Assembly: GCA_919902735.1 (NCBI GenBank)
Contig: CAKKRM010000164.1
Coordinates: forward strand, 1 to 64,000
DNA from: Anaerolineales bacterium
GTDB taxonomy: Bacteria; Chloroflexota; Anaerolineae; Anaerolineales; Villigracilaceae
Reading direction: 5' to 3'
Length of the DNA stretch: 64,000 bases
Positions 1 through 64,000 of this stretch are shown here, in pieces; position 1 is the first letter of the stretch, and each line of letters starts with the position of its first letter. Both the position numbers and the translations under genes were made by a program. The notes beneath the pieces were generated by a model, which saw nothing but the letters and a program-made list of their open reading frames with translations, had not been told where the DNA came from and did no database searches.

Positions 1-39
1 GATGTCGTTTGCCGCAATACCCATGTTGCGTTTTCGTGA

Positions 40-276
40 ACTACTGACTATATATGGAGCGATGAGACCCAAACATTTGAGGAACATAGAATAGCAACAT
101 ATAGAGTGCAGGCTTTGGACAATTACCTAGATCATAGTGTGGGGGTAGTGTTTTGGCCAGGAGCGGATGGTAAGCTCAATATGGAGCTAGTGGCGGGGCC
201 AACGAATATTCATAAGGTGGCGAAGTATGGTCAGCTGGGTGATGATATGTTTGGAGCTTATGGATACGGGGAATAA
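40..276 (+). other. Open frame with no clear start, possible remnant of a CDS
   Basis: Uninterrupted frame after an in-frame TGA at 37-39 to TAA at 274-276 (..EEHRIATYRVQALDNYLDHSVGVVFWPGADGKLNMELVAGPTNIHKVAKYGQLGDDMFGAYGYGE*). Confidence 0.35.
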
Positions 277-307
277 TTGACTTCACCCTTTGATGCGTGA
301 ATAATGG

Positions 308-931
308 GTGGAGATGGAGAACGAGAATAATTTTGGTGTAGTTTTGAAAAAAATAACTAAATGGGTGGGAACTTTTGCGCTGGTTTTAGCATTTTTGATA
401 TGGGTAATGCTAGACGCGAGATTTAGCGCGAATTACAGCTGGGTGATGCCGGTAAGAGAATGGTATCTGGACAGGATCGTGATTGCGCGAGCACTGCCTG
501 ATAATTTGCCACACACAATACAGCCAAAACAAAAGGCGGATGAGGGGTACTGGTATGAGATGTGGGGGAGGCTGGTGAGCGTGGATTATGCGAGCTATAC
601 CATGACAATCAGAGATAATAGGGGAGAAGAGTGGCAGGTGCGGATGATCCATGCGCCCTACCACGAGGCGAACAGGATAGGAATAGAGATACAAGAGTGG
701 GAGGTGGATAGAGAGACCAGCCAGAAAATAGGCAGGGCGAGACCATTGACCATAGATAGGCGAGAACCAGATAAAACCGAGCCATATCTAGCGGTAGGGG
801 ATATGATGGATATCGTGTGGAAAGATAGCTTGACGCTTGCGCAGATTTATAAAGCTCAGCGCAAGGGAGAGTATTTAGTAATGCTTTCTAGTGATATAAA
901 GCGACCAATACGAAAGGTGGTGGGGAAATGA
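308..931 (+). CDS. Hypothetical protein with N-terminal transmembrane helix
   Basis: 207-aa ORF, hydrophobic N-terminus (TFALVLAFLIWVML), overlaps the next ORF by 4 bp. Confidence 0.7.
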   Translation: MEMENENNFGVVLKKITKWVGTFALVLAFLIWVMLDARFSANYSWVMPVREWYLDRIVIARALPDNLPHTIQPKQKADEGYWYEMWGRLVSVDYASYTMTIRDNRGEEWQVRMIHAPYHEANRIGIEIQEWEVDRETSQKIGRARPLTIDRREPDKTEPYLAVGDMMDIVWKDSLTLAQIYKAQRKGEYLVMLSSDIKRPIRKVVGK

Positions 932-1914
932 AGTGGATGAGCTGGCGTTATTTTTTGACAATAGGTTTTTTGATCACTGTACTCACAGTAAGTGGAGTTG
1001 AGCGGGTAAAGGCTCAGCTAGGTACTGGTCAATGTGGGACGTGTCCGCCTGGTTCGACGTGTCAGGAAGTGGGGCCAGCTATCTGGATGTGTGAGGCGGG
1101 TGAGGCTGGACCAGGTAATCCTGCGCCGCCGCCCAATGATGAGGCGTGTGGGGACAGCGCGGCGCCGTCGTGTGGAGGTTGGTGTGATAACGGAGCCTCA
1201 TGTTTGACGACTTCGGACAACCCAGACTGCCACTGCAAAGCCAATGCCAACGGAGCGCCCCAATGCACAGGAGCGAAAGTGGTAAAGAGCTATGCGCCTA
1301 TTGGGTCGCTTAACAACAATGGTTGCCACTTCCCTGGCGACTGCTGGAGCTTTTTCCCTTCTGTCCATAATATGACTGGTTGTAGCGGCCAGGACGTGAA
1401 GGGAGTATGCAAAGTTAGCTACCTGTGTTGTAACTCCAACCAGGTGATCTCGTGTACGACGGGAGCGGGGGATACGCATGAGATCGAGAGCGCAGCTTGT
1501 CCTGCGGGAGAGATGAAGGTCTCGGCCAGAACCAGCTTTTACTTTAACACTGATGGAGATCGCATAACTCAGCGTTTTGTGACGTGTCGGCGAAATTGTG
1601 GGTGTGTTGTGCCCTGCACCGCCGCCTCTCCCTCGGCTGTGAGCTTGATAAGCCCTGGAAACGGGACGAGCGTGAGCGGGACGAGCGCCTCTTTATCCTG
1701 GTCGCCAGTCACGTCATGGGGGACGAAGTGCCCCGCTCCCAATAGCAACCAATATAAGCTCTACATAGGGCTGACCAACCCGCCTGCGCTTTACTCGACC
1801 CTGGGGAGTACGACGACGGCCGCCGCCTACCCCGTCACAAGCGGCAAAACCTATCACTGGTACGTGCAGGCCACGAATGGGCAAGAAAAATTCCCTATCA
1901 TCTACTCAATATGA
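928..1914 (+). CDS. Secreted Cys-rich protein with C-terminal Fn3/Ig-like domain that appears truncated
   Basis: Signal peptide, many Cys, C-terminal VSLISPGNGTSVSGTSASLSWSPV..YHWYVQATNG then abrupt end. Confidence 0.65.
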   Translation: MKWMSWRYFLTIGFLITVLTVSGVERVKAQLGTGQCGTCPPGSTCQEVGPAIWMCEAGEAGPGNPAPPPNDEACGDSAAPSCGGWCDNGASCLTTSDNPDCHCKANANGAPQCTGAKVVKSYAPIGSLNNNGCHFPGDCWSFFPSVHNMTGCSGQDVKGVCKVSYLCCNSNQVISCTTGAGDTHEIESAACPAGEMKVSARTSFYFNTDGDRITQRFVTCRRNCGCVVPCTAASPSAVSLISPGNGTSVSGTSASLSWSPVTSWGTKCPAPNSNQYKLYIGLTNPPALYSTLGSTTTAAAYPVTSGKTYHWYVQATNGQEKFPIIYSI

Positions 1915-2024
1915 CAATTATCATCATTTTTGTGAAAAGTGGCACTTTCTCTAGTCTTCAAAAGTCTCTTATGATATACTACGCCGAACGTGCCAGATTT
2001 CACGCATCAATTGAGGTGTACAAC

Positions 2025-2381
2025 ATGTTGGTGGAATATATTGCCATCGCGGTCATGATCGCGGTAGCCACTTTAATAGCTTTTATCGCAATTGGTTTGG
2101 GGGAGTTGTTCGGACCGAAGAAAAAATCAGCAGCAAAAGACATGCCGTACGAATCAGGCATGAACCCATACGGCGAAGGGACGCGGCGCATGCCTGTCCG
2201 CTTCTATTTGATTGCCGTGTTGTTCATCCTCTTCGATATCGAAGTGGTTTTCTTTTTGCCCTGGGCGATTGCCTTTCGCAAGCTGGGACTCTTTGGCCTG
2301 GCCGAGATGGTGGTCTTTATCATCATCCTTCTTATTGGTTATGTGTATGCCTGGAAAAAAGGAGCGCTTGAATGGGAGTAG
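2025..2381 (+). CDS. nuoA: NADH-quinone oxidoreductase subunit A
   Basis: [64 protein letters not shown] track start 1911 is too early. Confidence 0.95.
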
Positions 2382-2860
2382 AGCAGAAACTCGGAAATAT
2401 GGGCGTGGTCACCACCACGCTGGAGACGATGGTCAACTGGTCGCGCACCAATGCCATGTGGCCGATGTTGTTCGGCCTGGCTTGCTGTGCCATCGAGATG
2501 ATGGCGGCGCAGGCTTCGCATTATGACATGAGCCGTTTCGGCATGGAACTCATGCGCGCCAGCCCGCGCCAGTCAGATTTGATGATCGTGGCGGGCCGCG
2601 TCTCGAAGAAGATGGGCCCCGTCCTGCGCCGTTTGTACGACCAGATGCCCGAGCCGAAATGGGTGATTGCCATGGGCGATTGCGCCTCCTGCGGCGGTGT
2701 CTTCAATAACTATGCCATCTTTCAGGGTGTCGACGAAGTTGTGCCTGTGGATGTGTTCGTGGCGGGCTGTCCGCCACGCCCCGAGGCTTTGATTCATGGG
2801 GTGCTGACGGTGTATGAAAAAGTAAAGGGTGAGAAGTTCAAGGATCTGGCGAAGGGATAA
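2372..2860 (+). CDS. nuoB: NADH-quinone oxidoreductase subunit B
   Basis: [40 protein letters not shown]. Confidence 0.97.
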
Positions 2861-2871
2861 TAATAGGCTCT

Positions 2872-2912
2872 GGCCGCCGTCCCCGGCGGCCACCCGCGCC
2901 GGGCGACGGCGC
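2872..2912. repeat. Double-hairpin GC-rich repeat in the nuoB-nuoC gap
   Basis: GGCCGCCGTCCCCGGCGGCC then GCGCCGGGCGACGGCGC; same layout at 59223-59276, first hairpin also at 53438. Confidence 0.7.
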
Positions 2913-2928
2913 AGGGAGCGGAGTGACT

Positions 2929-3441
2929 ATGGATAAAAAACTCGAACCAATCGTAAAAGCAGTGCAGGCCAAATTTGGCGCAACTCTCGAAGAGTTTCGC
3001 GATGAAGCGCATTTGTTCGTGAAGCCCGAACAGATCGTGGAGGCGTTGACTTTTTTGCGCGACGAACAGAATTTTGAATTACTCTCGGCCTTAACGGCGG
3101 TGGATTATTACCCGCAGGAGACGCCGCGTTTTCATGTCATCTACCAGCTTACGTCCATTGCGAAGAATCTGTCAGTGCAGGTTAGAGTCCCAGTAAACGG
3201 GAGCAGCCCAAAGGTACAGACAGCGACGCGGGTTTTTGAATCCGCAAACTGGCGCGAGCGTGAATTGCTCGATATGTTCGGCATCGAGATCGAAGGTCAT
3301 CCTGACCCGCGCCGCATTTTGATGCCCGAAGGAACGGAGGGGCACCCGCTCCGAAAAGATTTTCCGCTCGGCTATGAAGAACCGCAGTTTACATTTAACT
3401 TTGATGAGATCAACCTGCAGAAGCCGTACGCAAAGGAATAA
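2929..3441 (+). CDS. nuoC: NADH-quinone oxidoreductase subunit C
   Basis: RFHVIYQLTS..NWREREllDMFGIEIEGHPDPRRILMPEGTEGHPLRKDFPL; start could be GTG 2923. Confidence 0.95.
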   Translation: MDKKLEPIVKAVQAKFGATLEEFRDEAHLFVKPEQIVEALTFLRDEQNFELLSALTAVDYYPQETPRFHVIYQLTSIAKNLSVQVRVPVNGSSPKVQTATRVFESANWRERELLDMFGIEIEGHPDPRRILMPEGTEGHPLRKDFPLGYEEPQFTFNFDEINLQKPYAKE

Positions 3442-3443
3442 TT

Positions 3444-4673
3444 ATGGCACAGCTTGAAGAAGTCAGTATCGAGCAATTCAAACATCTGGTATCCGAGCGG
3501 GCGTTGACGGGCGAGACCATGTTGTTGAACATGGGTCCGCAGCATCCGTCCACGCATGGCGTTTTGCGTTTGCTGTTGGAGTTGGACGGCGAGATCGTTG
3601 TCAACTGCATTCCCGATATCGGGTATCTGCACACGGGCATTGAAAAGAACATGGAAGCCAAGACCTACCAAAAGGCCGAAGTGATGACCGACCGCCTCGA
3701 TTACATGAATACGATGGGCAATAACCTTGCGTATGTGATGGCGGTGGAGAAACTGGTGGATGTGGATGTGCCGCCGCGCGCGCAGGCCTTGCGCGTGATT
3801 TTGGTTGAACTCCAGCGCATCGCTTCGCATCTTGTCTGGCTTGGCACCTCGGGTCTTGACCTTGGCGCGATGTCCATGTTCCTGTATTGTTTCCGCGAGC
3901 GCGAACAGATCCTCGATATTTTCGAGCTGGTTTCAGGTCAGCGCATGATGACGACCTACATCCGCCCGGGCGGCGTGTGGCGCGATGTGCCCGTTGAATT
4001 TGAAAAAGCAGTGCGCGATTTTCTTAAGACATTTCCGAAGCGCATCGACGAATACGAAACCCTGTTGACGAAGAACCCGCTCTTTATTGACCGCATGGTG
4101 GATATCGGCTACCTGAGCAAAGAGACGGCTCTTTCCTACGGGGTAACGGGTCCTACACTACGGGCATCGGGCGTCGATTGGGATTTGCGCAAGGCGCGTC
4201 CGTATTGCGGGTATGAACAATATGATTTCAACGTGCCTGTCTTGAACGAAGGCGACACGTATGCGCGTTACCTTGTCCGTATTCAGGAATTCCGCGAATC
4301 TTTGAAGATCGTGGAACAGGCAATGAACAAATTGCCAATGGGGCCCGTGCGTTCTGAGAATCGCAAATTCGTCCCGCCGCCGCGTTCGGAGATCGGCGTG
4401 AGCATGGAGTCGCTCATCCATCACTTCAAGTTGTGGACGGAAGGCTTCCCTGCGCCGAAGGCTTCCATTTATAGCGCCATCGAATCGCCGCGCGGCGAGC
4501 AGGGTATTTTTCTGGAAGGGGATGGCGGGCCAAAGCCGCTGCGCGTTCATTTGCGTACTCCTTCATTTGATAACCTGGCTGTGGTTCCGCAGATCGTAAA
4601 GGGGCATTTGGTGGCGGATTTGGTTGCCATCCTTGCCTCCATTGACATTGTCCTCGGAGATATTGACAGATGA
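3444..4673 (+). CDS. nuoD: NADH-quinone oxidoreductase subunit D
   Basis: NMGPQHPSTHGVLRLLLELDGE..PDIGYLHTGIEK..GDIDR C-terminus. Confidence 0.98.
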   Translation: MAQLEEVSIEQFKHLVSERALTGETMLLNMGPQHPSTHGVLRLLLELDGEIVVNCIPDIGYLHTGIEKNMEAKTYQKAEVMTDRLDYMNTMGNNLAYVMAVEKLVDVDVPPRAQALRVILVELQRIASHLVWLGTSGLDLGAMSMFLYCFREREQILDIFELVSGQRMMTTYIRPGGVWRDVPVEFEKAVRDFLKTFPKRIDEYETLLTKNPLFIDRMVDIGYLSKETALSYGVTGPTLRASGVDWDLRKARPYCGYEQYDFNVPVLNEGDTYARYLVRIQEFRESLKIVEQAMNKLPMGPVRSENRKFVPPPRSEIGVSMESLIHHFKLWTEGFPAPKASIYSAIESPRGEQGIFLEGDGGPKPLRVHLRTPSFDNLAVVPQIVKGHLVADLVAILASIDIVLGDIDR

Positions 4674-5167
4674 GCCTTGAGAAAACCCATCCGAAGGAAG
4701 TAAAACAAATTTTGTCGAAATATCCGCCTGAGCATAAACGCTCGGCGGTCATGCCGTTGCTGTACCTTGCCCAGCGCGAGGAAGGTTTCATCACCAAAGC
4801 TGCCATGCAGGATATTGCGCAGATGCTGGAGATTACCGAAACCGAAGTCGCTTCGATTGTCGGCTTTTACACGCTGTATCATGATGAAAAAGCTGGCAAG
4901 TATCGAATGCAGGTCTGCACCGACCTGCCCTGTGCCCTGCGCGGCGCGGACGAATTCGTCAATAACCTGTGCGGCAATTTGGGTATCAAGGTCGGCGAAA
5001 CCACCGCTGACGGCCTCGTCACTCTTGAATCTGTGATGTGCCTGGCCGCCTGTGACAAAGCTCCCATGTTCCAAACCCAGGGCCCGGATGGGATCCAATA
5101 TCACGAGTTGATGACCGTGGACCGCACCATGGAATTGATCGAAGCGTTGAAGAAGAGGCAGGATTGA
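4670..5167 (+). CDS. nuoE: NADH-quinone oxidoreductase subunit E
   Basis: Thioredoxin-like 2Fe-2S protein: VCTDLPCALRGA..ESVMCLAACDKAP; 4-bp overlap with nuoD. Confidence 0.95.
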   Translation: MSLEKTHPKEVKQILSKYPPEHKRSAVMPLLYLAQREEGFITKAAMQDIAQMLEITETEVASIVGFYTLYHDEKAGKYRMQVCTDLPCALRGADEFVNNLCGNLGIKVGETTADGLVTLESVMCLAACDKAPMFQTQGPDGIQYHELMTVDRTMELIEALKKRQD

Positions 5168-5204
5168 TACGTGTCGTATGATGCGTAGTTTGTAAGGAAA
5201 TAAT

Positions 5205-5603
5205 ATGAGCGATGAATCAGGATTTGATGTCGACGGACAAATAGAATATTGGCGCAGTCTGGTGAGTAAAGACCTGACCATTGCCGAGAAACTCATTATC
5301 CGTGATTCTGAGGCGGCATATGGACTGTTTTTTGTTCACATGGCGGTTGAAAAGATCATAAAAGCGCATGTGGTAAAACAGACAAGGACCTTTCCGCCAA
5401 AGAATCATAATTTGATGGCATTGGCAAATCTTGGAAAACTGGAGTTGTCGCATGAGCAATCGGATTTTTGCGGCAAAATAAATGTATATAACATTGAGGC
5501 GCGCTACCCTGGAATTTTTGCAGAATCCCCGAAGGTTGAGAAAGCCAGCGAATATCTGGCGTATGCAAAGGAGTTAATTGCATGGCTGACCGCGCAATTG
5601 TAA
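5205..5603 (+). CDS. HEPN domain protein (COG2250-like)
   Basis: Helical ORF: FFVHMAVEKIIKAHVVKQ..FPPKNHNLMALA..YNIEARYPG, directly followed by an MNT gene. Confidence 0.85.
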   Translation: MSDESGFDVDGQIEYWRSLVSKDLTIAEKLIIRDSEAAYGLFFVHMAVEKIIKAHVVKQTRTFPPKNHNLMALANLGKLELSHEQSDFCGKINVYNIEARYPGIFAESPKVEKASEYLAYAKELIAWLTAQL

Positions 5604-5911
5604 AGACAGTGCAAAACTATCTTAAATATGTAAAAAAACAGGGTATCCCTGTCAGCTACGGAGTTCTTTTCGGCTCGTATGCAAAGAATTCCGCGCATGA
5701 ATTTAGCGATATTGACTTGCTGGTTGTATCTCCCCGATTCGATGAGGTTCACAGCGCCGAAGATTATGAAAACTTATGGATGTACGCCGCCCGCACCGAT
5801 TATCGGATTGAGCCGATTCCAGTCGGCGAGAAGCAGTTTGTTAATGATAAAAATTCGATGATTATTGTAATTGCGCGCCGCGAAGGACAAAAAATTCCCC
5901 TGGCAGAATAA
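5582..5911 (+). CDS. Minimal nucleotidyltransferase (MNT) domain protein
   Basis: GVLFGSYAKNSAHEFSDIDLLVVS (GSx..SDIDLLV motif), overlaps the HEPN ORF. Confidence 0.88.
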   Translation: MADRAIVKTVQNYLKYVKKQGIPVSYGVLFGSYAKNSAHEFSDIDLLVVSPRFDEVHSAEDYENLWMYAARTDYRIEPIPVGEKQFVNDKNSMIIVIARREGQKIPLAE

Positions 5912-5918
5912 GAGACTT

Positions 5919-7166
5919 ATGACACACATCCTTTTACGTCATCGTGATATTCCAAACATCAACAGGCTGGATGTTTATAAAAAAGACGGCGGTCTTGCCG
6001 CCTTCAAAAAAGCCGTCACCAAAATGCAGCCTAGCGAAGTGACCGACATTGTGAAGGCTTCCAACCTGCGCGGGCGCGGCGGCGCGGGTTTTCCTACAGG
6101 CCTGAAGTGGTCTTTCATCGATAACAAGAATTGGCCGCATTACGTGGTTGCCAATGCAGACGAATCCGAACCTGGCACCTTCAAAGACCGCGAGATCATG
6201 GAAGGCAATCCCTTCCAGTTTTTGGAGGGTCTCGCGCTCGGCAGTTATGCCGTCGGCGCTAACACGGCTTATATTTACTTGCGCGGCGAGTTCTGGCAGG
6301 TGGCCGCCTTCCTCGACGAAAAGATCGCGGAGATGGAAAAAGCTGGCTATCTCGGCGAAAACCTTTTCGGCACCGAATACTCGCTCAAGATTTATACCCA
6401 TCTTGGCGCGGGCGCGTACATCTGCGGCGAAGAGACGGCTTTGCTCGAATCCATCGAAGGCAAGCGCGGACAGCCTCGTGTGCGTCCGCCATTCCCACCT
6501 TCTTATGGACTTTACGGCAAGCCGACCATTATCAACAATGTGGAGACATTTACCAATGTGCCGATGATCCTCGCCAATGGCGCGGATTGGTACAAGACCA
6601 TGGGCACACTCGATAGCGCGGGCGTGAAGATATTTTCACTTTCTGGCCGCGTGCGTAAACCTGGCAATTATGAATTGCCATTCGGAACCACCTTCCGCCA
6701 GTTGATTTATGAACATGCAGGCGGCGTGCAGGAAGGCCGGCCTGTCAAGGCGATCATGCCTGCGGGCGCATCCTCTTCGTTGATCGTGGTGGATGATAAG
6801 GTGTTGGATACCCCGATGGACTATGCCACCGTCCGCATGCTCGGGGCGGACCTGGGGTCTGCTTCTGTGATCGTGCTGGACGACACGGTGGATATTGACT
6901 GGGTCGTCAACAAGACCATCAAATTCTTCAAGCATGAATCCTGTGGCAAATGCACTCCCTGCCGCGAGGGTAATTATTGGATGAAAAATCTCACCAGCCG
7001 TATCCATTCGGGCAAGGGTTCATCGGAAGATGTGGACTTGCTTTTGAATGTCGCCAAACAAATGCAGGGCAAGTGTTTGTGCGCGCTGGGTGAATTCTCC
7101 ACGATGGCTGTGGTGACCGGTATCGAACGATTCCCGCAGGATTTCAAGAAGGCAGTGAGCAAGTGA
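5919..7166 (+). CDS. nuoF: NADH-quinone oxidoreductase subunit F
   Basis: GRGGAGFPTGLKW, GAGAYICGEETALLESIEGKRGQPRVRPPFP, ESCGKCTPCREG; start ATG 5919 (track start 5871 overlaps MNT). Confidence 0.97.
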   Translation: MTHILLRHRDIPNINRLDVYKKDGGLAAFKKAVTKMQPSEVTDIVKASNLRGRGGAGFPTGLKWSFIDNKNWPHYVVANADESEPGTFKDREIMEGNPFQFLEGLALGSYAVGANTAYIYLRGEFWQVAAFLDEKIAEMEKAGYLGENLFGTEYSLKIYTHLGAGAYICGEETALLESIEGKRGQPRVRPPFPPSYGLYGKPTIINNVETFTNVPMILANGADWYKTMGTLDSAGVKIFSLSGRVRKPGNYELPFGTTFRQLIYEHAGGVQEGRPVKAIMPAGASSSLIVVDDKVLDTPMDYATVRMLGADLGSASVIVLDDTVDIDWVVNKTIKFFKHESCGKCTPCREGNYWMKNLTSRIHSGKGSSEDVDLLLNVAKQMQGKCLCALGEFSTMAVVTGIERFPQDFKKAVSK

Positions 7167-7200
7167 TCAGTAAACAGTGATCAGTAATCAGTAATCAGTA
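7163..7200. repeat. Heptanucleotide array (ATCAGTA)
   Basis: GTGATCAGTAAACAGTGATCAGTAATCAGTAATCAGTA beginning at the nuoF stop. Confidence 0.8.
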
Positions 7201-7403
7201 TGGATACATCGAATTGTCGAATGATTTTTAGAGAAGAAGACGAAGGCGGCTTTACTGTACTTGTTCCCGATCTTTCAGGCTGCATTACGTTTGGCGAAAC
7301 GATGGAAGAAGCGACAGAAATGGCGAAAGAAGCAATTGAATTGTACTTTGAGAGCCTGCAAGCGCATGGCGAGAAACAAAAGAAATTTAGGACTGATTGG
7401 TGA
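7200..7403 (+). CDS. HicB-like antitoxin-family protein, no adjacent HicA seen
   Basis: FREEDEGGFTVLVPDLSGCITFGETMEEATEMAKEAIELYFESL. Confidence 0.85.
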   Translation: MDTSNCRMIFREEDEGGFTVLVPDLSGCITFGETMEEATEMAKEAIELYFESLQAHGEKQKKFRTDW

Positions 7404-7407
7404 ATTG

Positions 7408-9882
7408 ATGAGCAAACAGGTAACACTATCAATTAATGGAATAAATGTAACGGTCCCGGATGGAACGCTGGTTGCGGATGCGGCAAAGATGGCGGGCATT
7501 GATATCCCTGTCTTTTGCCATCATCCCAAACTTGAGCCTGTTGGCATGTGCCGCATGTGTCTGGTGGAAGTTGGCAGACCCATGCTGGACCGCGCTACGG
7601 GTCAGGTGGTGATGGAGAATGGTCAGCCCAAGATTCAGTTCATGCCCAAGCTTGAAACGGCTTGCACCAACCACGTTTCTGAAGGCATGGTTGTGTTGAC
7701 GGTCTCGGACAAGGCGAAGGATGGGCAGAAGGGCACCGTTGAATTTTTGCTCACTTCGCATCCGCTGGATTGCCCGGTCTGTGATAAGGGTGGCGAATGC
7801 CCATTGCAAAACCTGACCATGCAATTTGGTCCGGGCAAGAGCCGCTTTAATTATGATGAGAAACTGCATCTCGAGAAGCAAGTCCCACTGGGTGAATTGA
7901 TCTGGCTGGACCGCGAACGCTGCATTCAATGCGCGCGCTGTATTCGTTTTCAGGATGAAGTAGCGGGCGAGGCAGTCCTCGGTTTCGATGAGCGCGGACG
8001 CAACACACAGATCGTTTCATTATCCAACCCCGGGTTTGATTCTGTTTTCTCCGGCAATACCACCGACATCTGCCCCGTCGGCGCGTTGACGACTGCGGAC
8101 TTCCGCTTTGGCGCGCGTCCGTGGGAATTGAAGGCGCAGGCTTCCATTTGTACGCAATGTCCCGTGGGATGCAATACCACGCTCAACACGCGCCGCGAAG
8201 CGAAGGCTGGCGGCGACGTTGTGGTGAAGCGCGTGATGCCGCGCCAGAACGAAGAAGTGAATGAGATCTGGTTGTGCGACAAGGGACGCTTTACTCATCA
8301 CTATACCGAAAGCAAGAAAAGACTCACCAAGCCGATGATTCGCAAAGAGGAAAAACTTGCGCGCACTTCGTGGGACGCCGCTACAAAATTGGCGGCTGAG
8401 AATTTCACTTCGTATAAAAAAGATTTTGTGGTGCTGGCATCGGGCCGTTTGGCAAATGAGGATTTGTTCAACCTCAAGTCACTGGCAGACCATGCGGATG
8501 GCACAGCCATTTTGTACTCCGATATGGGCGGCGGTGACCTGACTCAGTTGGTGGGTGTGGGCGCGGGCACGAACATCGGCAAGATGGGCGCAGGCGATGC
8601 GATCCTCGTGGTGGCGTCCGATTTATATGAAGAAGCTCCCATCTGGTGGCTGCGCGTGAAGCAAGCCGCGGACCGCGGCGCGACTTTGATCGTTGCGAAT
8701 CCGCGCGCGACCAAACTGGATAAATTTGCGAAGTTCACCATCCGTTATGCGTATGGCGATGAAGTAAAGACGATCAGCGATTTCAGCAGGAAGAGTAAGA
8801 TCGCGGATGAATTTGCGAAGGCGAAGAACGCGATTGTGTTCTACGGCAGTGAGGGACTGGGCTTGAATGGCTCATCTACATTGGCTTCTGCCTGTGCCTC
8901 TCTATTGAAAGAAACAGATCACGTTGGCAGACCGAACAACGGTTTGATCAGTGTCTGGCAGAGAGCCAATGACCAGGGCGCGTGGGAAGTTGGCTTCCGT
9001 CCCGTGGCTGATCTGGGCAAGGCTCTCAAAGGAAAAGCAGTCTATATCGTGGGCGCGGACCCAGTGGGGGATGACCCTAATTTAGCGAAGGCTTTGAAGG
9101 GCGCGAAATTCGTTGCGGTGCAGGATATCCTTGAAACCGCCACAACGGAAATTGCGGATGTGGTTTTCCCTGCCCAGGTTTATACCGAGCGCGAAGGTAC
9201 TTATATTTCAGGCGAACGCCGTGTTCAGCGTTTCTACCCAGCCGTTCCGCCAACGGGTGATGCGAAGCCTGATTTTGCGATCACCTCGCAGGTTGCCAGG
9301 CAAATGGGAGTCATTCTCGAAGGCTCGTCCGCTTCGGTGGTCTTCGATATTCTGGCAAACTCCATTGATGGCATGGCGGATTTGAGTTACGCAAATCTCG
9401 CCGGGGTACATGGTCAATGGCCGATTGTGGGGCGCGGTGACTTGTACTACGGCGGCACAACCTATGAGAACACGCAGGGCTTGGGTGTGCAACTCGTCCC
9501 GATGGCTCAGGCTGGGGGAACGGTGCGCATTCTAAAGATCAGGAAGGAAGCGGCTCTTCGTCCCAAGGAAAAGGAATTGATTGCTGTACCTGTCAATAAA
9601 TTATATGATCGCGGTGTGACCATTAATCCCGCGCAGTTGTTGAACGAACGTGTGGGTGAGGCGACGGTGGCGTTGCACCCGACCACTGCAAAGAAGATGG
9701 GACTGGAAGCTGGCGCGCGCGTCAAGATCAGTTTCGATGGCGTGAACGGGGATGCCCTGCTAAAGATGGACGATACGATTTCAACGGGTGTGGTGTTGGT
9801 GCCGCGCAGTATGGGCATTGCCATCCGTGAACCTGTGGCGGCGCGCGTCCAGATGCAGGCCGCATCTGGGAAGGTGAAATAA
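7408..9882 (+). CDS. nuoG: NADH-quinone oxidoreductase subunit G
   Basis: 2Fe-2S ferredoxin N-terminus, CPVCDKGGECPLQ, RCIQCARCIRFQDEVAGE, molybdopterin-like domain; start ATG 7408. Confidence 0.96.
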   Translation: MSKQVTLSINGINVTVPDGTLVADAAKMAGIDIPVFCHHPKLEPVGMCRMCLVEVGRPMLDRATGQVVMENGQPKIQFMPKLETACTNHVSEGMVVLTVSDKAKDGQKGTVEFLLTSHPLDCPVCDKGGECPLQNLTMQFGPGKSRFNYDEKLHLEKQVPLGELIWLDRERCIQCARCIRFQDEVAGEAVLGFDERGRNTQIVSLSNPGFDSVFSGNTTDICPVGALTTADFRFGARPWELKAQASICTQCPVGCNTTLNTRREAKAGGDVVVKRVMPRQNEEVNEIWLCDKGRFTHHYTESKKRLTKPMIRKEEKLARTSWDAATKLAAENFTSYKKDFVVLASGRLANEDLFNLKSLADHADGTAILYSDMGGGDLTQLVGVGAGTNIGKMGAGDAILVVASDLYEEAPIWWLRVKQAADRGATLIVANPRATKLDKFAKFTIRYAYGDEVKTISDFSRKSKIADEFAKAKNAIVFYGSEGLGLNGSSTLASACASLLKETDHVGRPNNGLISVWQRANDQGAWEVGFRPVADLGKALKGKAVYIVGADPVGDDPNLAKALKGAKFVAVQDILETATTEIADVVFPAQVYTEREGTYISGERRVQRFYPAVPPTGDAKPDFAITSQVARQMGVILEGSSASVVFDILANSIDGMADLSYANLAGVHGQWPIVGRGDLYYGGTTYENTQGLGVQLVPMAQAGGTVRILKIRKEAALRPKEKELIAVPVNKLYDRGVTINPAQLLNERVGEATVALHPTTAKKMGLEAGARVKISFDGVNGDALLKMDDTISTGVVLVPRSMGIAIREPVAARVQMQAASGKVK

Positions 9883-9883
9883 T

Positions 9884-10999
9884 ATGGATTGGACAATCTG
9901 GCTTGAATGGGTTTTAAAAGGTTTTATCCTGTGCCTGATCCTGCTGACAGGTTTTGCATACCTGACCTGGTACGAACGCCGCGCATTGGCGCGCATTCAG
10001 ATCCGTGTGGGGCCGAATCGCGCGGGGCCGCAGGGGTTGCTGCAACCGATTGCGGATGCAGTAAAGTTGATCTTTAAGGAAGAGCTTACGCCTGCGCGAG
10101 TTTATAAAGTTGTGTTCATCCTTGCGCCTGTGTTGACCGTTGTGCCTTCGCTCATTCTTGCGGCGGTGATCCCCCTCGGCACATCCTTCAATTTGTTTGG
10201 ACGCGAGATTACCCTGTTCATTGCAGATGTGAACGTGGGCGTGCTGTATATCATGTCGATTGCTTCGATTGCGGTATACGGCATTGTGCTGGCGGGCTGG
10301 TCGAGCAATAACAAGTATGCCATGCTCGGCGGGATCCGTTCCTCGGCGCAAATGATCTCGTATGAATTGACGCTTGGCCTGTCTTTCGTGACAGCCATCA
10401 TCATGGGCAATTCAATGAACCTGATCGATATTGTGAATGCGCAGAAGGATTTGTGGTTTGTTGCGCTTCAGCCTGTGGGCGCGTTGATCTTTTGGATTGC
10501 CACCCTTGCCGAAGTGAACCGCGCGCCCTTCGACATGCCGGACGCCGAACAGGAATTGACTGCAGGCTTTCACGCGGAATATTCGGGCATGAAGTTTGCG
10601 CTGTTCTTCATGGCGGAATACCAGAAGATGATCGTGGTCTGCATGATTATGGCAACCCTGTTTTTTGGCGGCTACCTCGGCCCATTTGTAGACAAGTTCC
10701 CCTTGCTTGGACCCGTTTATTTGTTTGCCAAGGTGATCGTTCTGCTCTTTTTGATGATCTGGGTGCGCGCCACCTGGCCGCGGATTCGGTATGACCGTTT
10801 GATGTCGTTTGGCTGGAAGATTCTGCTGCCGCTCGCGCTGGCGGTGGCCTTTATCACTGCCACTGGAATTTTACTGGCAGACTTGTACAAAAATCAGTTG
10901 TACATGTGGAGCATCCCTGTGCTTTCCATTGCCAGTTTACTGGTTGCCGTTGCTTTTATTTATCGTGACCTGAGGAGAAAATCCCATGGGCGTATTTGA
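9884..10999 (+). CDS. nuoH: NADH-quinone oxidoreductase subunit H
   Basis: [59 protein letters not shown]. Confidence 0.98.
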
Positions 11000-11507
11000 T
11001 CCCATTATCGAACTCTCGAAAGGTCTGGGCGAAACGCTGCGCTCTTTCCTCTTCGAGAAGACCGTCACCTATCAGTATCCTGAAGAGAAGCGACCCGTCC
11101 GTCCGCGCTTCCGTGGGCGGCATGTCTTGAAGCGCTACGAAAATGGCCTTGAAAAATGCATTGGATGTTCGCTCTGCGCCGCCGCCTGCCCTGCGGATGC
11201 GATCTTCGTGGAATCCTCCGAGAACACGGATGAAAAACGCTTCTCGCCCGGCGAGCGGTATGCTTCTACTTACGAGATCAATATGCTGCGCTGTATCTAT
11301 TGCGGCTTTTGCGAAGATGCCTGCCCGACCGAGGCCATTGTGCTGGGCGACAATTACGAGCTTTCGTTTACCGACCGCCGACAGGCCATCTACCCCAAAG
11401 AGATGCTGCTTGAAGCCGTCCCCACGGTGGAGATGACCACTCCGCGCAAGGTGGAGCCTGGTGTGTTCAAGCGCTCTGTGCCGGAAATGCATGATCCTAG
11501 AGACTAG
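10986..11507 (+). CDS. nuoI: NADH-quinone oxidoreductase subunit I
   Basis: Two 4Fe-4S motifs [16 protein letters not shown] and [16 protein letters not shown]. Confidence 0.97.
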
Positions 11508-11548
11508 AGAACTAGAGACTGGTCTCCAATCACTAGTCTCCTTTCTCA
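11496..11548. repeat. Foldback AGAGACT-type repeat array
   Basis: CTAGAGACTAGAGAACTAGAGACTGGTCTCCAATCACTAGTCTCC; encodes the final residues and stop of NuoI. Confidence 0.7.
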
Positions 11549-11563
11549 TCACCGGATAAACCT

Positions 11564-12087
<524 letters not shown>

Positions 12088-12091
<4 letters not shown>

Positions 12092-12396
12092 ACACAGTAC
12101 CCGTAGATTATTACGTTCTTCTCTCCGCCGTTTTATTTACGATCGGGGCCATGGGCGTGCTCATCCGCCGCAACCCTTTGATCATTTTCATGTCCATCGA
12201 GTTGATGCTGAATGCGGCCAATCTCGTTTTTGTGGCGTATGCCAGCGTCTTCAAATCTTTCAGCGGACAGATCTTCGTGTTCTTCGTCATTGCCGTGGCC
12301 GCCGCGGAAGTGGCTGTGGGCCTCGCGTTGATCGTGCAGATATTCAAAGCCAAGAAGAACATCAATATTGACGAGTTGAATTCTCTAAAAGGATAG
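12088..12396 (+). CDS. nuoK: NADH-quinone oxidoreductase subunit K
   Basis: [30 protein letters not shown]. Confidence 0.97.
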
Positions 12397-12447
12397 AGAT
12401 TAGATGACTAGCGACTAGATGACTAGAGACTGGTAACTTTCAACTTA

Positions 12448-12565
12448 CTAACTCACCTTACGCAGAACGTCCCGACACTTGCGCCGTACGCCAGTGCGGT
12501 GAGGTTCTCGTAAATCAAGCTGGTTTGTAGCCCAAACCTTCGGGACGGTGTGTAACATCAGTTAC
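12448..12565. repeat. CGTCCCG/CGGGACG palindromic repeat, copy 1
   Basis: TAACTCACCTTACGCAGAACGTCCCG..AAACCTTCGGGACGGTGTGTAACATCAGTTA. Confidence 0.85.
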
Positions 12566-12604
12566 TAATCTCTAATCCCCATTCTCTACTCTCTGGAGAC
12601 TTTT

Positions 12605-14767
12605 ATGCACTTAAGCGAATCAATTAATTCAGGATTTTTCTTCCTCGCCCCGTGGCTGGTCTTTGCGCCCGTCACTGGCTTGCTGATCAATTTGATCTTT
12701 AGCAAGTCGTTCAAATTCAGCGAGAACATGGTCGGCGCGGTAGCGAGCCTTGCTTCGGGCGCGGCGTTCATCGTCTCGGTTCTGCTGGCGTATTCCGTCT
12801 CGCTCAATCACGGCGAAGCGGTCAGCGTCCCGTTCGCAGAGTGGATTCACATCGGCACTCTCCAACTCGATTGGACCTTCCGCGTCGACTCGCTTTCGAC
12901 CACGATGATGCTGGTTGTCTCGGGCGTCGGGACTCTCATCCACATCTACGCGATTGGGTACATGCACGAGGATGTCCGCTTCAAACACGAAGAGGGACGC
13001 TTTACCCGCTTCTTCCTCTTCTTGAACCTGTTCATTGCAGCGATGATGATTCTCGTCTCTGGCGACTCCTACATGATGCTCTTCGTCGGCTGGGAAGGCG
13101 TGGGACTTTGCTCCTTCCTGCTGATCGGTTTCTGGTTCGAGATGGACACGCTCGCCCGTCCATCGTGGGCCAACTCCAATGCCGCCAAGAAAGCCTTCAT
13201 CACCAACCGCGTAGGCGATTTCGGTTTCCTCATCGCTGGCTTTTTGATGTTCTGGTATTTAGGGAATAGTTTTCAATTTGATAAAGTATTTGAAGCCGCA
13301 AAGACTGCGCCCCCGGAAATAATTGTCGCAATCACGTTATTCATGCTGGTGGGCGTGGCTGGTAAATCTGCACAGATTCCGCTCTACATCTGGCTGCCAG
13401 ACGCGATGGCTGGCCCAACACCTGTCTCGGCCTTGATCCATGCTGCAACGATGGTGACCGCAGGTGTGTATCTCGTTACCCGTTCGGCTCCGCTTTATAC
13501 ACTCGTCCCACAGGCGCAATATATCGTTGCGATGGTCGGCGCAGGGACGGCGCTCTTCGCGGCAACGATTGCAGTCGGTCAATATGACATCAAGAAAGTC
13601 CTGGCCTACTCCACCATTTCCCAACTTGGTTTCATGGTTGCCGCGGTGGGCATGGGTGGGTACGTGGCTGGGATGTTCCACCTGATTACACATGCCTTCT
13701 TCAAGGCCTTGCTCTTCCTTTCTGCGGGTTCGGTCATTCTTGGGCTGGAGCGCGGACATCATGCTCATGCCCATCAGGCGGCTCATGGCGATCATGGAAA
13801 AGGGAAGAAGAAGGAAGGGAAGAAGGAAGAACATGGGCATGGCGGTCACGATGATCACGGTGAAGTCTTTGACCCGGGCGATATGCGCAACATGGGCGGG
13901 CTTCGCAAGACCATGCCTGTCACGTTCTGGCTGTACATGATCGGTACGCTGGCGCTCGCGGGCATCTTCCCCTTTGCGGGCTTCTGGTCAAAAGATGAAA
14001 TCCTTTTGGATGCAAGCCTGCACTTTACCAGCGTCTACTGGCAGTTGACCATTGCCGCATTCTTCACCGCCTTCTACATGGGCCGCCAGATTTGGATGGT
14101 CTTCTTCGGCGGGGCGCGCAGCGATGCGGCGAAGCACGCGCAGGAAAGCCCAAAGGTGATGACCCTGCCCCTCGTCGTGCTGGCAGTTTTGAGCGTAGTC
14201 GGAGGCGGGTTAAATCTTCCCTTTGAAGGCTTCCATAATCTCGGTCATTGGCTGGGATATACCATCGGCGAAGTCGAAGGCCTCCCACTTAATTTGCCCG
14301 TTGCAGGAATTTCCACTGCGTTGGCTCTCTTCGCCATTTTGGTTTCGTGGTTCATTTATGGGCGCAACCCGCTGAAAGAGAATCAACCCGACCCGCTCAA
14401 GAAGCCGCTCGGTTTCATCTTCACGGGCATGGAAAACAAATGGTTTGTGGATGAAGGATATTTTGCCCTCATCATCAACCCGTTCAAGAAGACATCCGCC
14501 TTCCTTGCGGATGTGATCGACGGACGCTTCTGGCATGACTTTGTGCATGATACGGTTATTCTGGGAACGTACAACTGGCTGAGTGAGATCGCGCTGAATG
14601 AATATGCCGATCAAAAAGGCATCGACGCTTTTGCCAACTGGCTCGGCGTTGCGACCCAATGGGTCTCTGCCAACATGCGCAAGATCCAAAATGGTTTTGT
14701 GCGTTCATACGCGCTCTCTGTGATGCTGGGCGTGGTGTTGATTTTGGGTTATCTCATTTTTAAATAG
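12605..14767 (+). CDS. nuoL: NADH-quinone oxidoreductase subunit L with a His/Lys-rich insertion
   Basis: FFLFLNLFIAAMMILVSGDSYMMLFVGWEGVGLCSFLLIGFWF; WLPDAMAGPTPVSALIHAATMVTAGVYL. Confidence 0.97.
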   Translation: MHLSESINSGFFFLAPWLVFAPVTGLLINLIFSKSFKFSENMVGAVASLASGAAFIVSVLLAYSVSLNHGEAVSVPFAEWIHIGTLQLDWTFRVDSLSTTMMLVVSGVGTLIHIYAIGYMHEDVRFKHEEGRFTRFFLFLNLFIAAMMILVSGDSYMMLFVGWEGVGLCSFLLIGFWFEMDTLARPSWANSNAAKKAFITNRVGDFGFLIAGFLMFWYLGNSFQFDKVFEAAKTAPPEIIVAITLFMLVGVAGKSAQIPLYIWLPDAMAGPTPVSALIHAATMVTAGVYLVTRSAPLYTLVPQAQYIVAMVGAGTALFAATIAVGQYDIKKVLAYSTISQLGFMVAAVGMGGYVAGMFHLITHAFFKALLFLSAGSVILGLERGHHAHAHQAAHGDHGKGKKKEGKKEEHGHGGHDDHGEVFDPGDMRNMGGLRKTMPVTFWLYMIGTLALAGIFPFAGFWSKDEILLDASLHFTSVYWQLTIAAFFTAFYMGRQIWMVFFGGARSDAAKHAQESPKVMTLPLVVLAVLSVVGGGLNLPFEGFHNLGHWLGYTIGEVEGLPLNLPVAGISTALALFAILVSWFIYGRNPLKENQPDPLKKPLGFIFTGMENKWFVDEGYFALIINPFKKTSAFLADVIDGRFWHDFVHDTVILGTYNWLSEIALNEYADQKGIDAFANWLGVATQWVSANMRKIQNGFVRSYALSVMLGVVLILGYLIFK

Positions 14768-14884
14768 TTGAAAGTCGCAGGTTACAGGTTTAAGGTTCAA
14801 ATCTTCAACTTGCAACCTTCAACTTGCAACCTTCAACCTGTAACCTTCAACCTTCAACCTGTAACCTTCAACCTGTAACTTTTG
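14766..14884. repeat. Heptanucleotide AACYTKC array with inverted left part
   Basis: GTTGAAAGTCGCAGGTTACAGGTTTAAGGTT..AACTTGCAACCTTCAACTTGCAACCTTCAACCTGT... Confidence 0.9.
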
Positions 14885-14909
14885 ACGATCTTGCAATCGA
14901 GGATAGAAC

Positions 14910-16421
14910 ATGGAATTTATTTTGCAACCTCTTACACTCCTGACCTTCTTCCCGCTCGTGGGAGCGCTCGTGATTCTCTTCATGAATTCCGAGATGAAGA
15001 CCGCCATCCGCTGGGTCGCGCTGGTCACCTCTTTGATCACCTTTGGCATTTCGTTGTGGACGCTTTCGATGTTTACCGCATCGAACCCCGACTTGCAACT
15101 GGAAGCCAAGTACCCATGGATCGCTGTGGCTGGCTGGAACATCTACTACTATCTCGCCGTGGATGGGTTGAGCATTTTGCTCGTATTGCTCACCGCCTTT
15201 CTCACGCCGATCTCCCTGCTCTCCACATGGACAGCCGTGGAAGACCGCGTGAAGGACTTCATGATCTTCTTCCTGCTTTTGGAAGTGGGCATGATGGGCG
15301 TGTTCCTCGCGCAAGACTTGTTCCTGTTTTACATTTTCTGGGAATTCACCCTCGTGCCGATGTACTTCCTCATCGGCCTGTGGGGCGGACCGCGCCGCAT
15401 CTATGCTGCGGTCAAGTTCTTCCTTTACACGATGGCGGGTTCCATTTTGATGCTGGTTGCCATTTTGTTCCTCGGCATCAAGACCGACACCTTCAATGTC
15501 CCGACCATGCTTGCGCGTCTGCCTGATTTGTACGCGACGACCATCACCCCGCAGACTCAGATGTGGCTCTTCATTGCATTTGCCGCTGCCTTTGCCATCA
15601 AAGTCCCAATGTGGCCTCTGCACTCGTGGCTGCCCGATGCCCACGTGGAAGCTCCCACCGCTGGTTCCGTCATCCTGGCGGGTGTTCTGCTCAAAATGGG
15701 CACTTATGGTTTCCTGCGCTTTAACATTGCACTCTTCCCTGACGCCACTGTGCAAGCCGCCCCGTGGATCGCGCTCCTCGCGACCATCGGCATCATCTAC
15801 GGCGCGGCAGTTTCCTACGCTCAAACAGATGTGAAGAAGCTGGTTGCTTATTCCTCCGTCAGTCACCTTGGATTCGTGATGCTTGGTTTGTTCGCGCTCA
15901 ATCCTCAGGGTGTGGCAGGCGCCATTTTGCAGATGATCAACCACGGTCTGAGCACGGGTGCGCTGTTCCTCCTCATCGGTATGATCTACGAACAGACTCA
16001 CACCCGCGAGATCAAAGTCTACGGCGGGCTGTGGAAGATCACCCCGATCTTTGGCACCATCATGCTGATCGCTTCACTCTCTTCGATGGGCTTGCCTGGC
16101 CTGAACGGCTTCGTGGGTGAGTTCACCATTTTGCTCGGCGCGTTTGGTTCCAAGGCCATTGGCAATCCCTGGTATGCGGGCATTTCTGCCATCGGCGTCA
16201 TCATGGCGGCTGTGTACATTCTTTATATGTTCCAGAAGGTTTTCCTCGGCCCCGCTGGCGAGATCACGCATCATCACGAACTCAAAGACCTCAACTGGCG
16301 CGAGCTTATTACCGTCATTCCTTTGGTCATCTTCATGTTCTGGATCGGCCTTTACCCTGCGCCTTTCTTCAACATCCTCGCACCTGCGGTTGAGAAACTT
16401 TTATCCGCTTTACCTTTATAG
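14910..16421 (+). CDS. nuoM: NADH-quinone oxidoreductase subunit M
   Basis: FYIFWEFTLVPMYFLIGLWGG; WLPDAHVEAPTAGSVILAGVLLKMGTYGF. Confidence 0.97.
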   Translation: MEFILQPLTLLTFFPLVGALVILFMNSEMKTAIRWVALVTSLITFGISLWTLSMFTASNPDLQLEAKYPWIAVAGWNIYYYLAVDGLSILLVLLTAFLTPISLLSTWTAVEDRVKDFMIFFLLLEVGMMGVFLAQDLFLFYIFWEFTLVPMYFLIGLWGGPRRIYAAVKFFLYTMAGSILMLVAILFLGIKTDTFNVPTMLARLPDLYATTITPQTQMWLFIAFAAAFAIKVPMWPLHSWLPDAHVEAPTAGSVILAGVLLKMGTYGFLRFNIALFPDATVQAAPWIALLATIGIIYGAAVSYAQTDVKKLVAYSSVSHLGFVMLGLFALNPQGVAGAILQMINHGLSTGALFLLIGMIYEQTHTREIKVYGGLWKITPIFGTIMLIASLSSMGLPGLNGFVGEFTILLGAFGSKAIGNPWYAGISAIGVIMAAVYILYMFQKVFLGPAGEITHHHELKDLNWRELITVIPLVIFMFWIGLYPAPFFNILAPAVEKLLSALPL

Positions 16422-16422
16422 G

Positions 16423-16532
16423 GTTGAAGATTGGAAGGTTTAAAGTTGAAGGTTTAAACCTGCAACCTAAAACCTGCAACCTAAAACCTGTAACCTGCAA
16501 CTTGTAACCTGCAACTTGTAACCTGCAACTTT
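16423..16532. repeat. Heptanucleotide AACCTGC/AACCTAA array with inverted left part
   Basis: GGTTGAAGATTGGAAGGTTTAAAGTTGAAGGTTTAAACCTGCAACCTAAAACCTGCAACC... Confidence 0.9.
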
Positions 16533-16544
16533 TTCGGAGCGTTC

Positions 16545-17987
16545 ATGACGCAACCTCAATTTACAGACTTCTACACAATTCTCCCGTTCACCATCCTCGT
16601 TGTATGGGCATGTTTGCTTTTGCTTGCAGACCTCTTCATTCCAAGAGGCCGCAAAGGCATTACAGCCTTCCTCGCGGCGTTTGGTTTGGCGGGGACAATG
16701 GGATATACCATCACGCAGGTTGGCCTTTCGAGCATTGGCTTCAACGGCATGGTCACCCTGGATGGTTTCTCCACCTTTGCGAACATCCTGCTGATCATCA
16801 GCGGTTTGTTCGGCATTGCCCTCGCGTATGGATATACCCAGCGCATGGGCATTGAACGCGGCGAATACTACACCCTCCTGCTCTTCAGCGTCAGCGGCAT
16901 GATGCTCATGGCCCAAGCTGCTGACCTTATCATCGTCTTCCTCGCGCTTGAGTTGCTATCCATCCCATTGTACGTTCTCGCTGCTTTCAACCGCAAAACG
17001 CAATCGGAAGAAGCGGGCGTCAAATACTTTTTGCTCGGCGCATTTGCCACTGGATTTGTAGTCTACGGCACCGCTCTCGTCTACGGCGCGACGGGGGTTA
17101 CATCTTTGAGTGGCATCTTCTTCGCCGCCTCAAACGGGACCTCCGGCCTGCTCCTGTCCATTGGGGCTGCTCTCATCCTTGTCGGATTCGGTTTCAAGGT
17201 TGCGGCGGTTCCTTTCCACATGTGGACTCCCGATGTGTATCAGGGCGCTCCCACTTCGGTGACAGCGTTCATGTCTTCGGGCGCGAAGATTGCGGGTTTC
17301 GTCGCATTGATGCGCGTGTTCGCCACAGCCTTCCCTTCCATCTCCGCAGATATGACGGGCATCCTCTGGGCCATGTCTGCTTTGACGATGATCGTCGGTA
17401 ACTTTGTTGCCATTTCACAAACCAATATCAAACGCTTGCTGGCGTACTCTTCCATTGCACACGCGGGATACATCCTCATGGCTTTTGTCCCCTACGGCAA
17501 CAAGGATGTTGTCTCCATCTCCATCGCCGCTGGCTTGTTCTACCTGCTAACCTATGTGCTGACGAATTTCGGGGCATGGGCCGTCGTGATGACTTTGGAA
17601 AAGGCCGAAGGCAAGGGACTTGAGATTAGCGATTACTCGGGCCTTGCAAAGAAATATCCCGCCCTCGCCGCCGCCATGGCAGTGTTCATGCTTTCGTTCA
17701 TTGGCTTCCCGCCCACGCTTGGCATGGTCGGCAAGTTCTACCTCTTCCGCGCCGTCATTGCAGGCGGATTTAACGGCCTTGCAGTGATCGGCGTAGTAAC
17801 GTCACTCATCTCTGCTTACTATTATTTGCGCGTCGTCGTCAACATGTACATGCGTGAAGGCGACCCTACCATCGAGCAGGACCCCGGCCTGTCATTCACC
17901 GCCACATGTACAGCGGTTGCCACCGTGGCGCTAAGTTTTGTCCCGCAGTGGTTGTTCCTGCTGGCAAGCACGGCATTGCTAAGATAA
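16545..17987 (+). CDS. nuoN: NADH-quinone oxidoreductase subunit N
   Basis: FLALELLSIPLYVLAAFNR..VPFHMWTPDVYQGAPTSVTAFMSSGAK. Confidence 0.97.
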   Translation: MTQPQFTDFYTILPFTILVVWACLLLLADLFIPRGRKGITAFLAAFGLAGTMGYTITQVGLSSIGFNGMVTLDGFSTFANILLIISGLFGIALAYGYTQRMGIERGEYYTLLLFSVSGMMLMAQAADLIIVFLALELLSIPLYVLAAFNRKTQSEEAGVKYFLLGAFATGFVVYGTALVYGATGVTSLSGIFFAASNGTSGLLLSIGAALILVGFGFKVAAVPFHMWTPDVYQGAPTSVTAFMSSGAKIAGFVALMRVFATAFPSISADMTGILWAMSALTMIVGNFVAISQTNIKRLLAYSSIAHAGYILMAFVPYGNKDVVSISIAAGLFYLLTYVLTNFGAWAVVMTLEKAEGKGLEISDYSGLAKKYPALAAAMAVFMLSFIGFPPTLGMVGKFYLFRAVIAGGFNGLAVIGVVTSLISAYYYLRVVVNMYMREGDPTIEQDPGLSFTATCTAVATVALSFVPQWLFLLASTALLR

Positions 17988-18041
17988 TTTATTGACAGTC
18001 ATTTTCTTTGCGGTATAATACCGTCCGCAAGTTTAAAGAAT

Positions 18042-18116
18042 GGCTCCGTAGCTCAATGGCAGAGCAGTTGCCTCTTAAGCAATTGGTTGAGGGTTCGAAT
18101 CCCCCCGGAGTCACCA
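18042..18116 (+). tRNA. tRNA-Lys (anticodon CTT), CCA encoded
   Basis: GGCTCCG acceptor pairing CGGAGTC, anticodon loop CTCTTAA, TTCGAAT loop, 3' ACCA. Confidence 0.95.
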
Positions 18117-18117
18117 C

Positions 18118-18147
18118 AAAAAACATCCCATTCAGGGATGTTTTTTT
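18118..18147 (+). terminator. Intrinsic terminator after tRNA
   Basis: AAAAAACATCCC-ATTCA-GGGATGTTTTTTT. Confidence 0.85.
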
Positions 18148-18148
18148 G

Positions 18149-18264
18149 TAACTGATATTATGCACGTCCCGACACTTGCGCCATAAGCCAGTGCGGCGAG
18201 GTTTGGGTGAAAAGCAAACCTTTTTACGGAAACCTTCGGGACGTTTCGCGCAAGGTGAGTTTAC
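18149..18264. repeat. CGTCCCG/CGGGACG palindromic repeat, copy 2
   Basis: GTAACTGATATTATGCACGTCCCGACACTTGCGCC..AAACCTTCGGGACGTTTCGCGCAAGGTGAGTTTAC; right end supplies the DUF554 stop codon. Confidence 0.85.
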
Positions 18265-18962
18265 AACTTCCCCAACACCCACACGATCAACGGCGCAACC
18301 GCCAGCGCAGGCAGGAAATTCCCCACGCGGATTTTCTTGATCTCCAGCAAATTGCTGATCGCCAGCCCAACCAAAATCACGCCGCCAGCAGCCGTCATTT
18401 CATTCATCATCGCATCGGTGACAATAGCGCTAAGCTGCCCGGCCAGCAGGCTGATTCCACCCTGATAAACAAGGATGATGATTGAGGAGAACAGCACGCC
18501 AACTCCAAGCGTGGATGCGAACGCAATGGACGCGAATCCATCCAATGTGGATTTCACAGCCAGCAGGTTGTAATCCCCCGTCAACCCATCCTGGATCGAG
18601 CCGAGGATCGCCATCGGACCGATGCAATACAACAGTGACGAGACCATAAATCCACGCACGAAGCGGGAGCCTGCGCCTGTCTCTGCATCCTGCGAAAAGC
18701 GTTTTTCGAGGGTCTCACCAAAGGCTTGCAGCCAATCTTCGATTCCGATCCATTCCCCGATCAATGCGCCGATAATCAACGCGCCCAGCACGATCAGCGG
18801 ATTCCCACTTTTGAGGAACATTTGCAGACCCATCGCCGCAGTGAAAAGCCCCATGCCCGCAATGACGGTATTCTTGAACCGTTCGGGGATGCGTGAACCA
18901 AAAATTAAACCAATCGTCCCGCCAATCAATATGGCGGCGACATTAATAATAGTGCCTGTCAT
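18261..18962 (-). CDS. DUF554 family membrane protein
   Basis: MTGTIINVAAILIGGTIGLIFGSRIPERFKNTVIAGMGLFTAAMG; DUF554-type organisation. Confidence 0.88.
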   Translation of the reverse strand: MTGTIINVAAILIGGTIGLIFGSRIPERFKNTVIAGMGLFTAAMGLQMFLKSGNPLIVLGALIIGALIGEWIGIEDWLQAFGETLEKRFSQDAETGAGSRFVRGFMVSSLLYCIGPMAILGSIQDGLTGDYNLLAVKSTLDGFASIAFASTLGVGVLFSSIIILVYQGGISLLAGQLSAIVTDAMMNEMTAAGGVILVGLAISNLLEIKKIRVGNFLPALAVAPLIVWVLGKL

Positions 18963-18974
18963 GTTTATCCTTGT

Positions 18975-19053
18975 TGCGTCATTGCGAGCCGCCAGCGTTC
19001 TTCTGGCGGCGTGGCAATCTCCCTCTTGATGATGAAAATACCATCGCAATGAC
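18975..19053. repeat. GTCATTGCGAG..ATCGCAATGAC inverted repeat
   Basis: GTCATTGCGAGCCGCCAGCGTTCTTCTGGCGGCGTGGCAATCTC...CATCGCAATGAC; related segment near 53644. Confidence 0.7.
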
Positions 19054-19072
19054 ATTTAATTTCGAATATTTT

Positions 19073-19633
19073 CTACGGCTTCGCCAGCGAAGTCTTCTTC
19101 CCCGCGTTTTGATTCTCCAGAATTTCAAGCACAAAACACAAAGACGATAACCTGTTCAAATAACGCTGTAAGTCCGGGTTGGATACTTCCTCTTCATCGA
19201 AGAGACTCACCACGCGCCGTTCCGCGCGGCGGATAATGGCGCGCGCCATTGAAAGCGCCGCGCCGCCGAGGGTGTCGCCTGGCAGAATAAATTCCTTCGG
19301 CATCTCGATCATCGTGCTGACCTCATCGGTTTGCTGTTCCAGCCAGTCCACGCGCGAAGCGTCGATGAAATGAAAACGCACAGCGTTCTCCGGAGTGGCC
19401 GCCACTTCCGCCATCAGCTTGTAGAGATCTCGTTGAACTTCGAGCAGGATCGAGGGAGTCTGCAGCGTCCCCTTTGGGGAAGGCGCGGCACATTGCGCGC
19501 GGGCAAGTCCCAACGCGGCGGATGCTTCGTCCAGCGCGCCAAGCGCTTCCATGCGAACATGATATTTCGGGACGCGGCCCCCGCCAAGCAAGCCTGTCGT
19601 GCCATCGTCGCCTTTTGCAGTATAAAAAGTCAT
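19073..19633 (-). CDS. Cob(I)yrinic acid a,c-diamide adenosyltransferase (PduO type)
   Basis: FYTAKGDDGTTGLLGGGRVPKYHVRMEALGALDEASAALGLAR; EFILPGDTLGGAALSMARAIIRRAERRVV. Confidence 0.93.
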   Translation of the reverse strand: MTFYTAKGDDGTTGLLGGGRVPKYHVRMEALGALDEASAALGLARAQCAAPSPKGTLQTPSILLEVQRDLYKLMAEVAATPENAVRFHFIDASRVDWLEQQTDEVSTMIEMPKEFILPGDTLGGAALSMARAIIRRAERRVVSLFDEEEVSNPDLQRYLNRLSSLCFVLEILENQNAGKKTSLAKP

Positions 19634-19679
19634 GCGCGCATTATAACCACTTTACAGACGACTCGCTTATAATTTTCGA

Positions 19680-20303
19680 ATGCTTATTTCCATTCACGAA
19701 GAAATGACCCGCGAAGCCCTGCGCGCCCATACCAGCCCGCGCGCGCTTGAAGTTATCATCGCCGCGAATTGCAAACAGGATTCTCTGCGCGGGCTGATCG
19801 GCCACGACGAATTTCACTACGATAACAACGCCATCGAAAAAAGCAACCGCTACATCAACGAACAGCGCGGCTATGTGCTTGCCACGCTGATGTCTCGCGG
19901 CATCCTCTCTGCGTGGATCGCGTTTGGGAGATTGATTCACACCGCGCAGGATTTCTACGCCCATACGAATTACATCTCGATGTGGTTAAGCCAACACGAA
20001 GGCACGCCTCTTTCCCCGCTCGAAATTGATCCTGTTCAAAAGGACATTCTCCGCAGCCCCAGCCTTCACTCTGGAAAAATCTACCTCCCGATGGACGCGC
20101 TCTATTTCATCCCAGCCTTGCGTGAGTTTTCGTTAAAACTTTTACCGCGCGACTCGCACGGACACATGAACCTCGACTCTCCGCAACAAGGCCCGAACTT
20201 CGCCTACGCCCGCGCCGCCGCCGTCAAACGCACGCAGCATGAATTTGGCATTCTGCAAAAATTACTTACGCCGGATATGCTTGAACGCTTTGTGGATAAG
20301 TAA
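19680..20303 (+). CDS. Putative zinc-dependent phospholipase C / HET-C-like protein
   Basis: IHEEMTREAL..HDEFHYDN..GRLIHTAQDFYAHTNYISMW His/Asp pattern. Confidence 0.5.
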   Translation: MLISIHEEMTREALRAHTSPRALEVIIAANCKQDSLRGLIGHDEFHYDNNAIEKSNRYINEQRGYVLATLMSRGILSAWIAFGRLIHTAQDFYAHTNYISMWLSQHEGTPLSPLEIDPVQKDILRSPSLHSGKIYLPMDALYFIPALREFSLKLLPRDSHGHMNLDSPQQGPNFAYARAAAVKRTQHEFGILQKLLTPDMLERFVDK

Positions 20304-20352
20304 AGTCAGAGGGTGCGTCGTGCTCACGCTTCGACTACGAGCGGGAATTATT

Positions 20353-20395
20353 CGTCCTGAGCGGAGCGAGTGCTTGTCGAGCGAAGTCGAAGGAC
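20353..20395. repeat. GTCCTGAGC..GTCGAAGGAC repeat
   Basis: CGTCCTGAGCGGAGCGAGTGCTTGTCGAGCGAAGTCGAAGGAC; related copies 52099, 54449, 58171. Confidence 0.75.
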
Positions 20396-20408
20396 AGGGG
20401 TTATAGAT

Positions 20409-20597
20409 TACGGCTTTCTCAAAGTAGGTTGACACGTTTTCAAATCTGTAGCAAGGCTTGACGCGAAAGGCGCGAAATTGAGCGAATTTTCGCGAAACTC
20501 AATAAAAAATTCGCGTCACACCGCACTGGCGTACGGCGCAAGTGTTCGCCTTTTCGCGTAATTTGCGTTAAGATTTTTCGACTTTGAGAAAGCCGTA
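20409..20597. repeat. Nested inverted-repeat element with 17-bp perfect terminal inverted repeats
   Basis: TACGGCTTTCTCAAAGT (20409-20425) / ACTTTGAGAAAGCCGTA (20581-20597), internal GCGAAA-rich arms and CCGCACTGGCGTACGGCGCAAGTG module. Confidence 0.85.
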
Positions 20598-20608
20598 TGT
20601 TATAGATA

Positions 20609-20717
20609 AGACTTTATCGGTAATTAGAAAAAACGTCCCGAAGGTTGCTGCCAACCCTCAAATTACTCGAAATAAACCTTCGGGACGGTGCTTGTATGTT
20701 ATTTCCGATAACGTCTA
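20609..20717. repeat. CGTCCCG/CGGGACG palindromic repeat, copy 3 (AGACTTTATCGG outer arms)
   Basis: AGACTTTATCGGTAATTAG..CGTCCCGAAGG..CCTTCGGGACGG..TTATTTCCGATAACGTCT. Confidence 0.9.
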
Positions 20718-20762
20718 TAGCATCAGCAGGTAAATAAAAATGATAAAAGGTATAATCAAAAT

Positions 20763-21209
20763 ATGGATATAAAAACTCAACTTAACGAATCAGTAAAAGA
20801 CGCCATGAAAAGCGGCGACGAAGTCCGCAAGCGCACCCTGCGCATGGTGCTGGCCGCCGTCAAGCAAGTGGAAGTGGACAAGCAAGCCCCGATGGAGGAA
20901 CTTGCCATCGTGGGGTTGATCCAAAAAGAGATCAAGAACCGCCGCGAAGCCATCGAAGAGGCGAACAAAGCCAGCCGCCCCGATCTGGTTGGCGAGAATG
21001 AAGTCGAAATCAAAGTATTGGAGGTCTTCCTGCCCAAAGCCATGCCCGCAGAAGAATTACGCGCACTGGTGCAAGCCGCCATCGCAGAAACGGGCGCCTC
21101 CGCGCCGAGCGATATGGGCAAGGTGATGAAGATCGTCATGCCCAAAATAGCCGGGCGCGCGCCCAACGATATGATCAGTTCAACCGTCAAAGAATTGCTC
21201 TCCAAATAA
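20763..21209 (+). CDS. yqeY: GatB/YqeY domain protein
   Basis: LNESVKDAMKSGDEVRKRTLRMVLAAVKQVEVDK..LPKAMPAEELRALV. Confidence 0.93.
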   Translation: MDIKTQLNESVKDAMKSGDEVRKRTLRMVLAAVKQVEVDKQAPMEELAIVGLIQKEIKNRREAIEEANKASRPDLVGENEVEIKVLEVFLPKAMPAEELRALVQAAIAETGASAPSDMGKVMKIVMPKIAGRAPNDMISSTVKELLSK

Positions 21210-21267
21210 TCTTTACCGCGAAGAGCGGGCGCATTGACCATGCCTGTTCCCTTCGCGGTACATTTTT

Positions 21268-23388
21268 ATGTCAGCGCGTAACCCCGTTTCAACCCGCATT
21301 CGAGTTCTGCAAATCGGACTGATCGTGGCGGTCAGTCTGGCCTCTTTTGCCACGTTGACATTGCCCATCAGCCTGCGTTCCACCAACCAGTCGTTGACCG
21401 TGGGGGACGTGGCGCAGATCACCCTGCAATCTCCGCGTGACATTGAATATGTCAGCGACATTCGCACGGAAGAATCGCGCAAGGCTGCCGAGAGCGCCGT
21501 TCAACCCGTCTACAGCCAGCCAGACCCTGCCATTGCCCGCCAGCAGATAGAGCGATTGCGCACGGCCATGCAGTACATCACATCTGTGCGCGCCAACCCC
21601 GGTTTCACAGTGGATGAAAGGAAATCCAATCTCGTAGCCCTGAGCGACGTGCGTTTACAGCTTGCAACCATTGATTATGTTCTCGGCATCTCCGATTCCC
21701 GCTGGGAGATTGTGCAGGCCGAAGCCGTGCGCGTTTTGGAACTATCCATGCGCCGCGCGATCTATGAAGATAAAGTCGAATCCACTCAGGCGGGCATCTC
21801 CTCCTCTGTCAGCCTCACCTTGAACGAACAGCAATCCGCGCTCGTTACAGAACTGGTGGCCGCCTTCATCGTCCCGAACAGTTTTTTCAGCGAAGAACTG
21901 ACCACCGCCGCCCGGCAGGCCGCACGCGATAACCTCAAACCGATTGTGCAAACCTATAAAACAGGGGAGACCATCGTTCCTTCAGGTGAGATCATCACCC
22001 CGGCAGACGTGGAAGCCTTCCAACAACTCGGCATGATCCGCCCCGGCCAGCGCTGGGAGGATATGCTTGGCGCAGCCGCCATCATTCTTCTTTCTGCCGC
22101 GCTGGTTCCCCTTTATTTTTATAGACGCAAACGCTTGGCAGTGATGAGTGATCCGCGCAGTCTTTTTGTGGTTGCGGTGATCTTCGTTGTATTTTTGATC
22201 GGCGCGCGCCTGTTCACGGACCGCACGCTCGCGCCGTATGGTTACCCTTTACAAGCCGCAGGTTTATTGCTCACCACCTTGTTTGGGCTGGAAGTAGGGT
22301 TTGTCATTTCCATTCCGCTTTGCCTGCTGGCCGCCTACGGACTTTCCAACACCTTCGACCTTGCCCCGTATTATCTGTTAACCTCCCTGGTCGGCCTGCT
22401 TGCGCTGGGCCCCGCCCGCCGTTTTTGGGGTTTCCTTCGGGCAGGGATTGCTATTACCCTTTCAGGGTTTGCCGTTCTCATGGCCTACCGCCTGCCGTTT
22501 TTCCCGCCCGATTGGCTGGGCATCGTTCAATTTTTAGGGATCGTCGCCTTTTCAGGATTCGCCGCCGCAAGCATCACACTTTTGCTTCAATATCTTTTCG
22601 CGCAGATGCTTGGCCTCACCACCGCCCTGCAACTGCTCGATATCTCCCGTCCTGATTCTCCGCTGTTGCAGTTTTTTCTCCGCAGCGCCCCCGGCACCTA
22701 CCAGCACAGCTTGCAAGTTGCCAACCTTGCCGAGCAAGCCGCAGAAAAGATCGGCGCCGACCCGTTGCTCACCCGTGTTGGCGCACAATTCCACGATATC
22801 GGCAAGGCGCTCAACCCCACCTTCTTCATCGAAAACCAAATTCCCGGCAGTGTCAACACCCATCAGGATGACAACCCCGAAGAAGTCGCCGCCACCATCA
22901 TCCGCCATGTGACGGATGGCGTGCTGCTCGCTAAAAAGCACCGCCTCCCGCGCCGCCTGCACGACTTCATCCTCGAACATCACGGCACCCTCATCACCCG
23001 TTATCAATACACTCAAGCCATGGAAGCCATAGGTGGCGATGTAACCAAAGTGGATATTGAAAAATTCCGCTACCCCGGCCCGCGGCCAGCCTCGCGTGAA
23101 TCTGCTTTGTTGATGCTGGCCGATGCCACCGAAGCCCGCGCCCGCGCCGAACGACCCGCCACCGATGACGACCTGCGCATGCTGGTGCAAAGCGTCATTG
23201 AAACAGTGCAAAAATTCAACCAGCTCGATGACACCCTATTGACTTTACGCGACCTCAACCTTATCACTGAATCCTTCGTCACCACGCTGCGCGGAATTTA
23301 TCATCCACGCATTCAATATCCCAATGCCAAAGTGCCCGACCAGGATTCGACCATGATTTCCATGAGAAAAGAAAATGATAAATATTGA
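21268..23388 (+). CDS. 7TM-HD family phosphohydrolase (PgpH/YqfF-like)
   Basis: PGTYQHSLQVANLAEQAAEKIGADPLLTRVGAQFHDIGKALNPTFFIENQ; 7 TM segments upstream of the HD domain. Confidence 0.93.
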   Translation: MSARNPVSTRIRVLQIGLIVAVSLASFATLTLPISLRSTNQSLTVGDVAQITLQSPRDIEYVSDIRTEESRKAAESAVQPVYSQPDPAIARQQIERLRTAMQYITSVRANPGFTVDERKSNLVALSDVRLQLATIDYVLGISDSRWEIVQAEAVRVLELSMRRAIYEDKVESTQAGISSSVSLTLNEQQSALVTELVAAFIVPNSFFSEELTTAARQAARDNLKPIVQTYKTGETIVPSGEIITPADVEAFQQLGMIRPGQRWEDMLGAAAIILLSAALVPLYFYRRKRLAVMSDPRSLFVVAVIFVVFLIGARLFTDRTLAPYGYPLQAAGLLLTTLFGLEVGFVISIPLCLLAAYGLSNTFDLAPYYLLTSLVGLLALGPARRFWGFLRAGIAITLSGFAVLMAYRLPFFPPDWLGIVQFLGIVAFSGFAAASITLLLQYLFAQMLGLTTALQLLDISRPDSPLLQFFLRSAPGTYQHSLQVANLAEQAAEKIGADPLLTRVGAQFHDIGKALNPTFFIENQIPGSVNTHQDDNPEEVAATIIRHVTDGVLLAKKHRLPRRLHDFILEHHGTLITRYQYTQAMEAIGGDVTKVDIEKFRYPGPRPASRESALLMLADATEARARAERPATDDDLRMLVQSVIETVQKFNQLDDTLLTLRDLNLITESFVTTLRGIYHPRIQYPNAKVPDQDSTMISMRKENDKY

Positions 23389-23824
23389 TAACCAACAGGA
23401 TTTCCTGGAATCAGCCCTGCTCGAACGGGCCGCCCGCTTCACTCTTGACCTTCAGCCTGATTCTTCCCAAGCAGACATTACCATCGTCCTGACAGATGAC
23501 CGCCAACTGCACGAACTGAATCGCGAATACCTCGGCGTGGACGCCCCCACCGACGTGCTCTCCTTCCCCGCTTCCGAAACAGACCCTGAAACTGGTTCGG
23601 CCTATCTGGGAGATATCCTCATCTCAATCCCTCGCGCGGCAGAGCAGGCGCAGGCCGCAGGCCACCCGCTCGAAGCCGAAGTGCAATTACTCGTTGTTCA
23701 CGGCGTTTTGCATTTGCTCGGGTACGACCATGCCGAGGCGGGGGAAAAAGCCCGCATGTGGAAAGAGCAGGCAAAGGTTTTGGAAAGACTCGGTCTGGGT
23801 CACATCAAAATTCAAGATTCATAA
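23375..23824 (+). CDS. ybeY: Endoribonuclease YbeY
   Basis: HELNREYLGVDAPTDVLSFPASE..VHGVLHLLGYDHAEAGEKARM. Confidence 0.96.
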   Translation: MINIDNQQDFLESALLERAARFTLDLQPDSSQADITIVLTDDRQLHELNREYLGVDAPTDVLSFPASETDPETGSAYLGDILISIPRAAEQAQAAGHPLEAEVQLLVVHGVLHLLGYDHAEAGEKARMWKEQAKVLERLGLGHIKIQDS

Positions 23825-24213
23825 TGAAATCATTTTTTGTATCCCGTGTTCATTCATTTCGCCACGCCATTCGTGGATGGCATTATGTTCTGCGGACCCA
23901 GCGCAACGCATGGATTCACAGCGCCATCGCAACCGCAGTTTTCCTTGTTGGAATTTGGTTGAAACTCCCGCCGCGTGATTTTGCGGTGATCATCCTGACT
24001 GCCGCGCTGGTGTTCACTGCTGAATTCATCAACACTTCCATCGAAGTGACGGTTGACCTCGCCAGCCCGGACAATCACCCGCTCGCAAAAATCGGCAAGG
24101 ATGTCGGCGCCGCCGCAGTTCTCGTCTCTGCCCTCGCCGCCATCTTCATTGGCCTGTTACTTCTCGGCCCCCCCCTCTGGCAAAAACTAACCATCCTGTT
24201 CACTATCAACTGA
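23824..24213 (+). CDS. Diacylglycerol/undecaprenol kinase family protein
   Basis: SFRHAIRGWHYVLRTQRNAWIHSAIA..EFINTSIEVTVDLASPDNHPLAKIGKDVGAAAVL. Confidence 0.93.
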   Translation: MKSFFVSRVHSFRHAIRGWHYVLRTQRNAWIHSAIATAVFLVGIWLKLPPRDFAVIILTAALVFTAEFINTSIEVTVDLASPDNHPLAKIGKDVGAAAVLVSALAAIFIGLLLLGPPLWQKLTILFTIN

Positions 24214-24275
24214 TCACTGTTCACTGATCACTGCCAACTGATCACTGATCACTGATTACTCGTTACTCATATCTC
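24205..24275. repeat. Heptanucleotide ATCACTG array
   Basis: CAACTGATCACTGTTCACTGATCACTGCCAACTGATCACTGATCACTGATTACTCG. Confidence 0.8.
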
Positions 24276-24304
24276 ATCACTCGTCCCTCACAACAGGAGT
24301 CCCC

Positions 24305-25159
24305 ATGTCTTTATCTTTCAAATTCGGCACCGTCGGTTCCCCCACAGGCACACCCAAAAAAACAGGCGGCTCTGTAGGCGGGATTGAATTCAGCAAGTCC
24401 ATTGGCTTGGATGCCTTGGAACTTGGCTGGGTACAGTCCGTTCGCGTGACCGAAGCGACCTGCGCGCTCATCAAAGCGGCGGGTGAAGCGCAGGCTGTCT
24501 CATTGAGCGTACATGCGCCATACTATATCAACCTGAATGCCGAGGCTGACGAATGGCCCAAATCCCGCAAGCGCTTGATGGATGCGGCGCATTACGGTTA
24601 TCTCGCTGGCGCAACGGACATTATCTTTCACCCCGGTTCCTATTTTGGCAATGACCCCGCCGAAGTGTTGAAGGTTGCCATCCCGCGCTTGAAGGGTTGC
24701 GTAGATGAATTAAAGAAGAATGGCGATCATGTCACCATCCGCCCGGAGACGATGGGAAAGTCTGCCATGCTCGGCTCCATCGAAGATGCCCTCGCCATGA
24801 GCGCCGCCATGGTAGACATGGTGCAGCCCTGCATTGACTTTGCCCACATGCACGCCCGCCCCGGCGACGGTTCGATGAACACCTATGCAGAATGGTCTAA
24901 ACTTTTGGAGAACTACAAAAAGGTATTGGGCGCAAAGTCGCTGAAGAACTTGCACATCCATCTCTCGGGCATTGAATACGGCGATAAAGGCGAGAAAAAA
25001 CATCTCACCCTCGCCGATGCGGACTTGGACTTAAAAGCCCTCTTCAAAGCCCTGCATGATTTCGGCTGCGCTGGCCGCATCCTCTGCGAAAGCCCCATCA
25101 TGGAAGAGGATGCGTTGAATATGAAAAAGGCATGGATGAAGGTGAGTGGGGAGAAGTAG
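24305..25159 (+). CDS. Deoxyribonuclease IV / endonuclease IV-like TIM barrel protein
   Basis: SVHAPYYINLNAE..FHPGSYFG..PETMGKSAMLGSIEDAL..CIDFAHMHAR..HIHLSGI. Confidence 0.88.
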   Translation: MSLSFKFGTVGSPTGTPKKTGGSVGGIEFSKSIGLDALELGWVQSVRVTEATCALIKAAGEAQAVSLSVHAPYYINLNAEADEWPKSRKRLMDAAHYGYLAGATDIIFHPGSYFGNDPAEVLKVAIPRLKGCVDELKKNGDHVTIRPETMGKSAMLGSIEDALAMSAAMVDMVQPCIDFAHMHARPGDGSMNTYAEWSKLLENYKKVLGAKSLKNLHIHLSGIEYGDKGEKKHLTLADADLDLKALFKALHDFGCAGRILCESPIMEEDALNMKKAWMKVSGEK

Positions 25160-25161
25160 AA

Positions 25162-25225
25162 ACTCTGGAGTCGGGCAGCTTGCTGCCCGAGTTTTTCATC
25201 AGCAAGCTGATGAAGTCCAGAATTG
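25162..25225. repeat. Compound palindrome: two hairpins inside an outer inverted repeat
   Basis: CTCTGGAG-TCGGGCAGC-TT-GCTGCCCGA-GTT-TTCATCAGC-AA-GCTGATGAA-GTCCAGA. Confidence 0.75.
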
Positions 25226-25250
25226 TAAATGCTTGGGCGAGGACTACTTC

Positions 25251-25817
25251 TTATAGCCTGGCAACCAGCCCAAAGTCTGCGGGGAGAAGCGAAAACATGT
25301 GGGCATCATAGATCGCCGTGCCAACGGTCATTCGGTTGAGCAAAATCCCCTCGTAATGTGCATCCACTTTTTCAGCCACACGTTTGCTGGTGGAGTTCCC
25401 AACGGCAATCACAATTTCCGCGCGGATCAAATTCACTTTTTCAAATGCAAACTGCGCGATCAATTTGGCGGCGCGCCCTGCGATTCCCCGTCCGTGGCGT
25501 GAAGTCCGCACCCAGTAGCCGAGGTTGCAAAATTTATAAACAGGGTGAATGTGATTCAACCCGCAGCCGCCGAGGAATTCATTCGTCTTCGCATCTACGA
25601 TGGCGAAGGCATACATGCTGCCATTTGACCAGTGCGCGCGCGTGACCGTTACAAAGTTGTGCGCCGTTTCCAGCGTGTATTTTTCATTCGCCCACGACAT
25701 CCACGGGCTGAGTTCGGGCAGTGATTCTTTTATCGCGGCGTGCAAATTTTCCTCATCTCCAAATTCAAATGCTCGGACGGTGATGGTCTTATCTGTCAGT
25801 TTTATGAATGGAAACAT
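25251..25817 (-). CDS. GNAT family (RimJ/RimL-like) N-acetyltransferase
   Basis: FLGGCGLNHIHPVYKFCNLGYWVRTSRHGRGIAGRAAKLIAQFAFEKVNLIRAEIVIAVGNSTSKRVAEK. Confidence 0.9.
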   Translation of the reverse strand: MFPFIKLTDKTITVRAFEFGDEENLHAAIKESLPELSPWMSWANEKYTLETAHNFVTVTRAHWSNGSMYAFAIVDAKTNEFLGGCGLNHIHPVYKFCNLGYWVRTSRHGRGIAGRAAKLIAQFAFEKVNLIRAEIVIAVGNSTSKRVAEKVDAHYEGILLNRMTVGTAIYDAHMFSLLPADFGLVARL

Positions 25818-26020
25818 ATTCCCTCGTCAATATGTCATTCTGAGCCGTTCTTTGGCGAAGAATCTCTACGACTATCTCAGAGACTCTTCGCTCCGCTCAC
25901 GCGTGCCTGCTGCACGGTGCAGGCAGAGTGACATGGATTAAATTAAACAAAAAAGAGACACATTTTCACCGAGTAGTTCACCTCTGTGTTCTGTGTCTCC
26001 TTTTGATTTCGTTCAAGAAA

Positions 26021-26677
26021 CTATGAAATGTATTCTCTCAAACTATGTTCCACCGCATACGCCGCCGCTTCAGCGCGGTTATTCACGCTTAACTTCGAGA
26101 GAATGCTCGAAACGTAATTGCGGACTGTGCCTTCGCCGAGGAACAGGCTCTTGGCGATCTCACGGTTGGTCTTGCCTTCCGAAACCAGCAGCAACACATG
26201 TTTTTCCTGCTGGCTCAAATGAGCGAAAGCCGAAGCCTCCTCCTCTTTGACGGCGCGGCGCACTTCTTGAAATACGCGCTGGGTCACGGCAGGGTCGAGC
26301 AGAGCTTCGCCGCGCCCAACCGATTCAATCGCCTTCACCAAATCCTCACTGCCGATCTGCTTGAGAATGTACCCCGAAGCCCCCGCGCGGATCGCGGAAA
26401 ACAACATTTCATCTTCCGCGTAGGATGTGAGCATGATTACTTTGGTGTTGGGGAATTGAGCCACGATCTGTTCGCAGGCCTCGATCCCCGATGTGCCGGG
26501 CAGGCGAATATCCATCACGACAACATCAGGCTTTAATGAAGCGGTCTGTTCCAGCGCCTCACGCGCCGAACCTGCCTCCCCAACCACATCGAACTGCGGG
26601 TGACGGTCGAGCAGGGATTTCAAGCCGAGCCGTACCACCTCGTGATCATCTACCAGGATAATTCGTTGCTTTTTCAT
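26021..26677 (-). CDS. LuxR/NarL-family response regulator
   Basis: [72 protein letters not shown]. Confidence 0.95.
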
Positions 26678-26722
26678 TTGCCTATTTTACCTCAGCAACA
26701 TGCAAAAAACGGGCAAAACACA

Positions 26723-27190
26723 CTATTTTTGCGCGTTTTTCAATGTCAGCAAATGCTCCTCAATGTGCGCCAGATTGCGCTCCACCCAAAGCTGCAAGGT
26801 CAACCCGCCGCCCATGGTTTCATGCCTGCTTGCGCGAGACCACGCCTCACGCGGCATCGCTTCCAACGCCTTGCGCAAACCATCCACGCTTGCCGCAAAC
26901 TCAGCCAGAATATTCACAAGCGGTTCAGCTTTGTTGTAATTGGCCGCCATCCAGGCATCCGCGTCAAAATTTTTGAACTCGGGGTTTTCCTCATTCAACG
27001 TGCGGCGGATGCGCTCACCGTACACCATTTTATCCACGTCTCGCGTGTGCGACGCGATCTGATGCACCGTCCACTCGCCTTCCACTTTTGCGAACGGGCC
27101 GCCAAACGCCTCACAAGCCGCGCTAAATTCCCGCGCCGCCTCCGCCACTCTCGCGATCAACTTTTCACGATACTCCAGCAATTCCTTCAT
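26723..27190 (-). CDS. DinB-like / maleylpyruvate isomerase N-terminal-like domain protein
   Basis: EGEWTVHQIASHTRDVDKMVYGERIRRTL..RNLAHIEEHLLTL. Confidence 0.75.
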   Translation of the reverse strand: MKELLEYREKLIARVAEAAREFSAACEAFGGPFAKVEGEWTVHQIASHTRDVDKMVYGERIRRTLNEENPEFKNFDADAWMAANYNKAEPLVNILAEFAASVDGLRKALEAMPREAWSRASRHETMGGGLTLQLWVERNLAHIEEHLLTLKNAQK

Positions 27191-27789
27191 TTTGCCTCCA
27201 ACAAATCAAATATGATTTTGACCACATCCGCGGAATTTTCCACCGCAAACACCCGCACCCCATCTGGGCTTAATTCCCGGCCCGCCTGAATGGATAACTC
27301 TGCCAGCCCCGCCTTGCTTGCGAAATAAGCCCCCGCCTCTTTTCCTGCGCCCTCGCCTGCTCCTGCTACGAGATTCAGAATCACCCCGCTGCCTTTCGCT
27401 GTCATCACCCGCCCCACAGATTGCATCATCAGAAACGCGCCCGTCAAATTCACATCCAATGTGCGATGCCAGTCCCACTCATCCATCTTCAGCAAGGATA
27501 CCCGCGGCTCCACTGCCGCGTGATTAATGAGAATATCAATACGGCCAAAATCATCGTCCACATTATTGACTACTGCCTGAACTCCCACTTTCTTGGCGAT
27601 GTCTTCAATGTATGCCCTGGCTTTTCCGCCGCGGGCAAGTATTCCATCCACAACTTCCTCCACGTTGATGGGGGAGATGTCATTGGCAGCCACAATCGCG
27701 CCGCGCTCCGCAAAAGCCTCCGCAAGTTTGCGCCCCGCCCCCTTCCCCGCGCCAGTAACCAAAACAACTTTATTTTCAAAAGCATTCAT
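27187..27789 (-). CDS. SDR family oxidoreductase
   Basis: VVLVTGAGKGAGRKLAEAFAERGAIVAANDIS..GRIDILINHAAVEPR..AYFASKAGLAELS. Confidence 0.9.
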   Translation of the reverse strand: MNAFENKVVLVTGAGKGAGRKLAEAFAERGAIVAANDISPINVEEVVDGILARGGKARAYIEDIAKKVGVQAVVNNVDDDFGRIDILINHAAVEPRVSLLKMDEWDWHRTLDVNLTGAFLMMQSVGRVMTAKGSGVILNLVAGAGEGAGKEAGAYFASKAGLAELSIQAGRELSPDGVRVFAVENSADVVKIIFDLLEAK

Positions 27790-27794
27790 GTTTT

Positions 27795-27875
27795 TTTACC
27801 TGAAACCTAAAACTTGAAACCTGAAACTTAAAACCTGAAACCTGAAACCTGAAACCTGAAACCTGAAACCTGACA
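27795..27875. repeat. Heptanucleotide AACCTGA array
   Basis: ...AAACCTGAAACCTGAAACCTGAAACCTGAAACCTGA, period 7. Confidence 0.95.
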
Positions 27876-27878
27876 CCG

Positions 27879-28574
27879 TCACTCACACACCGGTATCGTA
27901 TCCGGGTTGACGTTCGCATTCAAGGGTAATCCAAAATAGAGGGACGGGTCGTAAGTGTTTTCAATGTCCAACTCGTTCTTGAATTTCCCGAAGCCATCAT
28001 CCTGCACAACTGAAATATGCAGATGCACGCCGACGGGATTGCCTGGGTCACCGGAGTAATTTCCCTGATAGCCAAGCACAGTACCCACCTTCACAAAAAC
28101 CTCTTTTGTGCCTGCCGGGAATTCTGATGAGATAAAGGAGTTTCCCTGTGGGTCTGCCATGTGGGTGTAGTAGACCCAGATCTGGCGGGATGGTTCAAAC
28201 GGGTCTTCCGGCACGCGGATGATAACGGTTGAAATCCAGTCCGCTTCACGGGTGAGGTAACCGGGGTAGGCGGCAAGGATGGGCGTCACGCCAACCTCTG
28301 TCCCTGAGAAAATATCTATTCCGGCGTGGCGGTGACCGGGGCGGAAGGAATCGTCCCAAATAAAGCCGATCAACCCGTCGGTGGGAAAAATGAATGGGGC
28401 ATCACCGCACTTCGTCGAGGCGCTCATCATCAACTCTGGTCTTGAGGATGGGTCGCGGATCCAGCCCATCACTTGAGTGCTGCGGGCGGAGCTTCGTCCA
28501 TAGGTGAAGTACAAGGTTATCCCTGCAACGGCAATTGCCACAGGGATTAGGAAGAGAAATTTCGTTTTTGACAT
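27879..28574 (-). CDS. M23-like peptidase (membrane-anchored)
   Basis: GHRHAGIDIFSGTEVGVTPILAAYPGYLT..GYQGNYSGDPGNPVGVHLHISV. Confidence 0.75.
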   Translation of the reverse strand: MSKTKFLFLIPVAIAVAGITLYFTYGRSSARSTQVMGWIRDPSSRPELMMSASTKCGDAPFIFPTDGLIGFIWDDSFRPGHRHAGIDIFSGTEVGVTPILAAYPGYLTREADWISTVIIRVPEDPFEPSRQIWVYYTHMADPQGNSFISSEFPAGTKEVFVKVGTVLGYQGNYSGDPGNPVGVHLHISVVQDDGFGKFKNELDIENTYDPSLYFGLPLNANVNPDTIPVCE

Positions 28575-28809
28575 GGGGCAATTATAAATGGTTTGGCGTT
28601 TTCGGAAATTACCCTTGAATTTAAGGTGGAAATTTGCGATAATGGTAACGAGCTTTCAAAAATGAAAACCTTGTTGCAAATCTGGTGTGAGGGGTGCAAG
28701 CCGTCAGACTGCCGGGCAATGGCGCTTTCTGCGGGACAATCTGTATGTAGGAGGTGGTATGCACTAAACACAACGCTCCAGTTCTCTGTTTTGAATGTCC
28801 AAACTGATT

Positions 28810-28924
28810 TGGTTGTGTTTCAAAAGAGTTGAAGGATGAACCGTCCCGAAGGTTTTCTCGAAGAATTTGATCGTTTTTTAAACCTTCGGGACGGTTGTTT
28901 CAACTGAAATGAAACACATCCAAC
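28810..28924. repeat. CGTCCCG/CGGGACG palindromic repeat, copy 4
   Basis: GGTTGTGTTTCAAAAGAGTTGAA..ACCGTCCCGAAGGTTT..AAACCTTCGGGACGGT..TTTCAACTGAAATGAAACACATCC. Confidence 0.9.
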
Positions 28925-28945
28925 CGATTTCCCTAGGAGAAAAAC

Positions 28946-30319
28946 ATGAAGAATAAACCGCTTGTTATTTTGTTAATTGCTTTTCTGATCTTAAGCAGTG
29001 TTTTTGTCACAGCGGCAGCGCCAGACAAGTTGATCGGCGTCAATGTGATCTTGAACACCGACATTACGAATAGCATCCTTGTCGATCTTGGCAAGATGGG
29101 CAAAGTTCGCGATGTAGTTTACGAGATCGACGCTTTAACCATGCAAATTCGTTCATCGAATTTGAGCGCTGTTCGGGGTTTGCCCTATGTAACATCCGTT
29201 ACCCCGGATGCCTCCCGTAACGGCGCCCCGGTTGATACGGTGTTTGTGGAAGATTTTGCGGATGGCCTCAGCACGTGGGATCAGGATGCCATCAATGTGA
29301 CCGATTTTGGCTTCGATAACCGCCAGGTCAATTACGATGGCGCTGGCGTTTATGTGGCTGTTTTGGATACGGGCTTGCTGGATTCCTGGCGGCAATACTT
29401 CCCGCAGGAACGGATTGCAGAAGAATATGCGATTGCCTTTGGCGGCGGCGGCGGGGAAGTTGGGTCAGTTTCGTCCCAGCCAAACAAATGGGAGCACGAT
29501 CAAAATTCGCATGGCACGCATGTGACCAGCACGATTTTGGGCTATAACCTGGGCGGCGTACCCGTCAACGGCGCAGCTCCCATGGCGACTGTGATCCCGG
29601 TCAAGGTTTTGAATCAGAACGGTTCCGGCTGGTCTTCGGTTGTTGCGCGTGGAATCACCTATGTGGCGGACTTGAAAGCCGGCCCGCTGGCAGATTACCC
29701 TGTAGTCATCAACATGTCCCTCGGCGGCCCGGAACTGGATGCGATGGAAAAAGCCGCGATTGATTATGCCATTTCAGAAGGCGTCATCATTGTCGCTTCG
29801 GCTGGCAACTCGGGTACTGCTGGTATGGGGTATCCTGGCGCATATGCGCCGGTCATTTCTGTGGCCGCTTCCGGCTGGGTTGGCGAATGGGCTCCGGTTG
29901 GCAACCGCAGTTGGTGGTGGAATCGCAACGTGGCTGACCCAACCAACCCCGCTGATTTCTACATCACCGATTTCTCCAGCCGCGCCCTTTCCGGGCAGGA
30001 TTTGGATGTCGCTGCGCCCGGTTCATGGGTGGTAGGTCCGTATCAAGTTAACAGTGGGCAGACTTCCTTCTTCTTTCTTGGAGGCACGAGCATGGCAAGC
30101 CCGCATGTGGCGGGTATTGTGGCTCTGATGGCGCAGAAAAATCCCGGCTTAACTGCCGCAAATGCCGAGACCTATCTCGAAACATCGGCCATTGCCCTTG
30201 CGCCCGGATGCCGTACCGTGCTTGGCCCCAGCGGCGCTTCTGAAACTTTCTGTTGGGGAGCAGACGCAACCGGTGCGGGGTTAGCCACCGCAGATGCCGC
30301 TTTGTCTGCAACTCCGTAA
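28946..30319 (+). CDS. Secreted S8 family serine peptidase (subtilisin-like)
   Basis: Signal peptide; VAVLDTGLL, NSHGTHVTSTILG, GGTSMASPHVAGIVALM. Confidence 0.95.
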   Translation: MKNKPLVILLIAFLILSSVFVTAAAPDKLIGVNVILNTDITNSILVDLGKMGKVRDVVYEIDALTMQIRSSNLSAVRGLPYVTSVTPDASRNGAPVDTVFVEDFADGLSTWDQDAINVTDFGFDNRQVNYDGAGVYVAVLDTGLLDSWRQYFPQERIAEEYAIAFGGGGGEVGSVSSQPNKWEHDQNSHGTHVTSTILGYNLGGVPVNGAAPMATVIPVKVLNQNGSGWSSVVARGITYVADLKAGPLADYPVVINMSLGGPELDAMEKAAIDYAISEGVIIVASAGNSGTAGMGYPGAYAPVISVAASGWVGEWAPVGNRSWWWNRNVADPTNPADFYITDFSSRALSGQDLDVAAPGSWVVGPYQVNSGQTSFFFLGGTSMASPHVAGIVALMAQKNPGLTAANAETYLETSAIALAPGCRTVLGPSGASETFCWGADATGAGLATADAALSATP

Positions 30320-30350
30320 TGCTGATTTTGCTTCATAGATGATTTACGTT

Positions 30351-30385
30351 TTCCGCCGCAGGAATTTCCTGCGGCGGAATTTTTA
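30351..30385 (+). terminator. Intrinsic terminator
   Basis: TTCCGCCGCAGGAA-TTTCCTGCGGCGGAATTTTT. Confidence 0.85.
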
Positions 30386-30528
30386 TGCAGGTTTGTTCAT
30401 TTTTCTAAAATCCAGGCTCTCTCTTGCGCTTTTTCCTTTCGATGCCTGTCTTTCTCCTGTTTGATCTACCATCTGAATTTCAAAAACTCCATCTTGCATT
30501 AATGACATAAATTTGTAATAATAGAAAG

Positions 30529-30616
30529 TGCGTTCAAAAAGGCTAACTCATCGTGAGGTGGGGGCGCAAAGTTATGGGTCTGTACGACTGTACAGACCGC
30601 CAGACTACTGAAGGCA
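30529..30616 (+). promoter_or_regulatory. Cyclic di-GMP-I (GEMM)-like riboswitch aptamer
   Basis: GGCTAACTCATCGTGAGGTGGGGGCGCAAAGTTATGGGTCTGTAC-GACT-GTACAGACCGCCAG; signature GGCGCAAAG..GGGTC..GACCGCC; P1 TGCGTTCA/TGAAGGCA. Confidence 0.78.
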
Positions 30617-30643
30617 ATTATCTTCCTTCGGTAGTTTTATTTG
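30604..30643 (+). terminator. Riboswitch-linked intrinsic terminator
   Basis: ACTACTGAAGG-CAATTATCTT-CCTTCGGTAGTTTTATTT; the 5' arm overlaps the P1 3' strand. Confidence 0.8.
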
Positions 30644-30738
30644 TTTAAAAGGAGGTGATGTGTATCGAATGAGCTGAATTCTTCTACCAGGACTACTGAA
30701 CATAAAAAAAACCAAAACTGTAGTGAGGAGAATTTTCT

Positions 30739-33279
30739 ATGAAAGCACGTTGGATTAATGCAATCTTGATCGTTATGATGCTTGCTGTGGGAATCGTACC
30801 TTCGGTTTCTGCTGATTCAGGCGGCCCGCTTACTCCTGTTTCTCCGCTGGTTTCCGCTGAAACCGGGGAAATGACGGATGAAACGCCAAACCTTTGGTTT
30901 GTAGAGTTGTCTGGCATGCCAGTATCAGAGGGAAATACCTCATCATCGGTGGAATTGGAACATAAAAAATTCCGTGATGAGGCGAAAAAAGAAAAGATCG
31001 AATATAAAGAAGAACATAGCTATGGCAGTTTGTGGAACGGTTTTTCCGTTTCCGCTACAACTGCTGAACTTGGAAAACTGAGCCGCCTGCCTGGAGTTGT
31101 AGCGATTTATCCGGTTATGGTCGTCTCTGTGCCTGAGACCTATACTTCCTCCCTTGACCCTGAACTGTTTACTGCTTTAGCCATGACCGGCGCGGATGTT
31201 GCCCAGTCTGAGTTGGGTTATACAGGCAAAGGCATCAAAGTGGCGGTGATGGATACTGGTATTGATTACGATCATCCTGATCTCGGCGGTTGTTTTGGTC
31301 CGGGCTGCCGTGTTGTCATGGGTTGGGACTTTGTCGGTGATGACTATAATGCCGATGATACTTCTCCCAGCTATAACCCGGTTCCCTCCCCCGATCCTTT
31401 CCCGGATGACTGCAACGGCCATGGTACTCATGTGGCTGGCATCATCGGAGCAAGCGGCGCTGTGACAGGCGTTGCCCCTGAAGTAACCTTTGGCGCGTAC
31501 CGTGTCTTTGGTTGTGAAGGCTCCACTACTGATGATGTTATGCTGGCTGCCATGGAGCGCGCCTACGCGGATAAAATGCAGGTGCTCAATATGAGTATTG
31601 GCTCTGCTTTTGAATGGCCCCAGTCTCCAACCGCTGTAGCCGCTTCCCGCCTGGTGAAGAAGGGCATGGTTGTGGTGGCTTCCATCGGTAATAGCGGCGC
31701 AAATGGCTTATATTCTGCTGGCGCCCCCGGCCTTGGCGAAAATGTGATTGGTGTGGCTTCTTTCGATAACACCCACAACGTGGCTTCTGTCTTTGAGGCA
31801 AACGGCAGGGACATTGGTTATTTCTCCATGTCTTTCTCGGGACCCGTACCCACTTCCGGCTCGCAAGAAGTTGTATATGTTGGACGTGCCTGCACTGCTG
31901 ATCTGCCGCTTTTGGCTAACCCAGCGGGCAAAGTAGCCTTGATTGTGCGCGGCGCATGTACCTTCGGCCAAAAAGCCGCCAACGCGATCAATGCCGGCGC
32001 CAGCGCTGTTATCATTTACAACAGTTCCCCTGGCCTCTTCAGCGGCACTCTGGGCGCGCCGATCGGCGACGGCAGTGTTCCAGTTGTCAGCATTTCAGGG
32101 ACAGATGGATTATTCTTGCGCGCGCAAGCAGCCCCGGCCTTCATGACTTGGACTGACAGGCTCGGTTCCTTCCCCAACCCCACTGGCGGTTTGATCTCTT
32201 CCTTCAGTTCCTATGGGCTTTCCCCTGATCTGGCCCTCAAGCCTGACATTGGCGCTCCCGGTGGCAACATTTATTCAACCTATCCGCTTGAAGAAGGCGG
32301 TTATGCCACTTTGAGCGGCACCTCCATGTCTTCTCCGCATGTGGCTGGCGCTGTGGCGCTATTGCTGCAATCTGCGCCGAAAACCAAGGCGAAAGATGTG
32401 CGTTCCATTTTGCAAAGTACCGCCCAGCCTGCCGATTGGTGGGGCTTCCCCGGAGCCGGTTATCTGGATAGCGTCAATCGCCAGGGCGCCGGTATGCTTA
32501 AAATAGATAGCGCCATTCTGGCATCGGCCACAATCAAGCCTGGGAAACTGTCCCTGGGTGAAAGCCAGAACGGCCCGGTTACTGTGGAGCTGGAAATCGA
32601 GAATAACAGCGAAACAGCCGTTACATACGATTTGTCCTATGAAAACGGCCTTACCACCAGCGGAGTGATCACACCGGACTTCTGGGATTCCTATGCAACT
32701 GTCGCTTTCAGCGAAGCAAGTGTGACGCTCAACAGCGATGAGGAAGCGGAAATTTACGCAACGATCACCGCGCCTGCTGAGCCTCTTCAAGGTCAATATG
32801 GCGGATGGATCGTTTTCACCCCGCGTGATGGCGGACTCGCGTACCGCGTGCCGTTTGCCGGCTTTGTCGGCGATTACCAATCCATTGAGGTGTTGGCGAA
32901 TCCCTTTGGCCTCCCCTGGCTGACAGATCAAAACCTGAACGATGCGACAACCTTTACACTCGCCGATGGAGACCTGCCGTACTTCATCGTACATCTCGAT
33001 CATCAGTCACGTTTGTTCAAGATGGAAGCTTTCAAGGCCTCCAATGGTAAATCCATAGGCTCGATCGTGACGCTGGACTACATGATCCGCAACAGCACAA
33101 CCACCGGCTTCTTCGCATTTCCATGGGATGGCACAACCACCAAAGGCAAGAAAGAATTTACTGCGCCTGACGGCCAGTATTACGTAGTGATTTCCGTGCT
33201 TAAGGCGTTGGGCAAATCCGACAACCCCGCAGATTGGGAAACCTGGACCTCCCCAGTCTTTACCCTGGACCGCCCGTAA
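30739..33279 (+). CDS. Secreted S8 family serine peptidase with PA domain
   Basis: VAVMDTGIDYDHPDLGG, GHGTHVAGIIGASG, GTSMSSPHVAGAVALLL; PA-like insertion VGRACTADLPLLANPAGKVALIVRGACTFGQKAANAINAGA. Confidence 0.95.
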   Translation: MKARWINAILIVMMLAVGIVPSVSADSGGPLTPVSPLVSAETGEMTDETPNLWFVELSGMPVSEGNTSSSVELEHKKFRDEAKKEKIEYKEEHSYGSLWNGFSVSATTAELGKLSRLPGVVAIYPVMVVSVPETYTSSLDPELFTALAMTGADVAQSELGYTGKGIKVAVMDTGIDYDHPDLGGCFGPGCRVVMGWDFVGDDYNADDTSPSYNPVPSPDPFPDDCNGHGTHVAGIIGASGAVTGVAPEVTFGAYRVFGCEGSTTDDVMLAAMERAYADKMQVLNMSIGSAFEWPQSPTAVAASRLVKKGMVVVASIGNSGANGLYSAGAPGLGENVIGVASFDNTHNVASVFEANGRDIGYFSMSFSGPVPTSGSQEVVYVGRACTADLPLLANPAGKVALIVRGACTFGQKAANAINAGASAVIIYNSSPGLFSGTLGAPIGDGSVPVVSISGTDGLFLRAQAAPAFMTWTDRLGSFPNPTGGLISSFSSYGLSPDLALKPDIGAPGGNIYSTYPLEEGGYATLSGTSMSSPHVAGAVALLLQSAPKTKAKDVRSILQSTAQPADWWGFPGAGYLDSVNRQGAGMLKIDSAILASATIKPGKLSLGESQNGPVTVELEIENNSETAVTYDLSYENGLTTSGVITPDFWDSYATVAFSEASVTLNSDEEAEIYATITAPAEPLQGQYGGWIVFTPRDGGLAYRVPFAGFVGDYQSIEVLANPFGLPWLTDQNLNDATTFTLADGDLPYFIVHLDHQSRLFKMEAFKASNGKSIGSIVTLDYMIRNSTTTGFFAFPWDGTTTKGKKEFTAPDGQYYVVISVLKALGKSDNPADWETWTSPVFTLDRP

Positions 33280-33300
33280 GCGGTTGTAGTTGATGAAATT

Positions 33301-33340
33301 CAGGCTGGCAGGTTTTTCCTGCCAGCCTGAACCTTTTTAA
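33301..33340 (+). terminator. Intrinsic terminator
   Basis: CAGGCTGGCAGG-TTTTT-CCTGCCAGCCTGAACCTTTTT. Confidence 0.8.
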
Positions 33341-33373
33341 ACGCCATGATCGACGGGTGTGATATTGGTTTTT

Positions 33374-33868
33374 TTAAGGAGTGGGGGATATAAAATACTC
33401 ACCCCCGGAACGTAAAGCGCATAATATAACGGTTTCTTTATCGTCTGTGTGGTAGGGATATGGCTTTCCATTTGCTTCAAGTATCAGCTTGTAGCCGGGG
33501 GTAATTACCTGAGTATACATCCCCCCTAATTGCGGACACCCCAGGCTGCCATCCGGCCAGGTTACGGCCTCCATCGAGGAGATGCGAATCTGATCTGCAT
33601 TGATCTGGAGCTTTTTTGCCAGATTGTTCATTGCAATTTGAATCACTTGTTGGGCGTTCGGGTCGGGAGTTGTAGTTAAATCAGGCATGTTTACACCGTT
33701 ATTATCACTTTCAAAGCCAGAGTCAGGGGGCGGGGTTTGGGGGATTATTTCTCTCGGCGCAGCAGGTTGTGTGGATGCGGCCAGCGTTGCAATGGAAACG
33801 GAATTTCCCCGGCATCCGGCTGTTAGGAGGAGTCCGACTGCTGCGAGCGTGCGCAAAAAATAATTCAT
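33374..33868 (-). CDS. Putative lipoprotein
   Basis: MNYFLRTLAAVGLLLTAGCRG lipobox. Confidence 0.7.
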   Translation of the reverse strand: MNYFLRTLAAVGLLLTAGCRGNSVSIATLAASTQPAAPREIIPQTPPPDSGFESDNNGVNMPDLTTTPDPNAQQVIQIAMNNLAKKLQINADQIRISSMEAVTWPDGSLGCPQLGGMYTQVITPGYKLILEANGKPYPYHTDDKETVILCALRSGGEYFISPTP

Positions 33869-34092
33869 GGGTTTATACTCCTTTTTGATTGTAATCCATA
33901 GACGTAAGCAGGGATGAAAAAGTTTGCGGCTCGGCAGTTCATTAATCGGCTGCAAAAAAGCGGCAGGAAACAGAAACAGGAAACAGGTTACGCATGAAGC
34001 GCGGCCTGTTTTTTGTCAATGGGAAAAATCAGGCAGTTTAGAATGCCTGCGATGGGTATAATTCAGCCATTCTTATTTTTGGAGAAAAACCT

Positions 34093-35109
34093 GTGCGTGT
34101 TAAATCCATCATCCTCGTGGCGTTGACCCTCGCCATATTAAGCGCCTGTGGCGGAACCCCCACAGAAATACCGGCTCCCACTGTTGTGCCAACACATACG
34201 CCTTTGCCTGCGGCAACGATGATCCCCACGCCGTCCACACCGCTGGCGATCCTCGTTTTGCCTGCAGACATGGACAAGGATTCATCCGACCTGTATCAAA
34301 AGACCGTCTACGATCTCGCGCAACAATCTGGGTTCCGCTTTCAGGTACGTAATTCACTTACCTCCACAGACCTGACTGACCCAACTTTGAAAGTGGTAAT
34401 TGCCCTGCCCCCAGACCCGGGCGTTACAGCGTATGTTTCCGCCGCGCCGGGCGTGCAATTCCTGGCTGTCAATATCCCCAACCTCACAGCGGGCGGAAAT
34501 TTGAGCGTCCTCGCGCCCGATACCCAGGTGGACCTGCCAGCCTTTCTCGCCGGCTACACCGCCGCCATGCTGACCGAGGAATATCACATTGGCATGTTGT
34601 ACCCGCAGGGCAATGGAGATGCCCAGCGCGCCGCCGCCGCCTTTAACAATGGCATGAGATATTACTGCGGCTTGTGCAATAGAATATTTTTTACAACCAC
34701 CGACTACCCAACTTTTCTCGATATTCCCGCAGACGAAGACCCATCCAAGTATGGCGGCTATGCCAACCTCCTCATCAACGACCGCGACGTAGACGCCATG
34801 TACATTTACCCATCCCTCGCAAGCGACGACCTGCTTTCCTACATTGGTACACAAGGCGTCTTGCTGTTTGGAACATCCACACCAGAGCCGCGCCCCGGCG
34901 GCTGGGTGATGACGATCAGCCCCGATACGATCAAAGCGATACAGACAGCCTGGCCCAGCTTAAGCGCAGGGCAGGGCGGAATCAACGTTCAATCCCCGCT
35001 CGGGCTTGCAGATGTAGACCCAGGCCTGCTCCCCGCTGGAAAACTGGCCCTCGTCCAAGAAACGCTGGATAAGTTGGTGGCTGGCAAGATACTCACACAG
35101 AATCCATAA
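34093..35109 (+). CDS. BMP/PBP1-like periplasmic-binding lipoprotein
   Basis: ALTLAILSACGG lipobox; AILVLPADMDKDSSDLYQKTVYDLAQQSGF..LAVNIPNL..GMLYPQGNGDAQRAAAAFNNGMRYY; GTG start. Confidence 0.7.
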   Translation: MRVKSIILVALTLAILSACGGTPTEIPAPTVVPTHTPLPAATMIPTPSTPLAILVLPADMDKDSSDLYQKTVYDLAQQSGFRFQVRNSLTSTDLTDPTLKVVIALPPDPGVTAYVSAAPGVQFLAVNIPNLTAGGNLSVLAPDTQVDLPAFLAGYTAAMLTEEYHIGMLYPQGNGDAQRAAAAFNNGMRYYCGLCNRIFFTTTDYPTFLDIPADEDPSKYGGYANLLINDRDVDAMYIYPSLASDDLLSYIGTQGVLLFGTSTPEPRPGGWVMTISPDTIKAIQTAWPSLSAGQGGINVQSPLGLADVDPGLLPAGKLALVQETLDKLVAGKILTQNP

Positions 35110-35144
35110 ATAAAAAGACGGGCTTCAAGCCCGTCTTTTTATTT
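35108..35144. terminator. Bidirectional intrinsic terminator
   Basis: AAATAAAAAGACGGGCTT-CA-AGCCCGTCTTTTTATTT between convergent genes. Confidence 0.9.
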
Positions 35145-35580
35145 AAACATACACCTGCGAAGACTGCTCCCTCGGAACGATCCACTCCTGCCGTACCAGC
35201 CATGCCATAGACTTGACCAGCAACGCCAGCGGACTGATGGGAGTGGAGAGAAACTCATCCACGCCGGCATAAAGGTACTCGAAGATTTCCGCTTCATCCC
35301 GTTTTGGGGCCAGCAATAAAAGAGTCCCGTTGGTCGTGGAACGAAGCTCACGGCAAAGAACAATTCGCTCGGACGGAATCAGGTCAAGGTCAAGAATGAT
35401 GAGCGCGGGGGAAAGCAGGCGCGCCGTTTGCAAGGCCTCCTCCGCGCCAATCTCACAGACGACGTGATAATTCTTCTGTTCAAAAAGAGCCTCCCACACA
35501 ATAACCATTTCAGCATCCTGAGAAACGATCAGGACGGTTTGCATTTCATCGACGCTAGTATTGGATTTCCAGGCAACCAT
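35143..35580 (-). CDS. Response-regulator receiver-like protein (single domain)
   Basis: QTVLIVSQDAEMVIVWEALFEQKNYHVV..PALIILDLDLIPSERIVLCREL. Confidence 0.8.
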   Translation of the reverse strand: MVAWKSNTSVDEMQTVLIVSQDAEMVIVWEALFEQKNYHVVCEIGAEEALQTARLLSPALIILDLDLIPSERIVLCRELRSTTNGTLLLLAPKRDEAEIFEYLYAGVDEFLSTPISPLALLVKSMAWLVRQEWIVPREQSSQVYV

Positions 35581-35747
35581 CTTGTTCTTCCTTTCCTTGT
35601 ATTTAACTATTGAGTGGCTGGAAATGCAAAGAATGAGAGTGACCCTCTGGTACTATTTTAGAAATTTCCTTGACGTAGTTTCGAGTTGCATGATAGACTC
35701 CCCCCTGCTTGAACAAAGCAAATATCAAGAAAGGAGGCGCACGCCCA

Positions 35748-35834
35748 ATGATGATGAACAAGTTTTTCAGCACACTTTCTCTCACCGGCAAAGCTGGTGG
35801 TGTTAATTCTCGCAGTGCGCCTGCCCCCCGTTAG
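35748..35834 (+). CDS. Small ORF, 28 aa, unknown
   Basis: MMMNKFFSTLSLTGKAGGVNSRSAPAPR*; preceded by AAGAAAGGAGG, promoter-like TTGACG-N18-TAGACT, followed by hairpin. Confidence 0.45.
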   Translation: MMMNKFFSTLSLTGKAGGVNSRSAPAPR

Positions 35835-35854
35835 ACTGCACTAATTATCGTCTT

Positions 35855-35890
35855 ACGGCCACGGTGTCACTGCGACCCGTGGCCGTTTAT
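35855..35890 (+). terminator. Hairpin/terminator after small ORF
   Basis: ACGGCCACGG-TGTCACTGCGAC-CCGTGGCCGTTTATATTT. Confidence 0.65.
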
Positions 35891-35903
35891 ATTTAATCGC
35901 AAG

Positions 35904-35938
35904 GCGGCTATGGGTTAATAACCTGTAGCCGCTTTTTT
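35904..35938 (+). terminator. Intrinsic terminator
   Basis: GCGGCTATGGGTTAATAACCTGTAGCCGCTTTTTT. Confidence 0.75.
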
Positions 35939-35954
35939 AAAGAAAGAGGAAACC

Positions 35955-36989
35955 ATGAACACAACGTTTGAAAAATCAAAAACCGAATTGCCAAAAGGAT
36001 TTACAGTCCGTGGCGCAAACCTGAACGACGTTGAGCCTGCGTTGAAATTATTCAACACATGGTCGCAAGCCGTTATTCAACAGGATGAAATCACCGATGC
36101 GGGAGCCCTTCGCAATGAATGGGTCTCCCCAGGCTTTGACCCCGCACAGGATATTTGCATGGTCTTTTCGCCTGAGGGAATGCTGGTTGGCTATATCGAA
36201 GCGTGGACAACCACCAAGCCGCCCGTCCATCCGTGGATGTGGGGACGAGTCCACCCTGAGTTTGGCGGGCTGGGAATTGGCACATGGCTGTTGCAATGGG
36301 CCGAGGAACGCGCCAGCAGGGTGTTGGCCGATTTACCAGCCGATCTTCGCTTTGCTCCCCGCACAGGTATTCACCGCTCTGCCGTAGAATCTAAAAAGCT
36401 GTTTGAGGATATGGGCTTCGGGCAAATCCGCAGTTCGTACGAAATGCGCATCAATCTGGAAGAAGCGCCTCCCGCCCCGCTCTGGGCTGATGGCATCACC
36501 CTCAAAATTGCCGACCCTGAAACAGATTCACAAGCCATATATAAGGCCGACAAGGAATCGTTTCGTGACCATTTTGGGTACATTGAAGAACCCTTTGAGG
36601 AAGGCTTTGCGCGCTTCAAGCATTTCCTGTTTGGGGAAGGCTCCGACCCAAACCTGTGGTTCCTTGCCATGGATGGCAACGAGATTGCAGGTATCTCCCT
36701 CTGCCGCCCCAAATCCTACGATGACCCTGACCTGGGCTGGATAAATATTCTGGGAGTCCGCCGTCCCTGGCGCAAGCGTGGGGTTGGGTTGGCGCTCCTT
36801 CAGCACAGCTTTGGCGAATTTTACAGGCGCGGCAAGCGCAAGGTCGGCCTGGGTGTGGATGCGGAAAACCTGACTGGCGCATTGCGGCTGTACGAGAAGG
36901 CCGGCATGCACGTCCATCTGGCTTTTGACTTGTTTGAAAAGACGATTCGCTCAGGACGTGAAATCAGTGTAGAATCTCTTTCAGAATAA
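35955..36989 (+). CDS. GNAT family N-acetyltransferase, two GNAT domains (MshD-like layout)
   Basis: RVHPEFGGLGIGTWLLQWAEERA and GVRRPWRKRGVGLALLQHSFGEFYRRGKRKVGLGVDAENLTGALRLYEKAGM. Confidence 0.9.
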   Translation: MNTTFEKSKTELPKGFTVRGANLNDVEPALKLFNTWSQAVIQQDEITDAGALRNEWVSPGFDPAQDICMVFSPEGMLVGYIEAWTTTKPPVHPWMWGRVHPEFGGLGIGTWLLQWAEERASRVLADLPADLRFAPRTGIHRSAVESKKLFEDMGFGQIRSSYEMRINLEEAPPAPLWADGITLKIADPETDSQAIYKADKESFRDHFGYIEEPFEEGFARFKHFLFGEGSDPNLWFLAMDGNEIAGISLCRPKSYDDPDLGWINILGVRRPWRKRGVGLALLQHSFGEFYRRGKRKVGLGVDAENLTGALRLYEKAGMHVHLAFDLFEKTIRSGREISVESLSE

Positions 36990-37019
36990 ACCAAAGGATT
37001 TCGTACCAAGGAGAGATTT

Positions 37020-37448
37020 ATGAACCTGCGCTGTATCTATTGCCAGACCCCGTTCACCCTCAGCCGCACTGAAATGCTCGGTGCGATTATCAGCATGAAC
37101 GAAAGACACCAGAATCACTACGATGCGCATTGCCCGCGCTGTCGGCGCGCCAACTCTATCTCCCGCCAGAGAATGGAATTGTTCTACCCGAACTGGCAGG
37201 AGGCCGCCAAACAGCAGGCTTCTGCGCCTGCCGCCCCGCCGCCCACATCCGCCACTGCCATGCTAAAGACGGAGCCGCTTTCAAAAGCAAAGAGGGCAGA
37301 GGCGGGCAAGGTTGCAGCAAAGCCAACAGCCAAAAATCCGACTGTAAAGAAAACGGTTGCCGCTGTGGCAAAGAAACCAGCCGCGAAGAAGACCTCTTCC
37401 GAAAAACCAGCGGTAAAGAAGGCCCCCGCCAAAGGGAAGAATAAGTAA
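37020..37448 (+). CDS. Zinc-ribbon protein with Lys/Ala-rich tail
   Basis: MNLRCIYCQTPF..HCPRCRRAN; tail AAKPTAKNPTVKKTVAAVAKKPAAKKTSSEKPAVKKAPAKGKNK. Confidence 0.75.
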   Translation: MNLRCIYCQTPFTLSRTEMLGAIISMNERHQNHYDAHCPRCRRANSISRQRMELFYPNWQEAAKQQASAPAAPPPTSATAMLKTEPLSKAKRAEAGKVAAKPTAKNPTVKKTVAAVAKKPAAKKTSSEKPAVKKAPAKGKNK

Positions 37449-37529
37449 CGGGTACGCAGGTTGTTTTGAATTTATGCAAAGCCGAGAAGACCAACATCTT
37501 TAAGGCTTTGTACTTTTAAAGGACAGGCA

Positions 37530-38135
37530 ATGAGTATTCGCGCAGTTTTTTTTGATTTCGGCGGCGTCATCCAGCGCACGGAATACCAGGCTCCGCGCCA
37601 GCATTTGGCGGAACGGTTTGGCATGGACTATGACGATATTGACAAACTGGTCTTTGCAAGCGAATCTGCGCGGCGCGCCTCGATGGGGGGGATCACCGAA
37701 GATGCGCATTGGTCGAATGTGTTGACGCGGCTCAAGCATCCTGCCTCTGAAATGCAAATCGTCAAAGATGAATTTTTCGGCGGCGATGTGGTCGACCACA
37801 GCCTGGTTAACTTCATCCGTTCGCTGCGCGGAAAATTTCACACGGGGCTTATCTCCAATGCGTGGAGCGGAATGCGCGCCCACCTTGAAAAAGAAAGGCT
37901 CATCGAACTTTTCGACACCATCGTCATTTCGGCGGAGGTAGGTGTGATGAAGCCCGAAGCGGGGATATACTCCATTGCGTTGGAGCAGGCCAACGTTAAG
38001 GCGGAGGCGGCGGTGTTCGTGGATGATGTCCAGGCCAACATCGATGCCTGTCAACAGATCGGCATGAAGGGCATTTTGTTTCACAATCCGCAAAAAGCAG
38101 CGGATGAATTGAAGCAACGATTGAAGATCAAATGA
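37530..38135 (+). CDS. HAD-family hydrolase
   Basis: IRAVFFDFGGVIQ..GLISNAWSGMR..SAEVGVMKPEAGIYSIAL..VFVDDVQANIDA. Confidence 0.93.
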   Translation: MSIRAVFFDFGGVIQRTEYQAPRQHLAERFGMDYDDIDKLVFASESARRASMGGITEDAHWSNVLTRLKHPASEMQIVKDEFFGGDVVDHSLVNFIRSLRGKFHTGLISNAWSGMRAHLEKERLIELFDTIVISAEVGVMKPEAGIYSIALEQANVKAEAAVFVDDVQANIDACQQIGMKGILFHNPQKAADELKQRLKIK

Positions 38136-38250
38136 AATCATGTGGTTTGTCTCATTCCCATACAAGAGTGCAAAGAGTCTTAATTGACGCAATGTCACCT
38201 TTGCATGTATAATTTTCCAACCTATCCCTTTTAGGGTAAATAGAGGACAC

Positions 38251-39057
38251 ATGGCCCTGCGTGGAAATTTACGCGATTTTACAATTACTCAACTGCTCAA
38301 CCTGATCAATCTGGCCAGCAAGACTGGTACGTTGGTTGTGGATGGGTCGTCGGAACAGGCCTTTATTTCATTCCGCGAGGGGAAGCTGGCCTATGCCCGC
38401 GTTGGCAGGGAGGATGGCGGCCTGGCGTCTGTCCTTCACAAGGCGAATAAGATCAATGCCAATCAATACCGCGCCATTGCAGACCGCGCCGGGCAGATGA
38501 CCGATAAAGAATTGGGACTGCTTCTGATTAATGCAGGGTATGTGACGCAGGAGGATATCCTGCTGAATTTGCAGGGCTATTTTACGGATGTGGTGCGCAG
38601 GTTATTCACGTGGGTGGAAGGCATTTTTCGTTTCGAGAACGAGATGCTTCCGCCGGATGACCGCATCAATGTAAAGCTTGATCTTGAGAATATTATCATC
38701 GAAGGTTCGCGCCAATTGCGTGAACTGGAACAGTTGAAAGATGAAATTCCCAGCCTTGAAATGGCGCTGAAATTTACAGAACGTCCGCTGACCAATGTGA
38801 ACTTGAGCGTGGATGAATGGAAAGTTGTAAAGTTTGTCGACCCGAAGAATACGATGCGCCAGATCGCGGGTACAAATAAGTTGACCGAAATTGAGGTCCG
38901 TAGAATCGTGTACGGTCTTTTGCAGGCTGGTTTGGTGGAATTGGTGCGCCCCGCAGGTGTGGTCACCCCGCCGAACCCGAAGATGTTCCCAACGCCGGAC
39001 AAAGAAGAACAGAAATCATTGATCAACAAACTGATCGGCCGCATACGCACGATGTAA
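38251..39057 (+). CDS. DUF4388 domain protein
   Basis: MALRGNLRDFTITQLLNLINLASKTGTLVVDGSSEQAFISFREGKLAYA. Confidence 0.85.
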   Translation: MALRGNLRDFTITQLLNLINLASKTGTLVVDGSSEQAFISFREGKLAYARVGREDGGLASVLHKANKINANQYRAIADRAGQMTDKELGLLLINAGYVTQEDILLNLQGYFTDVVRRLFTWVEGIFRFENEMLPPDDRINVKLDLENIIIEGSRQLRELEQLKDEIPSLEMALKFTERPLTNVNLSVDEWKVVKFVDPKNTMRQIAGTNKLTEIEVRRIVYGLLQAGLVELVRPAGVVTPPNPKMFPTPDKEEQKSLINKLIGRIRTM

Positions 39058-39085
39058 TGCAAAAAAGGTCAGAAGGATAAGAACT

Positions 39086-39625
39086 ATGCAAACGGTCAAA
39101 ATGGTAGTGACAGGCCCATTCAGCGCTGGCAAGACTCAATTCATTCAGTCTGTCAGTGAAATTGATGTTGTCGCCACGGAACGCAGGATATCCTCCGATG
39201 AAGAACGTTCGGTCAAATCCGCCACCACGGTGGCAATGGACTTTGGCCGCATCACAGTGGATGAAGACCTGGTTCTGTATCTGTTCGGGACGCCCGGACA
39301 GAAGCGTTTCGATTTCATGTGGGAGATTCTTTCCGAGGGCATGTTGGGCTTTATTGTGATGGTGGACAGCACCCGCCCTGAAACCTTCCGCGAAGCGCGT
39401 TCCATCCTTGAGACCTTCCGCGCCTATGCCCCGACACCATTTGTGGTGGCCGCAAACAAACAAGATATGGAAGACTCCTGGGAGCTTGAAGATGTGCGCC
39501 ACGCCTTGCGGCTGGATAAGAATACCAAACTTTTGCCCTGTGTTGCAACGGAACGCGATACTGTAAAAACGGTATTGCTTGAGTTGTTGTATAGCATCCT
39601 AAACGAAATGGAATCCGGGAAATAA
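39086..39625 (+). CDS. Small Ras-like/MglA-like GTPase
   Basis: VVTGPFSAGKTQFIQSV (P-loop), LYLFGTPGQKRF (switch II), VAANKQD. Confidence 0.92.
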   Translation: MQTVKMVVTGPFSAGKTQFIQSVSEIDVVATERRISSDEERSVKSATTVAMDFGRITVDEDLVLYLFGTPGQKRFDFMWEILSEGMLGFIVMVDSTRPETFREARSILETFRAYAPTPFVVAANKQDMEDSWELEDVRHALRLDKNTKLLPCVATERDTVKTVLLELLYSILNEMESGK

Positions 39626-39645
39626 GGGGCGGATAATCTTTTGCT

Positions 39646-40443
39646 GTGTCATCAATTACGACGGATCAAGGAATTGTTCATTATGAGGTTTACGGGCGGG
39701 GGCGTCCTGTAATCCTTCTGCACGGATGGCTTGGTTCATGGGGGTTATGGCAGGAGACCATGGGTTATCTGGGCGCGTTTTATCGCACCTATGCCCTGGA
39801 TTTTTGGGGTTTTGGTGAATCGGGTAAAAAGCGCGAGACTTATGCGGTTTCAGATTTTGTCAGCCTGGTAAATCAATTTATGGAGCAGTTGGGCATTGTC
39901 CATGCGCCGCTGGTGGGGCACAGTATGGGCGGTACGGTCAGCCTTTCGGTTGCCATTAAATATCCGGAACGTGTCAGCAAAGTGGTGGTGGTGGGTTCGC
40001 CGATGGTGGGTTCATCGCTTGCGCCGCTGTTGAAACTGGCTGGGAACCGCCAAATCGCCTTTATGTTGTTCAATATGATGGGGGTGTTCCGAACCGGAAT
40101 GCGCATGTATTCCCCCCTCATTTGCAAGGACCCGCGCTTCCCGGCGATGATGGATCGTGATCTTTCAAGAACCACCGTTGAATCCTTTCTGCGCTCCATC
40201 GCTTCGCTTCGCCGCACAGACCTGACGCCCATGCTCTCGCAGATCAAAGTCCCTGCCATGGGCATGTACGGCGATAAGGATGTGATCGTTCATCCTTTGC
40301 AATGGCAGCCGATGATAAGCGGGATTCCACACGCGGTCATCGAGCGTTTCCCCACGGCAGGTCACTTCCCCATGTTGGAAGAACCAACGGTTTTTAGCCA
40401 GAAATTGAAAAATTTCCTCGACCAAGACTTCTCAATTTCATGA
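39646..40443 (+). CDS. Alpha/beta hydrolase (Ser nucleophile)
   Basis: RPVILLHGWLGSWGLW..LVGHSMGGTVSL..FPTAGHFPMLEEP; GTG start. Confidence 0.92.
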   Translation: MSSITTDQGIVHYEVYGRGRPVILLHGWLGSWGLWQETMGYLGAFYRTYALDFWGFGESGKKRETYAVSDFVSLVNQFMEQLGIVHAPLVGHSMGGTVSLSVAIKYPERVSKVVVVGSPMVGSSLAPLLKLAGNRQIAFMLFNMMGVFRTGMRMYSPLICKDPRFPAMMDRDLSRTTVESFLRSIASLRRTDLTPMLSQIKVPAMGMYGDKDVIVHPLQWQPMISGIPHAVIERFPTAGHFPMLEEPTVFSQKLKNFLDQDFSIS

Positions 40444-41063
40444 GCGGCGAATCCCTCTTTTATCCCCAGAAAATGGGGAGAATTATTTTCCAGGGTATGG
40501 AGGAGGTGATTGGCAGAAGCGGGGTGGACTCGATCCTTCAACTCGCCTCACTCGACGCGCTGATTCAGGAGCGCCCAACGGCGCGTGCGGACAAAACCTT
40601 TCCATTTGAAACGGTAAGCCTCCTGCAGAGTACGTTGGAGCAGAAATTCGGTCCACGCGGAGGGCGGGGATTGGCCCTGCGTGCAGGAAGGGCAACTTTC
40701 AAATACGGCATCAAGGAATACGGTTCCATGCTTGGCCTGACTGAAATGGCCTTCCGTTTACTTCCCCTTTCCACAAAATTGCATAGCGGCGCCAAGGCAT
40801 TTGCCGATCTCTTCAACAAGCACACCGATCAGAAAGTGCGGGTGGAGGAAGGGGAAAATAAAATCCTTTGGCACATTGAGCGTTGTCCGCTGTGTTGGGA
40901 GAGGAAGGCGGATGAGCCGGTCTGCCATTTGGCGGTGGGATTGTTACAGGAAGCCCTGTACTGGCTGAGCGGGGGCAAGGTTTTTGACGTGGAAGAGACC
41001 GCCTGTATCGCCCGCGGCGACCAAACCTGCACTATCACGATAGACACCATTCCACTTTCGTAG
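40440..41063 (+). CDS. V4R (4-vinyl reductase) domain protein
   Basis: CPLCWERKADEPVCHLAVGLLQEALYWLSGGKVFDVEETACIARGDQTCTITI. Confidence 0.8.
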   Translation: MSGESLFYPQKMGRIIFQGMEEVIGRSGVDSILQLASLDALIQERPTARADKTFPFETVSLLQSTLEQKFGPRGGRGLALRAGRATFKYGIKEYGSMLGLTEMAFRLLPLSTKLHSGAKAFADLFNKHTDQKVRVEEGENKILWHIERCPLCWERKADEPVCHLAVGLLQEALYWLSGGKVFDVEETACIARGDQTCTITIDTIPLS

Positions 41064-41073
41064 CGGGGAAGGC

Positions 41074-41175
41074 TCTTAATAACGGCTGTTTCGTACCGTC
41101 CCGCAGGTTGGAGTGACTCAACTACGTTTTGCGAGGAAACCTGCGGGACGTTCTGCGTAAGGTGAGTTAATAACA
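41074..41175. repeat. CGTCCCG/CGGGACG palindromic repeat, copy 5
   Basis: CCGTCCCGCAGGTT..AAACCTGCGGGACGTTCTGCGTAAGGTGAGTTAATAAC; right arm is the reverse complement of the left arm of copy 1. Confidence 0.85.
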
Positions 41176-41226
41176 GTTTTGTTTTGCTGTTTGGCGTGTC
41201 TTAACCCATACTTTGATTTATAATCC

Positions 41227-42510
41227 TTGATTATGCTCAAGATCATTCTTCACGCGCACAATCAGATCATGCCGTTTTGCGAATCTGCGCGTGAACTGCG
41301 GATTCAAAATACGCCTCTCTGGCTGCGCCAACGCAATGTACTTGCGCCGTATGTGACCCGCGAGATGGAATTGAAGCAGGGGGAGCGCCTGCAACCCGTC
41401 CGCGAACCGACGATTGTCTACCGCGACAACCTCTTCTTTGACGAATTCTACATTAACGCATTTATGGAGCAGGCCATCAAGCGTAACCGCCCTGTCCGTG
41501 CCGCTTTCCGCGCCGATGACCCGGCCTTTCGCGAACATGCCCTGCCGCTTTCCACATCCTACACGCCTGCGGGGAGCTTGTACCTCGCAGACTTGTGGTA
41601 TTACCCGAACGGCCCCATGGCCGGGGTGGAGCCGCTGGTAATCGACATGCAAGCGCGCGAGATCGGCTACTACCATGTGCCCACCTACATGGGCGACCAA
41701 AGCGGCGACCTTGTCTTTCAGGTTCCTTTGCGCGCGATGATGGCGATTGATTCATGGGTGCATGTCTTTATTGCGGATATGGTCTTTGGACAGTTTGCGC
41801 GCGGCGCGCGTTTTGAAAACAAGGCGAACGAAGAGCTTTCTTTCAAGCTCAAAATTCTTGGCAAGGCAATTTATGAGGGGCGTCAGGTGTTGGAGTGTTC
41901 CGAGGCTGTAAAAGTTGGCAGGAACTGTGTGATCGACCCAAGCGCTGTCATCAAGGGCCCGGCGATCATCGGGGATAATGTCACCATTAATGCAGGCGCT
42001 GTGATCGACAATAGCATTATTGGAAGCAATGTCAATGTTGGGCAGGGCGCGCAGGTAATGCTTTCCGTGGTTGGGGATGGAGCCTTCCTTCCCTTTCGCG
42101 CTTCCCTGTTCATGACAACCATGATGGAAAACAGCATGTTGGCGCAAAATACCTGCCTGCAAATGTGCGTGATTGGCAGAAACACCTTTATCGGCGCTGG
42201 TTCCACATGGACGGATTACAACCTGATCCCTACCCCCATCCGCGCGCGGGATGGGAACGGCAAGTTGAGCATTTCCAATCGCCCGGTGATTGGCGGCTGT
42301 GTAGGGCATAATTGCCGCATCGGTTCCGGTATGATCATTTATCCCGCGCGCACCATCGAATCAGATGTGGTGCTGGCGGCTTCTGCAGAACGGCGCGTGA
42401 TCGACCGCGACATCACTTTCGACCAAAGCGACCACCATCATTTAAGGCTGGCCCACTTGCATCAAACCCCATATCACAGGCATTTGAAAGCCGAGGTGGA
42501 GTCGTGGTAA
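41227..42510 (+). CDS. Left-handed beta-helix (hexapeptide repeat) protein
   Basis: IDPSAVIKGPAIIGDNVTINAGAVIDNSIIGSNVNVGQGAQV..VIGRNTFIGAGS..IGGCVGHNCRIGSGMIIYP. Confidence 0.85.
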   Translation: MIMLKIILHAHNQIMPFCESARELRIQNTPLWLRQRNVLAPYVTREMELKQGERLQPVREPTIVYRDNLFFDEFYINAFMEQAIKRNRPVRAAFRADDPAFREHALPLSTSYTPAGSLYLADLWYYPNGPMAGVEPLVIDMQAREIGYYHVPTYMGDQSGDLVFQVPLRAMMAIDSWVHVFIADMVFGQFARGARFENKANEELSFKLKILGKAIYEGRQVLECSEAVKVGRNCVIDPSAVIKGPAIIGDNVTINAGAVIDNSIIGSNVNVGQGAQVMLSVVGDGAFLPFRASLFMTTMMENSMLAQNTCLQMCVIGRNTFIGAGSTWTDYNLIPTPIRARDGNGKLSISNRPVIGGCVGHNCRIGSGMIIYPARTIESDVVLAASAERRVIDRDITFDQSDHHHLRLAHLHQTPYHRHLKAEVESW

Positions 42511-43641
42511 ATGGTTGTTGAGCCCAGTCGAGATATGGATAGCTTCGCCTTCATCATTCATCCCATCGATCCCAAGCGCGATGTCAGCCGCAAGTTCCCG
42601 TTTTTAGGAAAGGCGCTTTCAGAAAGACAGATCGATTTTTTCTCCACCTTCTTTCCCCCCGTTTATATTTCGGAGATCGAGGGCATTACATCCCAGGCTA
42701 CGGGCAAAACCATCAAAGGCTGGTTCATTGCCTGCCCGTACACCCCGCGCCGCATGATGCAGTTGCCTGAGCGCACGGTCTATAATAAAATTATCCAAAC
42801 TGGGCGCATGGCGGAGAAACTCGGCGCGAACATTCTTGGTCTCGGCGCGTTCACTTCAGTGGTTGGCGATGCGGGCGTAACGATTGCGAACGCATTGGAT
42901 GTACCCGTTACCACAGGCGACTCTTTCACCATTGCCATGGCTGTGCAAGCCATACGGGATGCGGCCAAAGTGATGGATATAAAAATGGCAGATGCGACGG
43001 TGGCCGTCGTGGGCGCCACGGGAGCGATAGGACGCGTCTGCTCCGCGCTGTTGGCTGGGGAGGCCGCCCGGACATTGCTCGTGGCCCGGGATGAGAAAAA
43101 ACTCGAAGCCTTGAGAGACAGGCTCCAGATTAAGACGCGAAGCGAGCTTGTCATCAGCACGAAGATGGATGTTTTAAAGGATGCGCAATTGATTTTAACG
43201 GTTACAAGTTCCATTCAGGATGTCATCCGCCCGGAACATTTGCAGCCGGGCAGTGTGGTTTGCGATGTGGCGCGCCCCCGTGATGTTTCTGCAATGGTGG
43301 CGGCAGTCAGAGATGATATATTAGTGATTGATGGCGGTATGGTGGATGTGCCAGGCCCCGTGGATTTCCATTTTAATTTCGGCTTTCCGGATGGCAAGGC
43401 GTATGCCTGCATGGCAGAGACGATTGCACTGGCCTTGGAAGGCCGTTTTGAAGATTACACGATCGGCAGGGAGATTACGCTGGAACGTGTGCAGGAGATC
43501 ACCGCGATCTCGGAGAAACATGGGTTTCGCATGAGCGGTTTCCGCTCGTTCGAGCGTGAAGTAACCGAAGAACAAATTGAAGCCGTTCGACATAATGCCC
43601 GCAATGGGAAGCGACGCGCTTACAAAGCGTTGCACGCATGA
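42511..43641 (+). CDS. Long-chain acyl-ACP reductase-like (AAR-like) Rossmann protein
   Basis: GLGAFTSVVGDAGVTIAN..TVAVVGATGAIGRVCSALLAGEAARTLLVARDEKKLEALRD..AYACMAETIALALEGRFEDYTIGREITLERVQEITAISEKHGFR. Confidence 0.7.
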   Translation: MVVEPSRDMDSFAFIIHPIDPKRDVSRKFPFLGKALSERQIDFFSTFFPPVYISEIEGITSQATGKTIKGWFIACPYTPRRMMQLPERTVYNKIIQTGRMAEKLGANILGLGAFTSVVGDAGVTIANALDVPVTTGDSFTIAMAVQAIRDAAKVMDIKMADATVAVVGATGAIGRVCSALLAGEAARTLLVARDEKKLEALRDRLQIKTRSELVISTKMDVLKDAQLILTVTSSIQDVIRPEHLQPGSVVCDVARPRDVSAMVAAVRDDILVIDGGMVDVPGPVDFHFNFGFPDGKAYACMAETIALALEGRFEDYTIGREITLERVQEITAISEKHGFRMSGFRSFEREVTEEQIEAVRHNARNGKRRAYKALHA

Positions 43642-43732
43642 GACATGCGTAATCAGATTAGAATTAAGCTGTGTACCCGCAATTTCCATCAAAACGTTTC
43701 GAAAATTTTGCGGCAAGCGGCAGGAGGCTCAT

Positions 43733-44638
43733 ATGAGTAATGCTCGCCTTTTGGTAGTGGAAGACGATATCGATATCGCAAACATGTTGAAGATCTATTT
43801 TACGGGTCTTCAGTATGATGTGGATGTTGCGAATCGCGGAAAGGACGCCCTGGATAAAACCAAGCAGGTCCTGCCGCATTTAATCGTGCTGGACATCATG
43901 CTGCCCGACATTGACGGGTACGAAGTCTGCCGCACCTTGCGCACCAGCACACGCACCAGCCATATCCCGGTCATCTTCCTGACCCAAAAAGATGAACGCA
44001 GCGACAAACTGCAGGGTCTTGAACTCGGCGCGGACGATTACATCACCAAGCCTTTCGATATTGAAGAATTGAAACTGCGCGTGCAGGGAGCCATCCGCCG
44101 TTCGGAACGGGAAAGCCTGACCGACCCGCGCTCCGGTCTGCCCGCAGGGCGTTTGATCGAAGAGCAGCTGCGCCGCATCATTCGTGAGGAGAAATGGGCG
44201 CTGCTGGATGTGCGCATCAATAACTTTGAAGCCTTCAAGGATGTGTATGGCTTTGTGGCAGGCGACGATGTGATGCGTTTTGCCGCCATGCTGATCGGCG
44301 AGGTGGTGGATGAGTTGGGCACAACCAGCGATTTTATTGGTCACGCGGGAGGCGACAACTTCATCATCATCACCACGAACGAGGCCGCGCCGAACATTCA
44401 AAAGAAACTAAAAGATCGCTTTGCCGTGGAAGTGCAAAGCCACTATAATTTTATCGACCGCCAACAGGGTTTTATCCAGGCGCCCAAATCGGAAGGCGGC
44501 GTGGAAAAGGTGGGTTTTATGACTTTCTCAGCGGGAATGGTTTCGCCGAGCCTGCATTCGTTCGCCGATATTCGTGAGATCACTGAACTTGCGGCTGAAG
44601 CTCGAAGACAGGATGCGGCGGCCGCCTCCACCGCATAA
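43733..44638 (+). CDS. Response regulator with degenerate GGDEF-like output domain
   Basis: RLLVVEDDIDIANMLKIYF..IVLDIMLPDIDGYEVC..IFLTQKDERSDKLQGLELGADDYITKPF; C-terminal YGFVAGDDVMRF..GHAGGDNFIIIT. Internal ATG 43733 with CAGGAGG upstream. Confidence 0.88.
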   Translation: MSNARLLVVEDDIDIANMLKIYFTGLQYDVDVANRGKDALDKTKQVLPHLIVLDIMLPDIDGYEVCRTLRTSTRTSHIPVIFLTQKDERSDKLQGLELGADDYITKPFDIEELKLRVQGAIRRSERESLTDPRSGLPAGRLIEEQLRRIIREEKWALLDVRINNFEAFKDVYGFVAGDDVMRFAAMLIGEVVDELGTTSDFIGHAGGDNFIIITTNEAAPNIQKKLKDRFAVEVQSHYNFIDRQQGFIQAPKSEGGVEKVGFMTFSAGMVSPSLHSFADIREITELAAEARRQDAAAASTA

Positions 44639-44653
44639 AGGTAAGATTTTTCC

Positions 44654-47600
44654 ATGCCTTCCGGGTTGGGAGTTAGCCTGTTTCTTGCTGGGCTGGTGGT
44701 AGTTGCGCTGGCCTGGGCGGTTTTACGTTTTTTGCCGCGCTTCCAATCGGATCCTCACGCTGTCGGAAATTCCTTCGTATTCCCCAAAACATCAAAATCA
44801 AATGAAGCGACCATCATCCTCCAACCCGGAGGACGGGTGGAATTTATGAACGATCTTGCGCGTTCTTATTTTGAACTGCGCGAGAACGAGCCGTATGATC
44901 TCGAAAACCTTGCGCGGCGGGTACGCCCCTCGGATGATTTTCTGGATCTGTGCGCGGCTCCCGGCCATAAACGTGTTTCCATCGGCGGCAAGCTGGTGGA
45001 AATTGCTTCTTACGAAGTGCCGGGTGTTTACCCCATGATGTTGATCTCTTTGCGCGGCAGGGAACTGCCTGCAATGGATCAGAACAACAGCGTAACGGAA
45101 GAGGCGTTGCAAGTGGCGGCGGAATTTAGCCAGGGAATCGCGGCCAGCCTCAATTTGGAATCGACGGCTCGATCCATCCTGGATAATGTCAGCCGCCTGA
45201 TGCCCTCGGAAGTTCTTGAGCTTAAGTTGTGGAATGCAGAACGCCAGGCGCTGGTTCCCTATCGTTTTCAACAACCCAGCTCAGCCCGTGTCGTGACTGC
45301 TTCCCTTTCCCAGTTTGGAAGCCTGACAGACCACCTTGTCACGCGTCGTGCGCCGATCCTGCTTGCGGATACACGCGTGCCATCCGAGTTCATCAGAAGC
45401 AACGAACTGCTTTTGATCCACTCGTATTTGGGAATCCCCCTCATTGCAGGCGGCGAGCTGGTTGGAACGTTGGAAGCAGGCCAGACAAGCGGCGGGGTAT
45501 TTGGCCAGCATGACCTTGATCTTTTATCCCTGATCTCCGGCCAGGCAGGGGTGGCAATCCGCAATGCAAAATTGTACGAAGAGGAGCAAAAACGCGGCTC
45601 GGAACTTGCCGGCCTTGCAAACCTGAATCAGGCGCTGGGTTCTGCGCGCAATTTGGAGGATGTTTTCTCAAGGCTTGTGGAGAGCGTTGCGCCATTGTTT
45701 CCCGCTGAAATTATTGGGTTTTTGCTCTACGATGAAGAGAAGCGCACGCTGGAAGGAAAGCTGCCCTTCCATGGGCTGCCCGCTCATTTTGTTCATATCT
45801 ATCGCGCTGTCGTGCCTGTGGATAGCCCTGCGGAAAAAATCATCGCAAGCCAGAAACCCATCATTACCCAGAGCACCGTTGGCGATGAGAATTGGCGGGC
45901 GCTCGGTCTTGCGGATGTAGCCATCGCGGCCAGCCTGCGTGACAACGCGCTCGTGCCGCTTCTTTCTTCGGGACATATGCTCGGCTACTTTCAAGTTGGT
46001 CATCACACCCGGGGCGGTTCCGCTTTTACAACAGAAGAACTTCGATTAATGAACATTGTGGCAAACCAGGCCGCGGCCATCATCGAGAATGTGCTCCTGG
46101 TGCAGCAGGCACGCGCGCGCGCGCAGCGCGCAGACGCCTTGCGCCGCATTGCCAGCCTTTCCGGTTCCTCTGCCACACTGGATGAAATCCTTAAATATTC
46201 GGTCCAGGAACTGGCAAACCTCTTCCACGCGGATGCAGGCGCGATCTTCCTTATGGATGAGACTCGCGGCGCATTGCGCCTGAGTCGTGAGTCCATGTTT
46301 GGCGTATCGGAGAATATTAGCAGTTCTTTTATTCAAATATTTGTGGATGACCCCAACTACCGCTACACAGTTTCCGGCAGCCAGAAACCTTTCCTTTCCG
46401 GGCAGCTGGGCATAGATCGAAGAATCCTGCCCGCCTATCGCCCGCTGGCTACTGCGTTAATGATGGAATCAGCCATTGTCGTCCCGCTGGTTGTGCGTGA
46501 GCGCAGCATCGGTGAACTCATGCTGGGCAGCAGGAAGGTTGACTACTTTAACTCCTATGATCTCCAGGTTGTCTCCACGGCTGCAGGCCAGCTTGCAACC
46601 GCAGTGGAATCAGCCGGCCTGCTTGTTCAAACAGACGACTCGCTCCGCAGGCGTGTGGATCAGCTTTCTGCGCTCGCGCGAATCAGCCGGGAATTGGGCG
46701 CCTCGCTTGATGTTAAACACCTGCTTCAGGTTGTCCACGATGAAGGCCTGCGCGCTGTGCAGGCGCATTGTTCGACTGTCATCCTGTTCGAACAAGGCGG
46801 CAATGAACGACCCGACCCCAAGCCGCAGTATTTTGTCGGCTGTGAAAACTTGCGAGACTTGAACGATGTTGAGCGAACTGTCTTGAAAACAGGCGAACCC
46901 CATATTGTTGCTGATTTTTCCCGGGAGAAAACAGCCGCCCTCCACGAGGGCGTGTATTCGGCGATCACTGCGCCGATCATTCACCAGGCGAACACGATCG
47001 GTTTGATCAACCTTCATGCCGGTTCAACAGGCTTTTTCACCCCGGAAGTAACCGAGTTGGTGCAAACCCTGGCAATACAGGCTGGCATTGCCTTGAGCAA
47101 TGCCCAGCGTTATCAGGCCGAAAAACAACGCAGCGAGTTGATGCGCCGCCGCGCGGATACCCTCGTGCGCCTTACGGATGTGAGTTACAGCCTTGGCCAC
47201 GACCAACCCTTGGACCAGGCATTGCAGATCATTGCGCGCGGTATTCGCGATTCAACGCCTTTCCGTGTGGTTTTGATGAGCATTGTTGAACTTGAAACTG
47301 GAATGATGCGCCGCCTGACTGCGGTGGGTATTCCGCAGGAGACGCTGAATGAATTGCTGTCTCGAAAACAACCGCTTGCGAGTGTGCAGCAGATCATGAG
47401 GCCGGAGTTCAAGATCAGCCGTTCCTACTTCATCCCCGTGGATCAGGCGCCTGTCATACCGTCTGATTTGCACATGGTTACGTTGGACGTTTCCGCATCT
47501 GCGGATGCAACTGGTAATAGCTGGCGCGCCGATGACATATTGTTTATCCCGCTTGAAAATGCTGAAGGGCAGGTTGTAGGACTTGTCAGCCTTGACGATC

Positions 47601-50600
47601 CGTCCAATGGGTTGCGCCCTGACAAGGCCACGATTGAAGCGGTGGAGGTTTTTTCGGCCCAGGCCGCGTTATTGATCAGCAATACCATTCGCCAGGGTGA
47701 ATTGCGGGCGCGGATCGAATCGCTTTCTTCCGGATTGCAGCGCCAGCAGAAATTGCTCGATATTACGCAGAACGACCTGCCCGTGCTGCTGCACAAAGAC
47801 CTCGAGCAAACCATCTCTCTCCATAATTTGGACCGCCGCGCCCAGCGTGTGCGCGCGGGCCTGGCCATCACCGAATCAGTCAGCCGCCAGTTGGATACTT
47901 CCTCCGCCTTGTCTGCGCTGGGGCGCGAGACGTTGACCCAGCTTGGCATGTCTGTTGCGCTGGTGGCTGAAAACACACCGGATGGCCCCCGTCTTTTGCA
48001 TGTGCTGGGAAGTTTCCCCCGCTCCACAAATGTGGAAGCGTTGTTCGGCCAGCGCAATCCATTGCGCGCCAGTTTACAGAGCGGGAAGCCGATCCTCATT
48101 TCCAATTTGGATGAAGATGACGAATGGCGCGATGCATCCCTGTTGACTTCATTACGGGCCAAGGGCATCATCTGCCTGCCGGTGCTGGTCGAAAACAAGC
48201 CTGTGGCGGCAATGCTTGCGGTCAGCCCGGAACCCATGCCAGATTTCACAGAGGAAGACCACCAGGTCTATTTGCAGATATCCCAGCAGACCTCCCTGAT
48301 CTTGCAGAATATTTCACTGCTGACCCAGACGCGCAGAAGACTGGATGAGGTAAATCTACTGCTCGATTTCAGCCGCCAACTGTCGGCTATGGATCCGGAG
48401 GCGATCATCAAATCCCTGCTGGATAGCTCACGGAGAGTCCTTCCACATGCTCATGCAGGCGTGGTGCTGATCTGGAATCCGAAAACCGAAATGCTGATAC
48501 CACGGGCCGCCTCAGGGTACGCAGATAACAACAGCATGATGGAGATTAATTATCGGCCAGGCGAAGCCCTGCCCGGCCATACATTCATGAACAAAAACGC
48601 CCGCCGTGTGGATGAGATCAATTTTGCGCGTGATTACAATTTGAGCGCCGAAAACCTTGCCTTGTACCGCCAGGCTACCGGTGGACGTTTGCCCGTTTCA
48701 AGTTTGCTGGTGCCCATCGTTTCTTCCGACCAAAACCTGGGGCTGCTTGTGCTGGATAATTTCAACACAAGCTCTGCCTTCCGCCCCGAAGATGAAGCCC
48801 TTTTGTTTTCACTTGCCCAGCAGATTGCCCTGTCGCTGGATAACCTGCGGCTTGTGCAAACCACCCAGGAACGCGCCGGGCAATTGCAAGCCTTGAACGA
48901 TGCCGCCGCTTCCCTGACCTCCAGCCTGAGCAGTGACCAGCTGGTCAATTCCCTGCTCGATCAGTTAAGCTCCATTATCCCGTACGATACGGCAACGCTC
49001 TGGCTGCGCGATAAAGACCGCCTTGCGGTTGCCTCGGCGCGCGGTTTTTCAGACGCTGAACAACGCCTTGGGTTAACGGTTTCAGTTTCAGACAGCGCGC
49101 TCTTTAAGGAAATGGCGCAAACGGGCCAGCCGATCCTTATAAAGGATGTGCGCGAAGATTCGCGCTTCCTGCCTGTGGAAGCCCCGCGCCTTTCCTGGCT
49201 TGGCATCCCGTTGATATCAAAAGGTGAGCTGATGGGCGTGCTCGCCGTGGAAAAATGGCAGGCAAACTTTTATACCCGCGAACAAATGCAGGTTGGGCTT
49301 ACCTTTGCCAGCCAGTCTGCGGTTTCATTGGATAACGCCCGCCTCTACGAAGACAGCGTCAGCCGCGCCACAGAACTGGATCAGCGCTCACAGCGTCTTT
49401 CCACTTTGAACCGCTTCACAACCGCCCTGACCGGGCTGCTGGATGCAGAACATATCCTGAATTTGACCGCGGATGAATTGCTCAAAGGCCTGGGCGTGCG
49501 CCGCGTCTCTGTTGTGACCTTTGAGCGGGGCCAGGCCTACTGGAAGGTTTCCGCCCCCCGCACACGCATCAAACTTCCAAAACCCCTGCCAGATGCGCCC
49601 ATCTTCAGCCGCTTGCGCGAATCACTGGGTGTCTTCAATACCGATGACGCCCGCAGCGAACCAGACCTGGCCGACCTGGCCGAAATGCTTGGCGAAAATA
49701 CAACCGCCCTGCTGATCCTGCCCCTTGCAAGCGAAGGAAATCTCACCGCCCTTATTTTTGCCCAAATGACGGGCGAGTCTCGTTTTGGAATCAATGAACT
49801 TGAAGTGGCGCGCACCCTTACCAACCAGGCTACCATCGCGTTGGAAAATGCCCGTTTGTATCAATCCTCTGTCCGCACGGCAGAGCGCTTTTCCATCCTC
49901 AACGAATCAAGCTCCCTTATCAGCGCCAGCCTCGACCCGGAAGAGGTGTATGTCTCTGTGCATAAAGCGGCGGAACGCCTCATCCCGTTGGACTCATTTG
50001 TGATCACCCTCTACGACGAAGAGACGAACGAAGTTGACCCTGTCTATTTGTATGATCTTGGAAAAAGAGTGAGGAGCGGGCGGGTTCCCTTTGGAAAAGG
50101 CATGAGCAGCGAAGTTATAAAAAGTGGAAAACCAATACTGATTTCCAACAGTGATCAGGCGGGTCACCTCGGTACGATACAGGCAGGCGAAGGCAATGGG
50201 ACGGAGTCCATTGTGGCGGTTCCCATGATCGTGGGAAACAAGACGCGCGGAATGCTTTCAGCCCAAAGCTATCAAACCGGTATCTATACCGCAGAGGATA
50301 TGCAGATCCTTGGCACGCTCGCAAACCAGGCCATCATCGCCATCCAAAACGGACATCTCTTTGCGGAGACCCAAAATCTTGCGTCCAATCTCGAACAGCG
50401 CGTTGTGGAACGCACCGCCCAGTTACAGCATGAACAACAGAATACAGAAACCCTCCTGCGTATTCTTACGGAGGTCTCCTCCAGCCTCGACCTTGACCGC
50501 GCCCTCAACCGTACATTGTCATTGCTAAACGATGCCATTGGCGCGGAACAAGGTACCATTTTGCTTGTACATGCTGAAGACAGCCTGCTGCATTATCGCG

Positions 50601-52057
50601 CCGGATATGGATACCTTTCAGACCGAACTGCTCCCGGCAGCCTGGGCTTTACCTTGAAAGTTGGCGAAGGCCTCGCTGGCTGGGTGGTGCAGCACCGCGA
50701 AGCGGTTCTGGTCAATGATTTGCACCAGGACCCGCGCTGGGTGCGGAGCACCGCCGCCGGGCAGGATCACCGCAGCGCCATCACTGTGCCCATGCTGGTG
50801 GGTGAGGATGTCATCGGCGTGATGATGGTTTTCCAGCGCGCACCAAACTTCTTCAGCGCTGAAATGCTCACCCTGGTAAAAGCCATTGCAGGCCAGGTGG
50901 CTGTGGCAATTAACAATGCCCACCTGTATGAACTTATCCGCGACCAGGCCGAACGTCTCGGCGTGATGCTGCGCAAGGAGCAGGAGGATGCCAGCCGTTC
51001 ACAAGCCATCCTCGAGGCCGTTGCGGATGGCGTGCTCGTCACAGGTGCGGATAACCGCATCACCTTCGTAAACTCATCCACCGAGCGCATCCTTGGCGCA
51101 AACGATACCCGACTGCTGGGCAATGCACTGGATAAGGTGGGTGGTCTGTACGGTAAGGCCGCCACTGGCTGGGCCGAAACCATTCGGCATTGGTCTGAAG
51201 ACCCATCCTCGTATAAGACTGGCGATTCCTACGCGGAACAGGTGGAATTGGAAAACGAGCGCATTGCTCTCGTCCACCTCGCGCCCGTTATTTTGCAAAA
51301 CGATTTCCTCGGCACAGTTTCCATCATCCGCGATATTACGCATGAAGTGGAAGTGGACCGCTTGAAGTCGGAATTTGTGGCGACGGTCAGCCATGAATTA
51401 CGCACGCCGATGACAGCCATCAAAGGATACGTGGATATTCTAACGATGGGCGCCGCAGGAGCATTGAACGAAAACCAGGTGCATTTTCTCGAGGTGGTAC
51501 GAAATAACATCGAAAGGTTGAATACCCTCGTCAGTGATTTGCTGGATATTTCCCGCATCGAAGCGGGGCGCATCACACTCAACCCACAATCTGTGGATTT
51601 GCACAGCATTGCCGAAGATGTGGTCGCTGAAGTTTTACACCGCTCTCACAGGGAAAACAAACCCATGGCGCTCTCCCTTGACGCGCCAAAGACCCTGCCG
51701 CCCGTCATTGGCGATGGCGACCGCGTGCGGCAGATCTTGGGCAACCTTGTGAATAACGCTTTTAATTACACGCCCCAGAATGGAACCATCCGCGTGAACC
51801 TCCATCATGAGAATGGAGAAGTGCAGGTGGATATTCAGGATAACGGCGTTGGCATTGCGCCCGAAGACCAGTCCCGCGTATTTGAGCGCTTCTTCCGCGG
51901 CGAGAATCCGCTTGTGCTTGCAACGCCCGGAACAGGACTGGGCTTGCCAATCGTCCGTCAACTGGTGGAGATGCACAAGGGGCGTATTTGGATGACCAGC
52001 ACGGGTGTGCCGGGTGATGGCAGCACGTTCTCCTTCACCCTGCCCATCCGTAAATAA
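44654..52057 (+). CDS. Giant multi-GAF, PAS sensor histidine kinase (2467 aa)
   Basis: About 11 GAF-like repeats by eye, PAS (ILEAVADGVLVTGADNRITFVN), HisKA (ATVSHELRTPMTAIKGYV), HATPase (NLVNNAFNYTP..GTGLGLPIVRQLVEMHKG). Confidence 0.95.
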   Translation: MPSGLGVSLFLAGLVVVALAWAVLRFLPRFQSDPHAVGNSFVFPKTSKSNEATIILQPGGRVEFMNDLARSYFELRENEPYDLENLARRVRPSDDFLDLCAAPGHKRVSIGGKLVEIASYEVPGVYPMMLISLRGRELPAMDQNNSVTEEALQVAAEFSQGIAASLNLESTARSILDNVSRLMPSEVLELKLWNAERQALVPYRFQQPSSARVVTASLSQFGSLTDHLVTRRAPILLADTRVPSEFIRSNELLLIHSYLGIPLIAGGELVGTLEAGQTSGGVFGQHDLDLLSLISGQAGVAIRNAKLYEEEQKRGSELAGLANLNQALGSARNLEDVFSRLVESVAPLFPAEIIGFLLYDEEKRTLEGKLPFHGLPAHFVHIYRAVVPVDSPAEKIIASQKPIITQSTVGDENWRALGLADVAIAASLRDNALVPLLSSGHMLGYFQVGHHTRGGSAFTTEELRLMNIVANQAAAIIENVLLVQQARARAQRADALRRIASLSGSSATLDEILKYSVQELANLFHADAGAIFLMDETRGALRLSRESMFGVSENISSSFIQIFVDDPNYRYTVSGSQKPFLSGQLGIDRRILPAYRPLATALMMESAIVVPLVVRERSIGELMLGSRKVDYFNSYDLQVVSTAAGQLATAVESAGLLVQTDDSLRRRVDQLSALARISRELGASLDVKHLLQVVHDEGLRAVQAHCSTVILFEQGGNERPDPKPQYFVGCENLRDLNDVERTVLKTGEPHIVADFSREKTAALHEGVYSAITAPIIHQANTIGLINLHAGSTGFFTPEVTELVQTLAIQAGIALSNAQRYQAEKQRSELMRRRADTLVRLTDVSYSLGHDQPLDQALQIIARGIRDSTPFRVVLMSIVELETGMMRRLTAVGIPQETLNELLSRKQPLASVQQIMRPEFKISRSYFIPVDQAPVIPSDLHMVTLDVSASADATGNSWRADDILFIPLENAEGQVVGLVSLDDPSNGLRPDKATIEAVEVFSAQAALLISNTIRQGELRARIESLSSGLQRQQKLLDITQNDLPVLLHKDLEQTISLHNLDRRAQRVRAGLAITESVSRQLDTSSALSALGRETLTQLGMSVALVAENTPDGPRLLHVLGSFPRSTNVEALFGQRNPLRASLQSGKPILISNLDEDDEWRDASLLTSLRAKGIICLPVLVENKPVAAMLAVSPEPMPDFTEEDHQVYLQISQQTSLILQNISLLTQTRRRLDEVNLLLDFSRQLSAMDPEAIIKSLLDSSRRVLPHAHAGVVLIWNPKTEMLIPRAASGYADNNSMMEINYRPGEALPGHTFMNKNARRVDEINFARDYNLSAENLALYRQATGGRLPVSSLLVPIVSSDQNLGLLVLDNFNTSSAFRPEDEALLFSLAQQIALSLDNLRLVQTTQERAGQLQALNDAAASLTSSLSSDQLVNSLLDQLSSIIPYDTATLWLRDKDRLAVASARGFSDAEQRLGLTVSVSDSALFKEMAQTGQPILIKDVREDSRFLPVEAPRLSWLGIPLISKGELMGVLAVEKWQANFYTREQMQVGLTFASQSAVSLDNARLYEDSVSRATELDQRSQRLSTLNRFTTALTGLLDAEHILNLTADELLKGLGVRRVSVVTFERGQAYWKVSAPRTRIKLPKPLPDAPIFSRLRESLGVFNTDDARSEPDLADLAEMLGENTTALLILPLASEGNLTALIFAQMTGESRFGINELEVARTLTNQATIALENARLYQSSVRTAERFSILNESSSLISASLDPEEVYVSVHKAAERLIPLDSFVITLYDEETNEVDPVYLYDLGKRVRSGRVPFGKGMSSEVIKSGKPILISNSDQAGHLGTIQAGEGNGTESIVAVPMIVGNKTRGMLSAQSYQTGIYTAEDMQILGTLANQAIIAIQNGHLFAETQNLASNLEQRVVERTAQLQHEQQNTETLLRILTEVSSSLDLDRALNRTLSLLNDAIGAEQGTILLVHAEDSLLHYRAGYGYLSDRTAPGSLGFTLKVGEGLAGWVVQHREAVLVNDLHQDPRWVRSTAAGQDHRSAITVPMLVGEDVIGVMMVFQRAPNFFSAEMLTLVKAIAGQVAVAINNAHLYELIRDQAERLGVMLRKEQEDASRSQAILEAVADGVLVTGADNRITFVNSSTERILGANDTRLLGNALDKVGGLYGKAATGWAETIRHWSEDPSSYKTGDSYAEQVELENERIALVHLAPVILQNDFLGTVSIIRDITHEVEVDRLKSEFVATVSHELRTPMTAIKGYVDILTMGAAGALNENQVHFLEVVRNNIERLNTLVSDLLDISRIEAGRITLNPQSVDLHSIAEDVVAEVLHRSHRENKPMALSLDAPKTLPPVIGDGDRVRQILGNLVNNAFNYTPQNGTIRVNLHHENGEVQVDIQDNGVGIAPEDQSRVFERFFRGENPLVLATPGTGLGLPIVRQLVEMHKGRIWMTSTGVPGDGSTFSFTLPIRK

Positions 52058-52194
52058 TAGACTTTATCGGTAATTAGAAAAAACGTCCCGAAGGCATTGT
52101 CCTGAGCCTGTCGAAGGGTTGCCGTCAAACGCTCAAATTACTCGAAATAAACTTTCGGGACGGTGTCTGTATGTTATTTCCGATAATGTCTAAT
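52056..52194. repeat. CGTCCCG/CGGGACG palindromic repeat, copy 6 with an internal second repeat
   Basis: TAGACTTTATCGGTAATTAGAAAAAACGTCCCGAAGG..TTCGGGACGGTGTCTGTATGTTATTTCCGATAATGTCTA; closely matches 20609-20717. Confidence 0.92.
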
Positions 52195-52203
52195 GGAGTA
52201 GGA

Positions 52204-52578
52204 ATGGCGAGAATTTTGATAGCAGAAGACGAACCCGATATCCGCGAACTTGTGGCCTTCACCCTGCGCTTTGCGGGCCATGAAGTCATTGCCACCTCCA
52301 ATGGGGAGGAGGCGCTAAACCAGGCATTCGAAGTCATCCCGGACATCATCCTCATGGATGTGCGTATGCCGCGCATGACCGGCTACGACGCCTGCCGCGC
52401 CATGAAGGCCGACCCCACCCTCAAGGATATCCCCGTTGTTTTTCTCTCGGCAAAGGGACAGGATTCCGAAATTCAAACCGGGCTCGATGCCGGCGCAGAG
52501 GAATACCTGCTCAAACCCTTTGCCCCCGATCAGTTGACCGAGCGTGTTAAAGCGATTCTGGGAAAATTTGGAAAATAA
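52204..52578 (+). CDS. CheY-like response regulator
   Basis: RILIAEDEPDIRELVAFTLRFAGHEV..DIILMDVRMPRMTGYDACR..VVFLSAKG..GAEEYLLKPF. Confidence 0.95.
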   Translation: MARILIAEDEPDIRELVAFTLRFAGHEVIATSNGEEALNQAFEVIPDIILMDVRMPRMTGYDACRAMKADPTLKDIPVVFLSAKGQDSEIQTGLDAGAEEYLLKPFAPDQLTERVKAILGKFGK

Positions 52579-52584
52579 ACGTAC

Positions 52585-53373
52585 ATGAGCGCAATCATTC
52601 TTGACGGTTCGATGGTGCATTACGAGGCGTTGGGGCGTGGCCGCCCCATTGTCTTCCTGCACGGCTGGGCCGGCTCATGGCGCTATTGGATCAATGCCAT
52701 GCAGGTTGCGTCCACATCTTTCCGCGCCTACGCAGTGGACCTCTTCGGTTTTGGCGATACAAGCCGCGACCCCCTGCGCTACACTCTCGACAAACAGGCA
52801 GAACTCATCAATCGTTTTCTCGAAGAAATGGGCATCGGCAAAGTTGCCCTGGTCGGCCACGACCTTGGCGCATTGGTGGCGCTCACCTTCATCAAACAAA
52901 AACATGAAAGCGTGGACAGGGTCATGGCGGTCAACTGTCCGCTTGAGTATGATGCGCTCAACGCCCGCATGAGGACTGCTCCCGCGACGGAACTTGTCGA
53001 ATGGTTGACATCCCGCACGCCCGAAGCCCTCGCCGCCCTTTCAGACGCCTCCAAGGTCGACCCGCAAGCTGTTTCTGTTTCGATGACCGGACTCCAGTCT
53101 GATAATTTATTTGCCAGCGTTCGCAACCTGAGTATTCCCAGCTTGTTCGTGTACGGCACAAATAACCCCGCCCTGCCCCTTCCCGCCCAGGAAAAGACAG
53201 ATGCCCTGCCGCAGCACATGCACCAAATCAACCTCGAAGGCGCGGGGCATTTCCCCATGGTGGATAACGCCACCCAGTTCAACCGCCTGCTGACAGATTT
53301 CCTCGCCCTCGATTCTGGCGCAAGCCCCCGTGAGCTTCAGCTAAAGGAAGAATGGAAACGCAGAGTTCGCTAA
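52585..53373 (+). CDS. Alpha/beta hydrolase with Asp at nucleophile position
   Basis: RPIVFLHGWAGSWRYW..LVGHDLGALVALTF..EGAGHFPMVDN. Confidence 0.9.
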   Translation: MSAIILDGSMVHYEALGRGRPIVFLHGWAGSWRYWINAMQVASTSFRAYAVDLFGFGDTSRDPLRYTLDKQAELINRFLEEMGIGKVALVGHDLGALVALTFIKQKHESVDRVMAVNCPLEYDALNARMRTAPATELVEWLTSRTPEALAALSDASKVDPQAVSVSMTGLQSDNLFASVRNLSIPSLFVYGTNNPALPLPAQEKTDALPQHMHQINLEGAGHFPMVDNATQFNRLLTDFLALDSGASPRELQLKEEWKRRVR

Positions 53374-53374
53374 C

Positions 53375-53428
53375 GTACCGCAAGACATCGTCCCCGCATG
53401 GGGGTTTATCTCGCGGTATTTTTTTTAT
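53375..53428 (+). terminator. Intrinsic terminator
   Basis: TACCGC..CCCCGCATGGGG..GCGGTATTTTTTTT. Confidence 0.65.
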
Positions 53429-53504
53429 CCCGCTCAAGCCGCCGTCCCCGGCGGCGTATTTTTTACTTGACATCCCATCCTCACGGTCATATACTCATTT
53501 CACA

Positions 53505-53594
53505 ATTGAACGGGGAGCCTTTTCGAAAGGCTGAGAGGAGCGTGAACGCGCTCGACCCGCAACACCTGATCTGGTTAATACCAGCGGAGGGATT
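53505..53594 (+). promoter_or_regulatory. TPP riboswitch (THI element)
   Basis: ACGGGGAGCC..GGCTGAGAGG..GACCCGCAACACCTGATCTGGTTAATACCAGCGGAGGGA. Confidence 0.97.
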
Positions 53595-53610
53595 TTCTCA
53601 TTAAGCCTGC

Positions 53611-53640
53611 AAACATCCTCCGCCAGAGGATGTTTTTTAT
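53611..53640 (+). terminator. TPP-riboswitch-linked terminator
   Basis: AAACATCCTC-CGCCA-GAGGATGTTTTTTAT; CCTCCGC can alternatively pair with GCGGAGG at the aptamer 3' end. Confidence 0.85.
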
Positions 53641-53707
53641 TTCGTCATTGCGAAGAGCGAACGAATGTGAGCGACGAAGCAATCACACCCTCCATGAAAG
53701 AAAACCC

Positions 53708-54424
53708 ATGTCTCGTATCATCATCTTCGCCAACGGCCACCTGCCCAACCCCGAAAAAGCCCGCGCCCTCATCCGCCCCGATGACTTCATCCTCTGCGCG
53801 GACGGCGGCGCTCGCCATGCTCTTGCGCTGGGACTCACCCCAAATTTAGTGATTGGTGATTTGGATTCGATATCGAAAGAAGAAAGAAGAATGATGGATG
53901 AGGCTGGTGTTGAGTTTCTTCGCTTCCCTACCGACAAAAACGAAACCGACCTTGAACTCGCCATCACTCATGCGCTTACCCTCCATCCCGACCAAATCCT
54001 CATCCTTGCTGCGCTCGGCGGTCGCATGGACCAGACCCTTGCCAACATTGCCTTGCTTTCCAACCTTCAACTTACAACCTGCAACATTCGAATCACCGAC
54101 AGCGTGGAAGAACTCTTCTTTTGCAGAGAGCGGGTCAAAGTCGAAGGAAGAAGCGGAAACATCGTCTCACTCATCCCCTGGGGGGGGGAAGTCCACGGAG
54201 TCTTTACCGAAAACCTGCGCTGGCATCTTCATCACGAAACGCTTGATCCTGATAAAACCCGCGGCATTAGCAACGAAATGACCGCCGACACCGCAACAAT
54301 CTCCATCCAAAGTGGCTTGCTTCTCATCGTTCACCGCGCTGAAACCAGTCTCCAGTCTCCAGTCTCTAATCTCCAATCTCCAGACCTGAGACCTGAGACT
54401 AGAGACTCCAAAAGGAACTCATGA
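53708..54424 (+). CDS. thiN: Thiamine pyrophosphokinase
   Basis: ILCADGGARHALALGLTPNLVIGDLDSI..FPTDKNETDLELAI..LGGRMDQTLANIALL. Confidence 0.93.
   Translation: MSRIIIFANGHLPNPEKARALIRPDDFILCADGGARHALALGLTPNLVIGDLDSISKEERRMMDEAGVEFLRFPTDKNETDLELAITHALTLHPDQILILAALGGRMDQTLANIALLSNLQLTTCNIRITDSVEELFFCRERVKVEGRSGNIVSLIPWGGEVHGVFTENLRWHLHHETLDPDKTRGISNEMTADTATISIQSGLLLIVHRAETSLQSPVSNLQSPDLRPETRDSKRNS
54345..54410. repeat. Heptanucleotide CTCCAGT array inside the thiN 3' end
   Basis: CCAGTCTCCAGTCTCCAGTCTCTAATCTCCAATCTCCAGACCTGAGACCTGAGACTAGAGACTCC. Confidence 0.85.
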
Positions 54425-55476
54425 AAAAACTTACCCTCCTTGTTTTCTCCCTTCGACATGCTCAGGGCATTGCTATCCTCTTTCTTCTTGCAGCTTGTGC
54501 TTCCGCTGGCCCCACCACTCTCACCGTGATGACTCACGACTCCTTCGCCATCTCCGAAGATGTTGTCACTTCCTTTGAAGAAGCCAACAACGTGGACGTT
54601 GTCTTCCTGCAAAGTGGCGATGCGGGTTCGATGCTCAATAAAGCTGTTCTTTCAAAAGACGCCCCGCTCGCGGATGTGATGTTCGGCGTGGACAATACCT
54701 TCCTCTCCCGCGCCCTCGCAGCGGATATCTTCGACGCGTATCAATCTCCCGCGCTAAGCGCTGTGCCTGCTGAGTTTGTGCTTGATTCATCTTTCCGCGC
54801 CCTGCCTGTGGACTATGGCGATGTCTGCATCAATTACGATAAAAATTATTTTGCTGAAAATAATTTAGCCGTGCCGCAATCATTCGAGGATTTGGCGAAG
54901 CCTGAATACAACGGCTTGCTTGTTGTGGAAAACCCCGCCACGTCATCGCCTGGTCTGGCGTTTATGCTTGCCACCCGCGCCTATTTTGGTGATGGCTTCC
55001 TCGATTACTGGCAAAGCCTGAAAGACAATGGCGTGGTTGTCGTGGATGGCTGGGAAACCGCCTACTACACCAACTTCTCCGCTTCTTCTGGAAATGGCAA
55101 CCAGCCGATGGTGGTCTCCTACGCCTCCAGCCCTGCGGCGGAAGTGTTCTTCGCCCCCTCGCCGTTGACCGAATCCCCAACCGCGTCCATCATCGCTTCG
55201 GGCATGTGCTTCCGCCAGATCGAATTCGTCGGTATTTTCAAAAATGGACAGAACCGCGACCTCGCCGAAAAATTTGTGGATTTTATGCTCGGCGAACAAT
55301 TCCAGGAAGATATGCCGCTGAATATGTTTGTCTATCCTGTGAATGAAGCCGCTCAACTGCCCGATGTGTTTGTAAACTTTGCGCAGATTGCAGAAAATCC
55401 CGCCATGCTTTCTTATGAGGAGATCGCAACCAATCGCGACGCGTGGATCGAAGCGTGGGCTGAGATAATGAAGTAG
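54421..55476 (+). CDS. thiB: Thiamine ABC transporter substrate-binding lipoprotein
   Basis: LTVMTHDSFAISEDVVTSFEEANNVDVVFLQSGDAGSMLNKAVLSKDAPLADVMFGVDNTFLSRAL. Confidence 0.92.
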   Translation: MKKLTLLVFSLRHAQGIAILFLLAACASAGPTTLTVMTHDSFAISEDVVTSFEEANNVDVVFLQSGDAGSMLNKAVLSKDAPLADVMFGVDNTFLSRALAADIFDAYQSPALSAVPAEFVLDSSFRALPVDYGDVCINYDKNYFAENNLAVPQSFEDLAKPEYNGLLVVENPATSSPGLAFMLATRAYFGDGFLDYWQSLKDNGVVVVDGWETAYYTNFSASSGNGNQPMVVSYASSPAAEVFFAPSPLTESPTASIIASGMCFRQIEFVGIFKNGQNRDLAEKFVDFMLGEQFQEDMPLNMFVYPVNEAAQLPDVFVNFAQIAENPAMLSYEEIATNRDAWIEAWAEIMK

Positions 55477-55495
55477 GTCGGGTTTGTAACCCGAC
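55477..55495. repeat. Palindrome GTCGGGTTTGTAACCCGAC between thiB and thiP
   Basis: GTCGGGTT-TGT-AACCCGAC immediately after the thiB stop. Confidence 0.7.
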
Positions 55496-55516
55496 ATTAA
55501 TTCTGCGTTTGCATAA

Positions 55517-57226
55517 ATGAGAAATAACCTTTTGAACTACGGAGACACTAAGACATGGAGAATTAAATTCCTCCGTATCTTAGTGTCTCCGTGGTTTTCT
55601 CGTTTGTTTCTCTGGCTCGCCCCCCTCCTCTTCCTGTCCATCTTTTTCTTCTACCCTCTCACCAAAATCCTCACTCTCACCTTCGACCTCGAAACCTTTA
55701 CAGACCCAAATAACCTACGCATCACGCAACACGCAACACGCTTCACCTTTTACCAGGCAACTCTTTCAACAATTCTCACCTTCGCCCTCGGACTCCCTTC
55801 CGCCATCCTTTTCTCCCGCTTCGACTTCCACGGCAAATCCCTCCTGCGCGCCCTCACCGCCGTCCCTTTCATGCTGCCCACCGTTGTAGTCGCCGCCGCT
55901 TTCAACTCCCTTTTTAGTTATAAGGTTACAGGTTCAATGTTACAGGTTTTCAACCTTCAACCTTCAACCCTCAACTTTTTACTCATTCTCACCGCTCACG
56001 TCTTCTACAACACCACCATCGTCATCCGCATCGTCGGCAACGCGCTATCCCAACTTGGCCCCCGCATCGAAGCCTCCGCCCGCATCCTCGGCGCAGACAC
56101 ATTCCGCACATGGCGTCACATCACCCTGCCATTGCTCCGCCCCTCCCTCCTCGCCGCCGCCCTGCTCGTCTTCATGTTCGACTTCACCAGCTTCGGCGTT
56201 ATCTTGCTTTTAGGCGGCTCGAACTTTGCCACTCTCGAAGTGGAAATTTACATCCGCGCCCTGCAACTTCCCAACCTGAATCTCGCCGCGTTTTTATCCG
56301 TCATCCAACTCATCTTCACCCTCATCTTCTCCATCCTCTATACCCGCACCATTAACCAAGTCCAAACCCAAACCGCCCCGCGCTTCTCCACCGCCCGCCC
56401 GCCGAAGACTATCAAAGAAAAAATCTTTGTCGCAACTCTCACCCTCCTTCTTTCCTCTTTCTTCTTTCTTCCACTCGTCTCATTGCCTGTTCGCTCATTA
56501 ACCCGCCTCGAACCCGACCGCGGACAACGCGACCAGGTCCAATACGGCTTCACCACCGATTACTACGAAGAACTCTTCATCAACCGGCGCGGATCATTAT
56601 TCTACGTCCCGCCTGTGCAAGCGGCTGTCAACTCGCTGGGCTTTGCCGGCATCACAGTTCTGCTTTCCCTTGCTCTCGGCTACCCCGCCGCCTACGCTCT
56701 TGCCAAACCGACGCGCCTCGAAAAATTTCTCGATCCCTTCCTCATGCTTCCCCTTGGCGCATCCACAGTGATGATGGGACTCGGCTTCATCCTTTCCTTT
56801 GGGCGGCTTATCGCTTCGCCATTCTTCATTCCCATTGCTCACACACTTATTGCATTACCATTTGTCATTCGCACACTTCAGCCCGCCCTCGCCTCCATCC
56901 CCGAAAGACTTCGCCAAGCCGCATCCACACTCGGTGCATCGCCCTTCCGCGTCTGGCAAACCGTGGATTTTCCCATCCTCTCACGCGCCACATTGAGCGC
57001 CGCCACCTTCGCCTTCACCGTCTCGCTCGGCGAATTCGGCGCGACCCTGCTCATCACCCGCCCCGAATATCCCACCATCCCGATTACCATCTCGCGTTTC
57101 CTCTCTCAGCCTGGCGGTCTCAACTACGGTCAAGCCATGGCAATGGCAACCCTGCTCATGTTACTCACCACCCTCAGCATTTTACTCATCGAAAAACTGC
57201 GCTTCAACAACGCGGGAGAATTCTAA
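55517..57226 (+). CDS. thiP: Thiamine/iron-type ABC transporter permease (fused two-domain)
   Basis: Two FbpB/ThiP-like membrane domains, ASARILGADTFRTWRHITLPLLRPSLLAAALLVFMFDFTSFG and RQAASTLGASPFRVWQTVDFPILSRATLSAATFAFTVSLGEFGAT. Confidence 0.92.
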   Translation: MRNNLLNYGDTKTWRIKFLRILVSPWFSRLFLWLAPLLFLSIFFFYPLTKILTLTFDLETFTDPNNLRITQHATRFTFYQATLSTILTFALGLPSAILFSRFDFHGKSLLRALTAVPFMLPTVVVAAAFNSLFSYKVTGSMLQVFNLQPSTLNFLLILTAHVFYNTTIVIRIVGNALSQLGPRIEASARILGADTFRTWRHITLPLLRPSLLAAALLVFMFDFTSFGVILLLGGSNFATLEVEIYIRALQLPNLNLAAFLSVIQLIFTLIFSILYTRTINQVQTQTAPRFSTARPPKTIKEKIFVATLTLLLSSFFFLPLVSLPVRSLTRLEPDRGQRDQVQYGFTTDYYEELFINRRGSLFYVPPVQAAVNSLGFAGITVLLSLALGYPAAYALAKPTRLEKFLDPFLMLPLGASTVMMGLGFILSFGRLIASPFFIPIAHTLIALPFVIRTLQPALASIPERLRQAASTLGASPFRVWQTVDFPILSRATLSAATFAFTVSLGEFGATLLITRPEYPTIPITISRFLSQPGGLNYGQAMAMATLLMLLTTLSILLIEKLRFNNAGEF

Positions 57227-58272
57227 TGCTCGAAGTTCGCAACCTCATCAAATCCTACGAAGGCAAGCCGCTCCTGCGCGACATCTCATTTTCTGTTTCA
57301 CAAGGCGAAACCATTTGTTTGCTCGGCGCGTCGGGCAGTGGCAAGTCCACCATTTTGAAGATGATCGCTGGATTGGAGTTTCCTGAAAGTGGAGATATCC
57401 TGTTCAACAACATTGACCTCGCCCAGACACCGCCTCACCTCCGCGACTTTGGCTTGGTTTTCCAAGACTATGGGCTTTTCCCTCACCTGAATGTTTTTGA
57501 CAACGTCGCCTTCGGCCTGAGAATGCAAAGAATCAAACACAAAGGGCACGAAGGAGAAATTGCTCGTCGTGTGCATGAAATGATGGAGTTGGTTAACTTG
57601 ACCAGTTTTGAATCCCGCAACGTCACCGACCTCTCTGGCGGCGAACAGCAGCGCGTGGCTCTCGCACGTGCTCTTGCCCCTCAACCTCAACTGCTCATGT
57701 TCGACGAACCCCTCGGCGCATTGGACAGATCACTGAAAGAAGACCTGCTCAACGAACTGCGCGGCATCTTGCGTCAGACGAATATCCCCGCCATCTACGT
57801 CACCCACGACCAGGAAGAAGCTTTCGCCATCGCCGACCGCATTTTGGTTCTGCATGACGGCATCATCATCCGTGATGCCGCGCCGCACGAAATTTGGAAA
57901 GACCCACAGTCTGCGTTTGTGGCGAAACTGCTCGGGATTGGCAATGTTGTCGAAGGGGAAGTGATTGCGAAGAATAAAATCAAAACAGCATTCGGTATTT
58001 TGAGTTTGGATTGTGTGAAAAATGTTGGGGAAAATATCCAGTTGCTAGTGCAACAGATCCCCTCTCCCGCGGGAGAGGGGCGGGGGGGTGAGGTCATAGA
58101 GGAGATTCAACTTACAGTGGAGGATGTGTTCTTTAAGCAGGACCAGTTTCAGGTCAAAGGAAGAGGCGTTGTCCTGAGCGAGTCGAAGGACGGTTTATTA
58201 ATCCACATGAAAGACGCGCCGCGAGTCGGGGATGTCATCCGCGTGAAGGTTCAGGTAAAATGCCTGGTATGA
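57226..58272 (+). CDS. thiQ: Thiamine ABC transporter ATP-binding protein
   Basis: GASGSGKSTILKMIAGLEFPESG, LSGGEQQRVALARALAPQPQLLMFDEPLGALD. Confidence 0.93.
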   Translation: MLEVRNLIKSYEGKPLLRDISFSVSQGETICLLGASGSGKSTILKMIAGLEFPESGDILFNNIDLAQTPPHLRDFGLVFQDYGLFPHLNVFDNVAFGLRMQRIKHKGHEGEIARRVHEMMELVNLTSFESRNVTDLSGGEQQRVALARALAPQPQLLMFDEPLGALDRSLKEDLLNELRGILRQTNIPAIYVTHDQEEAFAIADRILVLHDGIIIRDAAPHEIWKDPQSAFVAKLLGIGNVVEGEVIAKNKIKTAFGILSLDCVKNVGENIQLLVQQIPSPAGEGRGGEVIEEIQLTVEDVFFKQDQFQVKGRGVVLSESKDGLLIHMKDAPRVGDVIRVKVQVKCLV

Positions 58273-58718
58273 AAATCTTGAAAAAGAATTTGGCAGATGA
58301 AGTCACCTGGCAATATGATGGCGTGGTGTTGAGTCGTGAAAGCAACTCGGTCACCATTGAAGCCTTCTTCAACCGCGATGATATGCTGTTTCAGGATATT
58401 GTCCTAAAGCGGGATGATCGATTTGTGGAAACTTTTTATTCGGATAAGTGGTTTAATATCTTTGAAATCTACGACCGCGATGATGGGAAACTAAAAGGCT
58501 GGTATTGCAATATCACCAAGCCTGCCATCATCGAGGATGGTTCTGTCTGGTATGTGGATTTGGCTCTCGATTTATGGGTCTCTGCCGATGGCAGGCAAAC
58601 GGTGTTGGATGAAGAGGAATTGGAAGAATTAGCGTTGGATGCTGAATTGCATAAAAAAATTTACGCTGGCTTGCATGAATTGCAGACCCTGTTTGAAGAG
58701 CGCCGCAGTGAGATGTGA
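58260..58718 (+). CDS. DUF402 domain protein
   Basis: FVETFYSDKWFNIFEIYDRDDGKLKGWYCNITKPAIIEDGSVWYVDLALDLWVSADGRQTVLDEEE. Confidence 0.88.
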   Translation: MPGMKILKKNLADEVTWQYDGVVLSRESNSVTIEAFFNRDDMLFQDIVLKRDDRFVETFYSDKWFNIFEIYDRDDGKLKGWYCNITKPAIIEDGSVWYVDLALDLWVSADGRQTVLDEEELEELALDAELHKKIYAGLHELQTLFEERRSEM

Positions 58719-58720
58719 AT

Positions 58721-58755
58721 CAAAACCCCCTCCGACTTGTTCGGAGGGGGTTTTG
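58721..58755. terminator. Bidirectional intrinsic terminator
   Basis: CAAAACCCCCTCCGA-CTTGT-TCGGAGGGGGTTTTG. Confidence 0.9.
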
Positions 58756-58764
58756 ATTTGAAGA

Positions 58765-58920
58765 TTAGCCGAAAGATTGTACGAGCGTGTCGCCGTAGAA
58801 CCAGCCGCCGAGGGCAATTGCGCAGCAACAGCAAAGCAGGACTACAACCACGATACCGATGATAAGACCTGTGTTGCTTTTCTTGGGTTGTTCTTCGGGG
58901 GTAACAGGCATTTCAGACAT
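58765..58920 (-). CDS. Small single-TM protein with Cys cluster
   Basis: MSEMPVTPEEQPKKSNTGLIIGIVVVVLLCCCCAIALGGWFYGDTLVQSFG. Confidence 0.65.
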   Translation of the reverse strand: MSEMPVTPEEQPKKSNTGLIIGIVVVVLLCCCCAIALGGWFYGDTLVQSFG

Positions 58921-59017
58921 GATTTCTTCTCCTTTTAATGAATGATTTCGCACAACGATGACGTGTGTGCATTATAAACGAGAAACTCAGGCGGAGGATG
59001 TTAAAAAGATTGTCGTG

Positions 59018-59181
59018 CATGGCTGTAGCAAAGTCAGGAAAATCTTAGCGCGAAATACGCGAAATTGGCGAATGGACGCGAAAAAGGAAAAATTCGCGCT
59101 CTTTCGCTTTTTTCGCGGCGTTCGCGTTAAAACAACGCCATGAATTCAGAACCACGTCAAGCGACTTTGCAACAACCATAA
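59018..59181. repeat. GCGAAA-rich nested inverted repeat element
   Basis: ATGGCTGTAGCAAAGTC .. TTAGCGCGAAATACGCGAAATTGGCGAATGGACGCGAAAAA..TTCGCGGCGTTCGCGTTAA .. GACTTTGCAACAACCAT; resembles 20409-20597. Confidence 0.75.
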
Positions 59182-59222
59182 GCAATGTGTGCATGCAAAG
59201 GTTGTCAGCGGTTTACGCTGAA

Positions 59223-59276
59223 GCCGCCGTCTCCGGCGGCGTTTGACGAGGGAATTCCTGCGCCGAGGATGGCGCA
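59223..59276. repeat. Double-hairpin GC-rich repeat
   Basis: GCCGCCGTCTCCGGCGGC..TGCGCCGAGGATGGCGCA. Confidence 0.7.
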
Positions 59277-59317
59277 GAGAGCAGATTACCTGACATGTTT
59301 TGCGTGCATACAGATTG

Positions 59318-59890
59318 TCAGGCGGTCTGGGCTTTTTCTTTTCTGTTCATCCACCACCAAATGACGAGTACCAGCAGTACGATGGTGATGGTGCCCATGA
59401 TGAGGGGGATGATGATCGCCAGCACGGAGGTGATGAAAGCGAAGATATCTTCGGCAATCGAAACAGGGACGTTGCCCGCGCCAGCCGTTGCGGCGGTGAC
59501 GGCGGGGCGGACTGCTGCGGCTTTAACTGTATGAACACTGCCCGCCACGAGCAACCCACAAGCGAGCGCCAGCACGGGGCTGATGTCTGTGACGACATTT
59601 GCGCTGGCGGCGAAGGCAATGGCGCCCGCCACGGGGCGGACAACTGTTTGAATGAGATCGTTGATGTGGTTGACGGCGGGGATTTTATCCGCGACCATTT
59701 CAATGATGACGAGAATGCCTAGCAGAATCAATATCCATGGGTTGGCGATCAGGTCAAAGGGTTGGCTGAGGTTGAGGGTGTTGGGAAAGTAGTGCCCGAT
59801 AACGCCGATCACGAGCAGGGGGATGTAAGCGTTGAGTCCCGCGCTGGCAGAGAGACCAAATGCAGAAAATACGCCGAGTAGTAGTTCCAT
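59318..59890 (-). CDS. DUF4126 family membrane protein
   Basis: MELLLGVFSAFGLSASAGLNAYIPLLVIGVIGHYF..NPWILILLGILVIIEMVADKIPAVNHINDLIQTVVRPVAGAIAFAA. Confidence 0.88.
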   Translation of the reverse strand: MELLLGVFSAFGLSASAGLNAYIPLLVIGVIGHYFPNTLNLSQPFDLIANPWILILLGILVIIEMVADKIPAVNHINDLIQTVVRPVAGAIAFAASANVVTDISPVLALACGLLVAGSVHTVKAAAVRPAVTAATAGAGNVPVSIAEDIFAFITSVLAIIIPLIMGTITIVLLVLVIWWWMNRKEKAQTA

Positions 59891-59904
59891 GTTTTCTCCT
59901 TGTT

Positions 59905-60744
59905 TTATCCCGACAACCCGGGGAATCCGCTCCACGTGCCGGTGAATTGCAGTCGGAGCAGGTCAATGCTGAGGATCATGAGCAGGGCCAGGGTCAGGCC
60001 TGAAGCGAACGGCAGCCAGAGCTGGCGGATATTGTCAAAGGTGTTGTCCTGTTTCATGATGATGATCCATAAAATGGTGAAAACCAAAACCAGCAGAGAC
60101 AATGTGCCCAGCGTGCTGAGGTAGGCAATGGGGTAGAGGACGATGGGGCTGTCTGTCAACACAAGCAGGTTGATGACAACGATCAAAGCAATGAGAATGC
60201 CGAAGGGTTTCCATTCGAGCGCGGGGCGGTCATCCGTTTCGCGCCAGAGGGATTGGTTGACGATGGGGTACAAAACTGCCGCAAGCGCAATGCCCATGCC
60301 TGAACCTGTAAACAGACGCAGAACATTGTTGGGGATGTAAAGGTTGGGGATCTGGTCGAGCGCGCCGCCAGAAGTTTGTTTGAGCAGATAAAGATAGGAG
60401 TTGCTGCCGTCGATGCCGAAGGCGAGGAAGAAAAGCACAAGGACTGCAATGATCCCGCGCGAGGGAAGTTTGCTGCGTTTTCCGCTCACGAAAACCTGAA
60501 AGATGAGGGCAATCCCTGCGGCGTAGAATTCACCTGTGCAGCGCGCGCAGAGCGGAAGCTGGCGGTCGCCAATGTGAAAGGAACGCGCATCGATGCGGTG
60601 ACAGACGGCGTACCCGATGGCATCCAATTTGCCGAGCGCGCCTTCGGGGGATATGTACATCCACGCGCTAAAGGCGATGATTGCCGCAATGGGCACGAAC
60701 CATTTGAGTATGGTTTGAAACAGGGATGTCTGGTTTGTATTCAT
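59905..60744 (-). CDS. DUF2085 family membrane protein
   Basis: GYAVCHRIDARSFHIGDRQLPLCARCTGEFYAAG. Confidence 0.85.
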   Translation of the reverse strand: MNTNQTSLFQTILKWFVPIAAIIAFSAWMYISPEGALGKLDAIGYAVCHRIDARSFHIGDRQLPLCARCTGEFYAAGIALIFQVFVSGKRSKLPSRGIIAVLVLFFLAFGIDGSNSYLYLLKQTSGGALDQIPNLYIPNNVLRLFTGSGMGIALAAVLYPIVNQSLWRETDDRPALEWKPFGILIALIVVINLLVLTDSPIVLYPIAYLSTLGTLSLLVLVFTILWIIIMKQDNTFDNIRQLWLPFASGLTLALLMILSIDLLRLQFTGTWSGFPGLSG

Positions 60745-60901
60745 CGGTCACATTATATGGGGGATGAGGGTGAATTGCAAGAAACGACGTGATTATGCGC
60801 TGGCGGTGTTATCATCGGAGTGCGGGCTTGAGTCCGCTTGCCCTGACAGACTGAAGTCTGCAATCCGTTATCCAAGATGATTGAAGAAAGGGAGTTACCC
60901 A

Positions 60902-61984
60902 ATGAAACGAATTGGAATTCTCACAGGCGGAGGGGATGCGCCGGGATTGAATGCGGTCATCCGCGCGGCGGTGAAGACTGCGATCAATGAATATAAATGT
61001 GAGGTCTTCGGGATACGAGATGGGTACGATGGCTTTCTTGAAGAGAATGGCATTGTTCCGCTTGGCATGAATGAGGTTAGCGGAATCCTGCCGCGCGGCG
61101 GGACGATTCTTGGTACGGCCAATCGCGGCAACCCGTATGCGCGGAAGGTCATCCGCGATGGCAGGGAAGTGACCATCGATCTCTCGAATGAAATTGTAAA
61201 GGGAATTGAAAAACTAAAGATGGATGCCCTGCTGGTTTTAGGCGGAGACGGCACGCTTCACATTGCGCACGAACTTGCCCAAAAAGGTGTGCCTGTCATT
61301 GGCGTCCCTAAAACAATTGACAACGACATTGGCGGCACGGAAGTCACCTTTGGTTTTGATACCGCGCTCAACATTGCCACCGAAGCATTGGATCGTTTGC
61401 ATACCACTGCCGAGTCGCATCACCGCGCCATGGTGCTTGAATTGATGGGACGCGATGCGGGCTTCATTGCTTTGCAGGCGGGCATCTCTGGCGGGGCGGA
61501 TGTGATTCTGATTCCAGAAATTCCATTTAAGTTTGAGAGTGTGATGGCAAAGATCCGCGAGCGCGCAGAAAAAGGGAGCAAGTTTAGCCTGCTTGCGGTT
61601 TCAGAGGGAGCGAAGTTGCAGGGCGGTGGGCAGATTTTCTCACGCAAAGGGGATGAAGTATATGTGCCGCGCCTGGGTGGGATCGGACATGCGGTTGCTG
61701 AATACATCGAGAGTCAGGGCTTCGAATCACGCGTGACTGTGTTAGGGCACCTGCAACGAGGCGGAACTCCCACCGCTTTTGACCGCATGTTGGCAACCCG
61801 TTATGGCGCGGCGGCTGTCCGTTTGGCGGCGCGCGGCGGATTCGACCGCATGGTGGCGTTGCGCTGTGGCGAGATCACAGACCTTCCGCTTGAAGAAGCA
61901 ACCGCTGTCCCCAAACGTGTGAGGCTGAACGGCGATGCGGTCATCACCGCCCGCAACCTCGGCATTTCATTTGGGGATGAGTAA
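60902..61984 (+). CDS. pfkA: 6-phosphofructokinase
   Basis: KRIGILTGGGDAPGLNAVIRAAVK, GGDGTLHIAHELAQKGVPVIGVPKTIDNDIGGTEVTFGFDTAL, ELMGRDAGFIALQAGISGGAD, VLGHLQRGGTPTAFDR. Confidence 0.96.
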   Translation: MKRIGILTGGGDAPGLNAVIRAAVKTAINEYKCEVFGIRDGYDGFLEENGIVPLGMNEVSGILPRGGTILGTANRGNPYARKVIRDGREVTIDLSNEIVKGIEKLKMDALLVLGGDGTLHIAHELAQKGVPVIGVPKTIDNDIGGTEVTFGFDTALNIATEALDRLHTTAESHHRAMVLELMGRDAGFIALQAGISGGADVILIPEIPFKFESVMAKIRERAEKGSKFSLLAVSEGAKLQGGGQIFSRKGDEVYVPRLGGIGHAVAEYIESQGFESRVTVLGHLQRGGTPTAFDRMLATRYGAAAVRLAARGGFDRMVALRCGEITDLPLEEATAVPKRVRLNGDAVITARNLGISFGDE

Positions 61985-62008
61985 AAAGATAATCCGCAGA
62001 TGTAGAAG

Positions 62009-62139
62009 ATTGTGCGTATCATCTCAAAAAGAAGGGGGAAACGTCCCGAAGGTTTCCTCGAAAAACATGGTTGAGCCGCTCAAACCTTCGGGACGGTGTG
62101 CCCCCATCCCCAAAATTTTGAGAAGATACGATTGTGCAT
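62009..62139. repeat. CGTCCCG/CGGGACG palindromic repeat, copy 7
   Basis: GTGCGTATCATCTCAAAA..GGGGGAAACGTCCCGAAGGTTT..AAACCTTCGGGACGGTGTGCCCCC..TTTTGAGAAGATACGATTGTGCA. Confidence 0.9.
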
Positions 62140-62148
62140 ATAAAAAAG

Positions 62149-62230
62149 AAGGTTGAGGAGCTATCCTCAACCTTCAACCTTCAACCTTCAACTTTCAACC
62201 TTCAACCTTCAACCTTTTAACTTTCAACTT
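62149..62230. repeat. Heptanucleotide AACCTTC array with foldback left part
   Basis: GGTTGAGGAGCTATCCTCAACCTTCAACCTTCAACCTTCAACTTTCAACC... Confidence 0.92.
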
Positions 62231-62236
62231 GCAAAC

Positions 62237-63388
62237 TCACTTCTCAAACACAAACTGACCATTCTTGTAGAACAACTCACCGTCCACAAGGATTTCTGAG
62301 TCGGTGCGCAGGTCGCAGATCATGTCCCAGTGTATGGAACTCTTATTCTTTGAACCAGTTTCGGGGTAGCCTGCGCCGAGCGCCATGTGGAACGAGCCGC
62401 CGATCTTCTCATCGAACAGGATGTTGCCCGTAAACTGCTGAATGTCAAAATTCGTTCCAATGGCAAACTCACCGAGATACCGTGAGCCTGTATCGCTTTC
62501 GAGAGTCTTGAGCAGGAAGTCTTGATTCTTTTCGGCTTTGGCAGTTTTTACCTGCCCGTTGGTAAAGGTCAACTCCGCGCCCTCCACGCTTGTGCCGCCA
62601 TAGTTTGCCGGGTAAGTGAACTTCACCCAGCCATTGACCGAGTCTTCCACGGGGCCGGTATAAATTTCACCATCGGGCATGTTGTATGTGCCGAACGAAT
62701 TCATGAACGTGCGGCCTTTTACGGAGAGGGTCAAGTCCACGTTGGGGCCGCGCAGAATGACTTGATTTTTGCCCTTCATAAATTCGACAGCAGATTTCTG
62801 TTTTTGTTCCACGCTCTTCCAAAACGCAATTGGGTTTTCCTCATTTGCATGGACTGCGCCGAACACGAAATCCTCATATTCCTTCAGGCTCATGCTCGCA
62901 TCCTGTGCGTAGGCTTCAGTGGGGTAGAGGGTGGTCACCCATTTGAATGTGCCTTCCGCGCCGCGCCGCATTTGCGCTTCGGTAATGGATGAAGTCGCTT
63001 TGGCGCGGCGTTGAATTTTTGTCGGGTCAATATTCGTTGTGCCTTTTGTGTTCGTAGCCGAGTGGATGCGGATGCGTCCCTCGAATTGCTCGTACGCCAG
63101 TTTGTAAAAAGTTGGCACGAAATCGAGCTGGGTGTCTGTGGCATAGGTCAGGTACATTTCATCCTGGCTGAAAGGCATGGTGCCGGGCAAGGCCACCATC
63201 AAATGCGGGTGGCCGCCTTTTTCCAGGATCTGAATATAAAGCTCGCGCAAAAGCGGTTCTGCCGCAGTGGCGCCTTCAAGTAAAATGCGGTCGCCAGGCA
63301 CAACGCGCGCGGAATGTTGCACAAGTACATTTGCGAATTTTGAAACACGTGGATCAGCCAACGGAATTCTCCTGAAATGGAATGGCAA
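62237..63388 (-). CDS. M29 family aminopeptidase
   Basis: RVVPGDRILLEGATAAEPLLRELYIQILEKGGHPHLMV..GTYNMPDGEIYTGPVEDSVNGWVKFTYPA..GSFHMALGAGYPETGSKNKSSIHWDMICDLR. Confidence 0.93.
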   Translation of the reverse strand: MPFHFRRIPLADPRVSKFANVLVQHSARVVPGDRILLEGATAAEPLLRELYIQILEKGGHPHLMVALPGTMPFSQDEMYLTYATDTQLDFVPTFYKLAYEQFEGRIRIHSATNTKGTTNIDPTKIQRRAKATSSITEAQMRRGAEGTFKWVTTLYPTEAYAQDASMSLKEYEDFVFGAVHANEENPIAFWKSVEQKQKSAVEFMKGKNQVILRGPNVDLTLSVKGRTFMNSFGTYNMPDGEIYTGPVEDSVNGWVKFTYPANYGGTSVEGAELTFTNGQVKTAKAEKNQDFLLKTLESDTGSRYLGEFAIGTNFDIQQFTGNILFDEKIGGSFHMALGAGYPETGSKNKSSIHWDMICDLRTDSEILVDGELFYKNGQFVFEK

Positions 63389-63524
63389 AATTATATCATT
63401 TTCATTATTTCAGGAAATTTGAATACCATTGCCAGGTCACTCGAAAGAGGTAACTTTTGTCACGTGAATTTTCGGCGAAAATGGATATGATTGATGATAA
63501 TTGTTTGATTAGCAAGGAGTACCT

Positions 63525-64000
63525 ATGAATGTTTTATCGACAAAGCAAACAACAGCCTGGGCCGAAGTGGACGAACAGGGACGCCTCATTCTTCCGCCCG
63601 GAGTTGCCAGCCAATACGGGCTGAATCCTGGCTCCAGAGTCCGCCTCGACGAAGGCCACAACTTTGTCCGGATGCACCGCCCCGTGACGCACCTTACCAA
63701 AGTCTACATTGAGCCAACCGTCGCCTGCAACCTGGACTGCATCACCTGCTTCCGCAATGCCTGGGACCAGCCAATAGGACGAATGACCGAGAATACCTTC
63801 GAGAGCATCCTCAATGGTTTGAAGAAAATGGATCCCATACCGAGTGTGTACTTTGGCGGAATCGGCGAACCTCTTTTTCACCAGAAAACCGTGGAATGGA
63901 TTCGGCGCGTCAAGGAACTTGGCGTAAAAGTTGAACTCATTACCAACGGCACGATCCTCACCGAGAAAAAATCCCGTGAATTAATTGACGCAGGCTTGGA
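63525..64000 (+). CDS. AbrB/SpoVT N-terminal radical SAM protein (tungsten cofactor oxidoreductase maturase-like), truncated by window end
   Basis: TTAWAEVDEQGRLILPPGVASQYGLNPGSRVRLDEG; YIEPTVACNLDCITCFRN; VYFGGIGEPLFH; ELITNGTIL; frame open at 64000. Confidence 0.75.
   Translation, partial: MNVLSTKQTTAWAEVDEQGRLILPPGVASQYGLNPGSRVRLDEGHNFVRMHRPVTHLTKVYIEPTVACNLDCITCFRNAWDQPIGRMTENTFESILNGLKKMDPIPSVYFGGIGEPLFHQKTVEWIRRVKELGVKVELITNGTILTEKKSRELIDAGL

Follow-up and report, generated by a model that had tools for sequence, protein, structure and literature searches.

The window, a 64,000-nt stretch of DNA from an Anaerolineales bacterium, carries a gene for a secreted subtilase, preceded by a leader that holds, in order, a promoter-like sequence, a riboswitch aptamer, an intrinsic terminator, a distal Shine-Dalgarno (SD)-like element and the SD of the gene itself (Table 1). 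An earlier reading made from the letters alone (hereafter, the sequence-only reading) had placed an S8/PA protease of 846 residues here, and Pfam agreed; the protein comprises a signal peptide (identified by eye), I9, S8 with a PA insert, and fn3_5. The same reading had taken AAAGGAGGTG (30648-30657) as the SD of this gene; that stretch ends 81 nt ahead of the ATG, and the real SD is the GAGGAG close to the start codon. The leader between the end of the terminator (30642) and the subtilase start measures 96 nt.

The promoter-like hexamers predict a transcript start at ~30529, i.e., at the 5' strand of P1, and the riboswitch would form the 5' end of the subtilase transcript and regulate its transcription. 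Ortholog leaders carry TTGCAT or TTGCCT followed by TATAAT at the equivalent place; a strict sigma-70 promoter scan reported no promoter here at its thresholds.

A second subtilase gene (28946-30319) lies directly upstream of the locus. AGGAGGTG is found ~190 nt ahead of its start (28750-28757), and a long inverted repeat (~28838-28897) lies between that sequence and the start. No Rfam riboswitch was detected ahead of this upstream gene, and a degenerate aptamer suspected there by eye (GCCGTCAGACTGCCGG) was rejected, as it matched no c-di-GMP family even at E 10. Elsewhere in the window, we observed a TPP riboswitch (53501-53609; RF00059, 73.6 bits) and, 13 kb from the riboswitch studied here, a receiver domain fused to a GGDEF domain (43577-44638) that is weak (42 bits) and degenerate, with GGDNF in the motif region.

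Table 1. Features of the subtilase locus, in window coordinates
Feature	Position	Strand	Basis
Promoter-like TTGCAT - 17 nt - AATAAT, with TG extension	30494..30522	+	by eye
P1 5' strand TGCGTTCA, pairs with 30609-30616 (7/8)	30529..30536	+	
c-di-GMP-I (GEMM-I) aptamer	30531..30612	+	RF01051, 57.3 bits, model 1-87
G, equivalent of Vc2 G20 (selectivity position)	30541	+	RF01051 alignment, base checked
P2 hairpin, GUGA tetraloop 30553-30556	30547..30562	+	RF01051 alignment
A, equivalent of Vc2 A47	30568	+	RF01051 alignment, base checked
P3, continuous helix GGTCTGTAC-GACT-GTACAGACC, without UCUAA tetraloop receptor	30577..30598	+	sequence
Intrinsic terminator, 30602-30614 with 30625-30637, then TTTTATTT (30635-30642)	30602..30642	+	pairing, folding, comparison
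C, equivalent of Vc2 C92; G-paired in the terminator in 16/17 leaders	30608	+	RF01051 alignment, leader comparison
P1 3' strand TGAAGGCA, pairs with 30529-30536	30609..30616	+	
Distal SD-like element AAAGGAGGTGAT, distinct from the gene's own SD	30648..30659	+	12/12 complementary to 16S 3' tail AUCACCUCCUUU
Actual SD GAGGAG, 8 nt to ATG 30739	30725..30730	+	sequence; equivalent SD in orthologs
Secreted subtilase, 846 aa	30739..33279	+	Pfam Peptidase_S8, PA, Inhibitor_I9, fn3_5

The aptamer and its competing terminator

A covariance-model search with RF01051 (c-di-GMP-I), the check that the sequence-only reading had proposed for its GEMM architecture, bore that architecture out: the match at 30531-30612 on the plus strand covers the full model and scores well above the cut-off of 35 bits (E 1.4e-8 over the window). 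Against RF03167 (c-di-GMP-I-GGC) the same aptamer scored 54.1 bits, missing that family's cut-off of 59. The P1 helix that had been drawn was also recovered upon recounting its pairs, with a G-G mismatch as the sole unpaired position among eight.

Docking of a GAAA tetraloop into a receptor in P3 is common in the c-di-GMP-I class, though neither universal nor obligatory. The TCTA[ACG] receptor motif was present in P3 of 33 of the 34 other GEMM-I aptamers of these genomes and absent from the window aptamer. When the aptamers of the subtilase leaders were read by eye, their P2 loop was GNGA or GNAA, never GAAA, and their P3 was continuous, features that, judged from sequence, point to a replaced tertiary contact.

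The terminator described earlier, a perfect hairpin whose 5' arm overlaps P1, stands in part. The overlap holds and the stem extends to 13 pairs, wobbles included, with a 5' arm that takes up C92 together with the 3' strand of P1; it is not strictly perfect, since U30609 and G30630 form a wobble, and the tail is a T tract with interruptions. A strict terminator scan at its thresholds left the hairpin at 30602-30637 unreported, probably owing to a loop that, at 10 nt, is longer than the scan allows.

P1 and the terminator compete for one 3' strand, C30608 included, and are thus mutually exclusive. In minimum-energy folds calculated by transcript length, the P1 state prevailed up to ~30628 and the terminator state from ~30632, with -42.4 (terminator) against -35.0 kcal/mol (P1). 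Given that the terminator wins from ~30632 onward, the ligand would have to lock the aptamer within the ~20 nt that lie between completion of the aptamer and closing of the terminator.

Further downstream, at 30688-30701, the arm shared by aptamer and terminator is nearly repeated (CCAGGACTACTGAA, as compared with CCAGACTACTGAA at 30600-30612). The possibility that part of this repeat, ACTACTGAA (30692-30700), offers the terminator an additional pairing partner was rejected for want of covariation: in a 96%-identical relative (L037/L045) the terminator arms have become GCTGCTGAAGG/CCTTTGGCAGT, yet ACTACTGAA persists in the repeat.

Terminator conservation and the direction of control

The relatives compared were Chloroflexota metagenome-assembled genomes; counting that of the window, 30 of the 399 genomes from this order encode the subtilase. 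For the terminator we compared 17 distinct aptamer-bearing subtilase leaders, the window's included, from three families of the order. All 17 contain the terminator, which in each begins in the CCAG of the aptamer and spans C92. Over 8 terminator columns in these leaders, 91% of the cells were paired, as compared with 21-56% when the partner was slid; with partners shuffled (n=500), the mean was 86% and the maximum 0.897, against 0.912 for the true partners. Double compensatory changes were evident in two of the columns, one with T-A in 8 leaders and C-G in 9, the other with A-T in 2 and G-C in 14, counts that are not independent events, as the 17 rows share kinship. P1 itself is short (2-4 pairs) in 7 of the 17 leaders. 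The aptamers of this group score above the RF01051 or the RF03167 cut-off, or just below the latter, and retain A47. In six subtilase orthologs (L046, L052, L056, L064, L066 and L067) no aptamer was detected; a candidate divergent aptamer in L038 was dismissed, as it scored 10.1 bits to RF03167 and has probably decayed. In L049, a second GEMM-I lies downstream of the subtilase (457-537, minus strand) and probably belongs to a neighbouring gene with a switch of its own.

Positions 20, 47 and 92, the ligand contacts in the numbering of the Vc2 structures, are G, A and C in 16 of the 17 leaders, the window's included, the exception being L065, with A20. The base equivalent to Vc2 G20, which the sequence-only reading had left open, is thus a G in the window, as in the c-di-GMP type.

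The conserved terminator can form only with the 3' strand and C92 taken from the aptamer itself, an arrangement that implies ON logic. Without ligand, the 3' strand (30602-30614, with C30608) would be captured by 30625-30637, the terminator would form and transcription would stop. With c-di-GMP bound, C30608 and P1 would be held within the aptamer, the terminator would fail to form and RNA polymerase would read through, exposing AAAGGAGGTGAT, which sits immediately 3' of the terminator and ~80 nt ahead of the true SD. The ON switch by a P1-blocked terminator proposed at the outset finds support in the match to Rfam, in the G/A/C signature and, strongly, in the terminator of the 17 leaders with its compensatory changes, and we regard it as very probable, on this comparative evidence, that the locus is a class I c-di-GMP riboswitch exerting terminator-based ON control over a secreted subtilase.

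Two other readings bear on the ligand and on the sign of control. The natural ligand could be 3',3'-cGAMP, or the switch could be promiscuous, as position 20 is a factor in selectivity and no hard filter, so that G20 selects without strictly excluding (PMC9262584), and A20 is found in the ortholog aptamer L065 and in several further GEMM-I aptamers of the group. Yet it is the G20A change that has been associated with cGAMP (PMC6274999), whereas the window and 15 of the 16 other leaders carry G20, and the window's genome gave 18 GGDEF matches (16 above the family cut-off alone), i.e., at least 16 such domains above cut-off; cGAMP or promiscuous sensing is accordingly very unlikely. Control could also be of the OFF or translational kind, with the ligand lowering protease expression through, for example, another downstream pairing. 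GEMM-I riboswitches of either sign are known, Cd1 being an OFF switch (PMC9262584), and folding predictions place the window's proximal SD in a paired state (probability of being unpaired 0.11, as compared with 0.36 in shuffles). Such pairing is, however, no general trait of the leaders (Wilcoxon p 0.12), and the terminator is the only expression platform conserved over all 17, rendering this reading highly improbable. Terminator-based ON control by c-di-GMP would tie c-di-GMP signalling to subtilase secretion in a phylum whose signalling has been little studied, through a platform that three families of this order have kept.

The window's genome holds seven GEMM-I aptamers. Three lie back to back (L003, L006 and L007; G000:C315:9138-9402, minus strand), with A, A and then G at position 20, possibly combining cGAMP-type and c-di-GMP-type sensing; L004 and L001 form a tandem pair (G000:C299:4517-4784), with A20 in the first and G20 in the second.

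A distal Shine-Dalgarno-like element

Of five relatives examined, four have a single copy of the 16S tail to which the distal element is complementary; the window's own assembly gave no match to the 16S tail pattern. Among 46 subtilase and lipoprotein leaders, GGAGG was present in 43, at 50-107 nt 5' of the start codon, and CCTCC in none; for the subtilase leaders alone, the figures were 21 of 24 (51-105 nt ahead of the start) and 0. These leaders fall within L040-L067, L077-L098 and L199-L231 of our set. In the 43 leaders GGAGG is fixed by the site selection itself; the AAA and TGAT that flank it are enriched as well, and the conservation runs into TG[AG]T, extending the match to the 16S tail. 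The six orthologs in which no aptamer was detected have all kept the element, which is hence better conserved than the riboswitch.

The element also recurs ahead of other genes. AAGGAGGTG occurs 35 times in the window's genome, and 9 of 30 sites examined are followed, at a distance of 64-92 nt, by a start codon with an SD of its own. The genes behind these nine were classed by eye as secreted, namely lipoproteins with a lipobox and the subtilase; eight were translated and their open frame confirmed, the class of the ninth (L076 or L069) being less certain. Nine of 30 compares with ~2% expected (binomial p ~2e-9), a significance that is overstated, since the distance window was picked post hoc. 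Motif-position histograms for single genes, built on simple ORF calls, were underpowered, and splitting genes into secreted and non-secreted gave a clearer picture: 5 of 130 secreted genes and 0 of 758 others had a near match 70-100 nt ahead of them (Fisher p 6e-5), as counted in 1.8 Mb of the window's genome together with a complete relative. Orthologs of two of the lipoproteins, from several families of the order, carry the element at 72-107 nt, and in one lipoprotein group (L220-L223) it lies directly 3' of a terminator-like hairpin, as in the riboswitch leader.

What the element does is a hypothesis at this stage. In the cry3A leader of Bacillus thuringiensis, a non-initiating SD-like site near -129, termed STAB-SD, binds 30S subunits that block RNase J1 (PMC4113751). 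By analogy with this case, we tentatively suggest that the distal element is an mRNA stabiliser of the STAB-SD kind, a non-initiating, 16S-complementary site at which a bound 30S would shield the downstream mRNA from 5'-3' decay by RNase J. The genome encodes an RNase J (TIGR00649, 578 bits against a cut-off of 400), and a literature search of partial coverage returned no report of a STAB-SD-like element in Chloroflexota. The main rival to a stabiliser is a site for ribosome standby or pre-loading, which would raise translation, or transcription-translation coupling. The full 16S complementarity, the similar distance and the secreted genes fit this equally, and nothing speaks against it specifically; the cry3A precedent alone favours stabilisation (PMC4113751), and we consider a standby role somewhat unlikely.

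Two further roles have more against them. The element might drive translation of a short leader peptide as its SD, and the window indeed has GTG TAT CGA ATG AGC TGA at a 4-nt spacing; across leaders, however, start codons are depleted behind the element, with one at 4-12 nt in 3 of 43 leaders as compared with 12.6 expected, and in 2 of 30 as compared with 8.4 once near-identical leaders were thinned. On this depletion the leader-peptide role was set aside, and we hold it to be very unlikely for AAAGGAGGTGAT. Alternatively, the element could compete, by RNA pairing, for a pyrimidine tract that would otherwise mask the proximal SD. A conserved TTTCTTCTTT tract able to pair with either SD is indeed present in one lipoprotein group, where the predicted accessibility of the distal element is mostly below that of shuffles. 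Over the 46 leaders, by contrast, accessibility did not differ from shuffles (Wilcoxon p 0.52), and the conserved TG[AG]T fits the 16S tail and not the tract; tract competition was thus set aside as a general role, and is unlikely.

As to the broader statement, that the order shares a non-initiating, 16S-complementary element, 50-107 nt before genes of secreted proteins, that acts as an mRNA stabiliser or a ribosome-loading site, we find the case evenly balanced; directly 3' of the riboswitch terminator, such an element would mean that read-through also yields a protected message. The element is the more surprising of the two findings: it outlasts the riboswitch, start codons are scarce behind it, and it is found again before genes of secreted lipoproteins. 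A STAB-SD-type mechanism, known from Bacillus, is directly testable here in Chloroflexota.

Comparison with known systems

The riboswitch is a further case of a known class and not a new type. With RF01051 aptamers of the Vc2 type it shares the P1/P2/P3 three-way junction, G20/A47/C92 and a score above the curated cut-off; unlike them, it has GUGA instead of GAAA in the P2 loop and a continuous P3 that lacks the UCUAA receptor. Control by Vc2 itself is translational. RF03167, the "GGC" of whose name presumably refers to positions 20/47/92, is similar in having a P3 without receptor, and many of the ortholog aptamers pass its cut-off, whereas the window aptamer falls short of it and has A30568 at position 47, where the RF03167 consensus has G (CGCGAAG).

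In its mechanism, the closest likeness is to the pilM riboswitch of Geobacter metallireducens, a transcriptional ON switch for cGAMP whose terminator sequesters the ligand-pairing C (PMC9262584). Both draw a terminator arm from the 3' strand of the aptamer and sequester the ligand-pairing C, with ON logic that is shown for pilM (PMC9262584) and predicted for the window; they differ at position 20, which is A in pilM and G in the window, and in the target, which is here a protease. The distal element, for its part, resembles the STAB-SD of cry3A (PMC4113751) in being an SD-like, presumably non-initiating site far 5' of the start that is complementary to 16S rRNA, with RNase J encoded in the genome, a likeness that for the window holds at the level of sequence. 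It differs in belonging to another phylum, in lying behind a riboswitch terminator and in recurring before secreted lipoproteins, and the stabilisation known for cry3A is here a proposed role.
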